DNA of 64,000 bases, taken from Sphingomonas sp. 8AM (GTDB taxonomy: Bacteria; Pseudomonadota; Alphaproteobacteria; Sphingomonadales; Sphingomonadaceae). A program made the position numbers and the translations under genes. Shown piece by piece: positions 1 to 64,000 of this stretch (position 1 is the first letter of the stretch; each line of letters starts with the position of its first letter). The notes below the pieces were generated by a model that was given only the letters and a program-made list of their open reading frames with translations, did not search any database and was not told the origin of the DNA. The stretch lies in assembly GCF_902506455.1 (NCBI RefSeq), contig NZ_LR733844.1, positions 2,809,303 to 2,873,302 of the forward strand. Reading direction: 5' to 3'.

Positions 1-611
<611 letters not shown>

Positions 612-612
<1 letters not shown>

Positions 613-1412
613 TGACCATTCGTACCATCCTCGTCGATGACGAGCCGCTTGCGATCCAGGGGCTCGAACTGCGGCTACAGGCGCACGACGACGTCGAGAT
701 CATTGCCAAGTGCCAGAACGGCCGCGAGGCGATCAGCGCGATCAAGACCCACAAGCCCGACCTCGTCTTCCTCGACATTCAGATGCCGGGTTTCGACGGC
801 TTTTCGGTCGTACAGGGACTGATGGACGTCGAGCCGCCGCTCTTCGTGTTCGTCACGGCCTATTCCGACCATGCGATCCGCGCGTTCGAGGCGCAGGCCA
901 CCGACTATCTGATGAAGCCGGTCGAGGAGTCGCGGCTTGCCGACACGCTCGACCGCGTGCGCCAGCGGCTGTCCGAGCGACAGAGCGCGGGCGAGGCGGA
1001 GAAGCTCAAGGAAGCGCTGGCCGAGCACGCGCCGGAAGCGGCGGCGGAAATGGCCGATGGTGGTGACGCGGTGAACGCCAGCCGCTTCGAAAAGATGATC
1101 AACATCAAGGATCAGGGCCAGATCTTCCGCGTCGACGTCGACACGATCGAGCGGATCGATGCCGCCGGGGACTATATGGTGATCTACACCGGCGACCGGA
1201 ATCTGATCCTGCGCGAGACAATGAAGGACCTCGAAAAGCGGCTCGACCCGCGCCGCTTCCAGCGCATCCATCGCTCGACGATCGTCAATCTCGATCTGGT
1301 CAAGCAGGTGAAGCCGCATACCAACGGCGAATGCTTCCTCGTGCTCGACTCGGGCGCGAACGTGAAGGTCAGCCGCAGCTATCGCGACGTGGTGGCGCGC
1401 TTCGTCCATTGA
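612..1412 (+). CDS. LytTR-family response regulator
   Basis: A two-domain response regulator of the LytR/AlgR family, about 266 aa. The N-terminal CheY-like receiver has the acidic pair (LVDDEPLAIQG), the phosphoacceptor Asp in VFLDIQMPG, the Thr of FVTAYSDH and the Lys of DYLMKPVEE. An Ala/Glu-rich linker leads to a C-terminal LytTR DNA-binding domain, roughly residues 155-265, with IERIDAAGDYMVIY and the RIHRSTIVNL signature. I prefer the ATG at 612, which overlaps the kinase stop by one base; a GTG at 609 is in the same frame and would add one residue. It forms a two-gene kinase-regulator operon with the upstream gene. Its targets are unknown. Confidence 0.92.
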
Positions 1413-2344
1413 TCTCGCCCGAAAACATCAGGGTCTCGGCACTCTATCGTTTCGCCCGCTTCGACGATCCGCACGCGCTGCGCGAGCCGCTGCTCGCCGC
1501 CGCACGCGCGGCGGGAATCAGGGGCACGCTGCTGCTCGCGAGCGAAGGGATCAACGGCACGATCGCAGGCGCGCCCGACGCGCTCGATATGGTGATCGCG
1601 CATATCCGCGCGCTACCCGGCTGTGCTGAGTTGTCGCTAAAGCATAGCTGGGCCGAGGCGATGCCGTTCCACCGGCTGAAGGTAAAGGTGAGGCGAGAGA
1701 TCGTGACGATGGGCGTTACGGTCGACCCGCTGACCGATGCCGGCACCTATGTCGCCCCGGCCGAGTGGAACGCGCTGATCGCCGATCCGGAGACGTTGGT
1801 GATCGATACGCGAAACGACTATGAGGTCGCGGTCGGCACCTTCGCGGGCGCGGTCGATCCGAAGACCGCCGGCTTTGCGGACTTTCCCGATTGGTTCCGC
1901 AGTCAGCGTGAGACATTGCTGGCCGGCAAGAAACGAGTCGCGATGTTCTGCACGGGCGGCATCCGCTGCGAGAAGTCGACCGCTTTCCTGAAGGCGGAAG
2001 GCGTCGAGCAGGTCCACCACCTCGACGGCGGTATCCTGCGCTATCTGGAAGAAGTACCGGCGGCCGAGAGTACGTGGCGAGGCGAATGTTTCGTCTTCGA
2101 CCAGCGGGTCGCCGTTGGGCACGGGCTCGCGCCGGGAACGCATCTGCTGTGCTTCGCGTGTCGGATGCCGGTCAGCGCGACCGATCGCGCCTCCCCCGAT
2201 TATGCCGAAGGCGTGAGTTGCCCTGCCTGCGCTGGCGAGCGCACTGCGGAGGAACGCGCCGGTTATGCCGAGCGCCACCGCCAGGAACGGCTCGCGGCGG
2301 CACGTGGCGAAGCGCACGTCGGCCGTACATTCGATCAGGAATGA
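1409..2344 (+). CDS. trhO: tRNA uridine(34) hydroxylase, rhodanese-like
   Basis: A member of the TrhO (YceA) family, which installs 5-hydroxyuridine at the wobble position of tRNA. The N-terminal ferredoxin-like part (VSALYRFARFDDP, ASEGINGTIAG) precedes a rhodanese domain with the active-site loop FCTGGIRCEKS. A Cys-rich tail (CFACRMPVS, CPACAGE) looks like the zinc-binding end seen in the family. The frame is open further upstream, but the family alignment begins near LISPENIRVSALYRF, where a TTG at 1409 overlaps the regulator's TGA (TTGA). No ATG or GTG lies near the right place, so I take TTG as the start, giving 311 aa. The function is firm and the start codon is inferred. Confidence 0.85.
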   Translation: MISPENIRVSALYRFARFDDPHALREPLLAAARAAGIRGTLLLASEGINGTIAGAPDALDMVIAHIRALPGCAELSLKHSWAEAMPFHRLKVKVRREIVTMGVTVDPLTDAGTYVAPAEWNALIADPETLVIDTRNDYEVAVGTFAGAVDPKTAGFADFPDWFRSQRETLLAGKKRVAMFCTGGIRCEKSTAFLKAEGVEQVHHLDGGILRYLEEVPAAESTWRGECFVFDQRVAVGHGLAPGTHLLCFACRMPVSATDRASPDYAEGVSCPACAGERTAEERAGYAERHRQERLAAARGEAHVGRTFDQE

Positions 2345-2442
2345 TGCCCCGCCGGACACGGTCTCGGATCGCCTTGCGGACCTAATCCAGATCGGTAGCG
2401 TTTCCCTCCTGTAACGACATGGCGATACCGGGGGCTTGTTGA

Positions 2443-3531
2443 ATGACGATCGATCGACAGCGCGTCGAGAATGGCGGGCTGATCCTCTTCCTGCTGCTGA
2501 TTTCGGTCGGATTGCTGCTGGTCGTCTCCGGGTTCCTGGGCGCGCTGCTTTGGGCGGCCTTGGCGGCGTTGCTATTTCAGCCGATCTTCCAGCGCTTCGC
2601 GCGGCGCTGGCCGGCGCGGCGCAACACAGCGGCGGCACTGACGCTGCTGGTCATCACTTTTGCGGTGGTCATCCCGGCGCTGATCCTCGGCAGCATGATC
2701 GTCGATCAGGCAGCGGGCGTGTACGAGCAGATGCGCAGCGGCCAGATCGATTTCGCCATGTACTTCAAGCAGGTACACGATGCGTTGCCGTCGCGCTTGC
2801 AGCAATTGTTGGACAGCGCCGGACTGAACAGCTTGGAGCGGGCACAGGCGCGCGTCACCGCGACGCTGAGCAACAGCGCCAGCGTCCTCACGCGGCAGGC
2901 ACTCTCGATCGGCGCCAACGCGGCGGCCTTCCTGCTGGCGTTTGGTGTCGGGCTGTACGTCACCTTCTTCCTGCTGCGCGACGGAGAGCGGATCGGACCG
3001 GCGATCGTGCGCGCGCTGCCGCTGGAACGGCCAGTCGCAGAGCGGCTCGCCGAGAAATTCGTGACTGTCGTCCGCGCGACGATCAAGGGGTCTGGCGTCG
3101 TGGCACTCGTTCAAGGGGCGCTGGGAGCGATCACCTTCTGGATCGTCGGCCTGCCCGCGGCATTGCTATGGGGCGTGCTGATGGCGGTGGCCGCGCTGCT
3201 ACCGGCGATCGGCCCGGCGATCATCTGGGGACCGGTCGCGGTATACCTGCTCGCGACGGGTGCGATCTGGCAGGCGGTGGTGGTAATGGTGTCGGGCATC
3301 TTCGTGATCGGTCTGGCCGACAACGTGCTGCGGCCGATCCTTGTCGGGCGCGATACCGGGCTGCCCGACTGGCTTGTGCTGGTGACGACGCTGGGCGGGA
3401 TCGACCTGCTGGGGCTGAGCGGGATCGTCGTCGGACCCGTCGTGGGGGCGCTGTTCCTGACGGGTTGGGCGATCCTGTGCGAGCAGCGCGAGGCTGGCGT
3501 GACAGCCGACGATCGCCTTCCCGAGCGTTAA
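2443..3531 (+). CDS. AI-2E family transporter (PerM-like permease)
   Basis: A 362-aa integral membrane protein of the AI-2E exporter-like superfamily (PF01594). Two hydrophobic helices lie at the N-terminus (LILFLLLISVGLLLVVSGFL and the next stretch). A helix with VITFAVVIPALILGSMIV follows, then an amphipathic central segment (residues about 85-150) and a cluster of at least four helices in the C-terminal half, including VALVQGALGAITFWIVGLP and the family-like AVAALLPAIGPAIIWGP. The substrate of most family members is not established, and the AI-2 name should not be read as function here. It stands alone, ending just before a strong hairpin at 3571-3600. Confidence 0.88.
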   Translation: MTIDRQRVENGGLILFLLLISVGLLLVVSGFLGALLWAALAALLFQPIFQRFARRWPARRNTAAALTLLVITFAVVIPALILGSMIVDQAAGVYEQMRSGQIDFAMYFKQVHDALPSRLQQLLDSAGLNSLERAQARVTATLSNSASVLTRQALSIGANAAAFLLAFGVGLYVTFFLLRDGERIGPAIVRALPLERPVAERLAEKFVTVVRATIKGSGVVALVQGALGAITFWIVGLPAALLWGVLMAVAALLPAIGPAIIWGPVAVYLLATGAIWQAVVVMVSGIFVIGLADNVLRPILVGRDTGLPDWLVLVTTLGGIDLLGLSGIVVGPVVGALFLTGWAILCEQREAGVTADDRLPER

Positions 3532-3570
3532 TGAGCGCCTCCAAAAAACCGAGATGATCGTCATCGCTGC

Positions 3571-3600
3571 GCGAGCGGGGAGCATCGCCCCCCCGCTCGC
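3571..3600. terminator. 10-bp perfect hairpin after the permease gene
   Basis: Arms GCGAGCGGGG (3571-3580) and CCCCGCTCGC (3591-3600) are perfectly complementary around a 10-base loop. It lies 40 bases after the permease stop and has no T tract, so it is a probable transcript-end hairpin rather than a textbook intrinsic terminator. Confidence 0.5.
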
Positions 3601-3721
3601 GCCATGCCATTCGGTGAACGGCGCGCCTGGCTTTCCGCCGTCGTAAGACTGACGCTCACCGTTTCAGCGCGCCAACACCCCTCCCTTCCCCCTCCGCGCG
3701 CATTCCGCTACAGGCGCGCGC

Positions 3722-5587
3722 ATGCTTTCTCTCAACGGCATCACCGTGCGGCTTGGCGGCCGCACGATCCTCGACCGCGCCAGTGCCGCGCTTCCCCCGG
3801 GCAGCCGCGTCGGGCTGATCGGTCGCAACGGCGCGGGCAAGTCGACGATGGTGCGCGTCATCGCCGGGCTGCTCGAACCTGATGAGGGTTCGGCAGACAT
3901 GCCGCGCGGCGCACGGATCGGCTATATCGCGCAAGAGGCGCCCGCCGGTGACTCGACCCCGCTGGAAACGGTGCTCGCCGCCGACACCGAGCGCGCTGCG
4001 CTGCTGGAGGAGGCCGAGGCGTTCGACGGCACCGGCTGCATGGACCGGCTCGGTGAGGTCCACGATCGGCTGATCGCGATCGATGCCTATGCGGCCCCAT
4101 CGCGCGCAGCGCGGATCCTTGTCGGCCTCGGCTTCGACGAAGAGGCGCAGAGCCGGCCGCTCGACAGCTTTTCGGGCGGATGGAAGATGCGCGTCGCGCT
4201 GGCCGCGCTGCTGTTCTCGCAGCCCGACCTGTTGCTGCTCGACGAACCCAGCAACCACCTCGATCTCGAAGCGGTGATGTGGCTGGAGGATTTCCTCAAA
4301 AGCTACCGCGCGACGATCGTCGTTGTCAGCCACGAGCGCGACTTCCTGAACAACGTCGTCGACCACATCCTGCACCTGCAAAACGGCAAGACGACGCTCT
4401 ACCCCGGCGGCTATGACGCCTTCGAGCGCCAGCGCGCCGAACGGCTCGCGCAGTTGGCGGCGGCGAAGGCGAATCAAGACGCGCAACGCGCCAAGCTGCA
4501 GGACTATGTCGCGCGCAACTCCGCCCGCGCCTCAACTGCGAAGCAAGCGCAGAGCCGCGCCAAGATGCTCGCCAAGATGCAGCCGATCGCCGAGGCGGTG
4601 AACGACCCGACGCTCAGCTTCGACTTTCCGAATCCGACCGAGTTGCGCCCGCCGCTCATCACACTCGATCACGCGGCCGTCGGCTATGGCGACACGCCGA
4701 TCCTGTCGCGGCTTAACCTGCGGATGGACCCCGAGGATCGGATCGCGTTGCTCGGCCGCAACGGCAACGGCAAGACGACGCTGGCGCGGCTGCTGGCGGC
4801 GCAACTGACCCCACTCGCGGGCGAGATGAACGCCACCGGCAAGATGAAGGTCGGTTACTTCACCCAGTATCAGGTCGAAGAACTTGAGGCCGACGATACC
4901 CCGCTTGCGCACATGACGCGGGTGATGTCGGGCGCCACCCCGGCAGCGGTGCGTGGGCAACTCGGACGGTTCGGCTTCTCGGGGGACCGCGCGACCGCGC
5001 GCGTCGGCAGCATGTCGGGCGGCGAGCGCGCGCGGCTGGCGCTGGCGCTGGTTACGCGCGAGGCCCCGCACCTGCTGATCCTCGACGAGCCGACCAACCA
5101 CCTCGACGTCGACGCGCGGGAGGCGCTGGTCCAGGCGCTCAACGCCTATACCGGCGCAGTGCTGCTGGTCAGCCACGATCGCCACATGGTCGAGCTGAGC
5201 GCCGACCGGCTGGTGCTGGTCGACAATGGCACCGCCAAGGAGTTCGACGGCAGCCTCGACGATTATATCGCTTTCGTGCTGGCCGGCGACGGCAAGGGCT
5301 CGGATAAGCACAAGGGCAGCAAGCAGGATCGCAAGGCTGCAGCCGCTGCACGCGAGAATGACAAGGCGCTGAAGAAGGAAGCGCGCGACGCCGAGGCGGA
5401 ACTGTCAAAGCTGACCACGGAGCGCGCGGCGATCGATCGCGCGATGTTCGACCCGTCGACTGCCGAGGCGAAATACGCGAAGCTGACGATGACCGAGTTG
5501 ATGAAGCAGCGCGCCGAGCTGAACGACCGCATCGAGGCGGCGGAAGCGCGCTGGATGTCCGCCAGCGAGGCGATGGAGACGGCGTAA
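3722..5587 (+). CDS. ABC-F family ATP-binding protein (YheS/Uup group)
   Basis: A 621-aa tandem ABC ATPase without membrane helices, of the ABC-F type that acts on the ribosome or its assembly. Domain 1 carries Walker A GRNGAGKS, signature FSGGWKMRVALA and Walker B LLLLDEPSNHLDL. A linker rich in charged residues (about 235-300, AAAKANQDAQRAKLQDYVAR) matches the ABC-F interdomain arm. Domain 2 carries GRNGNGKT, MSGGERARLALA and LLILDEPTNHLDV. The last 100 residues form a Lys/Glu-rich predicted coiled coil (KALKKEARDAEAELSKL). Length and tail favour the YheS or Uup branch over EttA, but I cannot decide between them. It appears monocistronic. Confidence 0.92.
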   Translation: MLSLNGITVRLGGRTILDRASAALPPGSRVGLIGRNGAGKSTMVRVIAGLLEPDEGSADMPRGARIGYIAQEAPAGDSTPLETVLAADTERAALLEEAEAFDGTGCMDRLGEVHDRLIAIDAYAAPSRAARILVGLGFDEEAQSRPLDSFSGGWKMRVALAALLFSQPDLLLLDEPSNHLDLEAVMWLEDFLKSYRATIVVVSHERDFLNNVVDHILHLQNGKTTLYPGGYDAFERQRAERLAQLAAAKANQDAQRAKLQDYVARNSARASTAKQAQSRAKMLAKMQPIAEAVNDPTLSFDFPNPTELRPPLITLDHAAVGYGDTPILSRLNLRMDPEDRIALLGRNGNGKTTLARLLAAQLTPLAGEMNATGKMKVGYFTQYQVEELEADDTPLAHMTRVMSGATPAAVRGQLGRFGFSGDRATARVGSMSGGERARLALALVTREAPHLLILDEPTNHLDVDAREALVQALNAYTGAVLLVSHDRHMVELSADRLVLVDNGTAKEFDGSLDDYIAFVLAGDGKGSDKHKGSKQDRKAAAAARENDKALKKEARDAEAELSKLTTERAAIDRAMFDPSTAEAKYAKLTMTELMKQRAELNDRIEAAEARWMSASEAMETA

Positions 5588-5614
5588 CCGTCAGCGCGGC
5601 TGTGGTAAACCTTT

Positions 5615-5640
5615 GTCATCCCGGGTAGACCCGGGATGAC
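5615..5640. terminator. 11-bp perfect hairpin between convergent genes
   Basis: Arms GTCATCCCGGG (5615-5625) and CCCGGGATGAC (5630-5640) surround TAGA. It lies between the converging ABC-F and DUF3297 genes and can serve both. The sequence matches the GTCATCCCGG ends of the longer palindromes at 48697 and 51404, so it may be a shortened copy of that repeat. Confidence 0.6.
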
Positions 5641-5650
5641 GTAAGAAGCT

Positions 5651-5929
5651 TTACGCCTCGTTCTCGTCCGCTTCCTCGTCGCCACCCTCGGCAGCGTTCT
5701 CGAAATACGCCTCGACCGGCCCGGTCAGCTTGATCGTCAGCGGACGGCCGTGACGGTCGACCTTCTTGCCCAGCGCGACGCGGACCCAGCCTTCGGACAT
5801 GCTATATTCCTCGACGTCGCGGCGCTCGACGCCCTTGAAGCGGATGCCGACGCCGCGTTGCAGGGCGCCCTGGTCGAAGAACGGGCTCGACGGATCGATC
5901 GACAGATGGTCGGGAGGAGTATCGCTCAT
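5651..5929 (-). CDS. DUF3297 family protein
   Basis: A 92-aa acidic protein that I recognise as the DUF3297 family, small proteins of unknown function common in Proteobacteria. The conserved core is SPFFDQGALQRGVGIRFKGVE followed by SEGWVRVALGKKVDR and GPVEAYF, and it ends in a Glu/Asp-rich tail (EGGDEEADENEA). The frame is open 12 codons further upstream, but family members begin at MSDTPPDHLSIDP, so I place the start at 5929. No membrane segment or signal peptide is visible. It stands alone between the ABC-F gene and the secreted Tyr-rich protein. Confidence 0.85.
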   Translation of the reverse strand: MSDTPPDHLSIDPSSPFFDQGALQRGVGIRFKGVERRDVEEYSMSEGWVRVALGKKVDRHGRPLTIKLTGPVEAYFENAAEGGDEEADENEA

Positions 5930-5964
5930 GCCGCGCCCTTGCCGCAAAGCGGCGCGCGCGGCCA

Positions 5965-5998
5965 CAAAAAACGGCGCGGGGATCGTCCCCCGCGCCGT
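5965..5998 (-). terminator. Intrinsic terminator of the Tyr/Arg-rich protein gene
   Basis: On the minus strand an 11-bp GC-rich stem (arms 5988-5998 and 5971-5981, loop 5982-5987) is followed directly by a run of Ts (As at 5966-5971 on the plus strand). This is a classical Rho-independent terminator, 9 bases after the stop codon of the gene ending at 6007. Confidence 0.85.
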
Positions 5999-6006
5999 CG
6001 TTCACC

Positions 6007-6375
6007 TCACCAGCCGTAATAGCCCGGCGTGTCATAGCCGCGATAATAGCCGCGCGGCTCGTAATAGACCCGCGGGGGTGGCGGCGCGTAATAACGCTCG
6101 CGGTAGTAAACCCGCGGCGGCGGCGCGTAATACGAACGATCGTCATAGTAATAGCCGCGATCGTCATAACGGCGGTCGTAATAACGATCGCGATTGCTCG
6201 ACGCGATCGCCGCGCCGAGCCCCAGCCCGATCACGCCACCGATCAGCGCGCCCGCCGCGGTGTCGCCGCCCCGGTCGCGGTGGCGCCAGTAACGCTGCGC
6301 CTCCGCGGGCGCGGCACTGGCCAGGGCTGTCGCCATCAGGCCGGTGGCCAAAACGGCCTTCTTCAACGCAGACAT
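6007..6375 (-). CDS. Secreted glycine-zipper protein with Tyr/Arg/Pro-rich tail
   Basis: A 122-aa exported protein. An N-terminal signal peptide (MSALKKAVLATGLMATALAS, cleavage likely after AEA) is followed by RYWRHRDRGGD and a glycine-zipper helix (AAGALIGGVIGLGLGAAIAS, about residues 40-59). The remainder is an unusual low-complexity tail of Tyr, Arg, Asp and Pro with repeated YY pairs and two APPP(P)RVYY units. The start is set by a strong ribosome binding site (CAGGAGGTCC) just upstream, and the gene has its own terminator. Glycine-zipper proteins of this kind are usually envelope-associated. No specific function can be assigned. Confidence 0.8.
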   Translation of the reverse strand: MSALKKAVLATGLMATALASAAPAEAQRYWRHRDRGGDTAAGALIGGVIGLGLGAAIASSNRDRYYDRRYDDRGYYYDDRSYYAPPPRVYYRERYYAPPPPRVYYEPRGYYRGYDTPGYYGW

Positions 6376-6510
6376 AAACCGGACCTCCTGCACTCGCTCG
6401 CCTGTTGGACTGAACGCATTTGTGTGCGAGCCTGTGCCACGGCTATGCCCCGCGTCGGCTGAACAGGTGCAGAATGGAGTATTCATGCGCGGTTTAATCG
6501 AGGGACGAGC

Positions 6511-6898
6511 GTGGCTTATTGGCTGTTGAAGACGGAGCCGGGCAGCTATGGCTGGAACGATCTTGAGCGCGAGCGCGAGACCGGATGGACCGGCGTGCGC
6601 AACCATGCCGCAGCCGCGCATCTGCGTGCGATGACTGTCGGCGACCAGGTGCTCATCTACCATAGCGGTACCCACAAGGCGGCGGTCGGAGTTGCCGAGG
6701 TGGTGCGCGCAGCGCGATGGCGAGGCACCGTGGGTGTCGGTGGCGATTGCCGCCGGTGCGCCGCTGGCGAACCCGGTCACGCTGGCGGCGATGAAGGCCG
6801 ATCCCGCCCTGCGTGCGTTGGCAATGCTCCGCCAATCGCGGCTGTCGGTCAGCCCGGTTGGCGTAGACGAATGGCAGGCGATCATGGCGTTGGCGTAG
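6511..6898 (+). pseudogene. EVE-domain protein gene disrupted by a small deletion
   Basis: EVE-domain proteins (about 135 aa) bind modified bases through a PUA-like fold. From the GTG at 6511 the frame encodes the normal N-terminal half (AYWLLKTEPGSYGWNDLERE, GWTGVRNHAAAAHLRAM, DQVLIYHSG, GVAEVVRAA). At about 6712-6716 the family sequence stops matching and continues in the next frame as DGEAPWVSVAIAAGAPLANP and LRQSRLSVSPVGVDEWQAIM, ending at the TAG 6896-6898. The usual YPDP segment between the two halves is absent, which suggests a deletion of about 11 bases rather than one miscalled base. Read without correction, the protein runs on with unrelated sequence to 6921. Probably non-functional. 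Confidence 0.75.
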
Positions 6899-7073
6899 AA
6901 GCTGGCTGCCCTCACGCTTAAGGGCACGAAGCGGAAATATTCCGTTACTTTTCATGATCTCGACACAATCGCCGCCTAGCCGCCGCAACGGGAAGCCGAG
7001 CGCTTCGCCGGGAACAAGCGCCGCAGCAGTCGGCGCCCTGCAAAGCCTTCCCATTGTTTCATAAGGGGTTCTC

Positions 7074-9404
7074 ATGCGTCGTTCGTCGAAATCGATCCTG
7101 CTCGCCGGCCTGTTCGCCGGCGTGGCTTTGACCACCCTGCCCGCCGCCGCGCAGACCGCCGGCGTTGCGCCTGCCGCGACCAACGCGGCCCCGGACGCCG
7201 GAGACACCGGTTTGGGCGAAGTAGTGGTGACCGCCGAGCGCCGCACCGAGAATCTGCGCCGCGTGCCGGTATCGGTCGCGGTGGTCAACGGCGACGATCT
7301 GCGCACCTTTCAGGCGGGTGGTGAGGACGCGCTGGCGCTCGCCGGCCGCGTGCCCGGCCTGTATGCCGAGACGACCACCGGCCGCATCTTCCCCCGCTTC
7401 TACATCCGCGGGCTCGGCAACATCGATTTCTACCTCGGCGCGTCGCAGCCGGTGTCGATCATCCAGGACGATGTCGTGCTGGAGCACGTCGTCCTCAAGT
7501 CGAACCCGGTCTATGACGTTGCCAATGTCGAGGTGCTGCGCGGCCCTCAGGGCTCGCTGTTCGGGCGCAACACCACCGCGGGTATCATCAAGTTCGACAC
7601 GATCGGTCCCGGCCAGACGTGGACGAGCCGCTTCAACGCCTCCTACGGCTCGTACAACACCGTCACCTTCGACGGCGGGGTCGGCGGACCGATCGTGCAG
7701 GACAAGATCGCAGTCCGGCTGTCCGGGCTGTACCAGCATCGCGACAACTGGATCGACAACGATTATACCGGCCTGAGCCGTGACGGCACGCGGCCGGGCC
7801 GCGACGCCATGGGCGGCTTCGACGAGCGCGACGCGCGCCTGCAGGTGCTGCTGACCCCGACCGAGACGCTGTCGGTCAACCTGTCCGGTCACGTCCGCTC
7901 CTACGAGGGTACGTCGACGGTCTTCCACCGCGGCGCACTCATCAAGGGGCAGAACAACATCAACCTCGAACCGCGCGACCGGGTCGCGCTCGATGAGGGC
8001 GCGAACAACCCGCAGGCGTACAAGACCTATGGCGGGTCCGTGAACGCGGCGTGGGATTTCGGCGCAGCGACGCTGACCTCGATCACCGCCTATGAGACCA
8101 CCTCGGGCTATAGCCGTGGCGACACCGACGGCGGCGCGGCGACCAACTTCGGCAACAGCGGCTATGGCGAGAGCATGGGCCGGGTCCGCGACCTCGACCA
8201 GTGGACGCAGGAAGTGCGACTGGCCAGCAATGGTGACGGCGCGTTCAAATGGCAGTTCGGCGGCTTCTATTTCGACAGCCGCGACGTCACCGAATTCTAC
8301 CAGCGCGGGTATTTTCTGCTGCCGAATGACCCCCAGCGCAACGTCAACAACTGGGTGCGGCTGCACAACGTCAACACCAGCTGGGCGGTGTTCGGGCAGG
8401 CGAGCTATCGCCTTGCCGAGCGCCTGACGCTGACCGCCGGTGCGCGCTACACCGAGGACGACAAGGAAACGCAGCTTGTCCGCGCGGGGCGGAACGCCGC
8501 AGGCACGGTCGACACCTTCCCGGCGACAGCACCGCGCGCGGTCAAGCTGACCGGCAAGGAGCCGAGCTGGGATCTGTCGGCGCTGTACGAGATTGACCCG
8601 ACCGCGAGCATCTATGCCCGCGTCGCGCGCGGCTTCCGCGGCCCGACGATCCAGGGGCGTTCGGCGGTGTTCAACACGCCGTTCTCGACCGCCAACAGCG
8701 AGACGATCATGTCGTACGAGGCGGGCGTGAAGACGCAGCCGACCTCGAAGCTGCGCCTCAACGCCACCGCCTTCGCCTACCGGGTCAACGACATCCAGCT
8801 GAACGGCAACGACGCGAACGGCAACGGCACGTTGTTCAACGCCGATCACGCCAATGCCTACGGCGTCGAGGCGGAGATGGATTGGCGGCCGATCCGCAAC
8901 ATCACCTTCTCGCTGGGCGGTAGCGCGATCCATACCGAGATCAAGGACAAGAACGTCTTTGCGCAAGTGTGTCAGTTCGGCCCCAACGTGACGTGCACGG
9001 TGCTGAACCAGACGGTGGGCGCGACGATCTTCGGCCAGCCCGCGACGTTGGCGCAAATCGACGGCAATCCGCTGCCCAATGCGCCGCGCTGGCAGGTCGA
9101 TGCAGCGGTTCGCTACGACATTCCGCTGTCGGATCGCGGCAACTTCTTCGTGGCCAGCGACGTCAACATGCAGGGCTACACGAACTTCGTCCTGTACAAG
9201 ACCCGCGAGTTCTTCGCGAGCGACAATCTGGAACTGGGGCTCAAGGCTGGCTTCACTACTGCCGATGGCCGCTATGAGATCGCGGCGTTCGCGCGCAACA
9301 TCACCAACGAGAAGAACCTGAAGGGCGTAATCGAAAACTACAACGCTGCAGTGTTCAACGAGCCGCGGATCGTCGGCGTCTCGCTGAGCGGCAAGTTCGA
9401 CTGA
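7074..9404 (+). CDS. TonB-dependent outer-membrane receptor
   Basis: A 776-aa TonB-dependent receptor. It has a signal peptide (SILLAGLFAGVALTTLPAAA), a TonB box-like segment (LGEVVVTAERR, about residue 47), a plug domain with VPVSVAVVNGDDL, FYIRGLG and VEVLRGPQGSLFGRNTTAG, then a beta-barrel of about 600 residues ending in the aromatic C-terminal signature VSLSGKFD. The plug type resembles the broad group of sphingomonad receptors that take up plant compounds, sugars or iron chelates, so the substrate is open. No dedicated enzyme or regulator lies beside it. The upstream 175 bases contain only a ribosome binding site (AAGGGG) and no recognisable operator. Confidence 0.9.
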   Translation: MRRSSKSILLAGLFAGVALTTLPAAAQTAGVAPAATNAAPDAGDTGLGEVVVTAERRTENLRRVPVSVAVVNGDDLRTFQAGGEDALALAGRVPGLYAETTTGRIFPRFYIRGLGNIDFYLGASQPVSIIQDDVVLEHVVLKSNPVYDVANVEVLRGPQGSLFGRNTTAGIIKFDTIGPGQTWTSRFNASYGSYNTVTFDGGVGGPIVQDKIAVRLSGLYQHRDNWIDNDYTGLSRDGTRPGRDAMGGFDERDARLQVLLTPTETLSVNLSGHVRSYEGTSTVFHRGALIKGQNNINLEPRDRVALDEGANNPQAYKTYGGSVNAAWDFGAATLTSITAYETTSGYSRGDTDGGAATNFGNSGYGESMGRVRDLDQWTQEVRLASNGDGAFKWQFGGFYFDSRDVTEFYQRGYFLLPNDPQRNVNNWVRLHNVNTSWAVFGQASYRLAERLTLTAGARYTEDDKETQLVRAGRNAAGTVDTFPATAPRAVKLTGKEPSWDLSALYEIDPTASIYARVARGFRGPTIQGRSAVFNTPFSTANSETIMSYEAGVKTQPTSKLRLNATAFAYRVNDIQLNGNDANGNGTLFNADHANAYGVEAEMDWRPIRNITFSLGGSAIHTEIKDKNVFAQVCQFGPNVTCTVLNQTVGATIFGQPATLAQIDGNPLPNAPRWQVDAAVRYDIPLSDRGNFFVASDVNMQGYTNFVLYKTREFFASDNLELGLKAGFTTADGRYEIAAFARNITNEKNLKGVIENYNAAVFNEPRIVGVSLSGKFD

Positions 9405-9443
9405 GGTGATATTTGGGGAGGCTTCGGCCTCCCCTTCGCCCCC

Positions 9444-9537
9444 CGTCATTCCCGCGCAGGCGGGAATCCAGAACCTCGGACGCCGCGGCCCTTGCAAAGA
9501 TCCGCTCGTCTGGATTCCCGCCTGCGCGGGAATGACG
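9444..9537. repeat. Intergenic palindrome, family A, copy 1
   Basis: Long inverted repeat: CGTCATTCCCGCGCAGGCGG... (9444-9472) and its exact complement at 9509-9537, separated by 36 bases. Each arm also contains its own hairpin (CCCGC GCAG GCGGG). Further copies lie at 42468 and 39189. It sits between the converging receptor and HAD genes. Confidence 0.9.
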
Positions 9538-9547
9538 AAGCGTTCGC

Positions 9548-10243
9548 TTACCCGATCTCCTCGATCCACCCCGGCAACTCCGCCAGCCGCGCCAGTTGGC
9601 GGAAGCGCGGATGATCGGTGGGCGCGGTCGCCACTTCATGCGCCCACGCCAGCGGCTGCGGAATGTACGCGCCCCATGCCCCGGCCTCCAGCGCGGGGAG
9701 CACATCCGAGCGCATCGAATCGCCTGCCATCACCGCGCGTTCGGGCGCGCAGCCGTAGCGGTGGAAGACGCGCACGAACGTCTCCGCGCGCTTGTCGCTG
9801 ACGATCTCCACGCCGGTGAAGAGCTGCCCCAGCCCGGATGCGGCCAGCTTCACCTCCTGATGGAGCAGATCGCCCTTGGTCACCAGCACCAGCCGCCCCA
9901 ACGCGGCCAGCTGTTCGAGCGTCTCGCCGATGCCGTCAAGCAACTCGACCGGATGTGCGAGCAACTCGCGCCCGATCGCGAGGATGCGGCGGACACTCGC
10001 GGCGGGCAGATCGTCGCCCGCCAGTTCGAGCGCGGTCTCGACCATCGAGAGCGTGAAGCTCTTCGCGCCATAACCGTAATGGCGCAGGTTGCGGATCTCG
10101 ATCGCCTGCATCCGTTCGCGCGCCGCGGCATCGTCCGCATAAGGCGCGACCAGATCGGCGAACGCCTGCTCGGCGGCGGCGAAGAAGCGCATGTTGTGCC
10201 ACAAGGTGTCGTCGGCATCGAGGCAGATGAGATCGATCGGCAT
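9548..10243 (-). CDS. HAD-family hydrolase
   Basis: A 231-aa haloacid dehalogenase superfamily phosphatase-like enzyme. Motif I is ICLDADDTLWHN with the nucleophile and acid/base Asp pair (DADDT). Motif II is VLVTKGD (Thr), the motif III Lys is probably in SDKRAETF, and motif IV is VMAGDSMRSDVLPALEAG. A helical cap lies between motifs I and II. It resembles YjjG or phosphoglycolate phosphatase-type HADs, but the substrate cannot be told from sequence. The start at 10243 matches the usual HAD N-terminus. The next gene upstream on the same strand ends only 19 bases away, so the two are probably cotranscribed. Confidence 0.85.
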   Translation of the reverse strand: MPIDLICLDADDTLWHNMRFFAAAEQAFADLVAPYADDAAARERMQAIEIRNLRHYGYGAKSFTLSMVETALELAGDDLPAASVRRILAIGRELLAHPVELLDGIGETLEQLAALGRLVLVTKGDLLHQEVKLAASGLGQLFTGVEIVSDKRAETFVRVFHRYGCAPERAVMAGDSMRSDVLPALEAGAWGAYIPQPLAWAHEVATAPTDHPRFRQLARLAELPGWIEEIG

Positions 10244-10262
10244 GGCGGCGCTTCTACCGGTC

Positions 10263-10979
10263 TCAGAGTTCGCGCACCAGCCGCACCCCGAGCGTCGGGC
10301 GCGCGCGGTGATGGCGATGTTTTTCGAGGCCCGCCGCGGCCTGCACGTTGACCCTGGCGGCCAGCCGCTGATGCAGTTGCGGCGCAACGCGCACCAGCCG
10401 CTCGCGCCCGCCCGCGACATTCAGCTCGACCCCCGCGATCGTGCCGGCAGTGACGTCGTAAAAGGTCGCATGGTTGAGCAGCAACGCGTTGCGGCCGTTG
10501 CGGCGCCTGAGCGCGATATCGTCGACGCCGACCATGTTCATCATGCTCCAGCGCGCCGTGAAGCGATGCCCGGCCATGTAGAGCAACGAGTTGCTGTAGC
10601 GCCCTGTCTCGCGGTCGTAGATGCCGAGATATTGCACGCCGTGCGCGCTGCGCCCGTCGGCCGACGCGCCGAATGCCGCCTGCAGCCCGAGCTTGAACGC
10701 CTCCAGCTTCGCGCCGTTGAACGGCAGCTCGAACTCGACCGCCATGCCGTCGGCAAACGCATATTCGACCTCCGGCGCCCATTCGGCGACACGCGGACGG
10801 AACGGCGAGGTAGTCATCGCCAGCGCATTGACCTCCATCTCGCCCTTGTGCGCGCCGAGCGGGCGCATCATGTCGAAGATCATCGGCTCGGGAATTACCG
10901 GATATGCGGTCTGCGCCGCCGCGCTCGTCGCGGTGAGGAGCGTGGTCGCGAACAGGGTCGTAGCGGTGGCGATACGCAT
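10263..10979 (-). CDS. Secreted protein of unknown function
   Basis: A 238-aa protein with a clear signal peptide (MRIATATTLFATTLLTATSA, cleaved near AAAQT). I do not recognise the family. The mature part alternates short hydrophobic/aromatic strands (VEYAFADGMAVEFELPF, LEAFKLGLQAAFG, NSLLYMAGHRFTARW, LLLNHATFYDVTAGTIAGVE), the pattern expected of an outer-membrane beta-barrel or a beta-sandwich. It contains no cysteines. It is followed at 19 bases by the HAD gene. The start ATG at 10979 is chosen because it begins the signal peptide. Confidence 0.65.
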   Translation of the reverse strand: MRIATATTLFATTLLTATSAAAQTAYPVIPEPMIFDMMRPLGAHKGEMEVNALAMTTSPFRPRVAEWAPEVEYAFADGMAVEFELPFNGAKLEAFKLGLQAAFGASADGRSAHGVQYLGIYDRETGRYSNSLLYMAGHRFTARWSMMNMVGVDDIALRRRNGRNALLLNHATFYDVTAGTIAGVELNVAGGRERLVRVAPQLHQRLAARVNVQAAAGLEKHRHHRARPTLGVRLVREL

Positions 10980-11348
10980 CGGGGGCTCCGTCGGAAATGA
11001 GAGCCGGGGTCCTATCCGGGTGGCGCGGCGCGGGCGTGGATGGCCGGTGACGTTGTGTTGCCATCCCAATGACTTGGGCTCGTGAATGTTGCGAATGTTG
11101 AGACGCTGGCGGGGTCAACGGGCGGGTAGCGGTGGGGCGGTGAGAGGCGTGGAGATGGGGGGGTGCGAGCGGGCATCGGCGGAAGATATCATGCCGCTGC
11201 TTTCGTAGGACAGATGGGAGGCTGGCTGCCCCGTTGATGTCATACAATACGGTGGCAGCGGGTCGGTCCTATCGTTGTCTCGAAGCCGCCGCGTTGGCGT
11301 CACATCGCGCTGCGATGCCGGCGTGTTGGCGGCGACGGGGACAGGTGG
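10980..11348. other. 369-base intergenic region with no recognised feature
   Basis: Lies between the divergent secreted-protein and alpha/beta hydrolase genes and must hold both promoters. I see no tRNA, long palindrome or convincing small gene, only G-rich sequence and a short local duplication (GAATGTTGCGAATGTTGAGA near 11083-11102). Confidence 0.5.
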
Positions 11349-12318
11349 GTGCGCAGGGCTTTGTGGATGACCGTCGGCGTCGGCGCGCTCCTGCTGAGCG
11401 GCTTCGTCTACCAACATATCGCCGAGCGGATCGACGCAATGCGTCATCCCGCGCCCGGCCAGATGATCGCGGTCGGCGATCATCGCCTGCACCTGTGGTG
11501 CGTCGGGCGCGGAACACCGACCGTTCTGCTGCTGTCGGGCGACGGCACGCCCTCGGTGACGATGTACGCCGCGCAGCGCCGGATCGCCGCCGACACGCGC
11601 GTGTGCAGCTATGACCGGGCCGGTCTGGGCTGGAGCGACCCGGCGACGCGCGCGATGGGGCTGCGCGAGCAGGTCGACGATCTGGAACGGTTGCTGGCGC
11701 GTGGCGGCGTCGCGGGGCCGCTGGTGCTGGTACCGGAGTCGGGCGGCAACGTCATCGCGCTCGCATTCTTCCGCCGCGCGCCGCACCGCGTGGCCGCGAT
11801 GGCGATGGTCGACGGGTCGGAGCCGACGTTGTGGTTCCGCGGCATCACCGACGACTTCCCGATGCTGCGCCTGACCGATCCGCTGTGGCAGGCGGGATGG
11901 CGGCTGGGGATCGTCCGGCTGATCCTGCCCTTTGCGATACCGTCCTGGGTCGAGGACCTGCCGCCCGATCTGCGCGGGCAGTTCGACGCGGTCTGGTCAC
12001 GCGCGATGCCGGCGCAGGCGCGTGATCCGATCGACCGCTGGGAGAAAACGCCGGTTGCGGAACGGCCGCAGCCTGTGCCCGGTTTGCTGGGCGACCGGCC
12101 GCTGATCGTGATCCGGCACGGCCTCGCCGGCGGGATGGGCGTGCCCGAGAAGTACGAAGCCGGGTGGCCGGCGGCGCAGGCGCGGCTCGCAGCGCTGTCG
12201 CGTGTCAGCGAGACCGGTGGTGGCGACGCGGAACCATCATCCGATCGCCGAGGAGAACCCGGCGTTGGTGAGCAAGCAGGTGCGCAGGGTGATCGCGCGG
12301 GTGCGGGCGGAAAAATGA
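11349..12318 (+). pseudogene. Alpha/beta hydrolase with a C-terminal frameshift
   Basis: An alpha/beta-hydrolase, intact length about 322 aa. From GTG 11349 it has an N-terminal hydrophobic anchor (MTVGVGALLLSGFVY), the oxyanion region VLLLSGDGTPS, CSYDRAGLGWSD and the nucleophile elbow VPESGGNVIAL with Ser in ESGG. Near 12213-12217 one extra base moves the frame. The conserved end VVATRNHHPIAEENP and SKQVRRVIARVRAEK, which carries the likely catalytic His, is read only in the next frame and stops at 12316-12318. Uncorrected translation runs to 12353 with a Gly/Ala-rich tail and lacks that His. It is either a real inactivating mutation or a base-call error. An intrinsic hairpin follows at 12322. 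Confidence 0.7.
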
Positions 12319-12321
12319 GAA

Positions 12322-12348
12322 CGGCCACCGCCGGATGGGCGGTGGCCG
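12322..12348 (+). terminator. 11-bp hairpin after the alpha/beta hydrolase gene
   Basis: Arms CGGCCACCGCC (12322-12332) and GGCGGTGGCCG (12338-12348) with a 5-base loop begin 4 bases after the corrected stop codon and are followed by ATTGATCTCTC. The position supports 12318 as the true gene end and hence the frameshift reading. Confidence 0.65.
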
Positions 12349-12370
12349 ATTGATCTCTCATTGGCCCGCC

Positions 12371-12454
12371 ACGGGCGAAGCCCGTGTCGTCGGACGGCGC
12401 TGTAGCGCCGCAGGCCGGCCCGGCTTTTGCTCGCGGGCAGCATAGCTGCCCGCG
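12371..12454. repeat. Three consecutive short hairpins between convergent genes
   Basis: Perfect stems at 12371-12385 (ACGGGC/GCCCGT), 12395-12410 (CGGCGC/GCGCCG) and 12432-12454 (10 bp around ATA). They fill most of the space between the hydrolase terminator and typA. The last one lies 12 bases beyond the typA stop and is the best candidate for its transcript end. Confidence 0.6.
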
Positions 12455-12466
12455 TCGCCGCCGGGC

Positions 12467-14287
12467 TTACGCTGCCTTCGAGCGGCTCGCGCGCTTGCGC
12501 TCGTTCGGGTCGAGGTGGCGCTTGCGCAGGCGGATCGACTTCGGGGTCACTTCGACCATCTCGTCGTCGTCGATGTACGCAATCGCCTGCTCCAGCGTCA
12601 TCTTCTTCGGCGGGGTCAGGCGGATCGCATCGTCCTTGCCGCCGGACGCGCGGAAGTTGGTGAGCTGCTTCGCCTTCATCGGATTGACCTCAAGGTCATC
12701 CGTCTTGGCGTTCTCGCCGACGATCATGCCCTCGTACAGCGCCTCGCCGTGGCCGACGAACAGGATGCCGCGATCCTCGAGCGGGCCGAGGGCATAGCCC
12801 TGTGCTTCGCCCGCACCATTCGAGATCAGCACGCCGTTCTTGCGGCCTTCGATCGTGCCCTTGTGCGGACCGTACTTTTCGAACAGCCGGTTCATGATCC
12901 CGGTGCCGCGCGTGTCCGACAGGAACTCGCCGTGATAGCCGATCATGCCGCGCGACGGCGCCGAGAAGGTGATACGCGTCTTGCCGCCCGTCGACGGGCG
13001 CATGTCGGTCATCTCCGCCTTGCGCAGGTTCATCTTCTCGACGACCGTACCCGAATGCTCTTCATCGACGTCGATGATGACGGTTTCGTACGGCTCGGTC
13101 TTCTTGCCGTTCTCGTCCTCGCCGAACAGCACGCGCGGGCGGCTGATCCCCAGCTCGAAACCCTCGCGGCGCATCGTCTCGATCAGCACGCCGAGCTGAA
13201 GCTCGCCGCGCCCGGCAACCTCGAAGCTGTCACGGTCGGCGGCTTCGGTCACCTTGATCGCAACGTTGGTTTCCGCTTCGCGCATCAGGCGGTCGCGGAT
13301 CATGCGGCTGGTGACCTTGCTGCCTTCACGCCCCGCCATCGGCGAATCGTTGACCGCAAAACGCATCGACAGCGTCGGCGGATCGATCGGCTGCGCCTGG
13401 ATCGGCACGCTGACGGTGGTGTCGCAGATCGTGTTCGCGACGGTCGCGACCGCGAGCCCGGCGAGCGAGATGATGTCGCCCGCGCGCGCCTCTTCGACCG
13501 GCACACGCTCCAGCCCGCGAAAGCTCATCAGCTTCGACGCGCGGCCGGTCTCGATCACATTGCCCATGTTGTCGAGCGCGTGGATCGGCTGGTTCAGCTT
13601 CACCACGCCCGACTGGACGCGGCCCGTGAGGATACGGCCGAGGAAGTTGTCACGGTCGAGCAGCGTCACGAGGAAGCTGAACGGCGCGTCCTGATCCAGC
13701 GACGGCGGCGGAACGTGATCGACGATCGTCTGGAACATCGGGGTCAGCGTGCCCTCGCGACGGTCCATGTCGGTCGACGCATAGCCGTTACGGCCGGAGG
13801 CGTACAGAACGGGGAAGTCGAGCTGGTCGTCGTTCGCCTCGAGCGCGACGAAGAGGTCGAACACCTCGTCGAGCACTTCCTGAATACGCGCGTCCGAACG
13901 GTCGACCTTGTTGACGACCACGATCGGGCGCAGGCCCAGCGCCAGCGCCTTGCCGGTCACGAACTTCGTCTGCGGCATCGCGCCCTCGGCAGCGTCGACC
14001 AGCAGGATCACGCCGTCGACCATCGAGAGGATGCGCTCGACCTCGCCGCCGAAGTCGGCGTGGCCGGGCGTGTCGACGATGTTGATGCGCACGCCTTCCC
14101 ACTCGATCGAGGTCGGCTTGGCGAGAATGGTGATCCCGCGCTCCTTTTCGAGATCGTTCGAGTCCATCGCGCGCTCTTCCACGCGCTGGTTGTCGCGGAA
14201 CGTACCGGACTGACGGAACAACTGGTCGACGAGAGTGGTCTTGCCATGATCGACGTGCGCGATGATGGCGATATTGCGCAGGTTCAT
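12467..14287 (-). CDS. typA: Ribosome-associated translational GTPase TypA/BipA
   Basis: A 606-aa translational GTPase, the usual length for TypA/BipA, which binds the ribosome and assists large-subunit biogenesis and stress adaptation. The G motifs are intact: [12 protein letters not shown] (G1), RGITILAK (G2), [14 protein letters not shown] (G3), NKVDRSDAR (G4). Domain 2 ([19 protein letters not shown]), the EF-G-like domains and the BipA-specific C-terminal region (RMSFSAPSRG-type [33 protein letters not shown]) follow in order. The frame is open upstream, but [18 protein letters not shown] is the family start. It diverges from the TelA pair. Confidence 0.96.
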
Positions 14288-14462
14288 ACGGGTTCCTGAG
14301 GGTGGCCCGCTTGTCCGCAGGCAGTTTCGCCGCGGCGCATAGCGGAAAGTTCCGTCGGATGCCAGTGCCTCGACAGCGACGCTGTGGCGTATTACATGAA
14401 CAACACAGTTGAAAGCCGGCCGCGGACGAAGGACAATGCGCGCGCCGAGAGAGAAGGATGAC

Positions 14463-15674
14463 GTGACGATGGCGACCGCTCCGAACGACGCGACCGAGCC
14501 GACGTTGGTGCTCACCCCGCCCGATCCGGTGCCCGAGGTGCGTGCCGAGAAGGCCGCCGGATTGGTACCGGTCGACGATACCAAGCGCAGCGAGCTGGAG
14601 CGGCGCGTCGATGCGTTCGTCGAGCAACTGATTGCCGAGGACGTCAACAGCCCCGAGTTCGGCAAGCGCGTCGATGCGATCACTGCGATGGGGCAGAAGG
14701 AGATACGCGACGCCGCCGGCCAGTCGAACCGCTTCCTCGATCGCCCGGTGCGCGCGATGGATCAGGAGGCCGGGGTCGGCAAGGATCTGGCCGAGTTGCG
14801 CCGCGTCGTCGAGGATCTCGATCCCGGCAAGCGCGGCAAGCTGACCGCGCCGCAGAAGCTGTTCGGGGTGATCCCGTTCGGCAACAAGGTGCGCAACTAT
14901 TTCGACGGCTACAAATCCGCGCAGACGCATATCGCCTCGATCCTGAAGAGTCTGGGCAGCGGCAAGGACGAGCTGCTGATGGACAATGCCGCGATCGATA
15001 CCGAGCGGGCCAATCTGTGGACCGCGATGGGGCGGCTGGAGCAGATGATCCACCTCTCGCGCACGATGGACGGGCGGCTGGAGGACAAGGCCAACGAGCT
15101 GGATCATAGCGACCCCGCCAAGGCCAAGGCGATCCGCGAGACCGCTTTGTTCTACGCGCGGCAGCGGACGCAGGACCTGCTGACGCAGATGGCGGTGACG
15201 GTGCAGGGCTATCTGGCGCTCGATCTGGTCAAGAAGAACAATGTCGAGCTGATCAAGGGCGTCGATCGCGCCAGCACGACGACGGTCGCCGCGCTGCGTA
15301 CCGCGGTGACGGTGGCGCAGGCGCTGACCAACCAGAAACTGGTGCTGGAGCAGATCACGCAGCTCAACGCCACCACCGCGGGTCTGATCGATTCGACCGG
15401 TAACCTGCTGCGCCAGAACACCGCGCGCATCCATGAGCAGGCAGCGGCGTCGACGATCCCGCTGGAGACGCTGCAACGCGCGTTCCAGAACATCTATGAC
15501 ACGATGGACGCGATCGACACGTTCAAGCTGAAGGCGCTCGACACGATGAAGGTGACGGTCGACACGCTCGGCAACGAGGTCGAGAAGTCGCGCGGCTATA
15601 TCGCGCGGGCCGAGGGCGCAACGCAGAACCGCGTCGCGGGTGGAGCGGAACAGTTCAAGCTGGAGTCGCTGTGA
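14463..15674 (+). CDS. TelA-family toxic anion resistance protein
   Basis: A protein of about 403 aa with the TelA domain (PF05816), linked in other bacteria to tellurite and cell-envelope stress tolerance. It is largely helical and soluble, with conserved stretches such as AITAMGQKEIRDAAGQSNRF, FGVIPFGNKVRNYFDGYKSA, LWTAMGRLEQMIHLS and LDLVKKNNVELIKGVDRAS. No membrane segment is visible. The start is ambiguous between GTG 14463 and ATG 14469; an AGAAGGA sequence fits the GTG slightly better. The stop overlaps the next gene's GTG by four bases (GTGA), so the two are coupled. Whether it truly confers tellurite resistance here is unknown. Confidence 0.85.
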   Translation: MTMATAPNDATEPTLVLTPPDPVPEVRAEKAAGLVPVDDTKRSELERRVDAFVEQLIAEDVNSPEFGKRVDAITAMGQKEIRDAAGQSNRFLDRPVRAMDQEAGVGKDLAELRRVVEDLDPGKRGKLTAPQKLFGVIPFGNKVRNYFDGYKSAQTHIASILKSLGSGKDELLMDNAAIDTERANLWTAMGRLEQMIHLSRTMDGRLEDKANELDHSDPAKAKAIRETALFYARQRTQDLLTQMAVTVQGYLALDLVKKNNVELIKGVDRASTTTVAALRTAVTVAQALTNQKLVLEQITQLNATTAGLIDSTGNLLRQNTARIHEQAAASTIPLETLQRAFQNIYDTMDAIDTFKLKALDTMKVTVDTLGNEVEKSRGYIARAEGATQNRVAGGAEQFKLESL

Positions 15675-16369
15675 CGGACGTCGATGACGCGATCGCAGTT
15701 GCGCAGGTCGCGCGTGAACGGCGGCGCGGCGGAACGGTGATCCCGCTCCAGCGCCGGCCGCGACGCGGGCGCGGCGGGCGGCGCAAGCGCGCGGCGGCGG
15801 TGGTGATCGGCGCGGCCGTGATCCTGATCGTCGCGACGTTGATGGGGCTTGGCGCGTTCGGGATGGTCGCGGTCGCGGCGCTGATCGCGGCAATGACGCT
15901 GCTGGTGCTGTTCGCCCCCGCGACCCCGGTGCCAACGCCCGAGCGGATCGTGAAGTCGGAAGTGAAGGCGGTGCCTGCGCAGGCGGCGCGCTGGCTGGAC
16001 GCACGGCGCCCGGCGCTACCTGCGCCGGCAGCGGGGGTGCTGAACCAGCTCGACGCGCGGCTCGACACGTTGGGCGTGCAGGTGGCGGCGTTGGACGACG
16101 ACAGTCCGCTGGCGGCGGAGTTGCGACGGCTGGTCGGCGAGCAATTGCCGGGCTTTGTCGCGGATTACACGCGTGTGCCCTCCGCGATGCGCAGCACGCC
16201 GCGCAACGGGATGACCCCCGACCAGCAACTGATCGAAGGGCTGGGCGTGATCGAGCGCGAGCTGGGCGACATCAGCGAGCGGCTCGCACAGGGCGATCTC
16301 GACGCGCTGGAAACGAAGCGGCGCTATTTGCAGGTCAAGTACGAGGAGGATGCGGCGTCGGAAGGGTGA
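15671..16369 (+). CDS. Membrane protein coupled to TelA (XpaC-like position)
   Basis: A 232-aa protein translated from a GTG that overlaps the TelA stop. It has an Arg-rich basic N-terminus (RRPRRGRGGRRKR), two adjacent transmembrane helices at about residues 41-58 and 61-82, and a soluble helical C-terminal half (LNQLDARLDTLGVQVAALDD, GLGVIERELGDISERLAQGD). In other bacteria TelA proteins are often encoded with XpaC-type membrane partners, and this protein has the same layout. I cannot confirm family membership by eye. It probably anchors or partners the TelA protein at the inner membrane. Confidence 0.7.
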   Translation: MTDVDDAIAVAQVARERRRGGTVIPLQRRPRRGRGGRRKRAAAVVIGAAVILIVATLMGLGAFGMVAVAALIAAMTLLVLFAPATPVPTPERIVKSEVKAVPAQAARWLDARRPALPAPAAGVLNQLDARLDTLGVQVAALDDDSPLAAELRRLVGEQLPGFVADYTRVPSAMRSTPRNGMTPDQQLIEGLGVIERELGDISERLAQGDLDALETKRRYLQVKYEEDAASEG

Positions 16370-16537
16370 TCGTCCTTCGTCGTCACGGGCGCGACACGGC
16401 ACCCCGCGCCTTCTGCTCGGTCCGACAAGAAGCGCGCCCCTGGACCACGTCCGGAGCGACGCCGTGAAGGATTGGCAGGCCCCTTGATCCGCGATCGCAG
16501 GGCTGTATGGATGGCGCTCCGGCGGGAACACCGTACC

Positions 16538-16613
16538 GGGCGCTTAGCTCAGCTGGTAGAGCGGCTCGTTTACACCGAGTAGGTCGGCGGTTCGAACCCG
16601 TCAGCGCCCACCA
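16538..16613 (+). tRNA. tRNA-Val (anticodon TAC)
   Basis: A 76-base cloverleaf. The acceptor arm GGGCGCT (16538-16544) pairs with AGCGCCC (16603-16609). The D stem is GCTC/GAGC, the anticodon stem GCTCG/CGAGT encloses TTTACAC with anticodon TAC, and the T arm is GGCGG-TTCGAAC-CCGTC. The CCA end is encoded (16611-16613). No neighbouring tRNA is present. Confidence 0.97.
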
Positions 16614-16619
16614 TTCTCC

Positions 16620-17540
16620 TTACACGAATGGCAGCCGCGCCTCGGCCAGCGTCGCGACATAGCGGTGCATCGCGTCGCTCGCCTCCGGGGTCAGTGCGAT
16701 GAAGGCGCGTCGTCCGTCTTCGGGATCGGGCGCACGCGCGAGCAGTCGCACGGCGGTAAGCTTGCCGATCCAGCGCAGCGCCGTGGTCGGGGCGACCGCA
16801 GCGGCAATGCACAGGCTCGACACCGACACGCGCGTCCCCTCAAGCTGCGCGGCGAAAAGATCGAGCAGCATGTCCCACGCCGGATCCTCGAACAGCCCCT
16901 CTCCGAAGAAGCGATCGCGCAAGCGGCGTGCACGCAGCACGTCGCGCACGGCGGTCGAGCTGATGTTGTCCGTCGACGCGGCCGGGGCGAAGGCGAGATG
17001 CCGGTCCTCGGCGCGTCCGCCCCCGTCACGATCCGTGATGCGCGTCAGCATTTCGGCGATCCGCGCCACCTCGGCGCTAAGCCGCGCCAGGTGGTCGCGC
17101 TCCTCGTCGGCGGCACGCACCGATCCGGGCGCGCGCGCGGCGGCGACCGCCAGCGTGCCGAGCCACTCGTGCTGATCGGGCGCGCAGAGTAACTGCACCG
17201 ACTCGGCAGCGTCGCCGAGCGCCGCCATCACCAGATCGATCTGCGCGATGCTCATCGCGACGATGCAGCGCCACGCCTGCGCCTGCGCGAGCATACCGAC
17301 GACCGCGACGACGTCATGCGCCAGTTCGTCTGAAGCACCCTCCAGATCGAGCACCGCGACCGGAACGGGGTCGGGCATCGCGACAAATGCCGCCGGAGCT
17401 TCCTGCAACGCGACATGTGCGCGCAGGTCACCGCCGATCAGCGCGATCGCCTCCTGCGCCGCGGCACCGCCGGACGCGTCCATCGACGCCAGCACGAACG
17501 AGGTCGTGCGGGCGCCAGCAAAACCGAACGGGGTCGCCAT
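16620..17540 (-). CDS. MarR-like winged-helix regulator with an extra N-terminal domain
   Basis: A 306-aa protein. Residues about 205-300 form a winged-helix region typical of sphingomonad MarR-like regulators: FEDPAWDMLLDLFAAQLEGT, VSVSSLCIAAAVAPTTALRW (recognition helix), then a wing with DPEDGRRAFIALTPEA. Residues about 1-140 form an alpha/beta domain with alternating hydrophobic strands (VPVAVLDLEGASDEL, WRCIVAMSIAQIDLVMAAL, VQLLCAPDQHEW) that looks like a degenerate receiver or another Rossmann-like fold. A short coiled coil (LARLSAEVARIAEMLTRI) joins them. It lies 3 bases beyond the pntB stop on the same strand and may be transcribed with the pnt operon. Its ligand and targets are unknown. 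Confidence 0.75.
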   Translation of the reverse strand: MATPFGFAGARTTSFVLASMDASGGAAAQEAIALIGGDLRAHVALQEAPAAFVAMPDPVPVAVLDLEGASDELAHDVVAVVGMLAQAQAWRCIVAMSIAQIDLVMAALGDAAESVQLLCAPDQHEWLGTLAVAAARAPGSVRAADEERDHLARLSAEVARIAEMLTRITDRDGGGRAEDRHLAFAPAASTDNISSTAVRDVLRARRLRDRFFGEGLFEDPAWDMLLDLFAAQLEGTRVSVSSLCIAAAVAPTTALRWIGKLTAVRLLARAPDPEDGRRAFIALTPEASDAMHRYVATLAEARLPFV

Positions 17541-17543
17541 GAC

Positions 17544-19034
17544 TCAGTCCAGCGCCTTGACGATATCCTCGACCATCTTCTTCGCGTCGGCCAGCAGCAT
17601 CATGGTGTTGTCCCTGTAGAAAACGTCGTTGTCGACGCCAGCATAGCCGACCCCGCCCATCGAACGTTTCACGAACAGCACCGTTTTGGCCTTTTCGACG
17701 TCGAGCACCGGCATGCCGTAGATCGGCGAGGTCTTGTCGGTCTTCGCCGCCGGGTTGGTGACGTCGTTCGCACCGATCACGAACGCGACGTCGGTCTGTG
17801 CAAATTCGGAGTTGATGTCCTCCAGCTCGAACACCTCGTCGTAGGGGACGTTCGCTTCGGCCAGCAACACGTTCATATGCCCCGGCATACGCCCCGCGAC
17901 CGGGTGGATGGCGTATTTGACGCGCACGCCCTCGGCCTTCAGCTTGTCGGCCATTTCGCGGAGCACATGCTGCGCCTGTGCGACGGCCATGCCATAGCCG
18001 GGAACGATGATGACCTGCTCGGCCTGCCCCATCAGGAAGGCGGCATCCTCGGCCGAGCCGCGCTTCCAGGGTCGATCCGTTTTGGTCGAATCTGCGCCGC
18101 CGCCGCCGGCGTCGGCGCCGAACCCGCCCGCGATCACGCTGACGAAGCTGCGGTTCATCGCGCGGCACATGATGTAGCTGAGGATCGCGCCCGACGAACC
18201 GACCAAAGCCCCGGTGATGATCATCGCGCTGTTGTGGAGGGTGAACCCCATCGCCGCGGCCGCCCAGCCCGAATAGCTGTTGAGCATCGACACCACGACC
18301 GGCATGTCCGCGCCGCCGATCGGGACGATCAGCAGGAAGCCGATGACGAAGCTGAGCCCGGTGATAGTCCAGAACACCCACGGGCTCTGGTCGAGCGTGA
18401 ACCAGGCCACCAGCGCGATGATCGCGGCGAGCACGCCGAGGTTAATGACGTGGCGCGCGGGCAACAGGATCGGTTTGCCGCCCATGTTGCCGTTGAGTTT
18501 GAGAAAGGCGATCACCGAGCCCGAGAAGGTGATCGCGCCGATCGCTACCCCAAGCCCCATCTCGACACGGCTGACGGGGTTGATGAGCGCGACCGCGCCG
18601 TCGGGCGTGAGCACCGGCAACGCGATCCCGAACGCGACCGGGTTAAGGTACGCGGCGGCGGCGACCAGCACTGCGGCGAGCCCGACGAGGCTGTGGAAGG
18701 CGGCGACGAGCTGCGGCATCGCGGTCATCGCGATCCGCCGCGCGGTGGTCAGCCCGATCGCCGCGCCGAGGGCGATGGCGGCGACGATCTCGAACACCGC
18801 GAGGGTATCGATCGCCGGGAGCAGCGCTGCGTAATCTGCCCCCTCGACCAGCACGGTGATCGTCGGGACGTGCGTGACGAGCGTCGTCAGCACCGCGATG
18901 CCCATGCCGATCATGCCGAATCGATTGCCGCGCTGGCTGGTGGTCGGGCTCGACAGGCCACGCAACGCGAGGATGAAGCACACGCCCGCGACGAGGTACG
19001 CGAAGGCGACCCATGGATTGACGGCGTGTTGCAC
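17544..19034 (-). CDS. pntB: NAD(P) transhydrogenase, beta subunit
   Basis: A 496-aa inner-membrane subunit of the proton-translocating transhydrogenase, which makes NADPH from NADH using the proton gradient. About eight or nine hydrophobic helices fill residues 5-285 (VAFAYLVAGVCFILALRGLS, VAAIALGAAIGLTTARRIAM, MLNSYSGWAAAAMGFTLHNS, IMCRAMNRSFVSVIAGGFG). The C-terminal NADP-binding domain III has the Rossmann start VIIVPGYGMAVAQAQH and the conserved HPVAGRMPGHMNVLLAEANV, EDINSEFAQTDVAFVIGAND and GMPVLDVEKA. It is slightly longer than most PntB. It is the last pnt gene of the operon, separated from pntAB by a repeat-rich gap. Confidence 0.95.
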   Translation of the reverse strand: MQHAVNPWVAFAYLVAGVCFILALRGLSSPTTSQRGNRFGMIGMGIAVLTTLVTHVPTITVLVEGADYAALLPAIDTLAVFEIVAAIALGAAIGLTTARRIAMTAMPQLVAAFHSLVGLAAVLVAAAAYLNPVAFGIALPVLTPDGAVALINPVSRVEMGLGVAIGAITFSGSVIAFLKLNGNMGGKPILLPARHVINLGVLAAIIALVAWFTLDQSPWVFWTITGLSFVIGFLLIVPIGGADMPVVVSMLNSYSGWAAAAMGFTLHNSAMIITGALVGSSGAILSYIMCRAMNRSFVSVIAGGFGADAGGGGADSTKTDRPWKRGSAEDAAFLMGQAEQVIIVPGYGMAVAQAQHVLREMADKLKAEGVRVKYAIHPVAGRMPGHMNVLLAEANVPYDEVFELEDINSEFAQTDVAFVIGANDVTNPAAKTDKTSPIYGMPVLDVEKAKTVLFVKRSMGGVGYAGVDNDVFYRDNTMMLLADAKKMVEDIVKALD

Positions 19035-19056
19035 TAGGCTCTGCTCCCCCGGCCTT

Positions 19057-19244
19057 GTCGCCCCTGCGCAGGCGGGGGCCTATGTCTACTTGGGGGGCGA
19101 TGCTCCCCCGGTACGTCGCCCCTGCAAAGGCAGGGGCCTATGTCTGTTTCTTCTCGCGAGCCGTTTGACACAGGGATCGCGCATCTGTGTCAGACCTTGG
19201 TCTTCCACTCCACAGCCATGGGCTCCTGCCTTCGCAGGGGCGAC
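19057..19244. repeat. Intergenic palindrome, family C, copy 1, inside the pnt operon
   Basis: Starts GTCGCCCCTGCGCAGGCGGG (19057) and ends in the near complement (CTGCCTTCGCAGGGGCGAC, to 19244). An extra internal copy of CGTCGCCCCTGCAAAGGCAG lies at 19114-19133, each followed by GGCCTATGTCT. It is inserted between pntAB and pntB, where any stable structure would affect expression of pntB. Confidence 0.8.
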
Positions 19245-19260
19245 GGCCGCTAGTCGACGG

Positions 19261-19557
19261 TCAGTGTTTTACCACCGGCCGTTCCTTCTTCTTGTACATC
19301 GCCAGCATCCGCTGCGTGACCGCGAAGCCGCCGAAGATGTTGATGCTCGCCAGCACCACGGCGAGCAGCCCCAGCCATTTACCGCCAATGCTCCCGGCCG
19401 CCGCGCTGGCAATCAACGCGCCGACGATAATGACACTGGAGATTGCGTTGGTGACCGCCATCAACGGCGTGTGCAGCGCCGGCGTTACCGACCAGACGAC
19501 ATAATAGCCGACGAAACACGCCAGCACGAAGATCGACAGAATCGCGATAAAGTCCAT
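19261..19557 (-). CDS. pntAB: NAD(P) transhydrogenase, alpha subunit part 2
   Basis: A 98-aa membrane protein that corresponds to the C-terminal membrane domain of PntA in organisms with a split alpha subunit. Three hydrophobic helices are visible: FIAILSIFVLACFVGYYVVW, ISSVIIVGALIASAAAG and WLGLLAVVLASINIFGGFAV. The conserved loop SVTPALHTPLMAVTNAIS lies between helices one and two, and the protein ends in a basic tail. It follows the PH-domain gene by 16 bases and precedes pntB by a 226-base gap filled by a palindromic repeat. Confidence 0.93.
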   Translation of the reverse strand: MDFIAILSIFVLACFVGYYVVWSVTPALHTPLMAVTNAISSVIIVGALIASAAAGSIGGKWLGLLAVVLASINIFGGFAVTQRMLAMYKKKERPVVKH

Positions 19558-19573
19558 GGATCGCTCCTTGCGG

Positions 19574-19942
19574 TCAGCGCTTCGTCAGCACGAGCTGCGC
19601 GAGCAGCCGCTGGATCGCGGCGGGATCGGCGCTGCGGCTTACCTTCAGCGTCAATGGCTGCGGAGTTCCCGACACCCAGATCGACAGGTCGGAGTCGAGA
19701 TCGAACGTGCCCGCGCTCTCGACCGCGAAGCGCGTGATCGAGCGATAGGGCACGCTCTGGAACGCAACCTTCGATCCCGTCAGCCCCTGCACGTCGACCA
19801 GCACGAAGCGGTAGTTGGTCAGAAAGGCGGTGTCGCGCAGCGAGCGGAAGGCGGCGAGCACCTCCTCGCCCTCGATCAGCGCGTGGCCGAACCGCTCACG
19901 GATCTCGGCCGGCTCGACCTCGTGGCTTGAAAACAATCCCAT
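19574..19942 (-). CDS. PH domain-containing protein
   Basis: A 122-aa protein that matches the bacterial PH-like fold (bPH_1 type). After a short N-terminal helix (EIRERFGHALIEGEEVLAAF) it runs as a series of beta strands (TAFLTNYRFVLVDVQGL, KVAFQSVPYRSITRFAVE, FDLDSDLSIWVSG, PLTLKVS) and ends in a helix (PAAIQRLLAQLVL). No signal peptide or membrane segment is seen. It is embedded in the transhydrogenase operon between the 158-aa secreted protein and pntAB, which is its only functional clue. Confidence 0.75.
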   Translation of the reverse strand: MGLFSSHEVEPAEIRERFGHALIEGEEVLAAFRSLRDTAFLTNYRFVLVDVQGLTGSKVAFQSVPYRSITRFAVESAGTFDLDSDLSIWVSGTPQPLTLKVSRSADPAAIQRLLAQLVLTKR

Positions 19943-19964
19943 CGCGCTCCCCTGCCTGCCAAGT

Positions 19965-20441
19965 CTAGTTACGCGCCGCGGCCGCAGTACGGTCGCGCAG
20001 CGCCACCATCTCGGCGAAGATCCGGTCACCCTCGGTGAAATGCTCGTTCCGGTCACGCTTCGCCTCGGCGGCCAGGAGCCGCGCCGCCTCGCGTTCGGCG
20101 CGCCGCCGCTGCGCGACCGTCCGCCCGCCTGGCGTGGGACGCGGCGAGGCGGTGGGCTGGCAGTCGTAGACGGTCTTGCGATCGTGCTTTTCGCGATCCG
20201 ACACCGCGCGAGCATAGACGTCGGCCAGCTTCGTCCCCTTCAGCGACTGCGCGAAGGCAGCGTCGCGCGCGGCGTTCTGCATGCGATAGGCGTTGATGAT
20301 ATCCGGCTCGCAATGCGGCACGACGAACATCTGATACCGGTCAACGAGGTCGTAGAACGCCTGGCGATCGGCCTTGTCCGGCGCGGCAGTGGCCGCCGTC
20401 GCCAGCAGCAGTCCGACCAGCGCTGCCCAGCCGCGTCTCAC
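19965..20441 (-). CDS. Secreted protein of unknown function in the pnt operon
   Basis: A 158-aa protein with an N-terminal signal peptide (RRGWAALVGLLLATAATA, cleaved near AAP). The mature part is helical and charged, with two Cys (VPHCEPDIINAYRMQ and VYDCQPTAS) that could form a disulfide, and an Arg/Ala/Glu-rich helix (VAQRRRAEREAARLLAAEAK). I do not recognise a family. Its ATG overlaps the pntAA stop (ATGA), so translation is coupled to the transhydrogenase gene. Confidence 0.7.
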   Translation of the reverse strand: MRRGWAALVGLLLATAATAAPDKADRQAFYDLVDRYQMFVVPHCEPDIINAYRMQNAARDAAFAQSLKGTKLADVYARAVSDREKHDRKTVYDCQPTASPRPTPGGRTVAQRRRAEREAARLLAAEAKRDRNEHFTEGDRIFAEMVALRDRTAAAARN

Positions 20442-21559
20442 GACAGCAGCCGCGCGTTCACGACCTTGCCGTCCCTGGTCAGCCGGACCGCGTCGCCGAT
20501 CTCGGCATCGAGCACGGGGCGCGCCTGCTCCTTGTCCCAGAAGGTCGAGAGGAAATTGTAGAGGTTGCGCGAGAACAGCGCCGAAGCGTCGGCGGGCAGA
20601 CGGCCCGCGACGTTGCGATGCCCGACGATCCTGACGCCGTGCCGCTCCACCACCTCGCCGGCGACCGCGCCCTCGACATTGCCACCCTGCTCGACGGCGA
20701 GGTCGACGACGACCGAGCCGGGACGCATCGACGCCAGTTGCGCATCGCTGACGAGCCGCGGCGCGGCGCGCCCGGGGATCAGCGCAGTGGTGATGACGAT
20801 ATCCTGCCTGGCGATGTGCGCCGACACCAGCTCGGCTTGTGCGGCCTGATATTCGGGCGACATCTCGCCGGCGTAGCCGCCGGACCCCTCGCCCTCGATC
20901 CCGGCGACGTTCTCGACGAAGATCGGCTTGGCGCCGAGCGACTGGATCTGCTCTTTCGTGGCGGAGCGGACGTCGGTGGCGGAGACCTGCGCACCGAGCC
21001 GCCGCGCGGTGGCGATCGCCTGCAACCCCGCGACGCCAACGCCCATCACGAACACGCGCGCGGCACTGACCGTGCCCGCCGCGGTCATCATCATCGGAAA
21101 GGCGCGGCCATATTCCGCGGCAGCGTCGAGCACCGCCTTGTAGCCCGCAAGGTTCGACTGCGACGACAGGATGTCCATCGACTGCGCGCGGGTGATGCGC
21201 GGCATGAACTCCATCGCCAACGCCTCCAGCCCGGCGGCGGCGTAGGCATCAACTCGCGCACGCTCCCCGAACGGATTGAGCCCCGCGACGACCCACGCGC
21301 CCGGCGCGACTCCGGTCAGTGCCGCCGGATCCGGCCCCTGCACACCCAGCACGATAGCGGCGCCGGACAGCGTCGCGGCGCGGTCGCTGATCGTGGCGCC
21401 GGCGGCGGCGTAATCGGCATCGGCAAACGACGCGGTCGCCCCTGCCCCCGCCTCGACCGCGAGCGTCGCTCCCAAAGCGATGAATTTTTTCACCGTTTCC
21501 GGCGTGGCGGCGACCCGGCGCTCGCCGGCTGCCTGCTCCCGAACGACCGCGATCTTCAC
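20438..21559 (-). CDS. pntAA: NAD(P) transhydrogenase, alpha subunit part 1
   Basis: A 373-aa cytoplasmic NAD(H)-binding domain of the transhydrogenase. It begins KIAVVREQAAGERRVAATPE, the standard start of the family. The Rossmann core is RVFVMGVGVAGLQAIATARR, with a glycine motif GVGVAGLQ and the downstream VSATDVRSATKEQIQSLGAK. ITTALIPGRAAPRLV and GSVVVDLAVEQGGNVEGA are conserved at the subunit interface. The start is a GTG at 21559, 7 bases after the stop of the 40-aa oxidase subunit IV gene. The membrane portion of the alpha subunit is encoded separately as pntAB, two genes downstream. Confidence 0.95.
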   Translation of the reverse strand: MKIAVVREQAAGERRVAATPETVKKFIALGATLAVEAGAGATASFADADYAAAGATISDRAATLSGAAIVLGVQGPDPAALTGVAPGAWVVAGLNPFGERARVDAYAAAGLEALAMEFMPRITRAQSMDILSSQSNLAGYKAVLDAAAEYGRAFPMMMTAAGTVSAARVFVMGVGVAGLQAIATARRLGAQVSATDVRSATKEQIQSLGAKPIFVENVAGIEGEGSGGYAGEMSPEYQAAQAELVSAHIARQDIVITTALIPGRAAPRLVSDAQLASMRPGSVVVDLAVEQGGNVEGAVAGEVVERHGVRIVGHRNVAGRLPADASALFSRNLYNFLSTFWDKEQARPVLDAEIGDAVRLTRDGKVVNARLLS

Positions 21560-21566
21560 CGCGCGG

Positions 21567-21689
21567 CTACGAGATGAGCCAGATGACGAGGAAGGCGAGC
21601 AGGAAACAGGCGACCGCGCCATATTTGAGCAGACCGATCATGCTCGTATACGTTGCCTCATGTGCCTTCAGATCGGCAGGTTCGGCCAT
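21567..21689 (-). CDS. aa3-type cytochrome c oxidase subunit IV-like small protein
   Basis: A 40-aa protein: MAEPADLKAHEATYTSMIGL, then a single transmembrane helix (about residues 19-39, LLKYGAVACFLLAFLVIWLI). This is the pattern of the bacterial aa3-type oxidase subunit IV family (PF07835): a short hydrophilic start with a conserved His-Glu-Ala-Tyr segment (AHEATYTSMI) and one helix. A good ribosome binding site (AGAGGAAGAGGA) precedes the ATG. It is the first gene of the transhydrogenase operon. No other oxidase genes are in the window, so a role in the oxidase itself is uncertain. Confidence 0.8.
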   Translation of the reverse strand: MAEPADLKAHEATYTSMIGLLKYGAVACFLLAFLVIWLIS

Positions 21690-21825
21690 GATGATCCTCT
21701 TCCTCTTGAACGGTTCGTGAGACAGTAGTTAAGCAATCAGCAACAGGCAATATGGTGGTAGCCCCATGACGGTCCGATTTAAGTCCCCCTTTACTCAAGG
21801 GCGCTAGGGCAGCATCGGACGAAAC

Positions 21826-23253
21826 ATGGGGCCCGGCCACAATATGACGCGCAACGGACAACGTCTGCTGATGCTGATCGACGCCGAAGCCGCGCAGCGG
21901 CGCGTCGTGACGACGATCGCCGCACGCGGCGGCTGGCGGACGATCATGGCCGAGGATGCGGCGAGCGCCTTGGCGACGCTGGCGACCGAGGACGGGATGC
22001 AGCTGGACGCGATCCTGCTCCACCACGCCGAGGCGGACGTCGAGCCCGCGCCCGTGATCGCCGAACTGCGCGCGTATCGCCCGCAACTGCCGATCCTGCT
22101 GCTGACCGCGCATGCCTCGGTCGCCAGCGCGGTTGAGGCGATGCGGGCAGGCGCCACCGATTATCTCAGCAAGCCGCTTGCCCCCGAGCGGTTGCTCCAT
22201 GCGCTGGAAGCGGCGGTGGGTGCGACCGCCGGTGGCGAGCTGCGCCCGCTGACCGAGAAGATCCCGGCGATGCTCGGCTTCGACGAGATCGTCGGCACCG
22301 CGCCCGAATTCCGCGCCGCGCTGTCGATCGCCGCCAAGGCCGCGCGCGCGCGCGTCGCGGTGTTGATCGAGGGCGAAAGCGGCGTCGGCAAGGAAGTGGT
22401 CGCCGAGGCGATCCACGCCGCCTCGCCGCGCAACGCGCTGGAACGCGTCACGGTGAATTGCAGCGCGATCTCCGCCAATGCGATCGCCAGCGAATTGTTC
22501 GGGCACGAACCCGGTGCGTTTGCGGGGGCGTTCGAGCGGCGGCAGGGCCGCTTCGTCGCGGCGCACGGCGGCACGTTGTTCCTCGACGAGGTCGATTGCC
22601 TCCCGCTCGAGGCGCAGGCGCTGCTGATGCGCGTGCTCCAGAGCGGCGAGGTGCTGCCGCTGGGCGCACGGCATGCGCAGGCGGTCGACGTGCGCGTGAT
22701 CGCCGCCACCAACAAGCGGCTGGCCGACGAGGTGGCGGCGGGGCGGTTCCGCGAGGACCTGTTCTTCCGGCTCAACGCGGTCACGGTGCCGATCCCGCCG
22801 CTGCGCGAGCGCGCCAGCGACATTCCCGCGCTCGCCCGCCATCTGCTCGAGCGGATCGCACGGCAGCCGGGGCTGCGACACCTGAACATCACCGACGACG
22901 CCCTTACCTTGCTGATGCTTTACGACTGGCCGGGCAACGTCCGGCAGTTGCAGAACGCGCTCTTCCGCGCCGCGGTGCTGTGCGAGGGCGACACGCTGAC
23001 CCGCGCCGACTTCCCGCAGATCGCGGCGCTGGGCAGCCGCCCGGCCCCGCGTGTCCGCGGCGAGATGCCGGGCGTCGCACTGTTCGGTGCCGACGGCCAC
23101 ATGCGCCCGCTCGAGGAGATCGAATCGGACATCATCCGGCTGGCAATTGCGCATTATCGCGGCCGCATGACCGAGGTCGCGCGGCGGCTGGGGATCGGCC
23201 GATCGACGCTGTACCGCAAGCTCAACGAGCTGGGGATCGACACCGCCGCCTGA
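21826..23253 (+). CDS. Sigma-54-type (NtrC-family) regulator with degenerate receiver
   Basis: A 475-aa protein with three domains: an N-terminal receiver-like domain (about 10-125), an AAA+ domain (about 145-385) and a C-terminal FIS-type helix-turn-helix (RMTEVARRLGIGRSTLYRKL). The AAA+ part has Walker A GESGVGKE, Walker B GGTLFLDEV and the R-finger region FREDLFFRLN. Two features are unusual. The receiver lacks the phosphoacceptor Asp (ILLHHAEAD in place of a LLD..MP motif) and one of the acidic pair (LIDAEA). The sigma-54 contact loop reads GAFAGA, not GAFTGA. The conserved Thr (LLLTAHAS) and Lys (YLSKPL) remain. The start could also be ATG 21844. Whether it still activates sigma-54 promoters is doubtful. 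Confidence 0.88.
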   Translation: MGPGHNMTRNGQRLLMLIDAEAAQRRVVTTIAARGGWRTIMAEDAASALATLATEDGMQLDAILLHHAEADVEPAPVIAELRAYRPQLPILLLTAHASVASAVEAMRAGATDYLSKPLAPERLLHALEAAVGATAGGELRPLTEKIPAMLGFDEIVGTAPEFRAALSIAAKAARARVAVLIEGESGVGKEVVAEAIHAASPRNALERVTVNCSAISANAIASELFGHEPGAFAGAFERRQGRFVAAHGGTLFLDEVDCLPLEAQALLMRVLQSGEVLPLGARHAQAVDVRVIAATNKRLADEVAAGRFREDLFFRLNAVTVPIPPLRERASDIPALARHLLERIARQPGLRHLNITDDALTLLMLYDWPGNVRQLQNALFRAAVLCEGDTLTRADFPQIAALGSRPAPRVRGEMPGVALFGADGHMRPLEEIESDIIRLAIAHYRGRMTEVARRLGIGRSTLYRKLNELGIDTAA

Positions 23254-23272
23254 CCGCGGCACGGTCGCGCGC

Positions 23273-24028
23273 ATGACCTTGCCGTATGCCGATCGCGCCT
23301 ATCTCGTCACGGGTGCCGCCTCCGGGATCGGCCTGGCCTGCGCGCAGCATCTCGCGGCCGGCGGTGCCGCGCGGCTCGTGCTCGCCGACCGCAATGCCGC
23401 GGCGCTGGCGCGCGTCGACCTCGGCTGCACGCTCGACCTGCTGCCCGGCGATGTCGCCGACGAAGCCATGTGGGACGAGGCGGCCGCGGTGCTGACCGGG
23501 ATCGACGGCGCGGTGATCAATGCCGGCATCGCCGGGGCCGGTGCGATCCCCGCGCTGTCGTTCGCCGAGTGGCGGCGCATCCTTTCGGTCAACCTCGACG
23601 GCGCGTTCCTGACGCTGCGCGCCGCGATGCGCGCGATAGACGGGCGTGCGGGCGCGATCGTCGCGGTCGCCTCGGCGGCGGGAATCAAGGCCGAGCCGGG
23701 CGTCGCCGCTTATGGCGCATCGAAGGCAGGGCTGATCCAGCTCGTCAAGGTTGCGGCAAAGGAAGGCGCAGCCCAGCGACTGCGTGTCAACGCGATCGCG
23801 CCGGCCGGGGTGGAGACGCCGGTGTGGGAAGCTGTGCCGATGTTCGCTGACCGCGCCGCCGTCGTTGGGCGCGACGCGGCGTTCGCGGAACTGGCGTCGC
23901 TGGCGACGCCGCTGGGGCGCTACGCCAAGCCGGAGGAGGTCGCGGCGCAGATCGGATTTTTGCTGTCGGACGCCGCGGCGTTGATGACCGGCACGGTGCT
24001 GGTGAGTGACGGCGGGTACATGCTCTGA
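23273..24028 (+). CDS. SDR family oxidoreductase
   Basis: A 251-aa classical short-chain dehydrogenase. The cofactor motif is VTGAASGIGLACAQ. LADRNA at the end of strand two (acidic Asp) favours NAD(H), and the NAG motif is VINAGIAGAG. The catalytic Ser lies in VASAAGIKAEP and the Tyr/Lys in YGASKAGLIQLVK. The C-terminal FLLSDAAALMTGTVLVSDGG is the standard family end. It follows the regulator by 20 bases on the same strand and may be cotranscribed. The substrate is unknown. Confidence 0.88.
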   Translation: MTLPYADRAYLVTGAASGIGLACAQHLAAGGAARLVLADRNAAALARVDLGCTLDLLPGDVADEAMWDEAAAVLTGIDGAVINAGIAGAGAIPALSFAEWRRILSVNLDGAFLTLRAAMRAIDGRAGAIVAVASAAGIKAEPGVAAYGASKAGLIQLVKVAAKEGAAQRLRVNAIAPAGVETPVWEAVPMFADRAAVVGRDAAFAELASLATPLGRYAKPEEVAAQIGFLLSDAAALMTGTVLVSDGGYML

Positions 24029-24069
24029 TGTCGCCGCCCAGGATCAAGCCCAGGGACACGACCAGGAGA

Positions 24070-24957
24070 TCACCACAATACCCCGGTCTTGTCCGCCACC
24101 ATCGGCTCGGGCGCTTCGTCGCCGATCGCCTGCAGCAGATCGATCTCGATCGTGCGGCACATCGCGTTGAGCGGCAGATCGTGGACGGTATTCGCGAACG
24201 GATCGACCAGATCGTCGCCGATCGCCAGCACCGCGAGGAACATCAGCCCCGCCACCGTCGAGCCGAGTGGCGTCGCGAAACCCAGCGTCTCGACCAGCCC
24301 GATCGGGAGCAGGATGCAGAACAGGTGGGTGAAGATCGTCGGGAAGAAGCGATACTGGTTGGGCAGCGGCGTGTTCTTCAGCCGCTCCATCCCGCCCTGC
24401 GCGTTGGCGATGTCGATCAGCACGCCTTCCATCGACGTCTGCTGGATGGTGTCGATCCAGCCCTTCTCGCGCGCCTCGTTGATGCGGCGGCCGGTGCCGT
24501 CGACGATGCCGTTGGCGGTGTTGGTACGTGACAGTGCGAAGTCCGCCTCGCCGCGCGACAGGAAGCGCAGCACCTCGTCGTCGACCTTCTGCTTGCGCAA
24601 CTGGCAACGCAGCGCGTTCACATAGGCGATCTGACGCAGCACAATCGTGCGCTTCATGTCCCGCGCTTCGGGATCGGGCAGGAAGTTGCGTGCCGCACGT
24701 GCCAGGTTGCGGCTGGCGTTGATCATCAGGCCCCACAGCGAGCGCCCTTCCCACCAGCGTTGATAGGCGGAATTGCTACGAAAGCCGAGGAACAGCGCCA
24801 GCGCTGAGCCGAACAGCGTCAGCGGCAATTCGGGTGCGTGGAACGGCAGGACGTAATAAGTGATCGTGACGATCACGTCCCAGACGAAGAGGATCACGAG
24901 CGGCTTCCAGACCTCGCGAACGATCTGGGTGAGACGGGGTACGGCGGTAACGATCAT
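24070..24957 (-). CDS. Bestrophin family membrane protein
   Basis: A 295-aa protein of the bestrophin/RFP-TM family (PF01062), whose bacterial members form anion or cation channels. It begins with VWKPLVILFVWDVIVTITYY, then LTLFGSALALFLGFRSNSAY and RWWEGRSLWGLMINASRNLA, which match the conserved N-terminal block of bacterial bestrophins. Two further hydrophobic helices lie near residues 215-255 (FFPTIFTHLFCILLPIGLVE, TVAGLMFLAVLAIGDDLVDP), followed by the conserved FANTVHDLPLNAMCRTIEID. It is convergent with the upstream SDR gene and stands alone. Confidence 0.88.
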   Translation of the reverse strand: MIVTAVPRLTQIVREVWKPLVILFVWDVIVTITYYVLPFHAPELPLTLFGSALALFLGFRSNSAYQRWWEGRSLWGLMINASRNLARAARNFLPDPEARDMKRTIVLRQIAYVNALRCQLRKQKVDDEVLRFLSRGEADFALSRTNTANGIVDGTGRRINEAREKGWIDTIQQTSMEGVLIDIANAQGGMERLKNTPLPNQYRFFPTIFTHLFCILLPIGLVETLGFATPLGSTVAGLMFLAVLAIGDDLVDPFANTVHDLPLNAMCRTIEIDLLQAIGDEAPEPMVADKTGVLW

Positions 24958-25008
24958 GCCCGGCTAACGCACATCATAGCGATCCGTGCCAGTGTCATTT
25001 CATTGCCG

Positions 25009-26061
25009 TCACGAGGTTGCCGAGAGCGCCTGATCGCGCAATCCCCGCCAGACGCGCAAAGCCTGCACCGATTCGGCGACGTCATGCACCCGCAGCAACT
25101 GCACTCCCGCCTGCGCACCCGCGAGCGCCAGCGCGACCGACCCGCCGAGCCGCGCCGCGACCGGCGCTTCGTTGTCGAGCGCGCCGATCAACCGCTTGCG
25201 GCTGGCGCCGAGCATGATCGGACAGCCGAGCCCGTGAAACAGCGCGAGGCCGTTCACCAGCGCGAGATTGTCGGCGAGCGACTTGCCGAAGCCAATCCCG
25301 GGATCAACCATGATCCGCGCGCGGTCCACCCCGGCCGCGACTACCGCATCGACGCGCGCCTCCAGCCAGTCGAAGACCTCGGTCACAACGTTGCGATAGG
25401 TCGGGCGACCGTGGCCGCCGGCTTTGGGGTCGGGCGAGTGCATCAGGATCACCGGCCCCCCGCCGCGCGCGACGATCTCCAGCGCGCGTTCGTCCCACAG
25501 CAGTGCCGATACGTCGTTGACGATCGCCGCACCGGCCGCCAGCGCCGCCTCGATCACCGCCGCCTTGCGGGTGTCGACCGACACCAGCGCCCCGGCGCGC
25601 GCAAGCCGCTCGACCACGGGCGCGACGCGGCGCGCCTCGTCCTCTTCCCACACCAGCGTGGCGCCGGGGCGGGTCGATTCGCCGCCGACGTCGATCACCG
25701 CCGCGCCCGCCGCCGCCATCGCCATCCCGGCCGACGCCGCGCCGGCCGGATCGTCGACATGCGCGCCGCCGTCGGAGAAGCTGTCGGGGGTGACGTTGAG
25801 GATCGCGGCGACCTGCGGCTGGTCGAAGCGCAAGATGCGCTCGCCGAACACCCACGGCGCGCGCGGCGCGGTGATGCGCGCGTGGAGCGTTGCGGCGCGC
25901 TCACCGAGGTGCGCGATGTCCGCGACGGGGACGATGCGGCGAGCGTTCGGCTCGATGACTTCGTAGGCCGCGAACCACTGCAGCCCACCCGCCAGCCGCG
26001 CGACATGGCCGTCGGGGTAAGCGAATGGCGCGTCGGTGAAATGGGTCGGGCGGAGGTGCAT
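25009..26061 (-). CDS. folP: Dihydropteroate synthase
   Basis: A 350-aa dihydropteroate synthase that condenses p-aminobenzoate with the pterin diphosphate in folate synthesis. The TIM-barrel motifs are present: AAILNVTPDSFSDGGAH, VIDVGGESTRPGA, LVSVDTRKAAVIEAAL, AAIVNDVSAL, VILMHS, RIMVDPGIGFGKSLADNLAL and IMLGASRKRLIGAL. It is about 70 residues longer than E. coli FolP because of an N-terminal extension (residues about 1-80). Such an extension is common in alphaproteobacteria. No other folate gene is adjacent. Confidence 0.95.
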   Translation of the reverse strand: MHLRPTHFTDAPFAYPDGHVARLAGGLQWFAAYEVIEPNARRIVPVADIAHLGERAATLHARITAPRAPWVFGERILRFDQPQVAAILNVTPDSFSDGGAHVDDPAGAASAGMAMAAAGAAVIDVGGESTRPGATLVWEEDEARRVAPVVERLARAGALVSVDTRKAAVIEAALAAGAAIVNDVSALLWDERALEIVARGGGPVILMHSPDPKAGGHGRPTYRNVVTEVFDWLEARVDAVVAAGVDRARIMVDPGIGFGKSLADNLALVNGLALFHGLGCPIMLGASRKRLIGALDNEAPVAARLGGSVALALAGAQAGVQLLRVHDVAESVQALRVWRGLRDQALSATS

Positions 26062-26070
26062 CGTGCTTAC

Positions 26071-26200
26071 TCCCCCCTCCCTTTCAAGGGAGGGGTCGGG
26101 GGTGGGTGCGTGCTCGCGGTACGGTGATCGATCGCGCGCGGGAGCCGTATCACCAAGCCTCGACCCACCCCAACCCCTCCCTTGAAAGGGAGGGGCTTAA
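26071..26200. repeat. Intergenic palindrome, family F
   Basis: Left arm with CCCCTCCCTTTCAAGGGAGG followed by GGTCGGGGGTGGGT (to 26107). The right arm is the near complement, from ACCCACCCCAACCCCTCCCT (26163) through GAAAGGGAGGGG (26195). Each arm also folds on itself (CCCTCCCTTTCAAGGGAGGG). It lies downstream of ccrM and upstream of folP. Confidence 0.85.
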
Positions 26201-26210
26201 GTCCTGGATT

Positions 26211-26340
26211 ATCGCCCCTGCGCAGGCAGGGGCCCATGGCTGATACGTCGTCGAGCGGCGGTCGCACATGAGTGTCGGCCGTGTGTCCACCCAACACGAT
26301 CGATTATACAGACATAGGCTCCTTCCTTCGCAGGGGCGAC
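26211..26340. repeat. Intergenic palindrome, family C, copy 2
   Basis: Begins ATCGCCCCTGCGCAGGCAGG (26211) and ends GCTCCTTCCTTCGCAGGGGC (to about 26340). It directly follows the family F palindrome, so the 284 bases between folP and ccrM are almost entirely repeat sequence. Confidence 0.85.
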
Positions 26341-26345
26341 CGTGG

Positions 26346-27662
<1,317 letters not shown>

Positions 27663-27664
<2 letters not shown>

Positions 27665-28271
27665 AAAACGGCAAAATGCACTGCGCGACCGGTGCGAAGC
27701 TGCGGCGGTGGAGCGGCGAAGGCCCGTGCTCGCGCAACGCGGCGAGGTGTTGTGCGCTGCCATAGCCCTTGTTGGCGTGCCAGCCGTAGTGCGGATGTGA
27801 TTCGGCGGCGGCAATCATGATCTGGTCGCGGGTGTGCTTGGCGACGATCGAGGCGGCGGCGATCGAACGGCTGTGCGCATCACCCGAGACGATCGCGGTC
27901 GCGGCATAGCCCCAGCGCGGCAAGCGGTTGCCGTCGACCAGCACATGGCCGGGCGCGCAGCCCAGCACCTCCGCCAGCCGGTCGACCGCGAGCGTCATCG
28001 CCTTCATCGTCGCCCAATAGATGTTGAGTGTGTCGATCTCGCCGGGCTCGACGATCCCGACGCCCAGCGCGGCGCAATCGGTGAGCCGCGCATAGAGCCG
28101 GGCGCGCTCGGCAGCGGAGAGCTTCTTCGAATCGTCGATCCCGCGCGGCACGCCCTTGGCGGGCAATACCAGCGCGCAGGCGACCACCGGCCCGGCAAGC
28201 GGTCCGCGGCCCGCCTCGTCGACCCCCGCGACCGGGGGCAGACAGGCGCGCTCGTGCTTCAGGCCCGGCAT
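27663..28271 (-). CDS. rnhB: Ribonuclease HII
   Basis: A 202-aa type 2 RNase H that cuts RNA in DNA-RNA hybrids and at misincorporated ribonucleotides. The catalytic region VAGVDEAGRGPLAGPVVACA supplies the first Asp-Glu pair, and GIDDSKKLSAAERARLY and GHVLVDGNRLP follow with the further acidic residues. The typical C-terminal segment IAAASIVAKHTRDQIM and HYGWHANKGYGSAQHLAALR is complete. The ATG at 28271 overlaps thiD by 13 bases, so the two are cotranscribed. The same order, rnhB then ccrM, is seen in other alphaproteobacteria. Confidence 0.95.
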
Positions 28272-29086
28272 TCGCGCTCCCACACGTCGAACGACGCTTC
28301 GCCGAGCGCATGGCCCATCGGCCCGTGCCCCGCCCCCAGCCCCGGCGCGGCGAACAGCGCAGCGCGGACGTAGCGGATCGCTCGTTCGATCGCGGGCTCG
28401 AGCGTCAGCCCTGCTGCCAGCCCGGTCGTGATCGCGCTGGCGAGCGTGCAGCCGGTGCCGTGGCTGTGGCGCGTGTCGATGCGCGGGTTGGCCCATTCGG
28501 CAATCACGCCCTCGGCGCCGATCAACCGGTCGATCACTGTCTCGCCCGTGGCATGACCGCCCTTGACCAGCACCGGCGCGCCGATCGTCGCGGCATAGTC
28601 GCGCGCGGCGCGCTCGACGTCGGAAGCATCGAGCTGCTCACGTTCGACCAGCGCCGCCAGTTCGGGAAGGTTGGGCGTGACGAGCGTGCTCATCCGCGCG
28701 AGCCGCGCGAAGCCGGCGATCGTGGCCGGATCGGCGAGTTGCGCACCGCTGGTCGCGACCATCACCGGGTCGAGGACGATCGGCGCGTCGTACAGTCCGC
28801 TCGCCAGTTCGTCGGCGACGGCGGAAGCGATCGCCGCGCCGCCGAGCATCCCGATCTTGACGGCATCGACGCCGATATCCTCGACCACGCACATCATCTG
28901 CCGCCGCACCATTTCGGGTGACAGCGCCACGACCGCCTCGACGCCCAGCGTGTTCTGCGCGGTGACTGCCGTGATCGCGGTCATCGCATGGCCACCGAGC
29001 ATCGTCACGGTCTTCAGATCGGCCTGTATCCCCGCACCGCCGCCCGAATCGGAACCGGCGACGATCAGGACGCGCGCGATCGTCAT
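28259..29086 (-). CDS. thiD: Hydroxymethylpyrimidine/phosphomethylpyrimidine kinase
   Basis: A 275-aa ribokinase-fold kinase of thiamine synthesis, which phosphorylates HMP and HMP-P. It begins ARVLIVAGSDSGGGAGIQAD, the ThiD signature, followed by TVTMLGGHAMTAITAVTAQN. Substrate and ATP motifs include VKIGMLGG, VLDPVMVATSGAQL, LVTPNLPELAAL, VLVKGGHATGE and the anion-hole/catalytic DTRHSHGTGCTLASAIT. The ATG at 29086 overlaps the DUF1272 stop by four bases. No TPP riboswitch is apparent upstream of the operon. The C-terminus overlaps rnhB. Confidence 0.95.
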   Translation of the reverse strand: MTIARVLIVAGSDSGGGAGIQADLKTVTMLGGHAMTAITAVTAQNTLGVEAVVALSPEMVRRQMMCVVEDIGVDAVKIGMLGGAAIASAVADELASGLYDAPIVLDPVMVATSGAQLADPATIAGFARLARMSTLVTPNLPELAALVEREQLDASDVERAARDYAATIGAPVLVKGGHATGETVIDRLIGAEGVIAEWANPRIDTRHSHGTGCTLASAITTGLAAGLTLEPAIERAIRYVRAALFAAPGLGAGHGPMGHALGEASFDVWERECRA

Positions 29087-29307
29087 GCGCGGAAATGCCG
29101 CTCGGTCGCGGCGGGATATTTCTTCAGCGTCTTGCCGACGCGCGCCGGGCGGTCGAGCAATTCGCCGCCGCAATTCGGACAGGTCTCATCCAGCGCGTCG
29201 GCGCATTCGGCGCAGAAGGTGCATTCCATCGAGCAGATGAACGCGCCGCCTTCGTCGGCCGGGAGGTTCACGCCGCAGCGTTCGCAATCGGGTCGCATGT
29301 CGAGCAT
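29083..29307 (-). CDS. DUF1272 zinc-finger protein
   Basis: A 74-aa protein of the DUF1272 family, with four Cys pairs arranged as a zinc ribbon: MRPDCERCGVNLP, FICSMECTFCAECAD and CPNCGGELLDRPAR. It is small and soluble, without a signal peptide. It is the first gene of the DUF1272-thiD-rnhB group and overlaps thiD by four bases (ATGA), so it is translated with it. Its function is not known for the family. Confidence 0.88.
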   Translation of the reverse strand: MLDMRPDCERCGVNLPADEGGAFICSMECTFCAECADALDETCPNCGGELLDRPARVGKTLKKYPAATERHFRA

Positions 29308-29368
29308 GGCAGGCGTTTAGCGTGCCTGCTGGTGGCCGTCACCCCGTTGGCCCACGAACTCCCCCATC

Positions 29369-29443
29369 GTCGTTGCGAGCGTAGCGAAGCAATCCAGGAC
29401 CACCCCCGGACGCTCTGGATTGCTTCGCTACGCTCGCAATGAC
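29369..29443. repeat. Intergenic palindrome, family B, copy 1
   Basis: Arms GTCGTTGCGAGCGTAGCGAA... (29369-29397) and the complement ending CGCTCGCAATGAC (29415-29443), 29 bp each with one mismatch and a 17-base spacer. It lies between the upstream end of DUF1272 and the fpr stop. Other copies are at 48931, 58564 and 61177. Confidence 0.92.
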
Positions 29444-29453
29444 GGCGGAGAAA

Positions 29454-30284
29454 TCAGTCCACGAACGCTCGCTCGATCACGAACTGCCCCGGGTTCGCGT
29501 TCGAGCCCTCGGTGAGCCCGAGATGTTCGAGCATCGAGGCGATCTCGCGGATCATCGCGGTCGAGCCGCACAGCATCACCCGGTCGTTCTCGGGATCGAA
29601 GCGCGGCTCGCCGTCCAGCCCCTCGAACAGCCGACCGCTCTCGATCAGCGCCGGGATGCGGCCGGTGGTGTGGAAATCCTCGCGCGTGACCGCGGGCACG
29701 TAATGGAAGCGCGTCGCCGCCTCGTCCGCCACCAGCGGATCGTCGGCCAGCCGCGCGCTGAGTTCGTCGTAGAACGCCAGATCGTTGACGCGGCGCACGC
29801 CGTGAACGACCACGACCTGGTCGAAGCGCTCGTACACGTCCGGGTCGCGCGCGACGCTGAGGAACGGCGCGAGCCCGGTGCCCGTCGACAGCAGGAACAG
29901 CCGCTTGCCGCCAAGCAACGCGTCGAGCACCAGCGTGCCGGTCGGCTTCTTGCCGAGATAGACCTGATCGCCCGGCTCCACCGCCTGCAACCGCTCGGTC
30001 AGCGGGCCGCCGGGCACCTTGATCGACAGGAATTCCAGCTCTTCCGCCCACGCCGGGCTGGCAATCGAATAGGCGCGCATCACCGGCTTGGCGGGCTTGT
30101 CGTCGGTCCCGCCCTCACCCGGCAGACCGATCATCACGAACTCGCCGGAGCGGAAGCGGAACGACGCCGGGCGCTCGACCGCGAAGCTGAACAGATGCTC
30201 GTTCCAGTGGCGCACCCATTTGACCGCCACGCTGTTGAAGGCGGTCGATTCAGGGATAAGCACTGGCGCACGCAGGTCGGTCAT
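29454..30284 (-). CDS. fpr: Ferredoxin--NADP reductase
   Basis: A 276-aa flavoprotein of the bacterial ferredoxin/flavodoxin-NADP reductase family. The FAD-binding half has RFRSGEFVMIGLPG and the flavin motif MRAYSIASPAW. The NADP-binding half has LFLLSTGTGLAPFLSVARD, VVVVHGVRRVNDLAFYDEL and RVMLCGSTAMIREI. The C-terminal FVIERAFVD ends one residue past an aromatic, as in the bacterial subclass. ATG 30284 begins the family-typical start; the frame is open 15 codons upstream. It stands alone on the minus strand. Confidence 0.92.
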   Translation of the reverse strand: MTDLRAPVLIPESTAFNSVAVKWVRHWNEHLFSFAVERPASFRFRSGEFVMIGLPGEGGTDDKPAKPVMRAYSIASPAWAEELEFLSIKVPGGPLTERLQAVEPGDQVYLGKKPTGTLVLDALLGGKRLFLLSTGTGLAPFLSVARDPDVYERFDQVVVVHGVRRVNDLAFYDELSARLADDPLVADEAATRFHYVPAVTREDFHTTGRIPALIESGRLFEGLDGEPRFDPENDRVMLCGSTAMIREIASMLEHLGLTEGSNANPGQFVIERAFVD

Positions 30285-30388
30285 CGGCGATCCGGTCTGA
30301 TATGAGGATGTCTTGCGAATGGCGCGCATTATGGTGCGGCGCAGGAAGGGTCAACCATAGCTGGGCTTGGGTACGGGCAAGCGTCGGG

Positions 30389-30820
30389 TCAGTCTCGCTG
30401 GACAAGCGGCGCCTGAACGAAGCGCAGCGCTACCCATTCGGCCGCGCTCGCGAGATCTTCAGCGATCCGCAGTGCGTCACCGTCGCCGACCAGCGTGGCG
30501 GCGATCCGGCGCACCGCCGTGCCGTCACCGTCCAGCGCGGCGGCGAACATCGCCAGCATCGTCGCCTCGGCCTCCGTGACATGCTCCGCCCCCGGCATTC
30601 CGAACCGCAGCCACCGCAACGCCTGTGCGTCGAGCAGCGCCATCAGCTTCGTGAAGTCCGGCAGCGCCGCCATCACCCCGCGCCAGCCGAACCCCGGCGC
30701 GAGCGCCGCGCATGGGCAACGTCCGGCACGCGCCGCAACCGTCCATTGCCGCATCGCCCCGGTCAGGAAATGGAAATGCTCGTCGAGGTTGGGCGGCAGT
30801 CGGTCGAGGAAGCGGTACAT
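30389..30820 (-). CDS. Conserved hypothetical protein
   Basis: A 143-aa soluble, mostly helical protein that I do not assign to a family. It begins [20 protein letters not shown], contains two close Cys ([15 protein letters not shown]) and a long helical region ([38 protein letters not shown]). No signal peptide or transmembrane helix. It diverges from uvrB and the two share a 98-base promoter region. ATG 30820 is preferred to an upstream in-frame ATG because it leaves room for the uvrB promoter. Confidence 0.6.
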
Positions 30821-30861
30821 GGAACATCTCGATTTGCGATTGCCTCGCAATAGCTGACCTG

Positions 30862-30876
30862 GAACACATCGTCAAC
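30862..30876. promoter_or_regulatory. Candidate LexA (SOS) box upstream of uvrB
   Basis: GAAC-N7-CAAC at 30862-30876, one base from the alphaproteobacterial LexA consensus GAAC-N7-GAAC (the complement of GTTC-N7-GTTC). It lies 42 bases before the uvrB ATG, and uvrB is a usual member of the SOS regulon. The match is imperfect and short. Confidence 0.3.
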
Positions 30877-30918
30877 GCACCCTTTCGCCGTGCCTCGACC
30901 GCGCCCATATTACCGCGC

Positions 30919-33102
30919 ATGGCGATCCAGATCCGAACCAACCTTGCCGAGCCCGAGACCGACGCGGGGTTCGTCCCGCACCGCCCCGCCCGTCCGCAGA
31001 AGGTCGAAGGCGGCAAGACGTTCAAACTGGTCAGCGAGTACGCGCCGTCGGGTGACCAGCCGACCGCGATCCGCGAACTGGTCGACACCGCGCGCGCGGG
31101 CGAGAAGGATCAGGTGCTGCTCGGCGTCACCGGCTCGGGAAAGACCTTCACGATGGCCAAGGTGATCGAGGAAATGCAGCGCCCGGCGCTGATCCTGGCG
31201 CCAAACAAGATCCTTGCGGCGCAGCTCTACGGCGAGTTCAAGTCATTCTTCCCGGAGAATGCGGTCGAATATTTCGTCAGCTACTACGATTACTATCAGC
31301 CCGAGGCGTATGTCCCGCGCTCCGACACCTACATCGAGAAAGAGTCGAGCATCAACGAGTCGATCGACCGGATGCGCCACTCCGCGACGCGGTCGCTGCT
31401 CGAACGTGACGACGTGATCATCGTCGCCTCCGTATCGTGCCTGTACGGCATCGGCTCGGTCGAGACCTATTCGGCGATGATCTTCGACCTGAAAAAAGGC
31501 CAGAGCGTCGATCAGCGCGAGATCGTCCGCAAGCTGGTCGCGCTGCAGTACAAACGCAACGACGCCGCGTTTCAGCGCGGCAACTTCCGCGTTAAGGGCG
31601 ATAATCTCGAAATCTTCCCGTCGCACTATGAGGACAGCGCGTGGCGCGTGTCGTTCTTCGGCGACGAGATCGAGGACATCGTCGAATTCGATCCGCTGAC
31701 GGGCAAGAAGTCGGCGAGCCTCAACTCGATCCGCATCTACGCCAATTCGCACTATGTCACGCCCGGCCCGACGATGAAGCAGGCGACCGAGGCGATCAAA
31801 CATGAGCTGTCGGAACGGCTCAAGGAACTGGAGATCGAGGGCAAGTTGCTGGAGCGCCAGCGGCTGGAACAGCGCACCAACTTCGATCTCGAGATGATCG
31901 CCGCGACCGGCAGCTGCAACGGCATCGAGAATTACAGCCGCTTCCTGACCGGCCGCCTGCCCGGCGAGCCGCCGCCGACGCTGTTCGAATACCTTCCCGA
32001 GAACGCGTTGCTGTTCGTCGACGAGAGTCACCAGACGATCGGCCAGATCAACGGCATGTCGCGCGGCGATCACCGTCGCAAGATCACGCTGGCCGAATAT
32101 GGTTTTCGGCTGCCTTCAGCAATCGACAACCGCCCGCTGCGCTTCAACGAATGGGATGCGATGCGTCCGCAGACCGTCTGCGTCTCGGCGACGCCCGGCA
32201 CGTGGGAGATGGAGCAGGCCGGCGGCGTCTTCGCCGAACAGGTGATCCGCCCGACCGGGCTGATCGATCCCCCGATCGAGATCAAGCCGGTCGAGGAGCA
32301 AGTGCAGGACCTGATCGTCGAATGCGGCAAGACCACCGCGCTCGGTTATCGCACGCTCGTCACCACGCTGACCAAGCGGATGGCAGAGGATCTGACCGAG
32401 TATATGCACGAGGCGGGGATCAAGGTCCGCTACATGCATTCCGACGTCGAGACGCTGGAGCGGATCGAACTGATCCGCGACCTGCGACTGGGCGTGTACG
32501 ACGTGCTGATCGGCATCAACCTGCTGCGCGAGGGGCTCGATATTCCCGAATGCGGGCTGGTCGCGATTCTCGATGCCGACAAGGAAGGCTTCCTGCGCTC
32601 TGAGACCTCGCTGATCCAGACGATCGGGCGCGCGGCGCGCAACGTCGACGGGCGCGTCATCCTCTATGCCGACCGGATAACCGGCAGCATGGAGCGCGCG
32701 ATGAACGAGACCGCGCGCCGCCGCGAGAAGCAGGAGGCGTACAATCTGGAGCACGGCATCACCCCGACGACGATCCGCCGCAGCATCGGCGACATCATTG
32801 CGCATGTCGCGTCGAAGGACCAGGTGACGGTCGAGATCGACGAGGACCGGCCACACATGGTCGGCCACAATCTGCGCGCGTACATCGAGGAGCTGGAGAA
32901 AAAGATGCGCAAGGCGGCGTCCGATCTCGAGTTCGAGGAAGCCGGGCGGCTGCGCGACGAAATCCGCGCGCTGGAGCAGGAGGAGCTGGGGCTGCCGGTC
33001 GAGCAGCAGAAGCTGCCGATGATGGGGCGCAGCAACGAAGGCAAGCCGGGCACGCGCAAGACGCGCTTCGGGAAGACGCAGCGGAAGTTCGGGAAACGAT
33101 AG
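30919..33102 (+). CDS. uvrB: Excinuclease ABC subunit B
   Basis: A 727-aa UvrB, the damage-verifying helicase-like subunit of nucleotide excision repair. Helicase motif I is [19 protein letters not shown]. The DNA-gripping beta-hairpin region is [20 protein letters not shown]. Motif II is [10 protein letters not shown], with later motifs [41 protein letters not shown] and [19 protein letters not shown]. The C-terminal UVR domain that binds UvrC is [21 protein letters not shown] short basic tail follows. ATG 30919 begins [13 protein letters not shown], the start seen in sphingomonad homologues. A possible LexA box lies upstream. Confidence 0.97.
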
Positions 33103-33135
33103 CGCCTCCTGCTACCATCACTCGCCGTTCGTGCT

Positions 33136-33254
33136 GTCACCCCGGCCGAGGCCGGGGTCCAGTTGCGGGATATTCGAGGAGGAAGCGCAACGGACGTCCC
33201 GCTGCAATGCGGCCGCCTCACGTAGCTGAATTTCGGCCTCTGCCGGGGTGATGG
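33136..33254. repeat. Intergenic palindrome, family D, degenerate copy
   Basis: A CACCCCGGCCGAGGCCGGGG hairpin near 33139-33158, and a poorer right arm (CGGCCTCTGCCGGGGTGATG, to about 33254). It fills most of the gap between uvrB and tonB. The better copy is at 39300. Confidence 0.6.
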
Positions 33255-33329
33255 GTGAGGATAGGGGTGACGGTGAAACACCGACGCCCATCACTCCCGG
33301 TTCAGCCACCCGTCCCTATATCCCGCACC

Positions 33330-34076
33330 ATGTACGCGCAGCCTTCCCGCGAACGGATCGGTCCGGCCATCGCCGCCGCCGCGGTAAGCGCGGCGCTCGG
33401 CTGGGTGTTGTTCGCCGGGCTCGCCGGCGCGCCGCTCGCGCAGCGTGTCGAGGACGGGCTAGCGGTGTTCCGCGTCGCGCCCCCGCCGCCACCGCCCGTT
33501 CGGGTCGTGTCCAAGCGGACGCATACCTCACGCCTCTCGGGCCGTGCAGCGCCACCTAACATCCGCTCGCATGCTACGCAGGTCGCCGCGCCGACGCCGA
33601 TCGTCGTGGTGCCGCTACCCCCGCCGCCGATCACCGTCGCGCTGAAGCCGTTTGCGGGCGACGCGGCGACGCAGGGTGCGACCAGCAAGGTCGGCCCGGG
33701 CACCGGCGCGGGTGGGGTCGGCGACGGGACCGGTAGCGGCGGCTGGGGTGAAGGCGATGGTGGACCGGGCGACGAGACGCCGCCGGTCTGGAAGCGCGGC
33801 CGCCTGAACGACGCCGACTATCCGCGCGACATTGGCGACGCGGGATTTCAGGGCACCGTAGCCGTGAAGTTCCTCGTCTGGAGCGACGGCCGGGTGCGCG
33901 ACTGTCAGGTGACGAAGAGCAGCGGCAATGCGACGCTCGACGCGACCACCTGCCGACTGATCCAGCGCCGCTTCCGCTACGACCCGTCGCGCAACGCAGA
34001 GGGCCGCGCGGTGCCGGCGTGGATCGTCGAGAACCACGAATGGATTATCGTGCCCGAGCCGACGGCGGGCCCGTGA
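33330..34076 (+). CDS. Energy transducer TonB
   Basis: A 248-aa TonB-family protein that couples the proton-motive force to outer-membrane receptors. It has one N-terminal transmembrane helix (AIAAAAVSAALGWVLFAGLA), a Pro-rich periplasmic linker (VAPPPPPPVRV, VVPLPPPPITV) and a Gly-rich segment (GPGTGAGGVGDGTGSGGWGE). The C-terminal TonB domain, about residues 165-245, has DYPRDIGDAGFQGTVAVKFL, GRVRDCQVTKSSGNATLDAT and TCRLIQRRFRYDPSRNAEGR. No exbB or exbD lies next to it. It could serve any of the three receptors in this window. Confidence 0.9.
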   Translation: MYAQPSRERIGPAIAAAAVSAALGWVLFAGLAGAPLAQRVEDGLAVFRVAPPPPPPVRVVSKRTHTSRLSGRAAPPNIRSHATQVAAPTPIVVVPLPPPPITVALKPFAGDAATQGATSKVGPGTGAGGVGDGTGSGGWGEGDGGPGDETPPVWKRGRLNDADYPRDIGDAGFQGTVAVKFLVWSDGRVRDCQVTKSSGNATLDATTCRLIQRRFRYDPSRNAEGRAVPAWIVENHEWIIVPEPTAGP

Positions 34077-34137
34077 GGGCGGTCGTCCCGGACTTCATTC
34101 GGAGCCGCGCTTCTTCTGTCACTACCGCCACGGGAGT

Positions 34138-34158
34138 GCCCCGGCTCAGGGCCGGGGC
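34138..34158. terminator. Hairpin between tonB and the convergent small gene
   Basis: GCCCCGGC (34138-34145) pairs with GCCGGGGC (34151-34158) around a 5-base loop. It lies 61 bases after the tonB stop and 10 bases beyond the stop of the convergent 43-aa gene, so it can serve both directions. Confidence 0.55.
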
Positions 34159-34167
34159 GACAAACGA

Positions 34168-34299
34168 CTACCGACGATCTTCGGCAGGCTCCGCATCGGT
34201 CGTCTGTGGCGGCGTGCTGTCGCCCTTCTCAGGCGCATCCGGGTCGGTCAGCAGTTCCTCGACTGCTTCCTGCACATCGTTTTCCTTGCGCTCGCTCAT
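34168..34299 (-). CDS. Small acidic protein following the PRC-barrel gene
   Basis: A 43-aa protein, MSERKENDVQEAVEELLTDP then DAPEKGDSTPPQTTDAEPAE and DRR. It is strongly acidic, probably disordered and without hydrophobic segments. The support is an excellent ribosome binding site (AAGGAG, 7 bases before the ATG), an 11-base spacing from the PRC-barrel stop on the same strand and a hairpin just beyond its stop. The function is unknown. It may be a partner or stress-induced companion of the PRC-barrel protein. Confidence 0.65.
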   Translation of the reverse strand: MSERKENDVQEAVEELLTDPDAPEKGDSTPPQTTDAEPAEDRR

Positions 34300-34310
34300 C
34301 GCTAAGCTCC

Positions 34311-34679
34311 TTATGCGACGTTCAGATTCTCGCCCTGCACCTGATAGTAACTGGCGACGCGATCGGCATAAGCCTGATCGAAGATCGGCGCGTTGTTCGC
34401 CCAGCTCGGGCCGCCCTCAAGCAGGCGGCGGTCGATCGTTACGACGTACCGGTCGCGCACCGGATCGAACTGCAAGAGCGAGAATGGCAAAGGATAATAG
34501 CTTTTGCCCATGCCGAGGAAACCGCCGAGGCTGAGCACTGCATGCGTCGCGCGCCCGGTCGACTTGTGGACCATGAATGCCTGCACGGTCCCGAGGTGGT
34601 CGCCGTCGCGCGTGTCGACCTTCATCGTATCGCTGAGAGTGGACTGCACCAGGATCTGGGTCGGCGCGTCTTCGGCCAT
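34311..34679 (-). CDS. PRC-barrel domain protein
   Basis: A 122-aa cytoplasmic protein with one PRC-barrel domain. The pattern VQSTLSDTMKVDTRDGDHLG, TVQAFMVHKSTGRATHAVLS, LGGFLGMGKSYYPLPFSLLQ and YVVTIDRRLLEGGP is the small-barrel fold found in photosynthetic reaction-centre H subunits and many free-standing stress proteins of alphaproteobacteria. A clear ribosome binding site (ATAGGAG) precedes the ATG. The 43-aa acidic gene follows at 11 bases. Role inferred only from the domain. Confidence 0.85.
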   Translation of the reverse strand: MAEDAPTQILVQSTLSDTMKVDTRDGDHLGTVQAFMVHKSTGRATHAVLSLGGFLGMGKSYYPLPFSLLQFDPVRDRYVVTIDRRLLEGGPSWANNAPIFDQAYADRVASYYQVQGENLNVA

Positions 34680-34789
34680 GAGGGAATTCTCCTATGTTAA
34701 GCGGTCTCGCGCGGTGAACCGTCATCCGGGCGCGGCGGTTCCGGGCGCGGCGGTTGAGCCGGCCGCGGTGATCCGTCATAGCGTCGCGG

Positions 34790-35326
34790 GTGACCCGCTT
34801 TCTCTCCTCGCTTCCGCTCGCACTGCTCGTGCTGGCAAGTGCCGCCTGCGTCCCGCGCGCCGTGCCACCCGCACCGGTCGCGCCACCACCGTCCGCGGCG
34901 CCCGCGCCGGCGCTGCTCCCTGCCCCGGCACCGGCCGCCGACTGGCAGGACTGGCCATGGACGCAGGGTGCGTGGCGCTACGTCCGCGACGCCGCCGGTA
35001 CCCGTGCCAGCTATGGCGTGATCGGGCAGACGCCCGCGGTCGAGCTGCGCTGCGACCGCGCCGCGCGCGCACTGCTGCTCTCGCGGCCAGGCAGCGACGC
35101 GACGCCGTTCACGATCCGCACCAGCGCGAGGACACGGAGCGTTGCGACGCAGCTCGCCGCGGGAGCGGTGCCGCAGATTGTGGCGCGCTTCGCACCCGAC
35201 GACCGGCTGCTCGATGCGATGGCGTTCACGCGCGGGCGGTTCACCGTCGAACAACCGGGCTCGACGCCGCTGGTGCTGCCGCCGTGGGCGGAGGTGGGTC
35301 GCGTGATCGAGGATTGCCGCGGCTGA
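34790..35326 (+). CDS. Putative lipoprotein
   Basis: A 178-aa exported protein from GTG 34790. It has a hydrophobic signal (FLSSLPLALLVLASAAC) ending in the lipobox LASAAC, so it is probably a lipoprotein anchored at Cys20. A Pro/Ala-rich linker (VPPAPVAPPPSAAPAPALLP) leads to a compact domain with WTQGAWRYVRDAAGTRASYG and two Cys (LRCDRAARALLL, VIEDCRG) that may pair. I do not recognise the family. It stands alone, upstream of the tiny ORF region. Confidence 0.7.
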   Translation: MTRFLSSLPLALLVLASAACVPRAVPPAPVAPPPSAAPAPALLPAPAPAADWQDWPWTQGAWRYVRDAAGTRASYGVIGQTPAVELRCDRAARALLLSRPGSDATPFTIRTSARTRSVATQLAAGAVPQIVARFAPDDRLLDAMAFTRGRFTVEQPGSTPLVLPPWAEVGRVIEDCRG

Positions 35327-35454
35327 TCCGGTGTCCGGGCGCGAAGTCGTAGATGTTTGCCCAGAACGCGACGTATTACAAGGCTTGTATCGTAACGCCT
35401 TCCCCCTCACATTGTGGATGCGGCTGACGCGGTCGCAACTGTTATCAACCAGCG

Positions 35455-35468
35455 AAAGGAGGTGATCC
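35455..35468 (+). promoter_or_regulatory. Extended Shine-Dalgarno, 14 nt complementary to 16S 3' end
   Basis: AAAGGAGGTGATCC is the exact complement of the conserved 16S rRNA 3' end (GGATCACCTCCTTT), far longer than the usual 4-6 nt. Its GGAGG core is 7 bases from the ATG of an 18-codon ORF at 35470. Confidence 0.85.
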
Positions 35469-35469
35469 G

Positions 35470-35526
35470 ATGTCTCATGGTTCAGCAATGGGGTCGGTTC
35501 AGTTCGTTCGGGAGATGCGCTTCTAG
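35470..35526 (+). CDS. 18-aa ORF with an exceptionally strong ribosome binding site
   Basis: Encodes MSHGSAMGSVQFVREMRF. The ATG lies at ideal spacing after the 14-nt anti-16S match, so it is very likely translated. There is no codon run for one amino acid, so it does not look like a classical amino-acid attenuator peptide. It is followed by two RNA hairpins (35598-35639 and 35643-35682). It may be a leader peptide, a small regulatory protein, or a translated part of a regulatory RNA. I do not recognise it. Confidence 0.55.
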   Translation: MSHGSAMGSVQFVREMRF

Positions 35527-35597
35527 GCATCGCCGGCCCGCCGCGGGAGGATCCATCCTCTCTTCAACGTAGCGGGACAGGTGGTGCCTGGAGGCCA

Positions 35598-35682
35598 ACA
35601 TGGTCTCCCGGGCTGGAGCTCTCCGGCCGCTGACCATGTCAAGGGGTTGTCGGGCGTCCGTTTACGGACGTTCGGCAACCTC
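35598..35682 (+). ncRNA. Two consecutive RNA hairpins, the second terminator-like
   Basis: Hairpin 1: ACATGGTC (35598-35605) pairs with GACCATGT (35632-35639) and encloses a further GC-rich stem. Hairpin 2: an 18-bp stem with a few GT pairs (35643-35660 with 35665-35682) around TTTA, followed by TTCTCATATCT. The second looks like the 3' end of a short transcript that starts upstream of the 18-aa ORF. Alternatively it could be a leader of the receptor gene 253 bases downstream. Confidence 0.55.
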
Positions 35683-35730
35683 TTCTCATATCTGGCGGAG
35701 GCTGGATCGCAGGCGCTAGGCCCACGCACC

Positions 35731-35858
35731 GTCGCCCCTGCGCAGACAGCGGGCCTATGTCTCCAGTGTGTGGCAGACCATCTGACACGGTTCAGTCGGT
35801 CGCAGATGCCGTCCTCACGCCAAACGATACAGGCTCTTGCCTTCGCAGGAGCGCCGAC
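35731..35858. repeat. Intergenic palindrome, family C, copy 3
   Basis: Begins GTCGCCCCTGCGCAGACAGC (35731) followed by GGGCCTATGTCT, and ends CTTGCCTTCGCAGGAGCGCC-GAC at about 35858. It is more diverged than the copies at 19057 and 26211. It lies between the tiny ORF region and the siderophore receptor. Confidence 0.75.
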
Positions 35859-35884
35859 AACGATCATCATACCACAAAGGTTAT

Positions 35885-35899
35885 TGATACTCACTCGCA
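35885..35899. promoter_or_regulatory. Weak candidate Fur-type operator before the receptor
   Basis: TGATACTCACTCGCA matches the Fur 7-1-7 pattern TGATAATNATTATCA at 10 of 14 positions, mostly in the left half. It lies 36 bases before the start of a siderophore-type receptor. The evidence is positional and weak. Confidence 0.25.
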
Positions 35900-35935
35900 C
35901 TGGCGATAGAGGCTCCTCCATCAAAAGGGGTCCTC

Positions 35936-38101
35936 ATGTCCGTCCGTCATACCAGCAGCTTCCTCACCCTCGCCGCCCTGCTCGCCGCCACATCGGCCAT
36001 CGCGCAGCAGCGTAGCGAGGCGGCCACGCCCGACGACGTGATCGTCACCGGCCGGCAGGCACCCGACCTCGCCAGCGCCGGGACGAAGTCGGCACTGCCG
36101 CTCGCCGAAACCGCACAGTCGATCACCGTCGTCACCGGCGACCAGATCGAGGCGCTCGGGCTCCAGAATCTGAATCAAGCGCTGCGCTTCGTCGCGGGCG
36201 TGACTCCCGAGACGCGCGGATCGAGTGCCGAGGTCTACGACCAGTTCAAGCTGCGCGGCTTCGACGCGCCGGTGTTCCTTGACGGGCTGAAGCAGTTCGG
36301 CAGCACCACCGGCTATGCGATCCCGCAGGTCGACGTCTCGCGACTGGCGCGCTTTGAAATTCTCAAAGGTCCGGCGTCCACGCTCTACGGCCAGTCGAGC
36401 CCCGGCGGCCTGATCGCGCAGTCGAGCAAGCTGCCGGTCGACCTGCCCCGCTACGGCTCGGTTGCGGGCACGTACGGCGAGTATAACCTCTACCGCGTCG
36501 ACGCCGATCTCGGCGGTGCGGCGGGCAGCGATGTGCTGTGGCGCGTCTATGGCAGCGCGAACGGCAGCGACACGCAGCAGCGCTTTGCCAAGCGCGAACG
36601 GCAGACCGTGTCGGGCGCGGTGACGATCGGCAACGGGTCGCGCACCACCTTCACCCTGCTCGGCACCTATTCGCACGATCCGCATAACGGCGCGTATGGC
36701 GTCTTCCCGGCGCTCGGCACGCTGGTCGACAATCCCAACGGCAAGCTATCGACGCGCTTCGACGGGGGCGAGGCGGGCAACCGCTACCAGCGCGAGCAAG
36801 CGGCGGGCACGTACATCTTCACGCACGATTTCGGCGGTGGGTGGCGCTTCCGCTCGTCGGGCCGTTACCAGAACGTCACCGCGCAGCTCGGGCTGGTCTA
36901 TGTCAGCGGCGCGCCGGTGGCCGGCAGCACGCGCGTCTACAACCGCGCCAGCTATGCGACCGATGAGGAGCTGAACAACTGGACCTACGACAACCAGCTC
37001 GCCGGCGTCGTGCGCACCGGCCCGGTCACGCACCGGCTGTTGTTCGGCGTCGACCGGCAGGTCGCGCATTCGACCGAGACCTATCAGTTCGGCGGCGCTA
37101 CCCCGCTCGACGTCTATGATCCGATCTATGGCACGATGATAGTGCCACGCACTCCGGCGCAGGTGCCGAACGGCTTCGGCGTAGACACCATCGACGCACG
37201 GCTGCGTCAGCAGGGCATCTACGCACAGGACCAGATCGAGCTGGGCGCGCTGCGCGTCACGGTCGGCGGCCGGCAGGACTGGGCATGGGGGCAGCAGGAC
37301 GGCGGCACCCCGAAGAAGGACGACAAGTTCACGTGGCGCGCCGCGGCGCTCTACACCCTGCCCTTCGGCCTTGCGCCCTATGTCAGCTATTCGACCTCGT
37401 TCGAGCCGCAATCGGCGACGGTGCGGCGCGGTGACGGCTCGCTCGGGATCGCCGACCCGTCGTTCGGCAAGCAGATCGAGGCGGGCGCGAAGTTCAGCGT
37501 GCCCGGCACGCCGATCCTGCTGTCGGGCGCGTGGTTCCGCATCGACCAGACCAACGTCGTCACCTCGACCCCCGACTTCTCGATCTCGCGTCAGACCGGT
37601 GAGGTCCGCTCGACCGGTGTCGAGTTCGAGGGCAGCGCACCGCTCGGCCTCGGCTTCACCGCGCGTGCCGCGTACAGCCGGCAGCGCGTCCGCGTGACCA
37701 GCGACCCGCAGGACCCGTCGCGGGTCGGGCGCGGGCTGGAGACGGTCGGGCGCGGCGGTGCGTCGCTAATCCTCGACTGGGCCCCCGAGCGCGGCTCGTT
37801 CCACGGGCTCGCGCTGGGCGGCGCGGTGCGGCATGTCGACGAGGTCTATGCCGGCGTCTACACGCCGCCCGAGAACCCCGCCGCCGCCGCGCCGCTCAAC
37901 AGCCCGTCCTACACCGTCTATGACGCGTGGGCACGGTTCGATCTCGAGCGGCTGAGCCCGTCGCTCAAGGGGCTGACCGCCTCGGTCAATGCCTCCAACC
38001 TGTTCGACAAGACTTACATCACCTCGTGCTTCGCCAATTATGCGTGGTGCTGGTACGGCAATCGCCGCGTCGTACAGGGGACGATCGCCTATCGCTTCTG
38101 A
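35936..38101 (+). CDS. TonB-dependent siderophore-type receptor
   Basis: A 721-aa outer-membrane receptor most like the FhuA/FoxA/FpvA siderophore group. It has a signal peptide (FLTLAALLAATSAIAQ), a TonB box-like DDVIVTGRQ, a plug with PLAETAQSITVVTGDQIEAL, FKLRGFDAPVFLDGLKQFG and FEILKGPASTLYGQSSPGGL, then a barrel ending in VVQGTIAYRF with the terminal Phe. Two Cys lie close to the C-terminus (SCFANYAWCWYG), typical of siderophore receptors. A ribosome binding site (AAAAGGGG) precedes ATG 35936. No siderophore synthesis gene or PepSY reductase is adjacent, so it may take up foreign siderophores. Confidence 0.9.
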   Translation: MSVRHTSSFLTLAALLAATSAIAQQRSEAATPDDVIVTGRQAPDLASAGTKSALPLAETAQSITVVTGDQIEALGLQNLNQALRFVAGVTPETRGSSAEVYDQFKLRGFDAPVFLDGLKQFGSTTGYAIPQVDVSRLARFEILKGPASTLYGQSSPGGLIAQSSKLPVDLPRYGSVAGTYGEYNLYRVDADLGGAAGSDVLWRVYGSANGSDTQQRFAKRERQTVSGAVTIGNGSRTTFTLLGTYSHDPHNGAYGVFPALGTLVDNPNGKLSTRFDGGEAGNRYQREQAAGTYIFTHDFGGGWRFRSSGRYQNVTAQLGLVYVSGAPVAGSTRVYNRASYATDEELNNWTYDNQLAGVVRTGPVTHRLLFGVDRQVAHSTETYQFGGATPLDVYDPIYGTMIVPRTPAQVPNGFGVDTIDARLRQQGIYAQDQIELGALRVTVGGRQDWAWGQQDGGTPKKDDKFTWRAAALYTLPFGLAPYVSYSTSFEPQSATVRRGDGSLGIADPSFGKQIEAGAKFSVPGTPILLSGAWFRIDQTNVVTSTPDFSISRQTGEVRSTGVEFEGSAPLGLGFTARAAYSRQRVRVTSDPQDPSRVGRGLETVGRGGASLILDWAPERGSFHGLALGGAVRHVDEVYAGVYTPPENPAAAAPLNSPSYTVYDAWARFDLERLSPSLKGLTASVNASNLFDKTYITSCFANYAWCWYGNRRVVQGTIAYRF

Positions 38102-38176
38102 TCGCGATCAACGCGATCGCGGTGAACCTCTGATCGTCCCCACCCGTTCGCGCCGGGATACCGGGAGATTTGTGAC

Positions 38177-39175
38177 ATGGACGATCAGGGCACCACGCGC
38201 CGTACGATATTGGGCGGCGCAGCCGCGGCCGGACTGACCTTCGGCGGCGCGGCCAGCGCAGCGGCACAGGCGGGGGCGGCTCCCGCCGCTCCGGTGCCGC
38301 TGCGCGATCCGCGCAGCAAATACACCAGCCAGCCCTTTCCCGAGCAGCATCAGCCCTGGCCAGCGCTGCAGGGCAAGATGACGCCGCGCCCCGACAGTGG
38401 CGAGACCAGCTACCGCGGCTCGGGCCGGCTGACCGGACGCAAGGCGCTGGTGACCGGCGGCGACAGCGGGATCGGCCGCGCTGCCGCGATCGCCTTCGCG
38501 CGCGAGGGCGCAGACGTCGCGATCAATTACTATCCGAGCGAGGAGCCCGACGCGCGCGAGGTCAAGGCGCTGATCGAACAGGCCGGGCGCAAGGCGGTAC
38601 TGCTCCCCGCCGACATCCGCACCGAGAAGGCCTGCACGAAGCTGGTCGCCGATGCAGTACGCCAGCTCGGTGGGCTCGACCTGCTCGTCAACAACGCCGC
38701 CTATCAGCAGAGCAAGGCCGACATCTCCGAGATCAGCGACGAACAGATGGTCCGCACCTTCGAGACCAATATCTTCGCGATGTTCCGCATCTGCAAGGCG
38801 GCGATCCCGTCGATGCCGCCAGGCGCGGTCATCATCAACACCGGCTCGGTCAACAGCTATGATCCCGGTGAGGAATTGCTCGACTATGCCAGCACCAAGG
38901 GCGCGATCCTGATCTTCACCAAGGGGCTGGCCAAGCAGCTGGCCAAGAAGGGCATCCGCGTCAACATGGTTGCGCCCGGCCCGATCTGGACACCGTTGCA
39001 GGTCGCGGGCGGGCAGTTGCCGGGCAAGATGGGCGAATTCGGGCAGGACACGCCGCTGGGCCGCGCCGGCCAGCCTGCCGAACTGGCCCCGCTCTACGTC
39101 GCGCTCGCGGAGGACGGCACCAGCTTCTCGACCGGCACCGCCGTGGGCGCGCATGGCGGCAAGGGGAATCCCTGA
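38177..39175 (+). CDS. Tat-exported SDR oxidoreductase (YghA-like)
   Basis: A 332-aa short-chain dehydrogenase of the YghA type. The core (from about residue 35) follows YghA closely: KYTSQPFPEQHQPWPALQGK, GRLTGRKALVTGGDSGIGRA, FAREGADVAINYYPSEEPDA, INTGSVNSYDPGEELLDYAS with YASTK, RVNMVAPGPIWTPLQVAGGQ and RAGQPAELAPLYVALAED. Unlike E. coli YghA it carries an N-terminal twin-arginine signal (TTRRTILGGAAAAGLTFGGA), so it is predicted to be folded with its cofactor and exported. The substrate is unknown. It follows the siderophore receptor by 75 bases. Confidence 0.85.
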   Translation: MDDQGTTRRTILGGAAAAGLTFGGAASAAAQAGAAPAAPVPLRDPRSKYTSQPFPEQHQPWPALQGKMTPRPDSGETSYRGSGRLTGRKALVTGGDSGIGRAAAIAFAREGADVAINYYPSEEPDAREVKALIEQAGRKAVLLPADIRTEKACTKLVADAVRQLGGLDLLVNNAAYQQSKADISEISDEQMVRTFETNIFAMFRICKAAIPSMPPGAVIINTGSVNSYDPGEELLDYASTKGAILIFTKGLAKQLAKKGIRVNMVAPGPIWTPLQVAGGQLPGKMGEFGQDTPLGRAGQPAELAPLYVALAEDGTSFSTGTAVGAHGGKGNP

Positions 39176-39188
39176 CGGCCGCCACTTT

Positions 39189-39277
39189 CGTCAATCCCGC
39201 GAAGGCAGGAATCCAGACCCGCAAGTCCGCCGATAGAGCCGCGACGTCAGAGGTTCTGGATCCCCGCCTTCGCGAAA
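39189..39277. repeat. Intergenic palindrome, family A, degenerate copy 3
   Basis: Left arm CGTCAATCCCGCGAAGGCAG... (39189) and right arm TCTGGATCCCCGCCTTCGCG (from 39255). The spacer shares ACGTCAGAGGTTCTGGATCC with the copy at 42468, so whole elements and not only ends are related. Confidence 0.75.
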
Positions 39278-39299
39278 CCCCTGCAAAACTCCCCTTCTT

Positions 39300-39389
39300 G
39301 TACCCCGGCGAAGGCCGGGGCCCAGGTGGGGGAGGTTTGTAACCAGCTGAAACACCTTGCCAACTGGACCCCGGCCTTCGCCGGGGTAC
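39300..39389. repeat. Intergenic palindrome, family D, copy 2
   Basis: Arms GTACCCCGGCGAAGGCCGGG-GCCCAG (39300-39325) and CTGGACCCCGGCCTTCGCCG-GGGTAC (39364-39389) are nearly perfect complements. Each arm also contains its own CCCCGGC/GCCGGGG stem. It lies 50 bases from the IS left end. Confidence 0.85.
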
Positions 39390-39414
39390 GGCGTGCAAGG
39401 GGCATGGTCCTGCG

Positions 39415-39438
39415 CTTTCGCAGAAGCCCCGCATGCGC
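39415..39438. repeat. IS right-end remnant and 8-bp spacer abutting the IS left end
   Basis: CTTTCGCAGAAGCCCC (39415-39430) matches the IS right end at 40593-40608 in 14 of 16 bases, and GCATGCGC (39431-39438) is identical to 40609-40616. The result is a right end and a left end facing each other across 8 bases. Confidence 0.65.
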
Positions 39439-40608
39439 GAGACCTCTGCGAAAGTAGCTGACAGGTGTGAATGGATGTGATTCGATGGCGCCGGTAAGGA
39501 GCGGTCGGGTTATGGATCAGCACGGGTTTGCGGAAGCGTTTTTGCCGGCGGGTTTTGGTCGCAACGCGCGGCTGGAGCGTATTGCGTCGCTGATCGACTG
39601 GGCGCCGCTGGAGGCGTTGGTGCGGCGGGTGCGGCCTGGCACGACCGGTCGGCCTCCGTACCGGGCGCTGGCCATGTTGCGCGCGCTTCTGCTCCAGCAA
39701 TGGTACGGGTTCCGATCCCGGACTGGAGGAAGCGCTATCCGACCGCGTGTCGTTCCGGCGGTTCTGCGGACTGGCGCTGGAGGAGCCGACGCCGGATGAG
39801 ACGACCTTGTGCCGGTTCCGGCTGGCGCTGGTGGCGGCAGGGCTGGGTGATGCCCTGTTCGCCGAGGTATCGCGCCAGCTCGATGCGGCGGGCTTCATGG
39901 TCAAGGCGGGCACGCTGGTCGACGCATCGCTGGTGGAGGCTGCCGTGCGCCGGCCGGCGGACGGCTCCAGCCCCAAAGGCCAGGAAAGCCGTTCGCCGCA
40001 TGACCCCGACGCCAACTGGACGCGCGCGGGGCGCGGCAGGACGCTTTTCTTCGGCTACAAGGTGCATGTCGGCGTGGACCAGGGATCGGGCATCATCCGC
40101 AGCCGCGCGGTGACGCCGGCCAAGGTCTATGAAAGCGAGGTCGCCGACGACCTCTTGATGGGCGACGAGAGAAGCTTCTACGCTGACAAGGCCTATGAGA
40201 AGCAGGCTCGGCGCGAGGCACTCAAGGCACGAGGCATCAAGGACCGCATCCAGCACCGCCGCGTGCGCGGCCAACCCGTGCTGCCTCGCTGGCAGACCGT
40301 CCGCAACACGCTCATTGGTCGCGTGCGGACCGCCGTCGAGCGCACCTTCAGCGAGTTGAAGCGTGGACCTTACGGCTTTGTCCGCATGCGCTACCGCGGC
40401 CTGCCACGCTGTTGCCTGCACTTCGACCTGACCATCATCGCCTATAACCTGCGACGGGCCGCCGGCTGATCGTCCTCGCCCACCCATCAAGGTCCGGCGA
40501 CACCGACCGCTGTCAACGCCGCAAAAGCTGCCCCACCACCTGCCGACAGCGGCAGGACTGGCTCATCTCTTCTATCACACCAGCCTCAACGCCTTTCGCA
40601 GAAGTCTC
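39439..40608 (+). mobile_element. IS5-family insertion sequence with frameshifted transposase
   Basis: About 1,170 bases. The left end GAGACCTCTGCGAAAG (39439) and right end CTTTCGCAGAAGTCTC (ending 40608) are inverted repeats matching at 15 of 16 bases. GCATGCGC flanks both sides (39431-39438 and 40609-40616) and may be the target duplication, although 8 bp is longer than usual for the IS5 subgroup. One transposase gene, split by a frameshift, fills the interior. Confidence 0.85.
39512..40469 (+). pseudogene. IS5-family transposase, frameshifted
   Basis: The DDE transposase is read in two frames. The first (from ATG 39512, MDQHGFAEAFLPAGFGRNAR) covers the N-terminal IS5 domain, LIDWAPLEALVRRVRPGTTG and LAMLRALLLQQWYG. 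At about 39703-39707 the frame shifts. GSDPGLEEALSDRVSFRRFC continues in the next frame through to 40469, and this half contains the catalytic residues: Asp in TLVDASLVEA, Asp in FYADKAYEKQ and Glu in ERTFSELKRGPYGF. The shift needs a +1 change, not the -1 slippage of two-ORF IS elements, and the intact family has one ORF. It is therefore probably inactive, unless the base call is wrong. Confidence 0.8.
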
Positions 40609-40759
40609 GCATGCGCGGGGATCATGCGCGGGGATGACGGCGCTGGTTGTACGGTCGGCTCGAGCGAATCAACCTCACTGACCCAGATCAGAACGCAGCT
40701 TTTCCACGGAACGCCGTTCCCCGACCGGCCATTGACGGCGCAACAGGAAAGGAGCCGCC

Positions 40760-41287
40760 ATGGCCGATGACGCCCCGCTCGCCGCCGCCAAACACGGCAA
40801 GCCGACCGCGCTTGCCGCCCGCGCCGTCACGATCAACCAGCCCCTCGACGAGGTCTATTCGCGCTTCCGCGACTTCGCCGCGTGGCCCGCGTTTATGGAA
40901 AATGTCGTACGCATTGACGTGTACGACGAACGCCACTCGCACTGGGTCGTGAAAGCACCCGGCGGCAGCACCGTCGAATGGGACGCGCGGATCACCGAGG
41001 AAGTTCCCGGCAAGCTGCTCGCGTGGGAAAGCGAGCCCGGTGCCGAAATCCCCAATCGTGGCCAGGTCGAGTTCCGCGATGCTGGCGCGCGCGGCACGGT
41101 GGTCGTCGCGACGATCGACTATGACCCGCCCGCCGGGGTGATCGGCAAGGTGATCGCCAAGATGTTCCAGCGCGAACCCGCGATTCAGGCGCGCCGCGAC
41201 CTGCGCCGTTTCAAGCAACTGCTGGAAACCGGCGAGATCGCTACCCCCGCGATGAACGCCAAGCAATTCGAGGAGATGGGGCTGTGA
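40760..41287 (+). CDS. SRPBCC family protein (polyketide-cyclase-like)
   Basis: A 175-aa protein with the START/SRPBCC ligand-binding fold: [78 protein letters not shown], then [20 protein letters not shown] and a long C-terminal helix ([16 protein letters not shown]). Proteins of this group are often annotated as cyclase/dehydrase and may bind a hydrophobic ligand. A strong ribosome binding site (AAAGGAG) precedes the ATG. The stop overlaps the GTG of the next gene (GTGA), coupling it to the zinc alcohol dehydrogenase. Confidence 0.85.
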
Positions 41288-42459
41288 AAGCGATCGCCTG
41301 GCACGGCAAGCACGATGTCCGCGTCGATACCGTCGACGATCCCGGCATCGTCAACCCGCGCGACTGTATTATCAAGGTGACCTCGACCGCGATCTGCGGG
41401 TCGGACCTCCACCTCTATGACGGCTACATTCCGACGATGCAGTCGGGCGACATCCTCGGCCACGAATTCATGGGCGAGGTGGTCGAGGTCGGTGCGAAGT
41501 CGACGCTCAAGAAGGGCCAGCGCGTCGTCGTGCCGTTCACGATTTCGTGCGGTAGCTGCTACCATTGCACCAAGCAGCAATTCTCCGCCTGCGACAACGG
41601 CCTGCCCGCCGACAATCAGGACATTGCGCAGGAACTGTACGGCCAGCCGATGGCCGGGCTGTTCGGCTATAGCCACATGACGGGTGGCTATGCCGGCGGA
41701 CAGGCCGAGTACGTCCGCGTGCCGTTCAGCGATGTCGGCCCGATCGTGATCCCCGATGGTGTTGAGGACGACAAAGTGCTGTTCCTCTCCGACATTCTGC
41801 CGACCGGCTGGATGGCGGCGGAGAATGCCGACATCGAACCCGGCGACACGGTTGCGGTGTGGGGCTGCGGCCCGGTCGGGCTGTTCGCGATCCAGTCGGC
41901 GTTCCTGATGGGGGCCGAGCGCGTGATCGCGATCGATCATTTCCCCAATCGGCTGAAGCTGGCCGCGCAGTTCGGCGCGGAAACGATCAACTTCGAGGAA
42001 AGCGCAGTCTACGAAGCGCTGATGGTGATGACCGGCGGGATCGGCCCGGATGCGGTGATCGACAGCGTCGGGCTGGAAGCGCACGGCTTCTTCGTCGACA
42101 ACGTCCTCGACCAGATCAAGGTCTCGACCTTCACCGGTACCGACCGCGCACACGCCAATCGTCAGGCGATCATCGCGTGCCGCAAGGGCGGCCGCGTGTC
42201 GATGCCGGCGGTCTACGGCGGCTTCGTCGACAAATGGCCGCTCGGCGCGTTCATGGAAAAGGGTTTGCAGCTCAAGACCGGGCAGACCCACGTCCAGCGC
42301 TACCTTCCCGCGTTGCTGACCGCGATTCTTGAAGAGAAGATCGACACCACCTTCCTGATCTCGCACCGGATGCCGCTCGAGAAGGGGCCGGAAGGGTACA
42401 AGATGTTCCACGATCAGCAGAATGACGTGACGAAGATCGTGCTGAAGCCAGGGATGTAA
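41284..42459 (+). CDS. Zinc-dependent alcohol dehydrogenase (formaldehyde dehydrogenase-like)
   Basis: A 391-aa medium-chain dehydrogenase of the group that includes glutathione-independent formaldehyde dehydrogenase. Zinc ligands: Cys in [13 protein letters not shown], His-Glu in [14 protein letters not shown]. The structural zinc loop is [19 protein letters not shown]. The Rossmann motif is [20 protein letters not shown] and the adenine-ribose acidic residue is in [10 protein letters not shown]. The long segment after residue 110 ([20 protein letters not shown]) is typical of this subgroup. The start GTG 41284 overlaps the SRPBCC stop. The substrate is inferred from family only. Confidence 0.9.
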
Positions 42460-42467
42460 ACACCATC

Positions 42468-42560
42468 GTCATCCCCGCGCAGGCGGGGATCCAGACGCGC
42501 AGGTCTTCGTGAGAGCCGAAACGTCAGAGGTTCTGGATCCCCGCCTGCGCGGGAATGACG
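42468..42560. repeat. Intergenic palindrome, family A, copy 2
   Basis: Arms CGTCATCCCCGCGCAGGCGG... (42468-42496) and the near complement ending GCGCGGGAATGACG (42532-42560). It lies within the 119-base gap between the alcohol dehydrogenase and the following SDR on the same strand. Confidence 0.9.
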
Positions 42561-42578
42561 GAGCGCAATTGGAGAGAC

Positions 42579-43367
42579 ATGATGCCTAACAAATTCGCGA
42601 TCATCACCGGCGCCTCGACCGGCATCGGCTTCGAACTCGCCACGCTGGCGGCGAAGGACGGTTATGACATCCTCGTCGTCGCCGACGAGCCGCTGATCGA
42701 CGCCGCCGCCGCCGACTTCAAGCAGTTCGGGACCGAGGTGACGTCGGTCGAGGCGGACCTGTCGACGATCGATGGCGTCGACCGACTGCTCGCCGCCGCC
42801 GGGGGCCGTCCGATCGACCTGCTCTGCGCCAACGCCGGCAAGGGGCTGGGTCGCGGCTTCCTCGATCAGGACGTCGCGGACTGGCGGCGCGTGGTCGACA
42901 CCAACATCACCGGCACGCTCTACCTGCTCCAGAAGGTGCTGCGCCAGATGACCGAGCGGCATCAGGGCAAGGTGCTGGTCACCGGCTCGATCGCCGGGTT
43001 CATCCCGGGCAGCTTCCAGGCGGTGTACAACGGCACCAAGGCGTTCGTGGATTCCTTCACCGATGCGCTGCGCGACGAGCTGAAGGATGATGAAGGGATC
43101 ACGCTGACGACGCTGATGCCCGGTCCGGTCGACACCGAGTTCTTCGATCGCGCCGATATGATGGACACCGACGTCGGCACGTCTGACAGCAAGTCCGACC
43201 CAGCCAAGGTCGCGCAGGACGGCTGGGACGCGCTGATGGCGGGCAAGCATTCGATCGTCTCGGGCTGGAAGAACAAGTTGCAGGTTGCCGCCGCGCACAT
43301 CCTCCCGCCCGAGGTCACCGCGCACCAGCACCGCAACATGGCCGAGCCGGGCACCGCGAAGAAGTAA
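42579..43367 (+). CDS. SDR family oxidoreductase
   Basis: A 262-aa short-chain dehydrogenase. It starts MMPNKFAIITGASTGIGFEL, with the TGxxxGIG cofactor motif, and has LLCANAGKGLGRGF (NAG), the catalytic Ser in VTGSIAGFIPGSF, and Tyr/Lys in YNGTKAFVDSFTDAL. LMPGPVDTEFFDRADMM follows. The strand-two end (VVADEPL) carries Asp, suggesting NAD(H). The start is fixed by GGAGAG just before ATG 42579; an ATG at 42555 lies inside the repeat. It is on the same strand as the alcohol dehydrogenase and likely part of the same functional set. Confidence 0.87.
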   Translation: MMPNKFAIITGASTGIGFELATLAAKDGYDILVVADEPLIDAAAADFKQFGTEVTSVEADLSTIDGVDRLLAAAGGRPIDLLCANAGKGLGRGFLDQDVADWRRVVDTNITGTLYLLQKVLRQMTERHQGKVLVTGSIAGFIPGSFQAVYNGTKAFVDSFTDALRDELKDDEGITLTTLMPGPVDTEFFDRADMMDTDVGTSDSKSDPAKVAQDGWDALMAGKHSIVSGWKNKLQVAAAHILPPEVTAHQHRNMAEPGTAKK

Positions 43368-43611
43368 CCGATATGCCGGCGTCAGACCGGGCCGGCGTTC
43401 GCGGGCAAATTGGCTGCGTGCTCGATCGGTGGTGAGCGTCGCAGTGGTTTATTGCCCGGCTCCATAGCGCCGGGCAGTCGGTACGGCCGGTCGCAGCCGC
43501 TCTGCATCGTCAGCCACCGGTCGTCTCGCGTGAGTTGAAGCGAACGACGAGCGCCGTGGCAGGCCACTGCGAGGCTCGGTTGGCTCGCCCTGAGGACGCA
43601 TAATTCGGGGT

Positions 43612-44781
43612 TTAGGACGATATCGCGTGACCGGCGGCCCAGCCGCTCGACCACGCCCATTGAAAATTATAGCCGCCCAGCCAGCCAGTCACGTCAACCG
43701 CTTCACCGATCGCATACAGACCGGGCACCTTGCGGGCCTCCATCGTCTTCGACGACAGCGAGTCGGTGGCGATGCCACCAACGGTTACCTCCGCCTTGGC
43801 GAAGCCTTCGGTACCATCCGGGTGGAAGCGCCAGTCGGACAGCCGCCGCTCGGCCTCCGTCAGCGCGCGGTCGGTGGTCGCGCCGAGTTCGTCAATTGCA
43901 AGCCGCTCGGCGAGCACGTCGGCGAGCCGCGATGGCAAGTCGAGCACCTGGACCAGCGTCGCGCGCGGGCGCGCACGCTTGGCCGCGGTCAACCAGCCGG
44001 GGGCGGCGTTCGGACGGAAGTCGATCGCGACCGCTTCGCCGTGCCGCCAGTAACTCGACGCTTGCAGGATCGCGGGACCCGAGAGGCCGCGGTGGGTGAA
44101 CAGCGCAGCCTCGGCGAACGCCGCCTTGCCCGCACGCGCGACGACCGGCGTGGCGACGCCCGAAAGGGCGCGGAACAGCGCCTCGTCGCCGGGCAAGGTC
44201 AGCGGGACCAGCGCGGGGCGCGGCTCGACCACCTTCAGGCCGAAGCGGCGCGCGATGTCATAGGCGATGCCGGTCGCCCCGATCTTGGGGATTGACGGCC
44301 CGCCGGTCGCGATCACCAACGCCGGCGCGGTGTAGCTGCGGTCGCCGTGGGTGATCGTGTAGCGGCCGTCGGCATGGCCGATCTCGCCGAGCGGCTGGCC
44401 CAATCGGATCGTGACGCCGCCCAGCTCGCACTCACCAAGCAGCATGTCGACGATCGCGCGCGCCGAGCCATCGCAGAACAATTGCCCGAGCGTCTTTTCG
44501 TGCCACGCGATGCCGTGCCGGTCGACCATGTCGAGGAAGTCGCGCGCGGTGTAGCGGCCGAGCGCGGACTTGGCGTAATGCGGGTTGGCGGAGAGATAGC
44601 GGTCGGGCGCGGTGTGCAGGTTGGTGAAATTGCAGCGGCCACCGCCGGAGATCAGGATCTTCTTGCCCGGTGCCTCGGCATGGTCGAGCACGACGATGCG
44701 CCGCCCGCGCTGCCCGGCGACCGCCGCCGCCATCAGCCCTGCCCCGCCCGCGCCCAGCACGATCGCGTCGAATGTTTCCAT
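43612..44781 (-). CDS. HI0933/BaiN-family FAD-dependent oxidoreductase
   Basis: A 389-aa flavoprotein of the HI0933 (YhiN/BaiN) family. The N-terminal FAD Rossmann motif is FDAIVLGAGGAGLMAAAVAG, followed by the family signature PGKKILISGGGRCNFTNLHT. FSALGRYTARDF-like, LVIATGGPSIPKIGATGIAY and the C-terminal AEVTVGGIATDSLSSKTMEA and GLYAIGEAVDVTGWLGGYNF are all conserved. Length and order match the family. The exact substrate is unknown for most members. It is the last gene of a minus-strand block; 100 bases separate it from the gamma-synthase family gene upstream. Confidence 0.9.
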   Translation of the reverse strand: METFDAIVLGAGGAGLMAAAVAGQRGRRIVVLDHAEAPGKKILISGGGRCNFTNLHTAPDRYLSANPHYAKSALGRYTARDFLDMVDRHGIAWHEKTLGQLFCDGSARAIVDMLLGECELGGVTIRLGQPLGEIGHADGRYTITHGDRSYTAPALVIATGGPSIPKIGATGIAYDIARRFGLKVVEPRPALVPLTLPGDEALFRALSGVATPVVARAGKAAFAEAALFTHRGLSGPAILQASSYWRHGEAVAIDFRPNAAPGWLTAAKRARPRATLVQVLDLPSRLADVLAERLAIDELGATTDRALTEAERRLSDWRFHPDGTEGFAKAEVTVGGIATDSLSSKTMEARKVPGLYAIGEAVDVTGWLGGYNFQWAWSSGWAAGHAISS

Positions 44782-44838
44782 GGCGCGGCCGTGTCATAGG
44801 CACGGAGCGAAGTCGATGCCGACCGCGGCCCGACCCGT

Positions 44839-44872
44839 CATTGCGACCCCGGCGCAGGCCGGGGTCGCAATG
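44839..44872. terminator. 15-bp perfect hairpin after the gamma-synthase family gene
   Basis: CATTGCGACCCCGGC (44839-44853) and GCCGGGGTCGCAATG (44858-44872) pair perfectly around GCAG, 10 bases beyond the stop at 44882. It combines the ATTGCGA end of repeat family B with the CCCCGGC core of family D. It is the likely transcript end for the upstream minus-strand genes. Confidence 0.65.
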
Positions 44873-44881
44873 AAGGCGAGG

Positions 44882-46201
44882 TCAGATCGCCGCCAGCGCC
44901 TGCTCCATGTCGGCGACCAGATCATCGGCATCCTCGACGCCGATCGAGATACGGACGAGATTGTCGGTGATGCCCAGCGCCTGCTTCCGCTCATCCGCGA
45001 CCGACAGATGCGTCATGCCTGCGGGGTGGCTGGCGAGCGTTTCGGTGCCGCCGAGGCTGACCGCGAGCTTGGCGATCTTCAGCGCGTCGAGGAAGCGGAA
45101 CGCCTCGGGCTCGCCGCCCTTGAGGTAGAGCGAGAAGGTCGAGCCGCCGCCGGTACAGTGGCGGCGGTAGATGTCGGCCTGCCGTCCCTCCGCCTCGGCG
45201 AGGAAGCCGAGATAGCCGACGTGCTCGACCTTTTCGTGATCGCGCAGGAAGGCGCAGACCTTCGCGGCATTCTCGCCGGCGCGGCTCATCCGTAGCTCCA
45301 GCGTTTCGAGGCTGCGCATCAGCATCCACGCCGTGTTGGGGTCACAGATCGTGCCGATCGTGTTGCGCATCGCGCGGATCATGTTGATGAGCGGCTTGGC
45401 GCCCAGCACCGCGCCCGCGACCAGGTCGGAATGACCGCCGGCGTATTTGGTGAGGCTGTAGACCACCGCGTCGGCGCCGTGCTGGAGCGGTTGCGACCAG
45501 AGCGGGCCGAGGAAGGTGTTGTCGATCGCGATCGGCGGCAATTCCTCCGCGCCCGCGAAGATCGCGTCGCGGCTGGCGCGCACCGCCTCGACATCGACCA
45601 GCGCGTTAGTCGGATTGGCGGGGCTTTCCAGATAGATCAGCGCAACGCGGCCGGCGTCGTTCGCCTGCTTCATGACCGCGTCGATCTCCTCGCGGGTCGC
45701 GCCGGCCGGGAAGTCGAGCCAGTTCACGCCGAAGCGGCCGAGCACGCGCGCGATCAGCGTCTCTGTCGCGGCATAGAGCGGGCCGGAGTGGACGATCGTG
45801 TCACCGGGGCGGACAAGTGACAGGAATAGCGTCGCAATCGCCGACATGCCGCTGGAGAAGGTCAGCGCATCCTCCGCCCCCTCCCAGATGCCGAGCCGGT
45901 CCTCCAGAATCTCCTGATTGGGACCGTTGAAGCGCGAATATACCAGCCCCTCGGCACCGCCGGGGCGCTTTCCGGTGACGCCTTCGAAGTGACGTTTGCC
46001 CGCCGCGGCATTCGGGAACACAAACGTCGAGGTAAGGAACACCGGCGGCTTGAGCGCGCCCTCGGAGAGCGCGGGGTCATAGCCGTGGCCCATCATCAGT
46101 GTCGCCGGCTTGAGCTTGCGGCCGCCGATCGAGTCGATCTGCGCCTTGGGTGAGCGGCGCGTCTCGACGCCGGTCAGATCGTCTTCGGTCGGCTTGGTCA
46201 T
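44882..46201 (-). CDS. Cystathionine gamma-synthase/methionine gamma-lyase family enzyme
   Basis: A 439-aa PLP-dependent Cys/Met metabolism enzyme. The cofactor Lys is in VVYSLTKYAGGHSDLVAGAV. Other family motifs are PPVFLTSTFVFPNAAAGKRH, RFNGPNQEILEDRLGIWEGA, TFSSGMSAIATLFLSL, VHSGPLYAATETLIARVLGR, LIYLESPANPTNALVDVEAV and VSLGGTETLASHPAGMTHLS. It is about 40 residues longer than typical CGS because of the N-terminal extension (residues 1-45), a form common in sphingomonads. Synthase and lyase activities cannot be told apart from sequence. ATG 46201 precedes MTKPTEDDLTGVE. Confidence 0.9.
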   Translation of the reverse strand: MTKPTEDDLTGVETRRSPKAQIDSIGGRKLKPATLMMGHGYDPALSEGALKPPVFLTSTFVFPNAAAGKRHFEGVTGKRPGGAEGLVYSRFNGPNQEILEDRLGIWEGAEDALTFSSGMSAIATLFLSLVRPGDTIVHSGPLYAATETLIARVLGRFGVNWLDFPAGATREEIDAVMKQANDAGRVALIYLESPANPTNALVDVEAVRASRDAIFAGAEELPPIAIDNTFLGPLWSQPLQHGADAVVYSLTKYAGGHSDLVAGAVLGAKPLINMIRAMRNTIGTICDPNTAWMLMRSLETLELRMSRAGENAAKVCAFLRDHEKVEHVGYLGFLAEAEGRQADIYRRHCTGGGSTFSLYLKGGEPEAFRFLDALKIAKLAVSLGGTETLASHPAGMTHLSVADERKQALGITDNLVRISIGVEDADDLVADMEQALAAI

Positions 46202-46212
46202 GACAGTTTCAC

Positions 46213-46620
46213 CTATTGGGAACGATAGGGAACGAACTGGCCCATCGCGCAGCTGCCGCTGGGGATGTTGGCCTGCAGGTTCATGGTCTGGGCGATGTCG
46301 CCGCGGCACAGACGCGTCTGATATTGACGGGTGATGATCACGTCGCCGCGCGACACCGCCTCGCACCCGCCGCCGGTGTCGGTGACATAGACCAGCTTGC
46401 CGCTGACGCGGTAGAGCAGCTTGCCATTGTAGGCGGTGAGCTGCGGGCGGGTGAAGCGCGTATCGATGCAATCCTGCGGCTTGCCGGCGGTCTTGCCTGC
46501 GAGCAGCTTTTCGTAGGCGACCCGGTTCTTGTCGGGTCTGTCCGTCTTCTGCACCGGGGCCGCGACCACCGCGGCCGCGCCGAGCGCCGCCGCAGCGGCG
46601 AAGGTCATGAGGAAACGCAT
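46213..46620 (-). CDS. Secreted protein of unknown function
   Basis: A 135-aa protein with a signal peptide (RFLMTFAAAAALGAAAVVAA, cleaved near AAP). The mature part has four Cys (PQDCIDTRF, GGGCEAVSRGD, TRLCRGDIAQ, SGSCAMGQFVPY) that could form two disulfides. Short beta-strand-like stretches (GKLLYRVSGKLVYVTDTGG) lie between them. I do not recognise a family. It lies 11 bases before the gamma-synthase family gene on the same strand. Confidence 0.7.
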   Translation of the reverse strand: MRFLMTFAAAAALGAAAVVAAPVQKTDRPDKNRVAYEKLLAGKTAGKPQDCIDTRFTRPQLTAYNGKLLYRVSGKLVYVTDTGGGCEAVSRGDVIITRQYQTRLCRGDIAQTMNLQANIPSGSCAMGQFVPYRSQ

Positions 46621-46677
46621 CGCTTTCTCTCCTTCTATCCGCACGTTACCGGCATGGTTACGTGCGTTACCATATCG

Positions 46678-47394
46678 TCAGCCCTGATCCTTGCGCAAGC
46701 GGCGTTCGGCGAAGGTGGCGACATCGGGCGCGCGCAGGAACGGGTTGGTCGCACGTTCGAGCGCGATCGTGGTGGGGATCGTCGCCGCTCCCGCCGCGCG
46801 GCGCCGGTCGACCTCGACCATTCGTTGCGCGAGCGCCTGATTGTCGGGCTCGACCGTCAGCGCGAACCGGCCATTCGACTGTGTATATTCGTGCCCGCAA
46901 TAAACACGCGTCGCGTCGTCGAGCGCGGCGTAGCGCTGCATGTTCGCAAACATCTCGGCCGGTGTGCCCTCGAACAGCCGGCCGCAGCCCATCGCGAACA
47001 ACGTGTCGCCGGTGAAGATCACGCCGTCGTCGGCGAAGTGGAAGGCGATATGCCCGGCGGTGTGGCCGGGGACGTGCCACACCGCGGCGCGATGCGTGCC
47101 GAGCGACACGACGTCGCCCTTCCCGACACCGTCGTCCAGCGCGTCGATCTTCGCGCGCTCGGACTCGGGTCCGATGACCCGCGCACCGGTCGCCTGCTTG
47201 ATCGCCGCCGCGCCGCCGACGTGATCGCCGTGCCAGTGCGTCAGCCAGACTTCCCCGATCGTCCAGCCGCGCGCCGCTGCCGCGTCGAGGACCGGCTGTG
47301 CCTCGCCCGGATCGAGTGCGACGGTCTGCGTGCCGTCACCAAGCAGCCACGCGTAATTGTCGCTCAGGACGGGGACGCGGACGATCTCCAGCAT
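46678..47394 (-). CDS. gloB: Hydroxyacylglutathione hydrolase (glyoxalase II)
   Basis: A 238-aa metallo-beta-lactamase-fold hydrolase that splits S-lactoylglutathione in methylglyoxal detoxification. The dinuclear metal motif THWHGDHVGG supplies His/His/Asp/His. WHVPGHTAGHIAFHF carries the next His, DTLFAMGCGRLFEGTP the bridging Asp, and VYCGHEYTQSNGRFAL the last His and substrate-binding residues. EVDRRRAAGAATIPTT and NPFLRAPD are the family C-terminus. It ends the gloA-gloB pair; the two genes are one base apart. Confidence 0.95.
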   Translation of the reverse strand: MLEIVRVPVLSDNYAWLLGDGTQTVALDPGEAQPVLDAAAARGWTIGEVWLTHWHGDHVGGAAAIKQATGARVIGPESERAKIDALDDGVGKGDVVSLGTHRAAVWHVPGHTAGHIAFHFADDGVIFTGDTLFAMGCGRLFEGTPAEMFANMQRYAALDDATRVYCGHEYTQSNGRFALTVEPDNQALAQRMVEVDRRRAAGAATIPTTIALERATNPFLRAPDVATFAERRLRKDQG

Positions 47395-47395
47395 C

Positions 47396-47830
47396 TCACC
47401 ACGTCCCGGTATTGGGCATCGACGTCCACGGCTCGGCGGGTTCGAGCGTGCCGTCCTGCAACAGCTCGATCGAAATGCCGTCGGGCGTCTTCACGAACGC
47501 CATGTGCCCGTCGCGCGGCGGGCGGTGGATGACGTAGCCGTGATCGAGCAGCCGCTGGCAGGTCTCGTAGATATTGTCGACGCGGTAGGCGAGGTGACCG
47601 AAGTTGCGCCCGCCGGCATATTCCTCCGGGTCCCAATTGTGGGTCAGCTCGACCTCCGCATTCGCGCGCTCGCCTGGCGCGTTCATGTCCTCGGGGGTGG
47701 CGAGAAAGATCAGCGTGAAGCGGCCCTTCTCGTTCTCGATGCGGCGGACTTGCCTGAGCCCGAGCAGCTCGAAAAAGGCGATCGTCGCGTCGGGATCGCT
47801 GACCCGGATCATCGTGTGCAGATATTTCAA
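47396..47830 (-). CDS. gloA: Lactoylglutathione lyase (glyoxalase I)
   Basis: A 144-aa vicinal-oxygen-chelate enzyme that converts the methylglyoxal-glutathione adduct to S-lactoylglutathione. It begins KYLHTMIRVSDPDATIAFFE (metal His), with LELTHNWDPEEYAGGRNFGH-type VELTHNWDPEEYAGGRNFGH (Glu and His ligands) and ending FVKTPDGISIELLQ (Glu). The order and length are those of the Ni/Co-type bacterial GloA. It forms a complete two-enzyme detoxification unit with gloB, which starts one base downstream, and follows the alpha/beta hydrolase gene by 18 bases. Confidence 0.95.
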   Translation of the reverse strand: MKYLHTMIRVSDPDATIAFFELLGLRQVRRIENEKGRFTLIFLATPEDMNAPGERANAEVELTHNWDPEEYAGGRNFGHLAYRVDNIYETCQRLLDHGYVIHRPPRDGHMAFVKTPDGISIELLQDGTLEPAEPWTSMPNTGTW

Positions 47831-47848
47831 CGTCTTCGCTCCCGCCCG

Positions 47849-48574
47849 TCAGGGCACCACATCCTCGACGGCGCGGACCAGCAACGCGATGTCGTCCTCG
47901 CGCGAGAGCCGGTGGTCGCCGTCCTTGACCAACCACGTCTGAACGTGCGGGGAGCGGATCAGTTCGGCGAGCCGGCAGGTGCGATGCCACGGCACATCCG
48001 GATCCTGCTGCCCCTGGAGGAAGCGCACCGGGCCGTCGTAGGCGATCGTGCCGCCCATCAGGCGGTTCGCCTCGCCGGATTGCCAGAAGCGGCGCGTGTA
48101 GACGGTCGGCGCCGGGCCGTACGGGTTCGGGCGTTCGAGGCGGCCGTGCTGGAGCAGGTACATCTTCTCGTCCTGCGAAAAGCCCCAGTCGGTGAAATCG
48201 GGCGCGGGTGCGATGCCGACCAGCGCCGCGACACGCTCCGGCCGGGCGAGCGCGGCGAGCAAGGCGATCCATCCGCCCATCGACGAACCGACCAGCACCA
48301 CCGGGCCATCGACATGGTCGATCATCGCCAGCGCATCGTCGCGCCAGTCGGCGAGCGACTGGTCCTCGAACTTGCCCTCGCTGGCGCCACAGCCGCCGTA
48401 GTCGAAGCGGAGATAGGCGCGGCCCTGTGCCTTTGCCCATTCCTCGAGCGCGACCGCCTTGCTGCCGGTCATGTCGGAGGCATAGCCGGGCAGGAAGACG
48501 ATCGTCGGCGTCGTGCCTTGCGTGTGGTGGTAGGCGAGCCGCGGGCGCGGCGGTTGCGATGTGACGATGCTCAT
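47849..48574 (-). CDS. Alpha/beta hydrolase
   Basis: A 241-aa alpha/beta-hydrolase. The oxyanion region is VFLPGYASDMTGSKAVALEE, the nucleophile elbow GPVVLVGSSMGGWIALLAAL with Ser in GSSMG, then the Asp in PVRFLQGQQDPDVPWHRTCR and the His in VKDGDHRLSREDDIA. The pattern resembles palmitoyl-protein/monoacylglycerol esterase-like hydrolases of alphaproteobacteria. It is the first gene of the run gloA-gloB and is likely cotranscribed. Its involvement in aldehyde or thioester removal is only suggested by context. Confidence 0.87.
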   Translation of the reverse strand: MSIVTSQPPRPRLAYHHTQGTTPTIVFLPGYASDMTGSKAVALEEWAKAQGRAYLRFDYGGCGASEGKFEDQSLADWRDDALAMIDHVDGPVVLVGSSMGGWIALLAALARPERVAALVGIAPAPDFTDWGFSQDEKMYLLQHGRLERPNPYGPAPTVYTRRFWQSGEANRLMGGTIAYDGPVRFLQGQQDPDVPWHRTCRLAELIRSPHVQTWLVKDGDHRLSREDDIALLVRAVEDVVP

Positions 48575-48696
48575 GCGCCGGCTTTAGCGGGAAGACGCAG
48601 GCGAGCGGAAGGGTGGCGTGCCGGTTGTGGCGTAACGCCGGCTGACGCTAAATTTCAGGGGGCTAATCGCCATTCCGCGGTCCACTTGCCTCCGTC

Positions 48697-48780
48697 CGTC
48701 ATCCCGGACTTGATCCGGGATCCCGCTTCTTTCCTCGCTGGCCAAGAAGAAGCGGGGCCCCGGATCAAGTTCGGGGCGAC
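48697..48780. repeat. Intergenic palindrome, family E, copy 1
   Basis: Left CGTCATCCCGGACTTGATCC followed by GGGATCCCGCTTCTT, right arm AAGAAGCGGGGCCCCGGATC followed by AAGTTCGGGGCGAC (to 48780). The arms are near-complements around a short spacer. Copy 2 is at 51404. Confidence 0.88.
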
Positions 48781-48930
48781 GATCTGAACTGCGGAAAGGC
48801 CGAGGTTATCAGGCGCGACGCGCATTATCAGCGTCTCCCAACTGGGCCCCGGCCTTCGCCGGGGTGACGCTTCGGCTTCGATAGATGAGGCTCTTTAGAG
48901 CGCGATGAGATCAGGTGGAACTGTCCATCC

Positions 48931-49005
48931 GTCATTGCGAGCGCAGCGAAGCAATCCAGAGCCGGACCAGGACGCCCTGGATTGCTTCGCTGCGCTCGCA
49001 ATGAC
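48931..49005. repeat. Intergenic palindrome, family B, copy 2
   Basis: Arms GTCATTGCGAGCGCAGCGAA... (48931-48959) and its exact complement (48977-49005), 29 bp each with a 17-base spacer. It has GCGCAGCG where copies at 29369 and 58564 have GCGTAGCG, with the compensating change in the other arm. Confidence 0.92.
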
Positions 49006-49111
49006 GGGTCAATTAGATGTCATCATGCTCTGATGAGCAATTTGTTCAGCTTGCGGGGCCGTGGAGGCCGCAGCAGGTCTGGCATGACGAGCGGAACAGT
49101 TCGCCCTCCGG

Positions 49112-50521
49112 TCAGCCCGCGAGCATCTGAACCATCTCCGCCGCGAGCAGCGAGAGCGTGTCGTCGCGCGCGCCCATCACGACGATGCGGTCGCCGGGCT
49201 GCGCCTGTGCGACGCAATGCGCCGCCGCCGCCGCGCGATCGGGGATGTGGAGTGCTTTGCCGCCCGCGATCGTCACGTCGTGGACGATGTCGGCGCTGGT
49301 CACCTCGCGCGCGACGGTCCCGCCCTGATAGACCGGGTCGGGAAGCACGAGCAGGTCGTCGGCGCGCAGGTGGGTGGCGAACATCGCGGCGAGGTCGGCG
49401 CGCATCACCTTGAGCGGGCCGTAGCCGTGCGGCTGGAAAAGCGCGATCACGCCGCCGGGGAAGGCGTGGAGCGTGTCGAGCGTCGCGGCGATCTTGTCGG
49501 GGTTGTGGCCGAAGTCGTCGATCACCGCGACGCCGTTCGCCTCTCCCACCAGATCGAAGCGGCGGCGCAGGCCGGTGAAGCGCTCGACGCCTGCGACGGC
49601 GTCCTCGAGCGAGAGGCCGGCGGCGAGCGTCGCGCCGATCGCGGCGAGCGCGTTCGCGACGTTGTGGCGGCCGGGCACCTTGAGCGCGACCGATATACGC
49701 CGACCATCGTGCACCAGCGTGAAGCGGATCGCGAACGGCGCGGCGACCATGTCGGTCGCGAACAGGTCGGCGCTTTCTTCGACCAGCGAGAAGCGGGTCA
49801 CGCGCGCGGGCGGGAGCGCCATCGCGAGCCGCGCGGCGTCCATATTGTCGGCGTTGACCACCGCGACGCGCGCATGGCCGATGAAGTCGCCGAACAGCCG
49901 GTTCAGCTCGTCCAGCGACTTGTGGTCGAGGCTGACGTTGTTGAGCACCGCGACCTGCGGGCGGTAGAGCGCAATCGAGCCGTCGCTCTCGTCGACCTCG
50001 CTGACATACGGATCGCCCTGCCCGACCAAAGCGCTGGCGAACGGGCGGTCGGGGCTGGCGAAGTCCTTCATCACCGCGCCGTTCATCACGGTCGGGTCGC
50101 GTCCGGCGACGTGGAGGATCGTCGCGATCATGCCGGTAACGGTCGACTTGCCGCTGGTCCCCGCGACGCCGATCGGTTGCGCGGCGGCGTTGAACAGGGC
50201 GGCGTTGAGCTCGGCGCGCGACAGGCGGCGGCAGCCGAGCCGGGTTGCGGCAACGATGTCAGCCACCGTGTCCTCGACGGCGGCGGAGGCGACGACGATC
50301 TGCTCGGGCGACGATACGCCGCTGCCGTCCTGCGGGAACAATTCGACGCCGAGCGCGCGCAGGCCGTCGAACTTGGCGGGGACGCGGCCCTGGTCGAGGC
50401 CGCGGTCGCTGCCCGCGACGATCGCGCCGCGGCCCTTGAGGATCATCGCCAGCGGCATCATTCCCGATCCGCCGATCCCGACCAGAAAGAAGCGCTGGCC
50501 CGATACGTTGCCGTCATGCAT
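49112..50521 (-). CDS. Mur ligase family protein (MurC/Mpl-like)
   Basis: A 469-aa ATP-dependent muropeptide ligase. The N-terminal UDP-binding fold begins FFLVGIGGSGMMPLAMILKG and AIVAGSDRG. The ATP loop is IGVAGTSGKSTVTGMIATIL. The central domain has YVSEVDESDGSIALYRPQVA, VLNNVSLDHKSLDELNRLFG and VPGRHNVANALAAIGATLAA, and domain 3 VAVIDDFGHNPDKIAATLDT and LFQPHGYGPLKVMRADLAAM. It is outside any cell-division cluster and divergent from an LD-carboxypeptidase, so a peptidoglycan-recycling role like Mpl (joining tripeptide to UDP-MurNAc) is more likely than the essential MurC step. This is inference. Confidence 0.85.
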   Translation of the reverse strand: MHDGNVSGQRFFLVGIGGSGMMPLAMILKGRGAIVAGSDRGLDQGRVPAKFDGLRALGVELFPQDGSGVSSPEQIVVASAAVEDTVADIVAATRLGCRRLSRAELNAALFNAAAQPIGVAGTSGKSTVTGMIATILHVAGRDPTVMNGAVMKDFASPDRPFASALVGQGDPYVSEVDESDGSIALYRPQVAVLNNVSLDHKSLDELNRLFGDFIGHARVAVVNADNMDAARLAMALPPARVTRFSLVEESADLFATDMVAAPFAIRFTLVHDGRRISVALKVPGRHNVANALAAIGATLAAGLSLEDAVAGVERFTGLRRRFDLVGEANGVAVIDDFGHNPDKIAATLDTLHAFPGGVIALFQPHGYGPLKVMRADLAAMFATHLRADDLLVLPDPVYQGGTVAREVTSADIVHDVTIAGGKALHIPDRAAAAAHCVAQAQPGDRIVVMGARDDTLSLLAAEMVQMLAG

Positions 50522-50571
50522 GGCGGCGGGCTATCGGCGCTTTGCGCGGGCGTGACAAGCAGGAGGTGGCG

Positions 50572-51387
50572 ATGCGGATCGGAGTGCTGGCGGCGAGCAG
50601 CGTCGCCAACCCGGACGTGATCGCGCCGGTCTCCGCCTTCGCGGCGGTCGCCTATCCCGAGATCGATCTCATCTTTCACCCGCAATGCTATGCGCAGGAC
50701 GGGCATTTCGCCGGGTCGGACGCGGTGCGCGCGGCGGCGTTTCTCGAATATGCCAACGATCCGGCATTCGATGCGATCTGGTTCCTGCGCGGCGGTTATG
50801 GGTCAAACCGGTTGCTGGCGACGATCCTGCCGCAGCTTGGGCCGGCGGCGCGGACCAAGACGTATCTCGGTTATTCCGATGTCGGGTTTCTGCTCGGCGC
50901 GCTCTACGCGCGGCGGATCGGGCGCGCGGTGCATGGGCCGATGGCGAGCGACATCCGGCGACGGAACGGCGATGCGACCGTGGCGCGCGCGCTGGGGTGG
51001 CTGGCGCGTGGGGATCGTGCCGGGCTGGAGCCGGGGCTCGACGGGCGGCCGGCGGCGGCGTTCAACCTGTCGATCCTCGCGGCGTTGATCGGGACGCCGT
51101 ATCTGCCCGACCTCGCCGACCATGTGCTGATCGTCGAGGAAGTCTCCGAGGCCATGTATGCGATCGACCGGATGCTGTTCACGCTCGGCAATGCCACGCA
51201 GTTGCGCAGCATCGCGGGGGTGCGGCTGGGTGCGGTGACGGCGGTGAAGGAGAATGAGCCGGACTGGGGCGAGCCGATCGAGGAAATGATGGTGCGCTGG
51301 TGCCGCGATCTGGGGGTGCCGTATCTGGGGCGCGCGCAGATCGGGCATACGCAGGCGAACCATGTGGTGCCGTTCGGGGTGGGTTGA
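50572..51387 (+). CDS. LD-carboxypeptidase (peptidase S66 family)
   Basis: A 271-aa serine peptidase of the S66 family, which removes the terminal D-Ala from tetrapeptides during peptidoglycan recycling. It starts MRIGVLAASSVANPDVIAPV. The nucleophile region is RGGYGSNRLLATIL and TYLGYSDVGFLLGALYARRI (catalytic Ser), the Glu is in HVLIVEEVSEAMYAIDRMLF and the His in RAQIGHTQANHVVPFGVG. A textbook ribosome binding site (AGGAGGTGGCG) fixes ATG 50572. It is divergent from the Mur ligase with 50 bases between the start codons, so they probably share regulation. Confidence 0.88.
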   Translation: MRIGVLAASSVANPDVIAPVSAFAAVAYPEIDLIFHPQCYAQDGHFAGSDAVRAAAFLEYANDPAFDAIWFLRGGYGSNRLLATILPQLGPAARTKTYLGYSDVGFLLGALYARRIGRAVHGPMASDIRRRNGDATVARALGWLARGDRAGLEPGLDGRPAAAFNLSILAALIGTPYLPDLADHVLIVEEVSEAMYAIDRMLFTLGNATQLRSIAGVRLGAVTAVKENEPDWGEPIEEMMVRWCRDLGVPYLGRAQIGHTQANHVVPFGVG

Positions 51388-51403
51388 TCGCCTGACCTTT
51401 TGC

Positions 51404-51510
51404 CGTCGCCCCGGACCAATCGGCAAGCTCAGGAGAGCCTTGATCCGGGGTCCCGCTTTTACAGCAAGTGCCGCGAAGAAGCGGGGTCCCGGGTCAAGCC
51501 CGGGACGACG
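51404..51510. repeat. Intergenic palindrome, family E, copy 2
   Basis: Left CGTCGCCCCGGACCAAT... and TTGATCCGGGGTCCCGCTTT (to about 51460), right GAAGAAGCGGGGTCCCGGGT followed by CAAGCCCGGGACGACG (to about 51510). The left arm carries an extra insertion (CGGCAAGCTCAGGAGAGCC). It lies between the convergent S66 and retropepsin genes. Confidence 0.85.
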
Positions 51511-51523
51511 AAAGCAGGCGGGA

Positions 51524-52153
51524 TCACGTGACCCCTGCCTTCGTCTCCTGCGGATGATGCGGGGTGAGGATCAGCGTGCGACCCTCGACACGCCAGCTTT
51601 TCAGCCGCGACAGGAAGTTCATCCCCAGCACGTCGACGTCGCCGAACGCGGGCGACACAACCACCGCCAGATCGCGGGCGACGACATTGCCGAAGCGCAG
51701 TTCGGGCACCTCACCGGTGTCGGCACGGATCGTGCCGTTGGCGGTCTTGAGCAGCACCGGGAAGACCGCGGGCTTCACCTCGACGCCGGCGGCGGCGGCG
51801 GTGGCGGGTGACAGCGCGGTGATCGTCGCGCCGCTGTCGACCAGCAGCCGGTGCTCCGTCCCGCCGATCTTCGCGCGGACGTAGAAATGACCGTCGCGGC
51901 TCATGCGGATGCGGGTTTCCTCACCAGCGACCTGCTGGTCGTCGAGGTCGAGTGCCGCCGCCGCACGGCCGAGCCACGGGTCGAACCGGCCCCGCTCGGT
52001 GATCGCCGCGTACAGCAGCAGCCCGGCACCGATCCATAGCGCGAGGCTGACCAGCGTGCGCAGGATCGGGATGCGCCGCGCGACCAGCGCCGCGAGGAAG
52101 AGCGCGCCGAGCAGCAGGTAGAAGTGCGGATTGGCGGTGATCCCCTCGGGCAT
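51524..52153 (-). CDS. Membrane-anchored retropepsin-like aspartic protease
   Basis: A 209-aa single-lobe aspartic protease of the TIGR02281 type. Two N-terminal hydrophobic segments (PHFYLLLGALFLAALVARRI and LVSLALWIGAGLLLYAAITE) anchor it in the inner membrane. A periplasmic retropepsin domain follows, with the active-site HRLLVDSGATITALSPATAA (Asp-Ser-Gly) and the second-strand pair TANGTIRADTGEVPELRFGN and VDVLGMNFLSRLKSWRVEGR. Only one catalytic motif is present, so activity would need dimers. It diverges from thrS, and its own promoter and the thrS leader share the 74 bases between 52154 and 52227. Confidence 0.88.
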   Translation of the reverse strand: MPEGITANPHFYLLLGALFLAALVARRIPILRTLVSLALWIGAGLLLYAAITERGRFDPWLGRAAAALDLDDQQVAGEETRIRMSRDGHFYVRAKIGGTEHRLLVDSGATITALSPATAAAAGVEVKPAVFPVLLKTANGTIRADTGEVPELRFGNVVARDLAVVVSPAFGDVDVLGMNFLSRLKSWRVEGRTLILTPHHPQETKAGVT

Positions 52154-52227
52154 GGCGACGATATAGGAAGCGCAACCTTGCTGGAGAATGGCTGGCGCGG
52201 GCGCGGCGGTGGCGCTATGTCGGGCGC

Positions 52228-52293
52228 GTGAAGACGATACTCACTACTACCACCCGGCCACGTCCGGGGGCCGGCGCCCGCGTCATCTTCTGA
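52228..52293 (+). CDS. Threonine-rich leader peptide upstream of thrS
   Basis: A 21-codon ORF from GTG 52228 encoding [21 protein letters not shown], with five threonines of which four are consecutive (ACT ACT ACC ACC, 52243-52254). It begins much like the E. coli thr operon leader ([20 protein letters not shown]). It ends 136 bases before the threonyl-tRNA synthetase start and is followed by competing hairpins and a U-rich stretch. A hairpin spans its stop codon (GCGTCA-TCTTC-TGACGC, 52280-52296). Its own ribosome binding site is poor, and that is the weak point. Confidence 0.6.
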
Positions 52294-52306
52294 CGCCTGG
52301 GCCCGC

Positions 52307-52372
52307 CCACCCGGACTGGGTGGAGACGATGCGGCGGCTTTCCACCCTGACGATCACCAACGCCGCTCTTTT
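52307..52372 (+). promoter_or_regulatory. Attenuator-like hairpins before thrS
   Basis: CCACCC/GGGTGG (52307-52323) could form one hairpin. GCGGCG (52331-52336) pairs with CGCCGC (52361-52366), followed by TCTTTT (52367-52372), a terminator-like structure. CCCTGACGA (52345-52353) can alternatively pair with TCGTCGGGG (52372-52380), which would compete. Mutually exclusive folds after a Thr-rich leader are what attenuation requires. Pairings were found by eye. Confidence 0.45.
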
Positions 52373-52429
52373 CGTCGGGGCACGGCACCGCTAGGCCGGC
52401 ACCTCGACTTTGTGCAGGAAGACCCTTCG

Positions 52430-54421
52430 ATGGAAATGCTCTCGATCACGCTGCCCGACGGTTCGGTCCGCGAGGTCGCATCCGGCACCACCCCTGCCGA
52501 CATCGCCGCCGCGATCGGGCCGGGGCTCGCCAAGGCGGCGATCGCCGCGCGCGTCGACGGTGAACTGCGCGATCTGTCGCGGCCGCTGACGCAGGATGCG
52601 CGGCTGGCGCTGGTGACGCCGAAGGACGAGGCGGACGCGCTGGAGCTGGCCCGGCATGACTTCGCGCATGTGATGGCCGAGGCGGTGCAACATTTGTTTC
52701 CGGGCACGCAGATCACCTTCGGTCCGGCGACCGACGACGGCTTCTATTACGACTTCGCGCCGAAGGATCGCCCGTTCACCGATGAGGACCTGCCCGCGAT
52801 CGAGGCCGAGATGCGGCGCATCATCGCGAAGAACGAGCCGTTCACGCGCGAGGTCTGGTCGCGCGAGCAGTTGATCGAGACGTGGCAGCGGCAGGGCGAG
52901 ACGTTCAAGGCCGAATGGGCCGCCGAACTGCCGGATGGCGAGGAGCTGACGATCTATCGCCAGGGTGCGTGGCTCGACATGTGCCGCGGGCCGCACATGC
53001 CGTCGACCGGGCGGCTCGATCCGAACGCGTTCAAGCTGACGCGCGTGTCGGGTGCATACTGGCGCGGCGACCAGAAGAACGCGATGCTCAGCCGCGTCTA
53101 TGGCACCGGCTGGCTCAACAAGAAGCAGCTCGACGCGCATCTGACGATGCTGGAGGAAGCCGCCAAGCGCGATCACCGCAAGATCGGCGCGGAGATGGAC
53201 CTGTTCCACCTTCAGTCGGAGGCACAAGGCTCGGTGTTCTGGCATCCCAAGGGCTATATCCTGTGGCGGCAGATGGAGGCGTATATGCGCCGCCGGCTCG
53301 ACGCCGCCGATTATGCCGAGGTGAAGACGCCGCAGCTGATGGACGCGCGCCAGTGGGAACAGTCGGGCCACTGGGGCAAGTATCGCGAGAACATGTTCGT
53401 CGTCCCCGACGAAATCCCCAATACCGAGGATGAGGGCGCGGTCATCTCCGGCGATGCCGACATGATGGCGCTGAAGCCGATGAATTGCCCGGCGCACGTG
53501 CTGATCTTCAAGCAGGGGATCAAATCGTACCGCGACCTGCCGATCCGCATGGCCGAATTCGGCTGCTGTCACCGCAACGAGCCGCATGGCGCGCTGCACG
53601 GGATCATGCGCGTTCGCCAGTTCACCCAGGACGACGCGCATATCTTCGTCCGCGAGGACCAGTTGGTCGAGGAAGTGCGCAAGTTCTGCGAGCTGCTCCA
53701 CTCGGTCTATCAGGATCTGGGCTTCACCGATTATGCGGTGAAGCTGGCGCTGCGTCCCGATAAGCGCTTCGGCTCCGACGAGATGTGGGACACGTCCGAA
53801 CAGGAGCTGCGCGAGGCGGTGCAGGCGTCGAACCTGCCGCAGGAGATCAAGGACAAGTTCGAGGAGCTGCCCGGCGAAGGCGCGTTCTACGCGCCGAAGC
53901 TGGAATTCCATTTGACCGACGCGATCGGGCGGACGTGGCAGGTCGGCACGATCCAGTCTGATCGCGTGCTGCCAGAGCGGCTCGACGCGAGCTATGTCGG
54001 CGAGGACGGCAACCGGCATCGCCCGGTGATGCTGCACCGGGCGATCCTGGGCACGTTCGAACGCTTCATCGGCATCCTGATCGAGCATCACGCCGGGCGC
54101 TTTCCGCTGTGGCTCAGCCCGGTGCAGGCGGTGGTGGCGACGATCGTCTCCGACGCCGACGATTACGCGCATGCGGTGGCGGCGAAGCTGCGCGCGGCGG
54201 GCATCCGCGTCGAGACCGACCTGCGCAACGAGAAGATCAACTACAAGGTGCGCGAACATTCGGTCGCCAAGGTCCCGAACCTGCTGGTGGTCGGCAAGCG
54301 CGAGGCCGAGGAGGCCAAGGTCGCGCTGCGTCGGCTCGGCAGCCAGGCGCAGACCTTCCTGACGCTCGACGAGGTGGTGCAGATGCTCCGCGACGAGGCC
54401 CGCGCGCCGGACCTGCGCTGA
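52430..54421 (+). CDS. thrS: Threonine--tRNA ligase
   Basis: A 663-aa class II synthetase. The N-terminal TGS domain ([20 protein letters not shown]) is followed by the editing domain ([20 protein letters not shown] with the HxxxH-type metal site, and [20 protein letters not shown] with GPHMPSTG). The catalytic core has motif 2 [40 protein letters not shown] and motif 3 [20 protein letters not shown]-like and [20 protein letters not shown]. The C-terminal anticodon-binding domain is VKLALRP... through [20 protein letters not shown]. The start at 52430 follows GGAAG at good spacing; an in-frame GTG at 52412 is less likely. A Thr leader precedes it. Confidence 0.97.
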
Positions 54422-54436
54422 GGCTCGACGCTGTCG

Positions 54437-54478
54437 CTCCGCTCTTCTATGATGCGCGTACATCATGGGAGAGCGGAG
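54437..54478. terminator. Two-part hairpin after thrS overlapping the next gene's ribosome binding site
   Basis: CTCCGCTCT (54437-54445) pairs with AGAGCGGAG (54470-54478), and inside it ATGATG (54449-54454) pairs with CATCAT (54461-54466). The right arm contains the GGAG of the ribosome binding site for the gene starting at 54482, so the fold would end the thrS message or block that start. Confidence 0.6.
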
Positions 54479-54481
54479 ACG

Positions 54482-54793
54482 ATGCGTATCTTGCTGACAG
54501 CCGTTGCGCTGACGCTTTCCCTGCCGGCGGCGGCGCAAACGGGGATAAGCGGGCGGATCGTGCCGGTCGATCGCGACAACAATGCGCGGATCGATCGGGA
54601 GCATTCGGCCGGACGGCTGTCGCGGGGCGATGCGCGGCGAGCGAAAGGCGAGAATGGCGTCACCGGTTCACTGGCCGACCGCTATGCCAGCGACGGGCAC
54701 CTCTCCGACGACGAGCAGGCCGAGATCACGAACCGCAACAATGCGATGCGTAGCATTCTCGATGCCCCCGCGCGCGCCGCACCGAAGCGCTGA
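54482..54793 (+). CDS. Secreted protein of unknown function
   Basis: A 103-aa protein with a signal peptide (RILLTAVALTLSLPAAAQTG). The mature part is charged and helical, with two related units: DNNARIDREHSAGRLSRGDA and LADRYASDGHLSDDEQAEIT. Repeated short helix-turn units of this type (a polar helix then G-R/H-L-S-x-x-E/D) are common in small exported sphingomonad proteins of unknown role. ATG 54482 is chosen because it begins the signal peptide; the upstream in-frame ATG would place the start inside the hairpin. It follows thrS by 60 bases. Confidence 0.7.
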   Translation: MRILLTAVALTLSLPAAAQTGISGRIVPVDRDNNARIDREHSAGRLSRGDARRAKGENGVTGSLADRYASDGHLSDDEQAEITNRNNAMRSILDAPARAAPKR

Positions 54794-54988
54794 GGAACGA
54801 TCACCCGGCGACCGTCATCCCGGACCTGACCGGACTCCGGCTTCGGGGCCGCCCGGGCTGAAGCATGCCTTCGGATTACGTCCGGGGCGATGCGACGAGC
54901 AGCCGCCGTCCCTGCCCCCGCATGGCATCTTCCAAAACGCCGCCCGATGCCCTATATTGAGCGGGTAATAGATTCAGGAGCAATACCC

Positions 54989-55534
54989 ATACGTCCTCCC
55001 ATGATGCGCCGGCCAAACCAGGCGCCGCCGATGAACGGCCCGCGGTTCAATGAGTGGATCCAGAGCCCCAAGGTCCGCGTGATCGATCACGAGGGAGAGA
55101 ACCTTGGCGTGATGTACACGCGCGAGGCGATGGATCAGGCGCGTGAGCTCGGGCTCGATCTCGTCGAAGTTTCGCCCAACGCCGATCCGCCCGTCGCCAA
55201 GTTCCTCGATGTCGGCAAGTTCAAGTACGAGGCGCAGAAGAAGGCGAACCTCGCCCGCAAGTCGCAGAAGACGCAGGAGATCAAGGAGATCAAGATGCGT
55301 CCGAACATCGACGACCACGATTACGACACCAAGATGAAGAAGGTTGCCGAGTTCATCGAGGAAGGTGACAAGGTGAAGGTCACCATGCGCTTCCGTGGTC
55401 GTGAGCTGAGCCACGGCCAGCTGGGCATGAACGTGCTGCAGCGAGTCGCCGAGCAGGTGCAGGAAATCGCCAAGGTGGAGGCCTATCCGCGGATGGAAGG
55501 TCGCCAGATGCTGATGGTGCTCGCACCCAAGTAA
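54989..55534 (+). CDS. infC: Translation initiation factor IF-3
   Basis: A 181-aa IF-3, which blocks subunit joining and checks start codons. The N-terminal domain has [20 protein letters not shown] and [20 protein letters not shown]. The linker and C-terminal domain have [60 protein letters not shown] and [17 protein letters not shown]. No ATG stands at a proper distance from the clear ribosome binding site AGGAG (54976-54980). The codon 8 bases downstream is ATA (54989, [11 protein letters not shown]). The first ATG (55001) is 20 bases away. Non-ATG infC starts are known to serve autoregulation, so I place the start at the ATA. The function is certain; the start is inferred. Confidence 0.9.
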
Positions 55535-55730
55535 CCGCACCGGATTGCCGGGTCTGCCGTAACGTCCGCCGCGCCTGATCCGCGCGGCGGCATTGTATTT
55601 GTCAGACAGCGTTTTCGAATTTCTGAACCCGCCGCTCGAAAATGGCTGGACGGGCGCGGCATCTGCGTTACGCTCACCCGATACCGAACCTTCAAAGAGT
55701 TCGGATGTACATTGGGAGAGAGATAGCGCC

Positions 55731-58544
55731 ATGCGTCTTACCGCCACCCTTCTGTCCACCGCCGCCGCGGTGCTGGCAATGCCAGCGCTGGCGCAGGACC
55801 AGACGAGCCCCGTCACCACCAACGCCGCGGTCGCCGGACAGAGCGACACCGCCTCCGCGCAATCCGGTGACACCGGCATGCTCAACGCCGGGGATATCGT
55901 CGTAACCGCGACCCGCCGTGCCGAGCGGCTGGCCGATGTGCCGATCTCGATCAACGCGGTCAGTCAGGCCGCGCTCCAGAACTCCGGCGCCACCGACATC
56001 CGCCAGCTCGCGCAGCTTGCGCCGTCGCTCAACGTCTCCTCGACCGGGTCGGAAGCGAACGCCTCGGCGCGCGTCCGCGGCATCGGCACGGTCGGCGATA
56101 ATCCCGGGCTCGAAAGCTCGGTGACGGTGTTCATCGACGGCGTGTACCGCAGCCGCACCGGCTCCGGTCTCAACGATCTCGGCGAGGTCGACCGGGTCGA
56201 GGTGCTGCGCGGGCCGCAGGGCACGCTGTCCGGGCGCAATTCCTCGGCGGGCGCGATCAACATCTATACCAAGGCGCCGTCGTTCGACTTCGGCGGCTAT
56301 GCCGAGGGCACGTACGGCAATTACGATTTCTACCGCGTCGCGGGCGCGATCACCGGGCCGATCGTCAAGGATCTGCTGGCGTTCCGCATCGACGGCGTCG
56401 CCTCGAAGCGCGACGGCTTCTACCGTGACGTCGTCAACGACACCGATTACAACGATCGCAACCGCTGGTTCGTGCGCGGGCAATTGCTGCTCGAGCCGTC
56501 GCCCGATTTCTCGGTGCGGCTGATCGGCGACTATACGTGGCGCAACGAGAAATGCTGCGGCGCGGTCTATACCGATACGCGCGAGAAGACCGACCCGACG
56601 CCAGGCGCACCCGGCGATTACGCGATCAACCCGGCGGGCAACCGGATCGTCAGCGTCATGCAGCAGGTCGCGGCACTGCGCGGCTATCCGGCGGGCAGCG
56701 TGTTCCCGGCGGGCAGCGACCCCTACAGCCGGCGCATCGCGTTCACGCCCGGCCGTGCCTATTCGAACGTCACCAAGGATTACGGTGGCTCGGGGCAGAT
56801 CGATTGGAATCTGGGCAGCGCGGCGCTGACCTCGATCACCGCCTATCGCGAGTATAAATCGGACGGCGCGAACGACATCGACGCCAACGTCCTCGACATC
56901 GGTTATCGTCCGGACGACGGCAACAACTATCGCCGGTTCCACACCTTCACGCAGGAGCTGCGACTGAATGGCGAGGCGTTCGGGGACCGGCTCAACTGGC
57001 TGATCGGCGGTTTCTTCAGCAACGAGGATCTGCAGGTCGTCGACAATCTGAAGTTCGGTCGCGACTACGGCGCGTTCGCGGCCTGCCGGATCGTGGCGAC
57101 GATCAACCCGGCCGCCGCGCTGCGCAATCCCGCCAATCCGGGCTGCCTGAGCGCGGCGGGTTCGGCGATCCTGCAGGGACAGGTGCCGGGCACGACAGCG
57201 GCGTTCGGAGCGGCCACGCCGATCGTGCTGGGCAGCATCCGCCTGCTTTCGACGCTCAACGATCTCGGCACGACGCGCGACGTCTATAATCAGAACAGCA
57301 AGAGCTTCGCCGTCTTCACGCACAACATTTTCCGGCTGACCGACAAGCTGTCGCTGACCGCCGGCCTGCGCTGGACCCGCGAGCAGAAGGATTTCGACGC
57401 CACCTTCGGCAACAACAACATCGTCTGTCCGCAGGTACAGGCGTTGCTGGGTGCCGGGCCGGGCGGCAATCTGTTCAACAATGCCCAGCTCGCCGCACTG
57501 ACCCGCGGGATCGCGACGCTGGCCTGTACGGGCAATTCGTCGAGCGCGCTCAACGGGCGGACGATCAATGACAAGCTGCGCGAAAATCAGGTGACCGGCA
57601 CCGCGGTGCTGAGCTGGAAGCCGACCGACCGGCTGATGACTTATGCCAGCTATTCGCGTGGGTATAAGGCGGGCGGGTATAATCTCGACCGCTCCGACCT
57701 TGGCGACGCGTATAATCCGGCGACGATCGCCAATATCGATGGCAGCCGGCTGCGCTTCGATCCCGAGACGGTCAATGCCTATGAGGTCGGGCTGAAATAT
57801 TCGAGCCGGCAGTTCACCTTCAATCTCGCCGGCTTCCGGTCCGAGTTCAAGAATTTCCAGCTCAATACCTTCAACGGCACCAATTATGTCGTCGAGAATA
57901 TCGGTTCATGCTCGGACGGGCTGAACGGCGCGGATCGCGATAATTCGCTCGCGACGGGCGCGTGCTCCGGTGATGTGCGCTACGGCGTGGTGAGTCAGGG
58001 GTTCGAGGCGGAGGCGGGATTCTACCCGGCCGAGCATCTCGCGATCAACATGGGCTATACGTTCGCCGATACGAAGTATCGCCGCAATCTGGTCGGGTCG
58101 GATGCGGGCGCGGCGCTCGATCCGGCGCTGTTCCTGCTGTCGGGATCGCAGATGTCGAATGCGCCGCGCAACGTCATCACCACCTCGGTGAGCTGGAACC
58201 CGCCGATCGGCAGCTCGGGCATGTCGGCGCTGTTCTACGTCGATCAGCGGACGGTGTCGGACTATAACACCGGCTCCGACCTGTTTGTCGAGAAGACGCA
58301 GGACGGCTTCACGTTGATGAACGCGCGCGTCGGTTTGCGCGGCAATCAGGATCGCTGGGCGATCGAGGTCTGGGCGCAGAACCTGCTCGATACCGAGTAT
58401 CAGCAGGTGGCGTTCAACGCGCCGTTTCAGGGGGCCGGCAGCCTTCAGCAGGTGCAGGCGTTCGGCGGGGTGGGCAACCAGCTGTTCGCGTCGTTCCTCG
58501 CCGAGCCGCGGACCTATGGGCTGACGTTGCGGACGCGGTTCTGA
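55731..58544 (+). CDS. Large TonB-dependent outer-membrane receptor
   Basis: A 937-aa TonB-dependent receptor. It has a signal peptide (RLTATLLSTAAAVLAMPALA), an N-terminal spacer, a TonB box-like GDIVVTATRRAERLADVPIS, a plug with ARVRGIGTVGDNPGLESSVT, FIDGVYRSRTGSGLNDLGEV and VEVLRGPQGTLSGRNSSAGA, then a long barrel ending in TYGLTLRTRF with the terminal Phe. It belongs to the large sphingomonad/caulobacterial receptor group with several barrel inserts and free Cys (ACRIVATINPAAALRNPANP). The ATG at 55731 follows GGGAGAGAG. The substrate is unknown. It lies where rpmI-rplT usually follow infC. Confidence 0.9.
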   Translation: MRLTATLLSTAAAVLAMPALAQDQTSPVTTNAAVAGQSDTASAQSGDTGMLNAGDIVVTATRRAERLADVPISINAVSQAALQNSGATDIRQLAQLAPSLNVSSTGSEANASARVRGIGTVGDNPGLESSVTVFIDGVYRSRTGSGLNDLGEVDRVEVLRGPQGTLSGRNSSAGAINIYTKAPSFDFGGYAEGTYGNYDFYRVAGAITGPIVKDLLAFRIDGVASKRDGFYRDVVNDTDYNDRNRWFVRGQLLLEPSPDFSVRLIGDYTWRNEKCCGAVYTDTREKTDPTPGAPGDYAINPAGNRIVSVMQQVAALRGYPAGSVFPAGSDPYSRRIAFTPGRAYSNVTKDYGGSGQIDWNLGSAALTSITAYREYKSDGANDIDANVLDIGYRPDDGNNYRRFHTFTQELRLNGEAFGDRLNWLIGGFFSNEDLQVVDNLKFGRDYGAFAACRIVATINPAAALRNPANPGCLSAAGSAILQGQVPGTTAAFGAATPIVLGSIRLLSTLNDLGTTRDVYNQNSKSFAVFTHNIFRLTDKLSLTAGLRWTREQKDFDATFGNNNIVCPQVQALLGAGPGGNLFNNAQLAALTRGIATLACTGNSSSALNGRTINDKLRENQVTGTAVLSWKPTDRLMTYASYSRGYKAGGYNLDRSDLGDAYNPATIANIDGSRLRFDPETVNAYEVGLKYSSRQFTFNLAGFRSEFKNFQLNTFNGTNYVVENIGSCSDGLNGADRDNSLATGACSGDVRYGVVSQGFEAEAGFYPAEHLAINMGYTFADTKYRRNLVGSDAGAALDPALFLLSGSQMSNAPRNVITTSVSWNPPIGSSGMSALFYVDQRTVSDYNTGSDLFVEKTQDGFTLMNARVGLRGNQDRWAIEVWAQNLLDTEYQQVAFNAPFQGAGSLQQVQAFGGVGNQLFASFLAEPRTYGLTLRTRF

Positions 58545-58563
58545 GGTAAACAGCCGACTTTTC

Positions 58564-58639
58564 GTCATTGCGAGCGTAGCGAAGCAATCCAGGGTTGGGC
58601 CAAGGACGCTCTGGATTGCTTCGCTACGCTCGCAATGGC
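58564..58639. repeat. Intergenic palindrome, family B, copy 3
   Basis: Arms GTCATTGCGAGCGTAGCGAA... (58564-58592) and its near complement ending CTCGCAATGGC (58611-58639), 18-base spacer. It separates the convergent receptor and proS genes. Confidence 0.92.
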
Positions 58640-58647
58640 GATTTCCG

Positions 58648-60177
58648 TCAGTACGCGCGACCGACCAGCACGCGCTCCACCGCCGCATCGCCGGTGAAGA
58701 TGCAGGCGCCGTTCGCCGCGGCCTGCCCCATCGGCGCATTGCGCAGCGTCAGCTTGAGCGCCTTCAGCCGCTCGACCACAGCGTCGAGTCCCGCGCCGGT
58801 CGGACGCGACCATTGCACCTCCAGCCAGCCAGGGTTCTTCATGCCGTCCGCGAAATGCCCTTCGACCTGTGACCAGTCACCGGCCGGCGCGATATTCGCG
58901 TCCAGCCGCGCTTTGGCCTGATCGAACAGCGTCTGCTGGATGTCCGCGAGCAGCGCCGCGACTCCGCTTGCAAAGCCGTCACGCGCGACCGCAGCGCTGT
59001 CGAGCTTGCCATCCTCGCGGTACAGGCGATCGCGGCGGATCACCGAGATGTTGCCCGCCGCCATGTCGCGCCCACCGACCTCGATCACGAGCGGCGCGCC
59101 CTTCTTGACCCAGCTCCAGCGCTTGGTGGTCGCCTTGACCGGCTTGAGATCGAGCAATGCGCGGACCGGCTCGCCGAACGCGCTCTCCGCGGACAGCGCC
59201 TGCTGCAATTCGCGGCAGTAGCTGACCAGCGCCTCGTCCTCCGGCGTGTCGCGAAGCATCGGGACGATCACGACCTGCCACGGGGCGACGCGCGGCGGCA
59301 CGCGCAGGCCGTCGTCGTCGCCATGCACCATGATCAGCGCACCGATCATCCGCGTCGACACGCCCCAGCTCGTCGTCTGCGCGTAATCGAGCTGCCCCTC
59401 CGCATTCTGGAAGCGGATGTTCTGCGCCTTTGCGAAATTGGTGCCGAGGAAGTGCGAGGTGCCCGCCTGCAGCGCCTTGCCGTCCTGCATCATCGCCTCG
59501 ATCGACCAGGTGCCGACCGCGCCAGGGAAGCGCTCGTTCTCGGGCTTCTCGCCCGCGATCACCGGCACCGCGACGCAATTTTCGGCGAAGTCGCGATAGA
59601 CTTCGAGCATCTTCAGCGTTTCCTCGCGTGCCTCGTCGGCGGTGGCGTGCGCGGTATGCCCTTCCTGCCACAGGAATTCGGCGGTGCGCAGGAACATGCG
59701 CGTGCGCATCTCCCACCGGACGACGTTCGCCCATTGGTTGATGAGCACCGGCAGGTCGCGCCACGATTGCACCCAGCGCGCGAAGGCGTGGCCGATCACC
59801 GTCTCGCTGGTCGGGCGAACGACGAGCGGTTCCTCCAGCTTCGCGGCGGGATCGGGGACCAGGCCGCCCTTCCCGTCCGCGATCAGCCGGTGGTGGGTGA
59901 CGACCGCCATTTCCTTGGCGAAGCCTTCGACATGGCTGGCTTCCTGCTCGAAATAGCTGAGCGGGATGAACACCGGGAAATAGCAATTCTCGTGGCCCGT
60001 CGCCTTGATGCGATCGTCGAGCAGGCGCTGGAACCGCTCCCAGATGCCATAGCCCCACGGCCGGATGACCATGCAGCCGCGCACGCCTGATTCCTCGGCC
60101 ATGTCGGCCTCGGTGATGACGGATTGATACCAGGCGGCGAAGTCGGCCTCACGGGTGACGGGGAGCGCATGTTTCAT
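58648..60177 (-). CDS. proS: Proline--tRNA ligase, archaeal/eukaryotic type
   Basis: A 509-aa class II prolyl-tRNA synthetase of the archaeal/eukaryotic-like type (type 3), not the usual bacterial types 1 or 2. Characteristic segments are RPWGYGIWERFQRLLDDRIK, YFPVFIPLSYFEQEASHVEG, FAKEMAVVTHHRLI, EEPLVVRPTSETVIGHAFAR and WANVVRWEMRTRMFLRTAEF, followed by WQEGHTAHATADEAREETLK and GTSHFLGTNFAKAQNIRFQN. It lacks the large bacterial editing insert. The C-terminal Cys/Tyr end (NGACIFTGDAAVERVLVGRA-Y) is the type 3 zinc-like domain end. Standard ATG start at 60177. No other tRNA synthetase is adjacent on this strand. Confidence 0.94.
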   Translation of the reverse strand: MKHALPVTREADFAAWYQSVITEADMAEESGVRGCMVIRPWGYGIWERFQRLLDDRIKATGHENCYFPVFIPLSYFEQEASHVEGFAKEMAVVTHHRLIADGKGGLVPDPAAKLEEPLVVRPTSETVIGHAFARWVQSWRDLPVLINQWANVVRWEMRTRMFLRTAEFLWQEGHTAHATADEAREETLKMLEVYRDFAENCVAVPVIAGEKPENERFPGAVGTWSIEAMMQDGKALQAGTSHFLGTNFAKAQNIRFQNAEGQLDYAQTTSWGVSTRMIGALIMVHGDDDGLRVPPRVAPWQVVIVPMLRDTPEDEALVSYCRELQQALSAESAFGEPVRALLDLKPVKATTKRWSWVKKGAPLVIEVGGRDMAAGNISVIRRDRLYREDGKLDSAAVARDGFASGVAALLADIQQTLFDQAKARLDANIAPAGDWSQVEGHFADGMKNPGWLEVQWSRPTGAGLDAVVERLKALKLTLRNAPMGQAAANGACIFTGDAAVERVLVGRAY

Positions 60178-60266
60178 GCGCGCGGCGATAGCGGCAAAAG
60201 CGCCTGCTCGCCAAGCGGCAACGCGCGGGGTTCCTTTGCGTCGGCGCGGCCGTTAGGGACGGTGCG

Positions 60267-61166
60267 ATGTCGGGTGATCGCGTCCTGAAGGGCATCGCCC
60301 TGCGCCTGTTGGCGATTTTCTTCCTCTCCACGATGTCGGCGCTCGTGAAGCTCGCAGAGACGCGGGGGGCGTCGTTGCCCGAGACAATGTTCTGGCGACA
60401 GGCGTGCGCGCTGCCGGTGGTGCTGACGTTCGTTGCGGCGACGCGCGGGCTCGGATCGCTGCGCACGACGCGGATCAAGGGGCATCTGGCACGCTCGCTG
60501 GTCGGGGTGGTGGGGATGGTGTTCACCTTCGGCGCGGTGCTGCTGCTGCCGCTCGCGGAGGCGACGACCTTCCAGTTCACGGTGCCGATCTTCGCGACGA
60601 TCCTCGGGGCGCTGGTGCTGGGCGAGCGGACGGGGCTAAAGCGCTGGGGTGCGGTGCTCGTCGGGTTCGCGGGGGTGCTGATCGTCGCGCAACCGGGCGG
60701 CGGCGAGCATGTGCCGCTGTTCGGCGCGATCGTCGGGTTGCTGGCGGCGTTGTTCGTCGCCCTAGTCGCGATCCTGCTGCGGCAGTTGCGCGACGAGCCG
60801 TCGGGGACGACGGTGTTCTGGTTCTCGGTGCTGACGCTGCCGCTGATCGCGGTCCCTTATGCCTTTCACCTCAAGGCGCACGATCCGCTGACGTGGCTGA
60901 ACCTCGCCGCCATCGGCATGGTCGGCGGCTGCGGGCAATTGGCGCTGACCGGTGCGGCGAAGCTGGCGCCGGTGACGACGGTGGTGCCGATGGATTATTC
61001 GGGGCTGATCTGGGCGACGCTCTACGGCTGGCTGCTGTTCGGGGTGCTGCCGAGCGCGATGACCTGGGTGGGCGCGCCGGTAATCATCGCGAGCGGGTTG
61101 TTCATCGTCTGGCGCGAGCAGCGGCTGGGGAAGCAGCAGACGGTGACGGCTGCGCCGGAGGATTGA
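60267..61166 (+). CDS. DMT-family transporter (EamA)
   Basis: A 299-aa inner-membrane protein with two EamA repeats and about ten hydrophobic helices, the drug/metabolite exporter layout. Examples are IALRLLAIFFLSTMSALVKL, LARSLVGVVGMVFTFGAVLL, LPLAEATTFQFTVPIFATIL-GALVLGE (the family helix 3-4 signature), VLVGFAGVLIVAQPGG, and in the second half FWFSVLTLPLIAVPYAF, IGMVGGCGQLALTGAAKLAP and VPMDYSGLIWATLYGWLLFG. It diverges from proS by 89 bases. The substrate (amino acids, nucleosides or cofactors) cannot be told. Confidence 0.88.
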   Translation: MSGDRVLKGIALRLLAIFFLSTMSALVKLAETRGASLPETMFWRQACALPVVLTFVAATRGLGSLRTTRIKGHLARSLVGVVGMVFTFGAVLLLPLAEATTFQFTVPIFATILGALVLGERTGLKRWGAVLVGFAGVLIVAQPGGGEHVPLFGAIVGLLAALFVALVAILLRQLRDEPSGTTVFWFSVLTLPLIAVPYAFHLKAHDPLTWLNLAAIGMVGGCGQLALTGAAKLAPVTTVVPMDYSGLIWATLYGWLLFGVLPSAMTWVGAPVIIASGLFIVWREQRLGKQQTVTAAPED

Positions 61167-61176
61167 GGGTGGTCAC

Positions 61177-61252
61177 GTCATTGCGAGCGTAGCGAAGCAA
61201 TCCAGAGCCCAGCGCGTGACGCCCTGGATTGCTTCGCTGCGCTCGCAATGAC
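61177..61252. repeat. Intergenic palindrome, family B, copy 4
   Basis: Arms GTCATTGCGAGCGTAGCGAA... (61177-61205) and its near complement ending GCTCGCAATGAC (61224-61252), 18-base spacer. It separates the convergent DMT transporter and gcvPB genes. Confidence 0.92.
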
Positions 61253-61261
61253 GGTATCGAC

Positions 61262-62836
61262 CTACTCCGCCGCTTCGGCCTGCACGACCGGCGGCTTCCA
61301 CGTCAGCACCGGCTTGCGCGCCGCGAGCGTCTCGTCGAGGCGCGCGCGGGGGGCGAAATGCGGGGCGGTCTTGAGCGACGGATCGCCCGCCTTCGCACGC
61401 TCCGCTACCGAGCGCAGCGCACCGATGAACTGGTCGAGTGCGGCGCGGCTCTCGGTCTCGGTCGGCTCGATCAGCATCGCGCCGTGGACGACCAGCGGGA
61501 AGTACATGGTCATCGGGTGGAAGCCCTCGTCGATCAGCGCCTTGGCGGCGTCGATCGTCGAGAAACCGGCCGCGAAGCCCTTATCCGAGAAGATCGCCTC
61601 GTGCATGCACGGCCCCGCCCCCGCGAACGGCGCATCAAGGACGTCCTCGAGCGAGCGCAGCACGTAATTGGCGTTGAGCACCGCATCCTCGGCAACCTGC
61701 TTCAACCCGTCCGCACCGTGGCTGAGGATGTACGCCAGCGCGCGGGTGAACATCCCCATCTGGCCGTGGAAGGCGACCATGCGGCCGAACGTGTCGGGAT
61801 GATCGTCGCCCGCCGTCTCTTCCTCGATCAGCTGGATGTGCCCGTCGGCCATCCGCGCGGTGAACGGCAGCGGACCGAACGGCGCGAGCGCTTCCGACAG
61901 CACCACCGGCCCAGAGCCCGGCCCGCCGCCGCCGTGCGGGGTCGAGAAGGTCTTGTGGAGGTTGATGTGCATCGCGTCGACGCCGAGATCGCCCGGCCGC
62001 ACGCGCCCGACGATCGCGTTGAAGTTCGCACCGTCGCAATAGACGTACCCGCCCGCCGCATGGACCGCGTCGCTGATCTCCTTGAGATCACGCTCGAACA
62101 AGCCGCAGGTGTTCGGATTGGTGATCATCACCGCTGCGACGTCCGGTCCAAGCCGCGCCTTGAGCGCGGCGGTGTCGACGCGGCCGTCGGCGGTGGCGGG
62201 GATGTCCTCGACCGAGAAGCCCGCGAACGCCGCGGTCGCCGGGTTGGTGCCGTGTGCGCTTTCTGGCACCAGCACGACCTTGCGATGGCCCTCGCCGCGC
62301 TTCTCCAGCGCCGCCTTGATGCACAGGATGCCGCACAGCTCGCCATGCGCGCCCGCCTTGGGGCTCATCGCGACGCCGTACATGCCGGTCAGCTTGATGA
62401 GCCACACGGCCAGTTCGTTGATGACGCCCAGCGCGCCCTGCACGGTATCGACCGGCTGGAGCGGGTGGATGTCCGCGAAGCCGGGCATCCGCGCGACCTT
62501 CTCGTTCAGGCGCGGGTTGTGCTTCATCGTGCACGAACCGAGCGGGAACAGCCCGAGGTCGATCGCATAATTCTGGCGGCTGAGGCGGGTGTAGTGGCGC
62601 ACCGTCTCCTGCTCCGACAGGCCGGGCAGCCCGATCGCGCTCTTGCGGGTCAGATCGCCGAGGCGCGAGCCAGCGACATCGCCGTCCGCGAAGTCGACGC
62701 CGGTCGTCCCGGTCGAGCCGATCTCGAAGATCAAAGGCTCTTCGAGCATCAGCGCCTTGTTGCCGGTGAAGGTCGGCGCGGCGTTGCCACCCGCGACCGG
62801 CGTGGTCGGCTTCCAGCCGCTTGCATTGATGCTCAT
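61262..62836 (-). CDS. gcvPB: Glycine dehydrogenase (decarboxylating), subunit 2
   Basis: A 524-aa PLP-dependent beta subunit of the glycine-cleavage P-protein in organisms where GcvP is split. The cofactor Lys is in [20 protein letters not shown]. Other conserved stretches are [97 protein letters not shown] and the C-terminal [23 protein letters not shown] 62836 begins [13 protein letters not shown] and overlaps the gcvPA stop by four bases (ATGA). It is the last gene of the glycine-cleavage operon within this window. Confidence 0.95.
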
Positions 62837-64000
62837 GCCAGTGCCTCCTGAAGCGCAGTCGCCAGCGCCTCGATATCCTCTCCGGTTGCCGTTTCGGTGA
62901 CGGCGACGATCAGCCCGTTTTCGAGCGCACCCTCGCCCGGATACAGCCGCCCGAGCGAAACGCCCGCGAGCACGCCCTTGTCGGCGAGATCGCGAACGAT
63001 CGGCCGCGCCTCCTTGCCGATGTCGAGCGTGAACTCGTTGAAGAAGGTGTCGTTGACGACCTTGACGCCCGGCACCTTCGCCAGCCGGTCGGCCGCACGG
63101 CACGCACCCGCGTGGTTGAGCGCTGCCAAGCGCCGCAGCCCCGCCTCGCCCAGCAACGTCATGTGGATCGAGAAGGCCAGCGCGCACAGCCCGGAATTGG
63201 TGCAGATGTTGCTGGTCGCCTTCTCACGGCGGATATGCTGCTCGCGCGTCGACAGCGTCAGCACGAAGCCGCGTCGGCCCTCGGCATCGACGGTCTGCCC
63301 GCACAGCCGGCCCGGCATCTGGCGGACGTACTTTTCCTTGCAGCCAAACAGCCCGACATACGGTCCGCCGAACTGGAGTCCGACGCCGAGCGACTGGCCC
63401 TCGCCCACGACGATATCCGCGTCCATCTCACCGGGCGAGCGCAGCGCGCCGAGCGCGACCGGCTCGGTGACGACCGCGATCAGCAACGCCTTCTTCGCGT
63501 GGCAGGCGTCGGCGAGCGGGGTCAGATCGGCGATGCGGCCGAGGATGTCGGGGTATTGGACGACGACGCACGAGGTATCGTCGTCGATCCTGGCGATCAG
63601 CGCGTCGAGATCGGTGTCGGCGGTCAGCGTCGGCAGCGCGGTGTCGAGCACGTCGCCGGTATATTTCGCCATTGTCTTCGCGACCGAGACGTAATGCGGG
63701 TGCAGCCCGCCCGACAGGATCGCCTTGCAGCGCCGGGTGATGCGCCGCGCCATTCCGATCGCTTCCCAGCACGCGGTCGAGCCGTCGTACATGCTGGCGT
63801 TCGCGACGTCGGTGCCGAGCAAGGCGGCGACCTGCGTCTGGAACTCGAACAGCATCTGGAGCGTGCCCTGCGCGATCTCCGGCTGATAGGGCGTATAGGC
63901 GGTCAGGAACTCGCCGCGCTGGATCAGGTGATCGACGCTGGCGGGAACGTGGTGACGATACGCCCCGGCTCCCAGGAAGAACGGCACCTCGCCCGCGACG
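62833..64000 (-). CDS. gcvPA: Glycine dehydrogenase (decarboxylating), subunit 1 (5' end outside window)
   Basis: The C-terminal part, about 389 residues, of the alpha subunit of the split P-protein. The frame is open to the right edge, so the N-terminus lies outside. Conserved regions are [100 protein letters not shown] and [20 protein letters not shown] with [20 protein letters not shown]. It forms the alpha2beta2 enzyme with GcvPB, to which it is translationally coupled. The genes for the T and H proteins, usually upstream, are not in the window. Confidence 0.95.

Follow-up and report, generated by a model that had tools for sequence, protein, structure and literature searches.

A predicted stand-alone RNA related to CC2171 in Sphingomonas, with a hairpin-masked 14-nt anti-16S segment and a short open reading frame of constrained length

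The stretch of Sphingomonas sp. 8AM DNA analysed here, 64,000 nucleotides long and referred to as the window, almost certainly contains an independent RNA gene related to CC2171 (Rfam family RF01867), as judged by sequence comparison. It is highly probable that this RNA combines two helices, P0 and P1, with a constrained short open reading frame (ORF), whereas its function as a switch gated by the 30S ribosomal subunit is proposed tentatively, with the balance tipping slightly against it. For the explanation as a whole, namely a stand-alone RNA gene of ~270 nt (predicted at 35420-35690) that is a relative of CC2171 and would act as a switch that opens on pairing with the 16S tail, the chances appear about even. 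Support for the structure is good; for the mechanism we offer an inference.

The locus is marked by a 14-nt segment on the + strand (35455-35468, AAAGGAGGTGATCC), read directly and then re-extracted, which forms an extended Shine–Dalgarno (SD) sequence complementary over its full length to the 16S 3′ end of related records, GGATCACCTCCTTT. A 39-nt hand-typed query found this 3′ end in 209 plasmid records, among which are Sphingomonas paeninsulae and 15 from Sphingobium; no 16S gene was found in any of the five genomes searched for one (the own genome and four related ones) with a search that succeeds in 9 of the 14 controls. Counting both strands of the 3.77-Mb genome, the 14-mer occurs once, at the window locus, against a chance expectation of ~0.01 (hand estimate, 66% G+C assumed). 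Seven nucleotides separate its GGAGG core from the ATG at 35470, which opens an 18-codon ORF (MSHGSAMGSVQFVREMRF; 35470-35526, + strand) ending in TAG at 35524-35526. Reading of the sequence thus confirmed the 14-nt match, the 7-nt spacing and the 18-aa ORF of the original prediction. The two hairpins that it placed after the ORF both exist, with the corrections that the terminator-like stem has 20 bp and not 18, and that the first arm belongs to a multi-helix fold and is not a simple 8-bp hairpin.

The RNA is flanked upstream by an ORF ending at 35326, which we take to be lipoprotein-like, and downstream, on its own strand, by a presumably TonB-dependent-receptor-like ORF (35936-38101). On the 3′ side of this receptor gene, overlapping transposase-like ORFs at 39467-40469 probably represent, in our assumption, an IS5-type insertion sequence. 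Elsewhere in the window, ARAGORN places a tRNA-Arg(CCG) at 46019-46100 (− strand), which is absent from the Rfam scan at the gathering score.

Relatives of the element are widespread in the class. When 61 genomes were searched with a 261-bp query (35440-35700), matches came from 35 of the 37 genus genomes and from none of the 24 other genomes of the order. With the pattern AAAGGAGGTGATCC-RNTGTCTCA and at most three mismatches, 88 of 385 class genomes are hit, usually with a single copy, versus 4 of 385 for the reversed pattern; at most two mismatches leave 57 of 398 phylum genomes, which by hand count are 55 of 135 inside the class and 2 of 263 outside it, and none for the reversed pattern. 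Homologous regions were thereby found in other Sphingomonadales, on whose existence the original prediction had been staked. At least 120 stretches carrying the element were obtained in a scan of named genomes, and the 80 matches listed come from Sphingomonadales, Hyphomicrobiales, Acetobacterales, Caulobacterales and other Alphaproteobacteria; among the matches listed are also two MAGs with no name more precise than Proteobacteria, and one labelled Cellvibrionales. The contig with this last label, from a gammaproteobacterial MAG, carries locus L141 and may be a misbinned alphaproteobacterial contig. On plasmids, no related DNA was found as a near or distant match. As the searches started from the anti-16S motif, or from a model containing it, the invariance of the motif is overstated.

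At the gathering score, an Rfam scan of the window returns a single tRNA and no RF01867. The best Rfam match by E-value in the 601 bases scanned is RF01867 (33.6 bits, E 2.1e-5), below that family's gathering score of 75, and the RF01867 model applied to the own genome has the window locus as its sole hit (33.6 bits, E 3.2e-5). The original prediction had matched the element to no known family, a statement that this distant match supersedes. The cmscan alignment spans only 35446-35539 and uses pairs unlike those of the consensus fold described below. The 5′ ends of both RNAs share the motif CGAAAGGAGGUGAUCC-RNUGUCUCAU, which is identical at 35453-35478 save for the start context. The window copy has a covarying hairpin (35641-35684) at which its transcript would end. 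Beyond what RF01867 contains, it possesses a 5′ hairpin and a 3′ domain, made up of P2-P5, that covaries. In the part of the RF01867 model shown, which leaves 85 positions unprinted, the SD is unpaired except for two short-range pairs, and the visible portion of the entry files the family as an sRNA with no mention of an ORF.

Among loci picked from other orders, 13 of 18 score above 75 (75.5-93.3 bits). All 14 chosen, mostly divergent loci match RF01867 at E ≤ 0.1, of which 12 lie at 28-54 bits, L071 at 57.3 and L091 at 75.5. At E ≤ 0.001, the model matches 69 of 290 class genomes (10 above the cut-off) and, out of 14 control genomes, only Caulobacter vibrioides. The family is wider than its cut-off allows, as in the genus 110 of 121 genomes match at this same E-value and 3 of 121 pass. 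Among the matches listed, genus scores form two groups, one at 54-84 bits (40 matches from 37 genomes) and a remainder at about 28-45 bits, and the window match belongs to the lower-scoring group. A match of at least 54 bits is carried by 37 of the 121 genus genomes, in some beside a low-scoring copy; genome G010 holds both kinds (68.9 and 34.6 bits), and the upper-scoring copy L202 (G010:C1:805104-805255) has the canonical arrangement. The window RNA is thus a divergent relative of RF01867, probably a paralogue, and lies below the family threshold.

As for published work, a Mesorhizobium member of RF01867 is a 215-nt RNA-seq product in the accessible part of PMC5596092, and the corresponding part of PMC11701678 lists RF01867 among the families improved, by one covarying pair. 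For the CC2171 RNA, the literature searched offers, in the sections available and the supplement of PMC4117421 aside, no description of a function, an ORF, 16S pairing or SD masking; the available sections of PMC5082802 and PMC5521070 contain nothing on a CC2171-type RNA. In Caulobacter, two earlier predicted ncRNAs are stated to be translated, with no names given in the text available, and ncRNAs come mostly from intergenic, untranslated regions, which counts against a translated-RNA reading (PMC4117421, main text in part).

Alignment of the genus upstream regions suggests a promoter with a CTTGTAT-like −35 motif (CTTGTA, 35384-35389, + strand) and, in most sequences, a CACATT-like −10 motif (CACATT, 35408-35413, + strand). 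The spacing of 18 nt would place transcription start at ~35420. The predicted transcript 35420-35690 folds at −145.5 kcal/mol (z −8.1), a value equalled by none of 200 shuffles. In alignment A1 (30 genus sequences) the consensus fold has 66 pairs, 23 with compensatory cells; before the covariation count, ten of the weaker consensus pairs were swapped for the ten pairs of P1, written as a pseudoknot. With P1 included, 96.8% of cells are paired versus 35-53% for slid versions, and double changes affect 22 pairs versus 12.2 in shuffled alignments, the observed values being reached by none of 500 shuffles; this score is favoured, because the structure was derived from the same 30 sequences. The double changes are located in P3, P4 and the terminator-like hairpin; the pairs of P0, P1, P2 and P5 either do not vary within the genus or do so on one strand only.

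All helices lie on the + strand. At the start of the predicted transcript, a 5′ hairpin (35419-35437) pairs 35419-35425 with 35431-35437; six of its seven pairs are changed on both sides among 29 distinct sequences, with 94.3% of cells paired versus 28.5-46.6% in slid versions. P2 joins ORF codons (35510-35516) to 35603-35609, with all cells paired (100%) and one-sided variation in 5/7 pairs, and P3 joins the last two codons (35519-35523) to 35591-35595, with 92.7% of cells paired and both-sided change in 3/5 pairs (for example UA 13, GC 12). The variable arm P4 (35537-35576) is changed on both sides in all 11 counted pairs. Within it, the CAACG of an internal loop or bulge (35565-35569) is nearly invariant though the helix sequence drifts freely, and this segment could be a binding site. 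P5, the hairpin GCUGGA/UCCGGC (35612-35627), has 100% of cells paired and four of six pairs that never vary. The intrinsic-terminator-like hairpin of 20 bp (35641-35684, −33.8 kcal/mol), followed by CTCAT, shows both-sided change in 8 of 15 counted pairs.

In the consensus fold, P0 masks the SD by pairing the SD and start (35456-35470) with codons of the ORF (35494-35508), and 11 of its 12 pairs are without variation in the genus. Since P0 and P1 hardly vary in the genus, their covariation rests on a class-wide comparison, whose sequences are related and hence non-independent. Loci L042 and L052, which have no real start context, were left out of the P0 and P1 tests and of the neighbour count, as loci that were too short, duplicate or without a hit within three mismatches were left out of the counts. 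For P0, the start context was defined as the two bases 5′ of the ‘TG’ in the start codon; the ORF was then searched, inside a 32-nt window, for the complement of CC together with this context. The expected partner accompanies AG (CTGG, 0.90, n=59), GA (TCGG, 0.90, n=63), GG (CCGG, 0.86, n=7) and CT (AGGG, 1/1), with other-type partners at up to 0.29, 0.22 and 0.43 in the AG, GA and GG rows and one in the single CT locus. The rule is broken by AA, with its own partner at 0.29 and TCGG at 0.93 (n=14), and by TA, with its own partner in 0/2; TG has its own in 1/2. Energy swaps agree for GA and GG, agree only partially for AG (GG at −16.6 equals own at −16.5) and do not agree for AA (own −11.7, GG −14.4); against shuffled ORFs, the own P0 has a mean z of −1.5. 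On this comparative evidence, the SD-masking hairpin of the main context types extends over the start codon's first base, and paired changes maintain it. New as a reading of these sequences is that codons of the ORF itself take part in the hairpin masking the anti-16S/start region, the partner changing along. Such a hairpin would explain the recurrence of T-W-I/V in GUG-start peptides, whose codons would supply the partner strand of GAUCCAG.

P1 connects a strand in the P0 loop, CAUGGUUCAGC (35476-35486, + strand, codons 3-6), with GCUGACCAUG (35629-35638, + strand), which stands directly 5′ of the terminator-like hairpin and is invariant in the genus; the 5′ strand shows compensatory changes between class groups. 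Exact complements downstream are found for own versus swapped segments at 0.417 versus 0.062 for 6-mers and, more weakly, at 0.115 versus 0.019 for 7-mers (35 groups). If the complement must adjoin a called terminator, the anchor of this test (called in 161 of 177 loci), the values over 34 groups are 0.453 versus 0.014 for 5-mers, 0.288 versus 0.007 for 6-mers and, weaker again, 0.073 versus 0.005 for 7-mers; an exact 6-mer complement beside the terminator is absent in 22 of the 34. The segment variants CAUGG, CAUUG, CAUCG and CAUAG each occur with their own partner. The energy-swap test over the whole 3′ region is weak, own being better in 48 of 80 cases (mean −12.5 versus −11.9 kcal/mol); a clear outcome came only from the exact-complement and the terminator-anchored tests. 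The RF01867 model pairs CAUuGuC with GaCaAUG just 5′ of its terminal hairpin, which corresponds to P1 of the window RNA; that the start-proximal strand pairs at this same place in the window is found by comparison, the Rfam alignment having used other pairs. P1 is already in the RF01867 model and, to go by the covariation, also holds in the window's divergent kind, changing in step. With the P0 loop paired to the strand 5′ of the terminator, P0 and P1 are best explained as a pseudoknot or as alternating helices.

The ORF is kept in length. Every one of the 30 genus loci L002-L031 has an ORF of 18 codons, and 155 of 163 distinct loci have a frame-0 ORF of 15-40 codons versus 63 and 86 for the other frames, a tally in which L042, without real start context, is still counted. 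At loci with an AG or GG start context, the frame-0 stop falls at codons 18-27 in 65 of 68 versus 8 and 10 in the other frames; as far as named, these 68 are nearly all non-Sphingomonadales, L128 being a Sphingomonadales MAG. The stop codon itself varies across the class (TGA 82, TAA 59, TAG 22). For 57 distinct 18-codon ORFs of the sphingomonad type, pN/pS is 1.55, counted without ORF pairs of more than 12 differences, and differences at codon positions 1, 2 and 3 number 1905, 2017 and 1244, the third position being lowest; the set was picked for a stop at codon 19, so that stop position is uninformative in it. This ratio gives no sign of the purifying selection on the peptide that a dual-function sRNA calls for, and peptide sequences differ from order to order. 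A frame that is kept while the peptide drifts can be read as selection for ribosome transit or occupancy together with the RNA fold formed by the codons. A length-constrained short ORF in RF01867-related RNAs is, on these alignments, a new observation. Six loci (L034, L037, L099, L129, L142 and L214, with L099 and L129 from Azospirillum) have an ORF of 55-59 codons with a hydrophobic, signal-peptide-like start, which may be a real secreted-protein or lipoprotein gene.

Predicted energies indicate how the proposed switch might operate. The anti-16S segment pairs with the 16S tail at −25.6 kcal/mol, versus −13.6 with its ORF partner; the P0 hairpin has −18.3 and P1 −15.0. Folds with P0 forced, P1 forced and no constraint reach −145.2, −143.1 and −145.5 kcal/mol, respectively. 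The unconstrained minimum masks the SD by a register-shifted hairpin and not by the consensus-register P0; when P1 is forced, some of the SD pairs with the leader. An ordinary short SD would probably lose to P0, whereas the complete 16S tail of a 30S subunit would win by strand displacement; the exceptional length of the anti-16S segment would be explained by the need for the full tail to open P0. The 30S subunit would then translate, or park on, the short ORF, the peptide being unimportant, and ribosome transit or occupancy would open P0, P1, P2 and P3. In this way the RNA would serve as a gauge of the translation-competent 30S subunits available, and its output in trans might consist of an exposed 3′ domain, RNA stability or 30S titration.

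Several other explanations have to be weighed. According to the original prediction, the element could be a leader for an ion- or iron-related gene downstream, i.e., a leader or attenuator of the TonB-dependent receptor gene (35936-38101). This is hardly credible. The gene is on the same strand in the window and a short ORF followed by hairpins would suit an attenuator, but no downstream gene of constant kind and direction was found: over 163 loci, a simple ORF caller assigns the nearest downstream ORFs to 105 clusters, the largest of 12, with 86 on the same and 77 on the opposite strand (opposite in 11 of 29 in the genus only). A cruder comparison of neighbours also spoke against the leader. 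Upstream, one neighbour is common to 42 of 174 loci, and among the matches listed (14) all are from the genus. The small independent or dual-function RNA also envisaged by the original prediction gains support from this neighbour turnover, from the promoter- and terminator-like sequences, from the constrained ORF and from the covarying helices. The element may also hold ribosomes, as was likewise suggested there. A type I toxin mRNA with long-range SD inhibition would share SD masking and 5′-3′ pairing with the hok and aapA mRNAs; it is very improbable, as hydropathy speaks against it (a strongly hydrophobic 15-aa stretch, as a toxin family would show, occurs in only 12 of 184 peptides and not in the one encoded in the window), and the RNA is nearly universal in the genus. 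An mRNA that has a very strong SD and encodes a functional micropeptide would account for the kept start codon, first codons and ORF length, and for the 56-59-aa peptides with a hydrophobic N-terminus of the Azospirillum-like members. It is disfavoured by the pN/pS of 1.55, with third positions least different and peptides varying between orders; moreover, many of the kept codons fall in P0, P1, P2 and P3, so that this reading is distinctly improbable, if less so than a toxin.

Two further alternatives, which are unlikely to a lesser degree, accept a stand-alone RNA and assign it another role. The RNA could be a ribosome parking or titration RNA, in which the segment holds the 16S tail of free 30S subunits or of immature 16S and translation is irrelevant. 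The strength of the 14-nt pairing is consistent with this, P1 sits where an initiating 30S subunit requires a single strand, and a P0-free state lies within about 2.4 kcal/mol of the minimum; nevertheless, the ORF frame is clearly constrained and a very high RNA abundance would be required, and we consider titration quite improbable. Somewhat better placed, though still unlikely, is a conventional trans-acting base-pairing sRNA of the CC2171 type, its ORF being dual-function or incidental and the 16S complementarity merely driving that ORF. RF01867 is indeed filed as an sRNA, the fold is compact with a terminator-like end, and coding sRNAs are said to be common in the part of PMC5521070 available. 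An incidental ORF, however, leaves unexplained that the genus has a single invariant stretch made up of the anti-16S, start and P1 5′ segments, and that ORF length is held class-wide.

A broader form of the 30S-gated switch would be a widespread alphaproteobacterial RNA family that senses free 30S subunits by toehold-like strand displacement, with the 16S tail as ligand, the RNA's own codons mimicking the anti-SD in the hairpin to be opened, and translation of an unimportant peptide switching the fold. This generalization is speculative and, on balance, we would not expect it to hold. An RNA that occurs across many orders of one class, pairs with the full 16S tail, conceals that site with its own codons and retains an ORF whose peptide drifts would tie ribosome supply directly to RNA regulation. 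The present comparison makes the orphan Rfam family RF01867 a testable object.

Known systems share single features with the window RNA. Type I toxin mRNAs of the hok/aapA type combine SD masking with long-range 5′-3′ pairing; they differ in that most peptides of the window RNA's relatives are not hydrophobic. The extended SD of Staphylococcus aureus resembles the anti-16S segment in that the 16S tail pairs past the core SD toward the start codon; in the part of PMC13009471 available, it is a feature of many protein genes and adds two pairs in the structure shown. In contrast, the window RNA offers 14 pairs, is self-masked, stands alone and encodes a peptide that is not conserved. Structured RNAs carrying a short ORF are also known from SgrS/SgrT and RNAIII (PMC5521070, in part). 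The peptides of SgrS/SgrT and RNAIII are functional, whereas the 57 sphingomonad-type ORFs compared gave no sign of purifying selection on theirs, and it is the frame, together with the fold that its codons would form, that appears to be kept.
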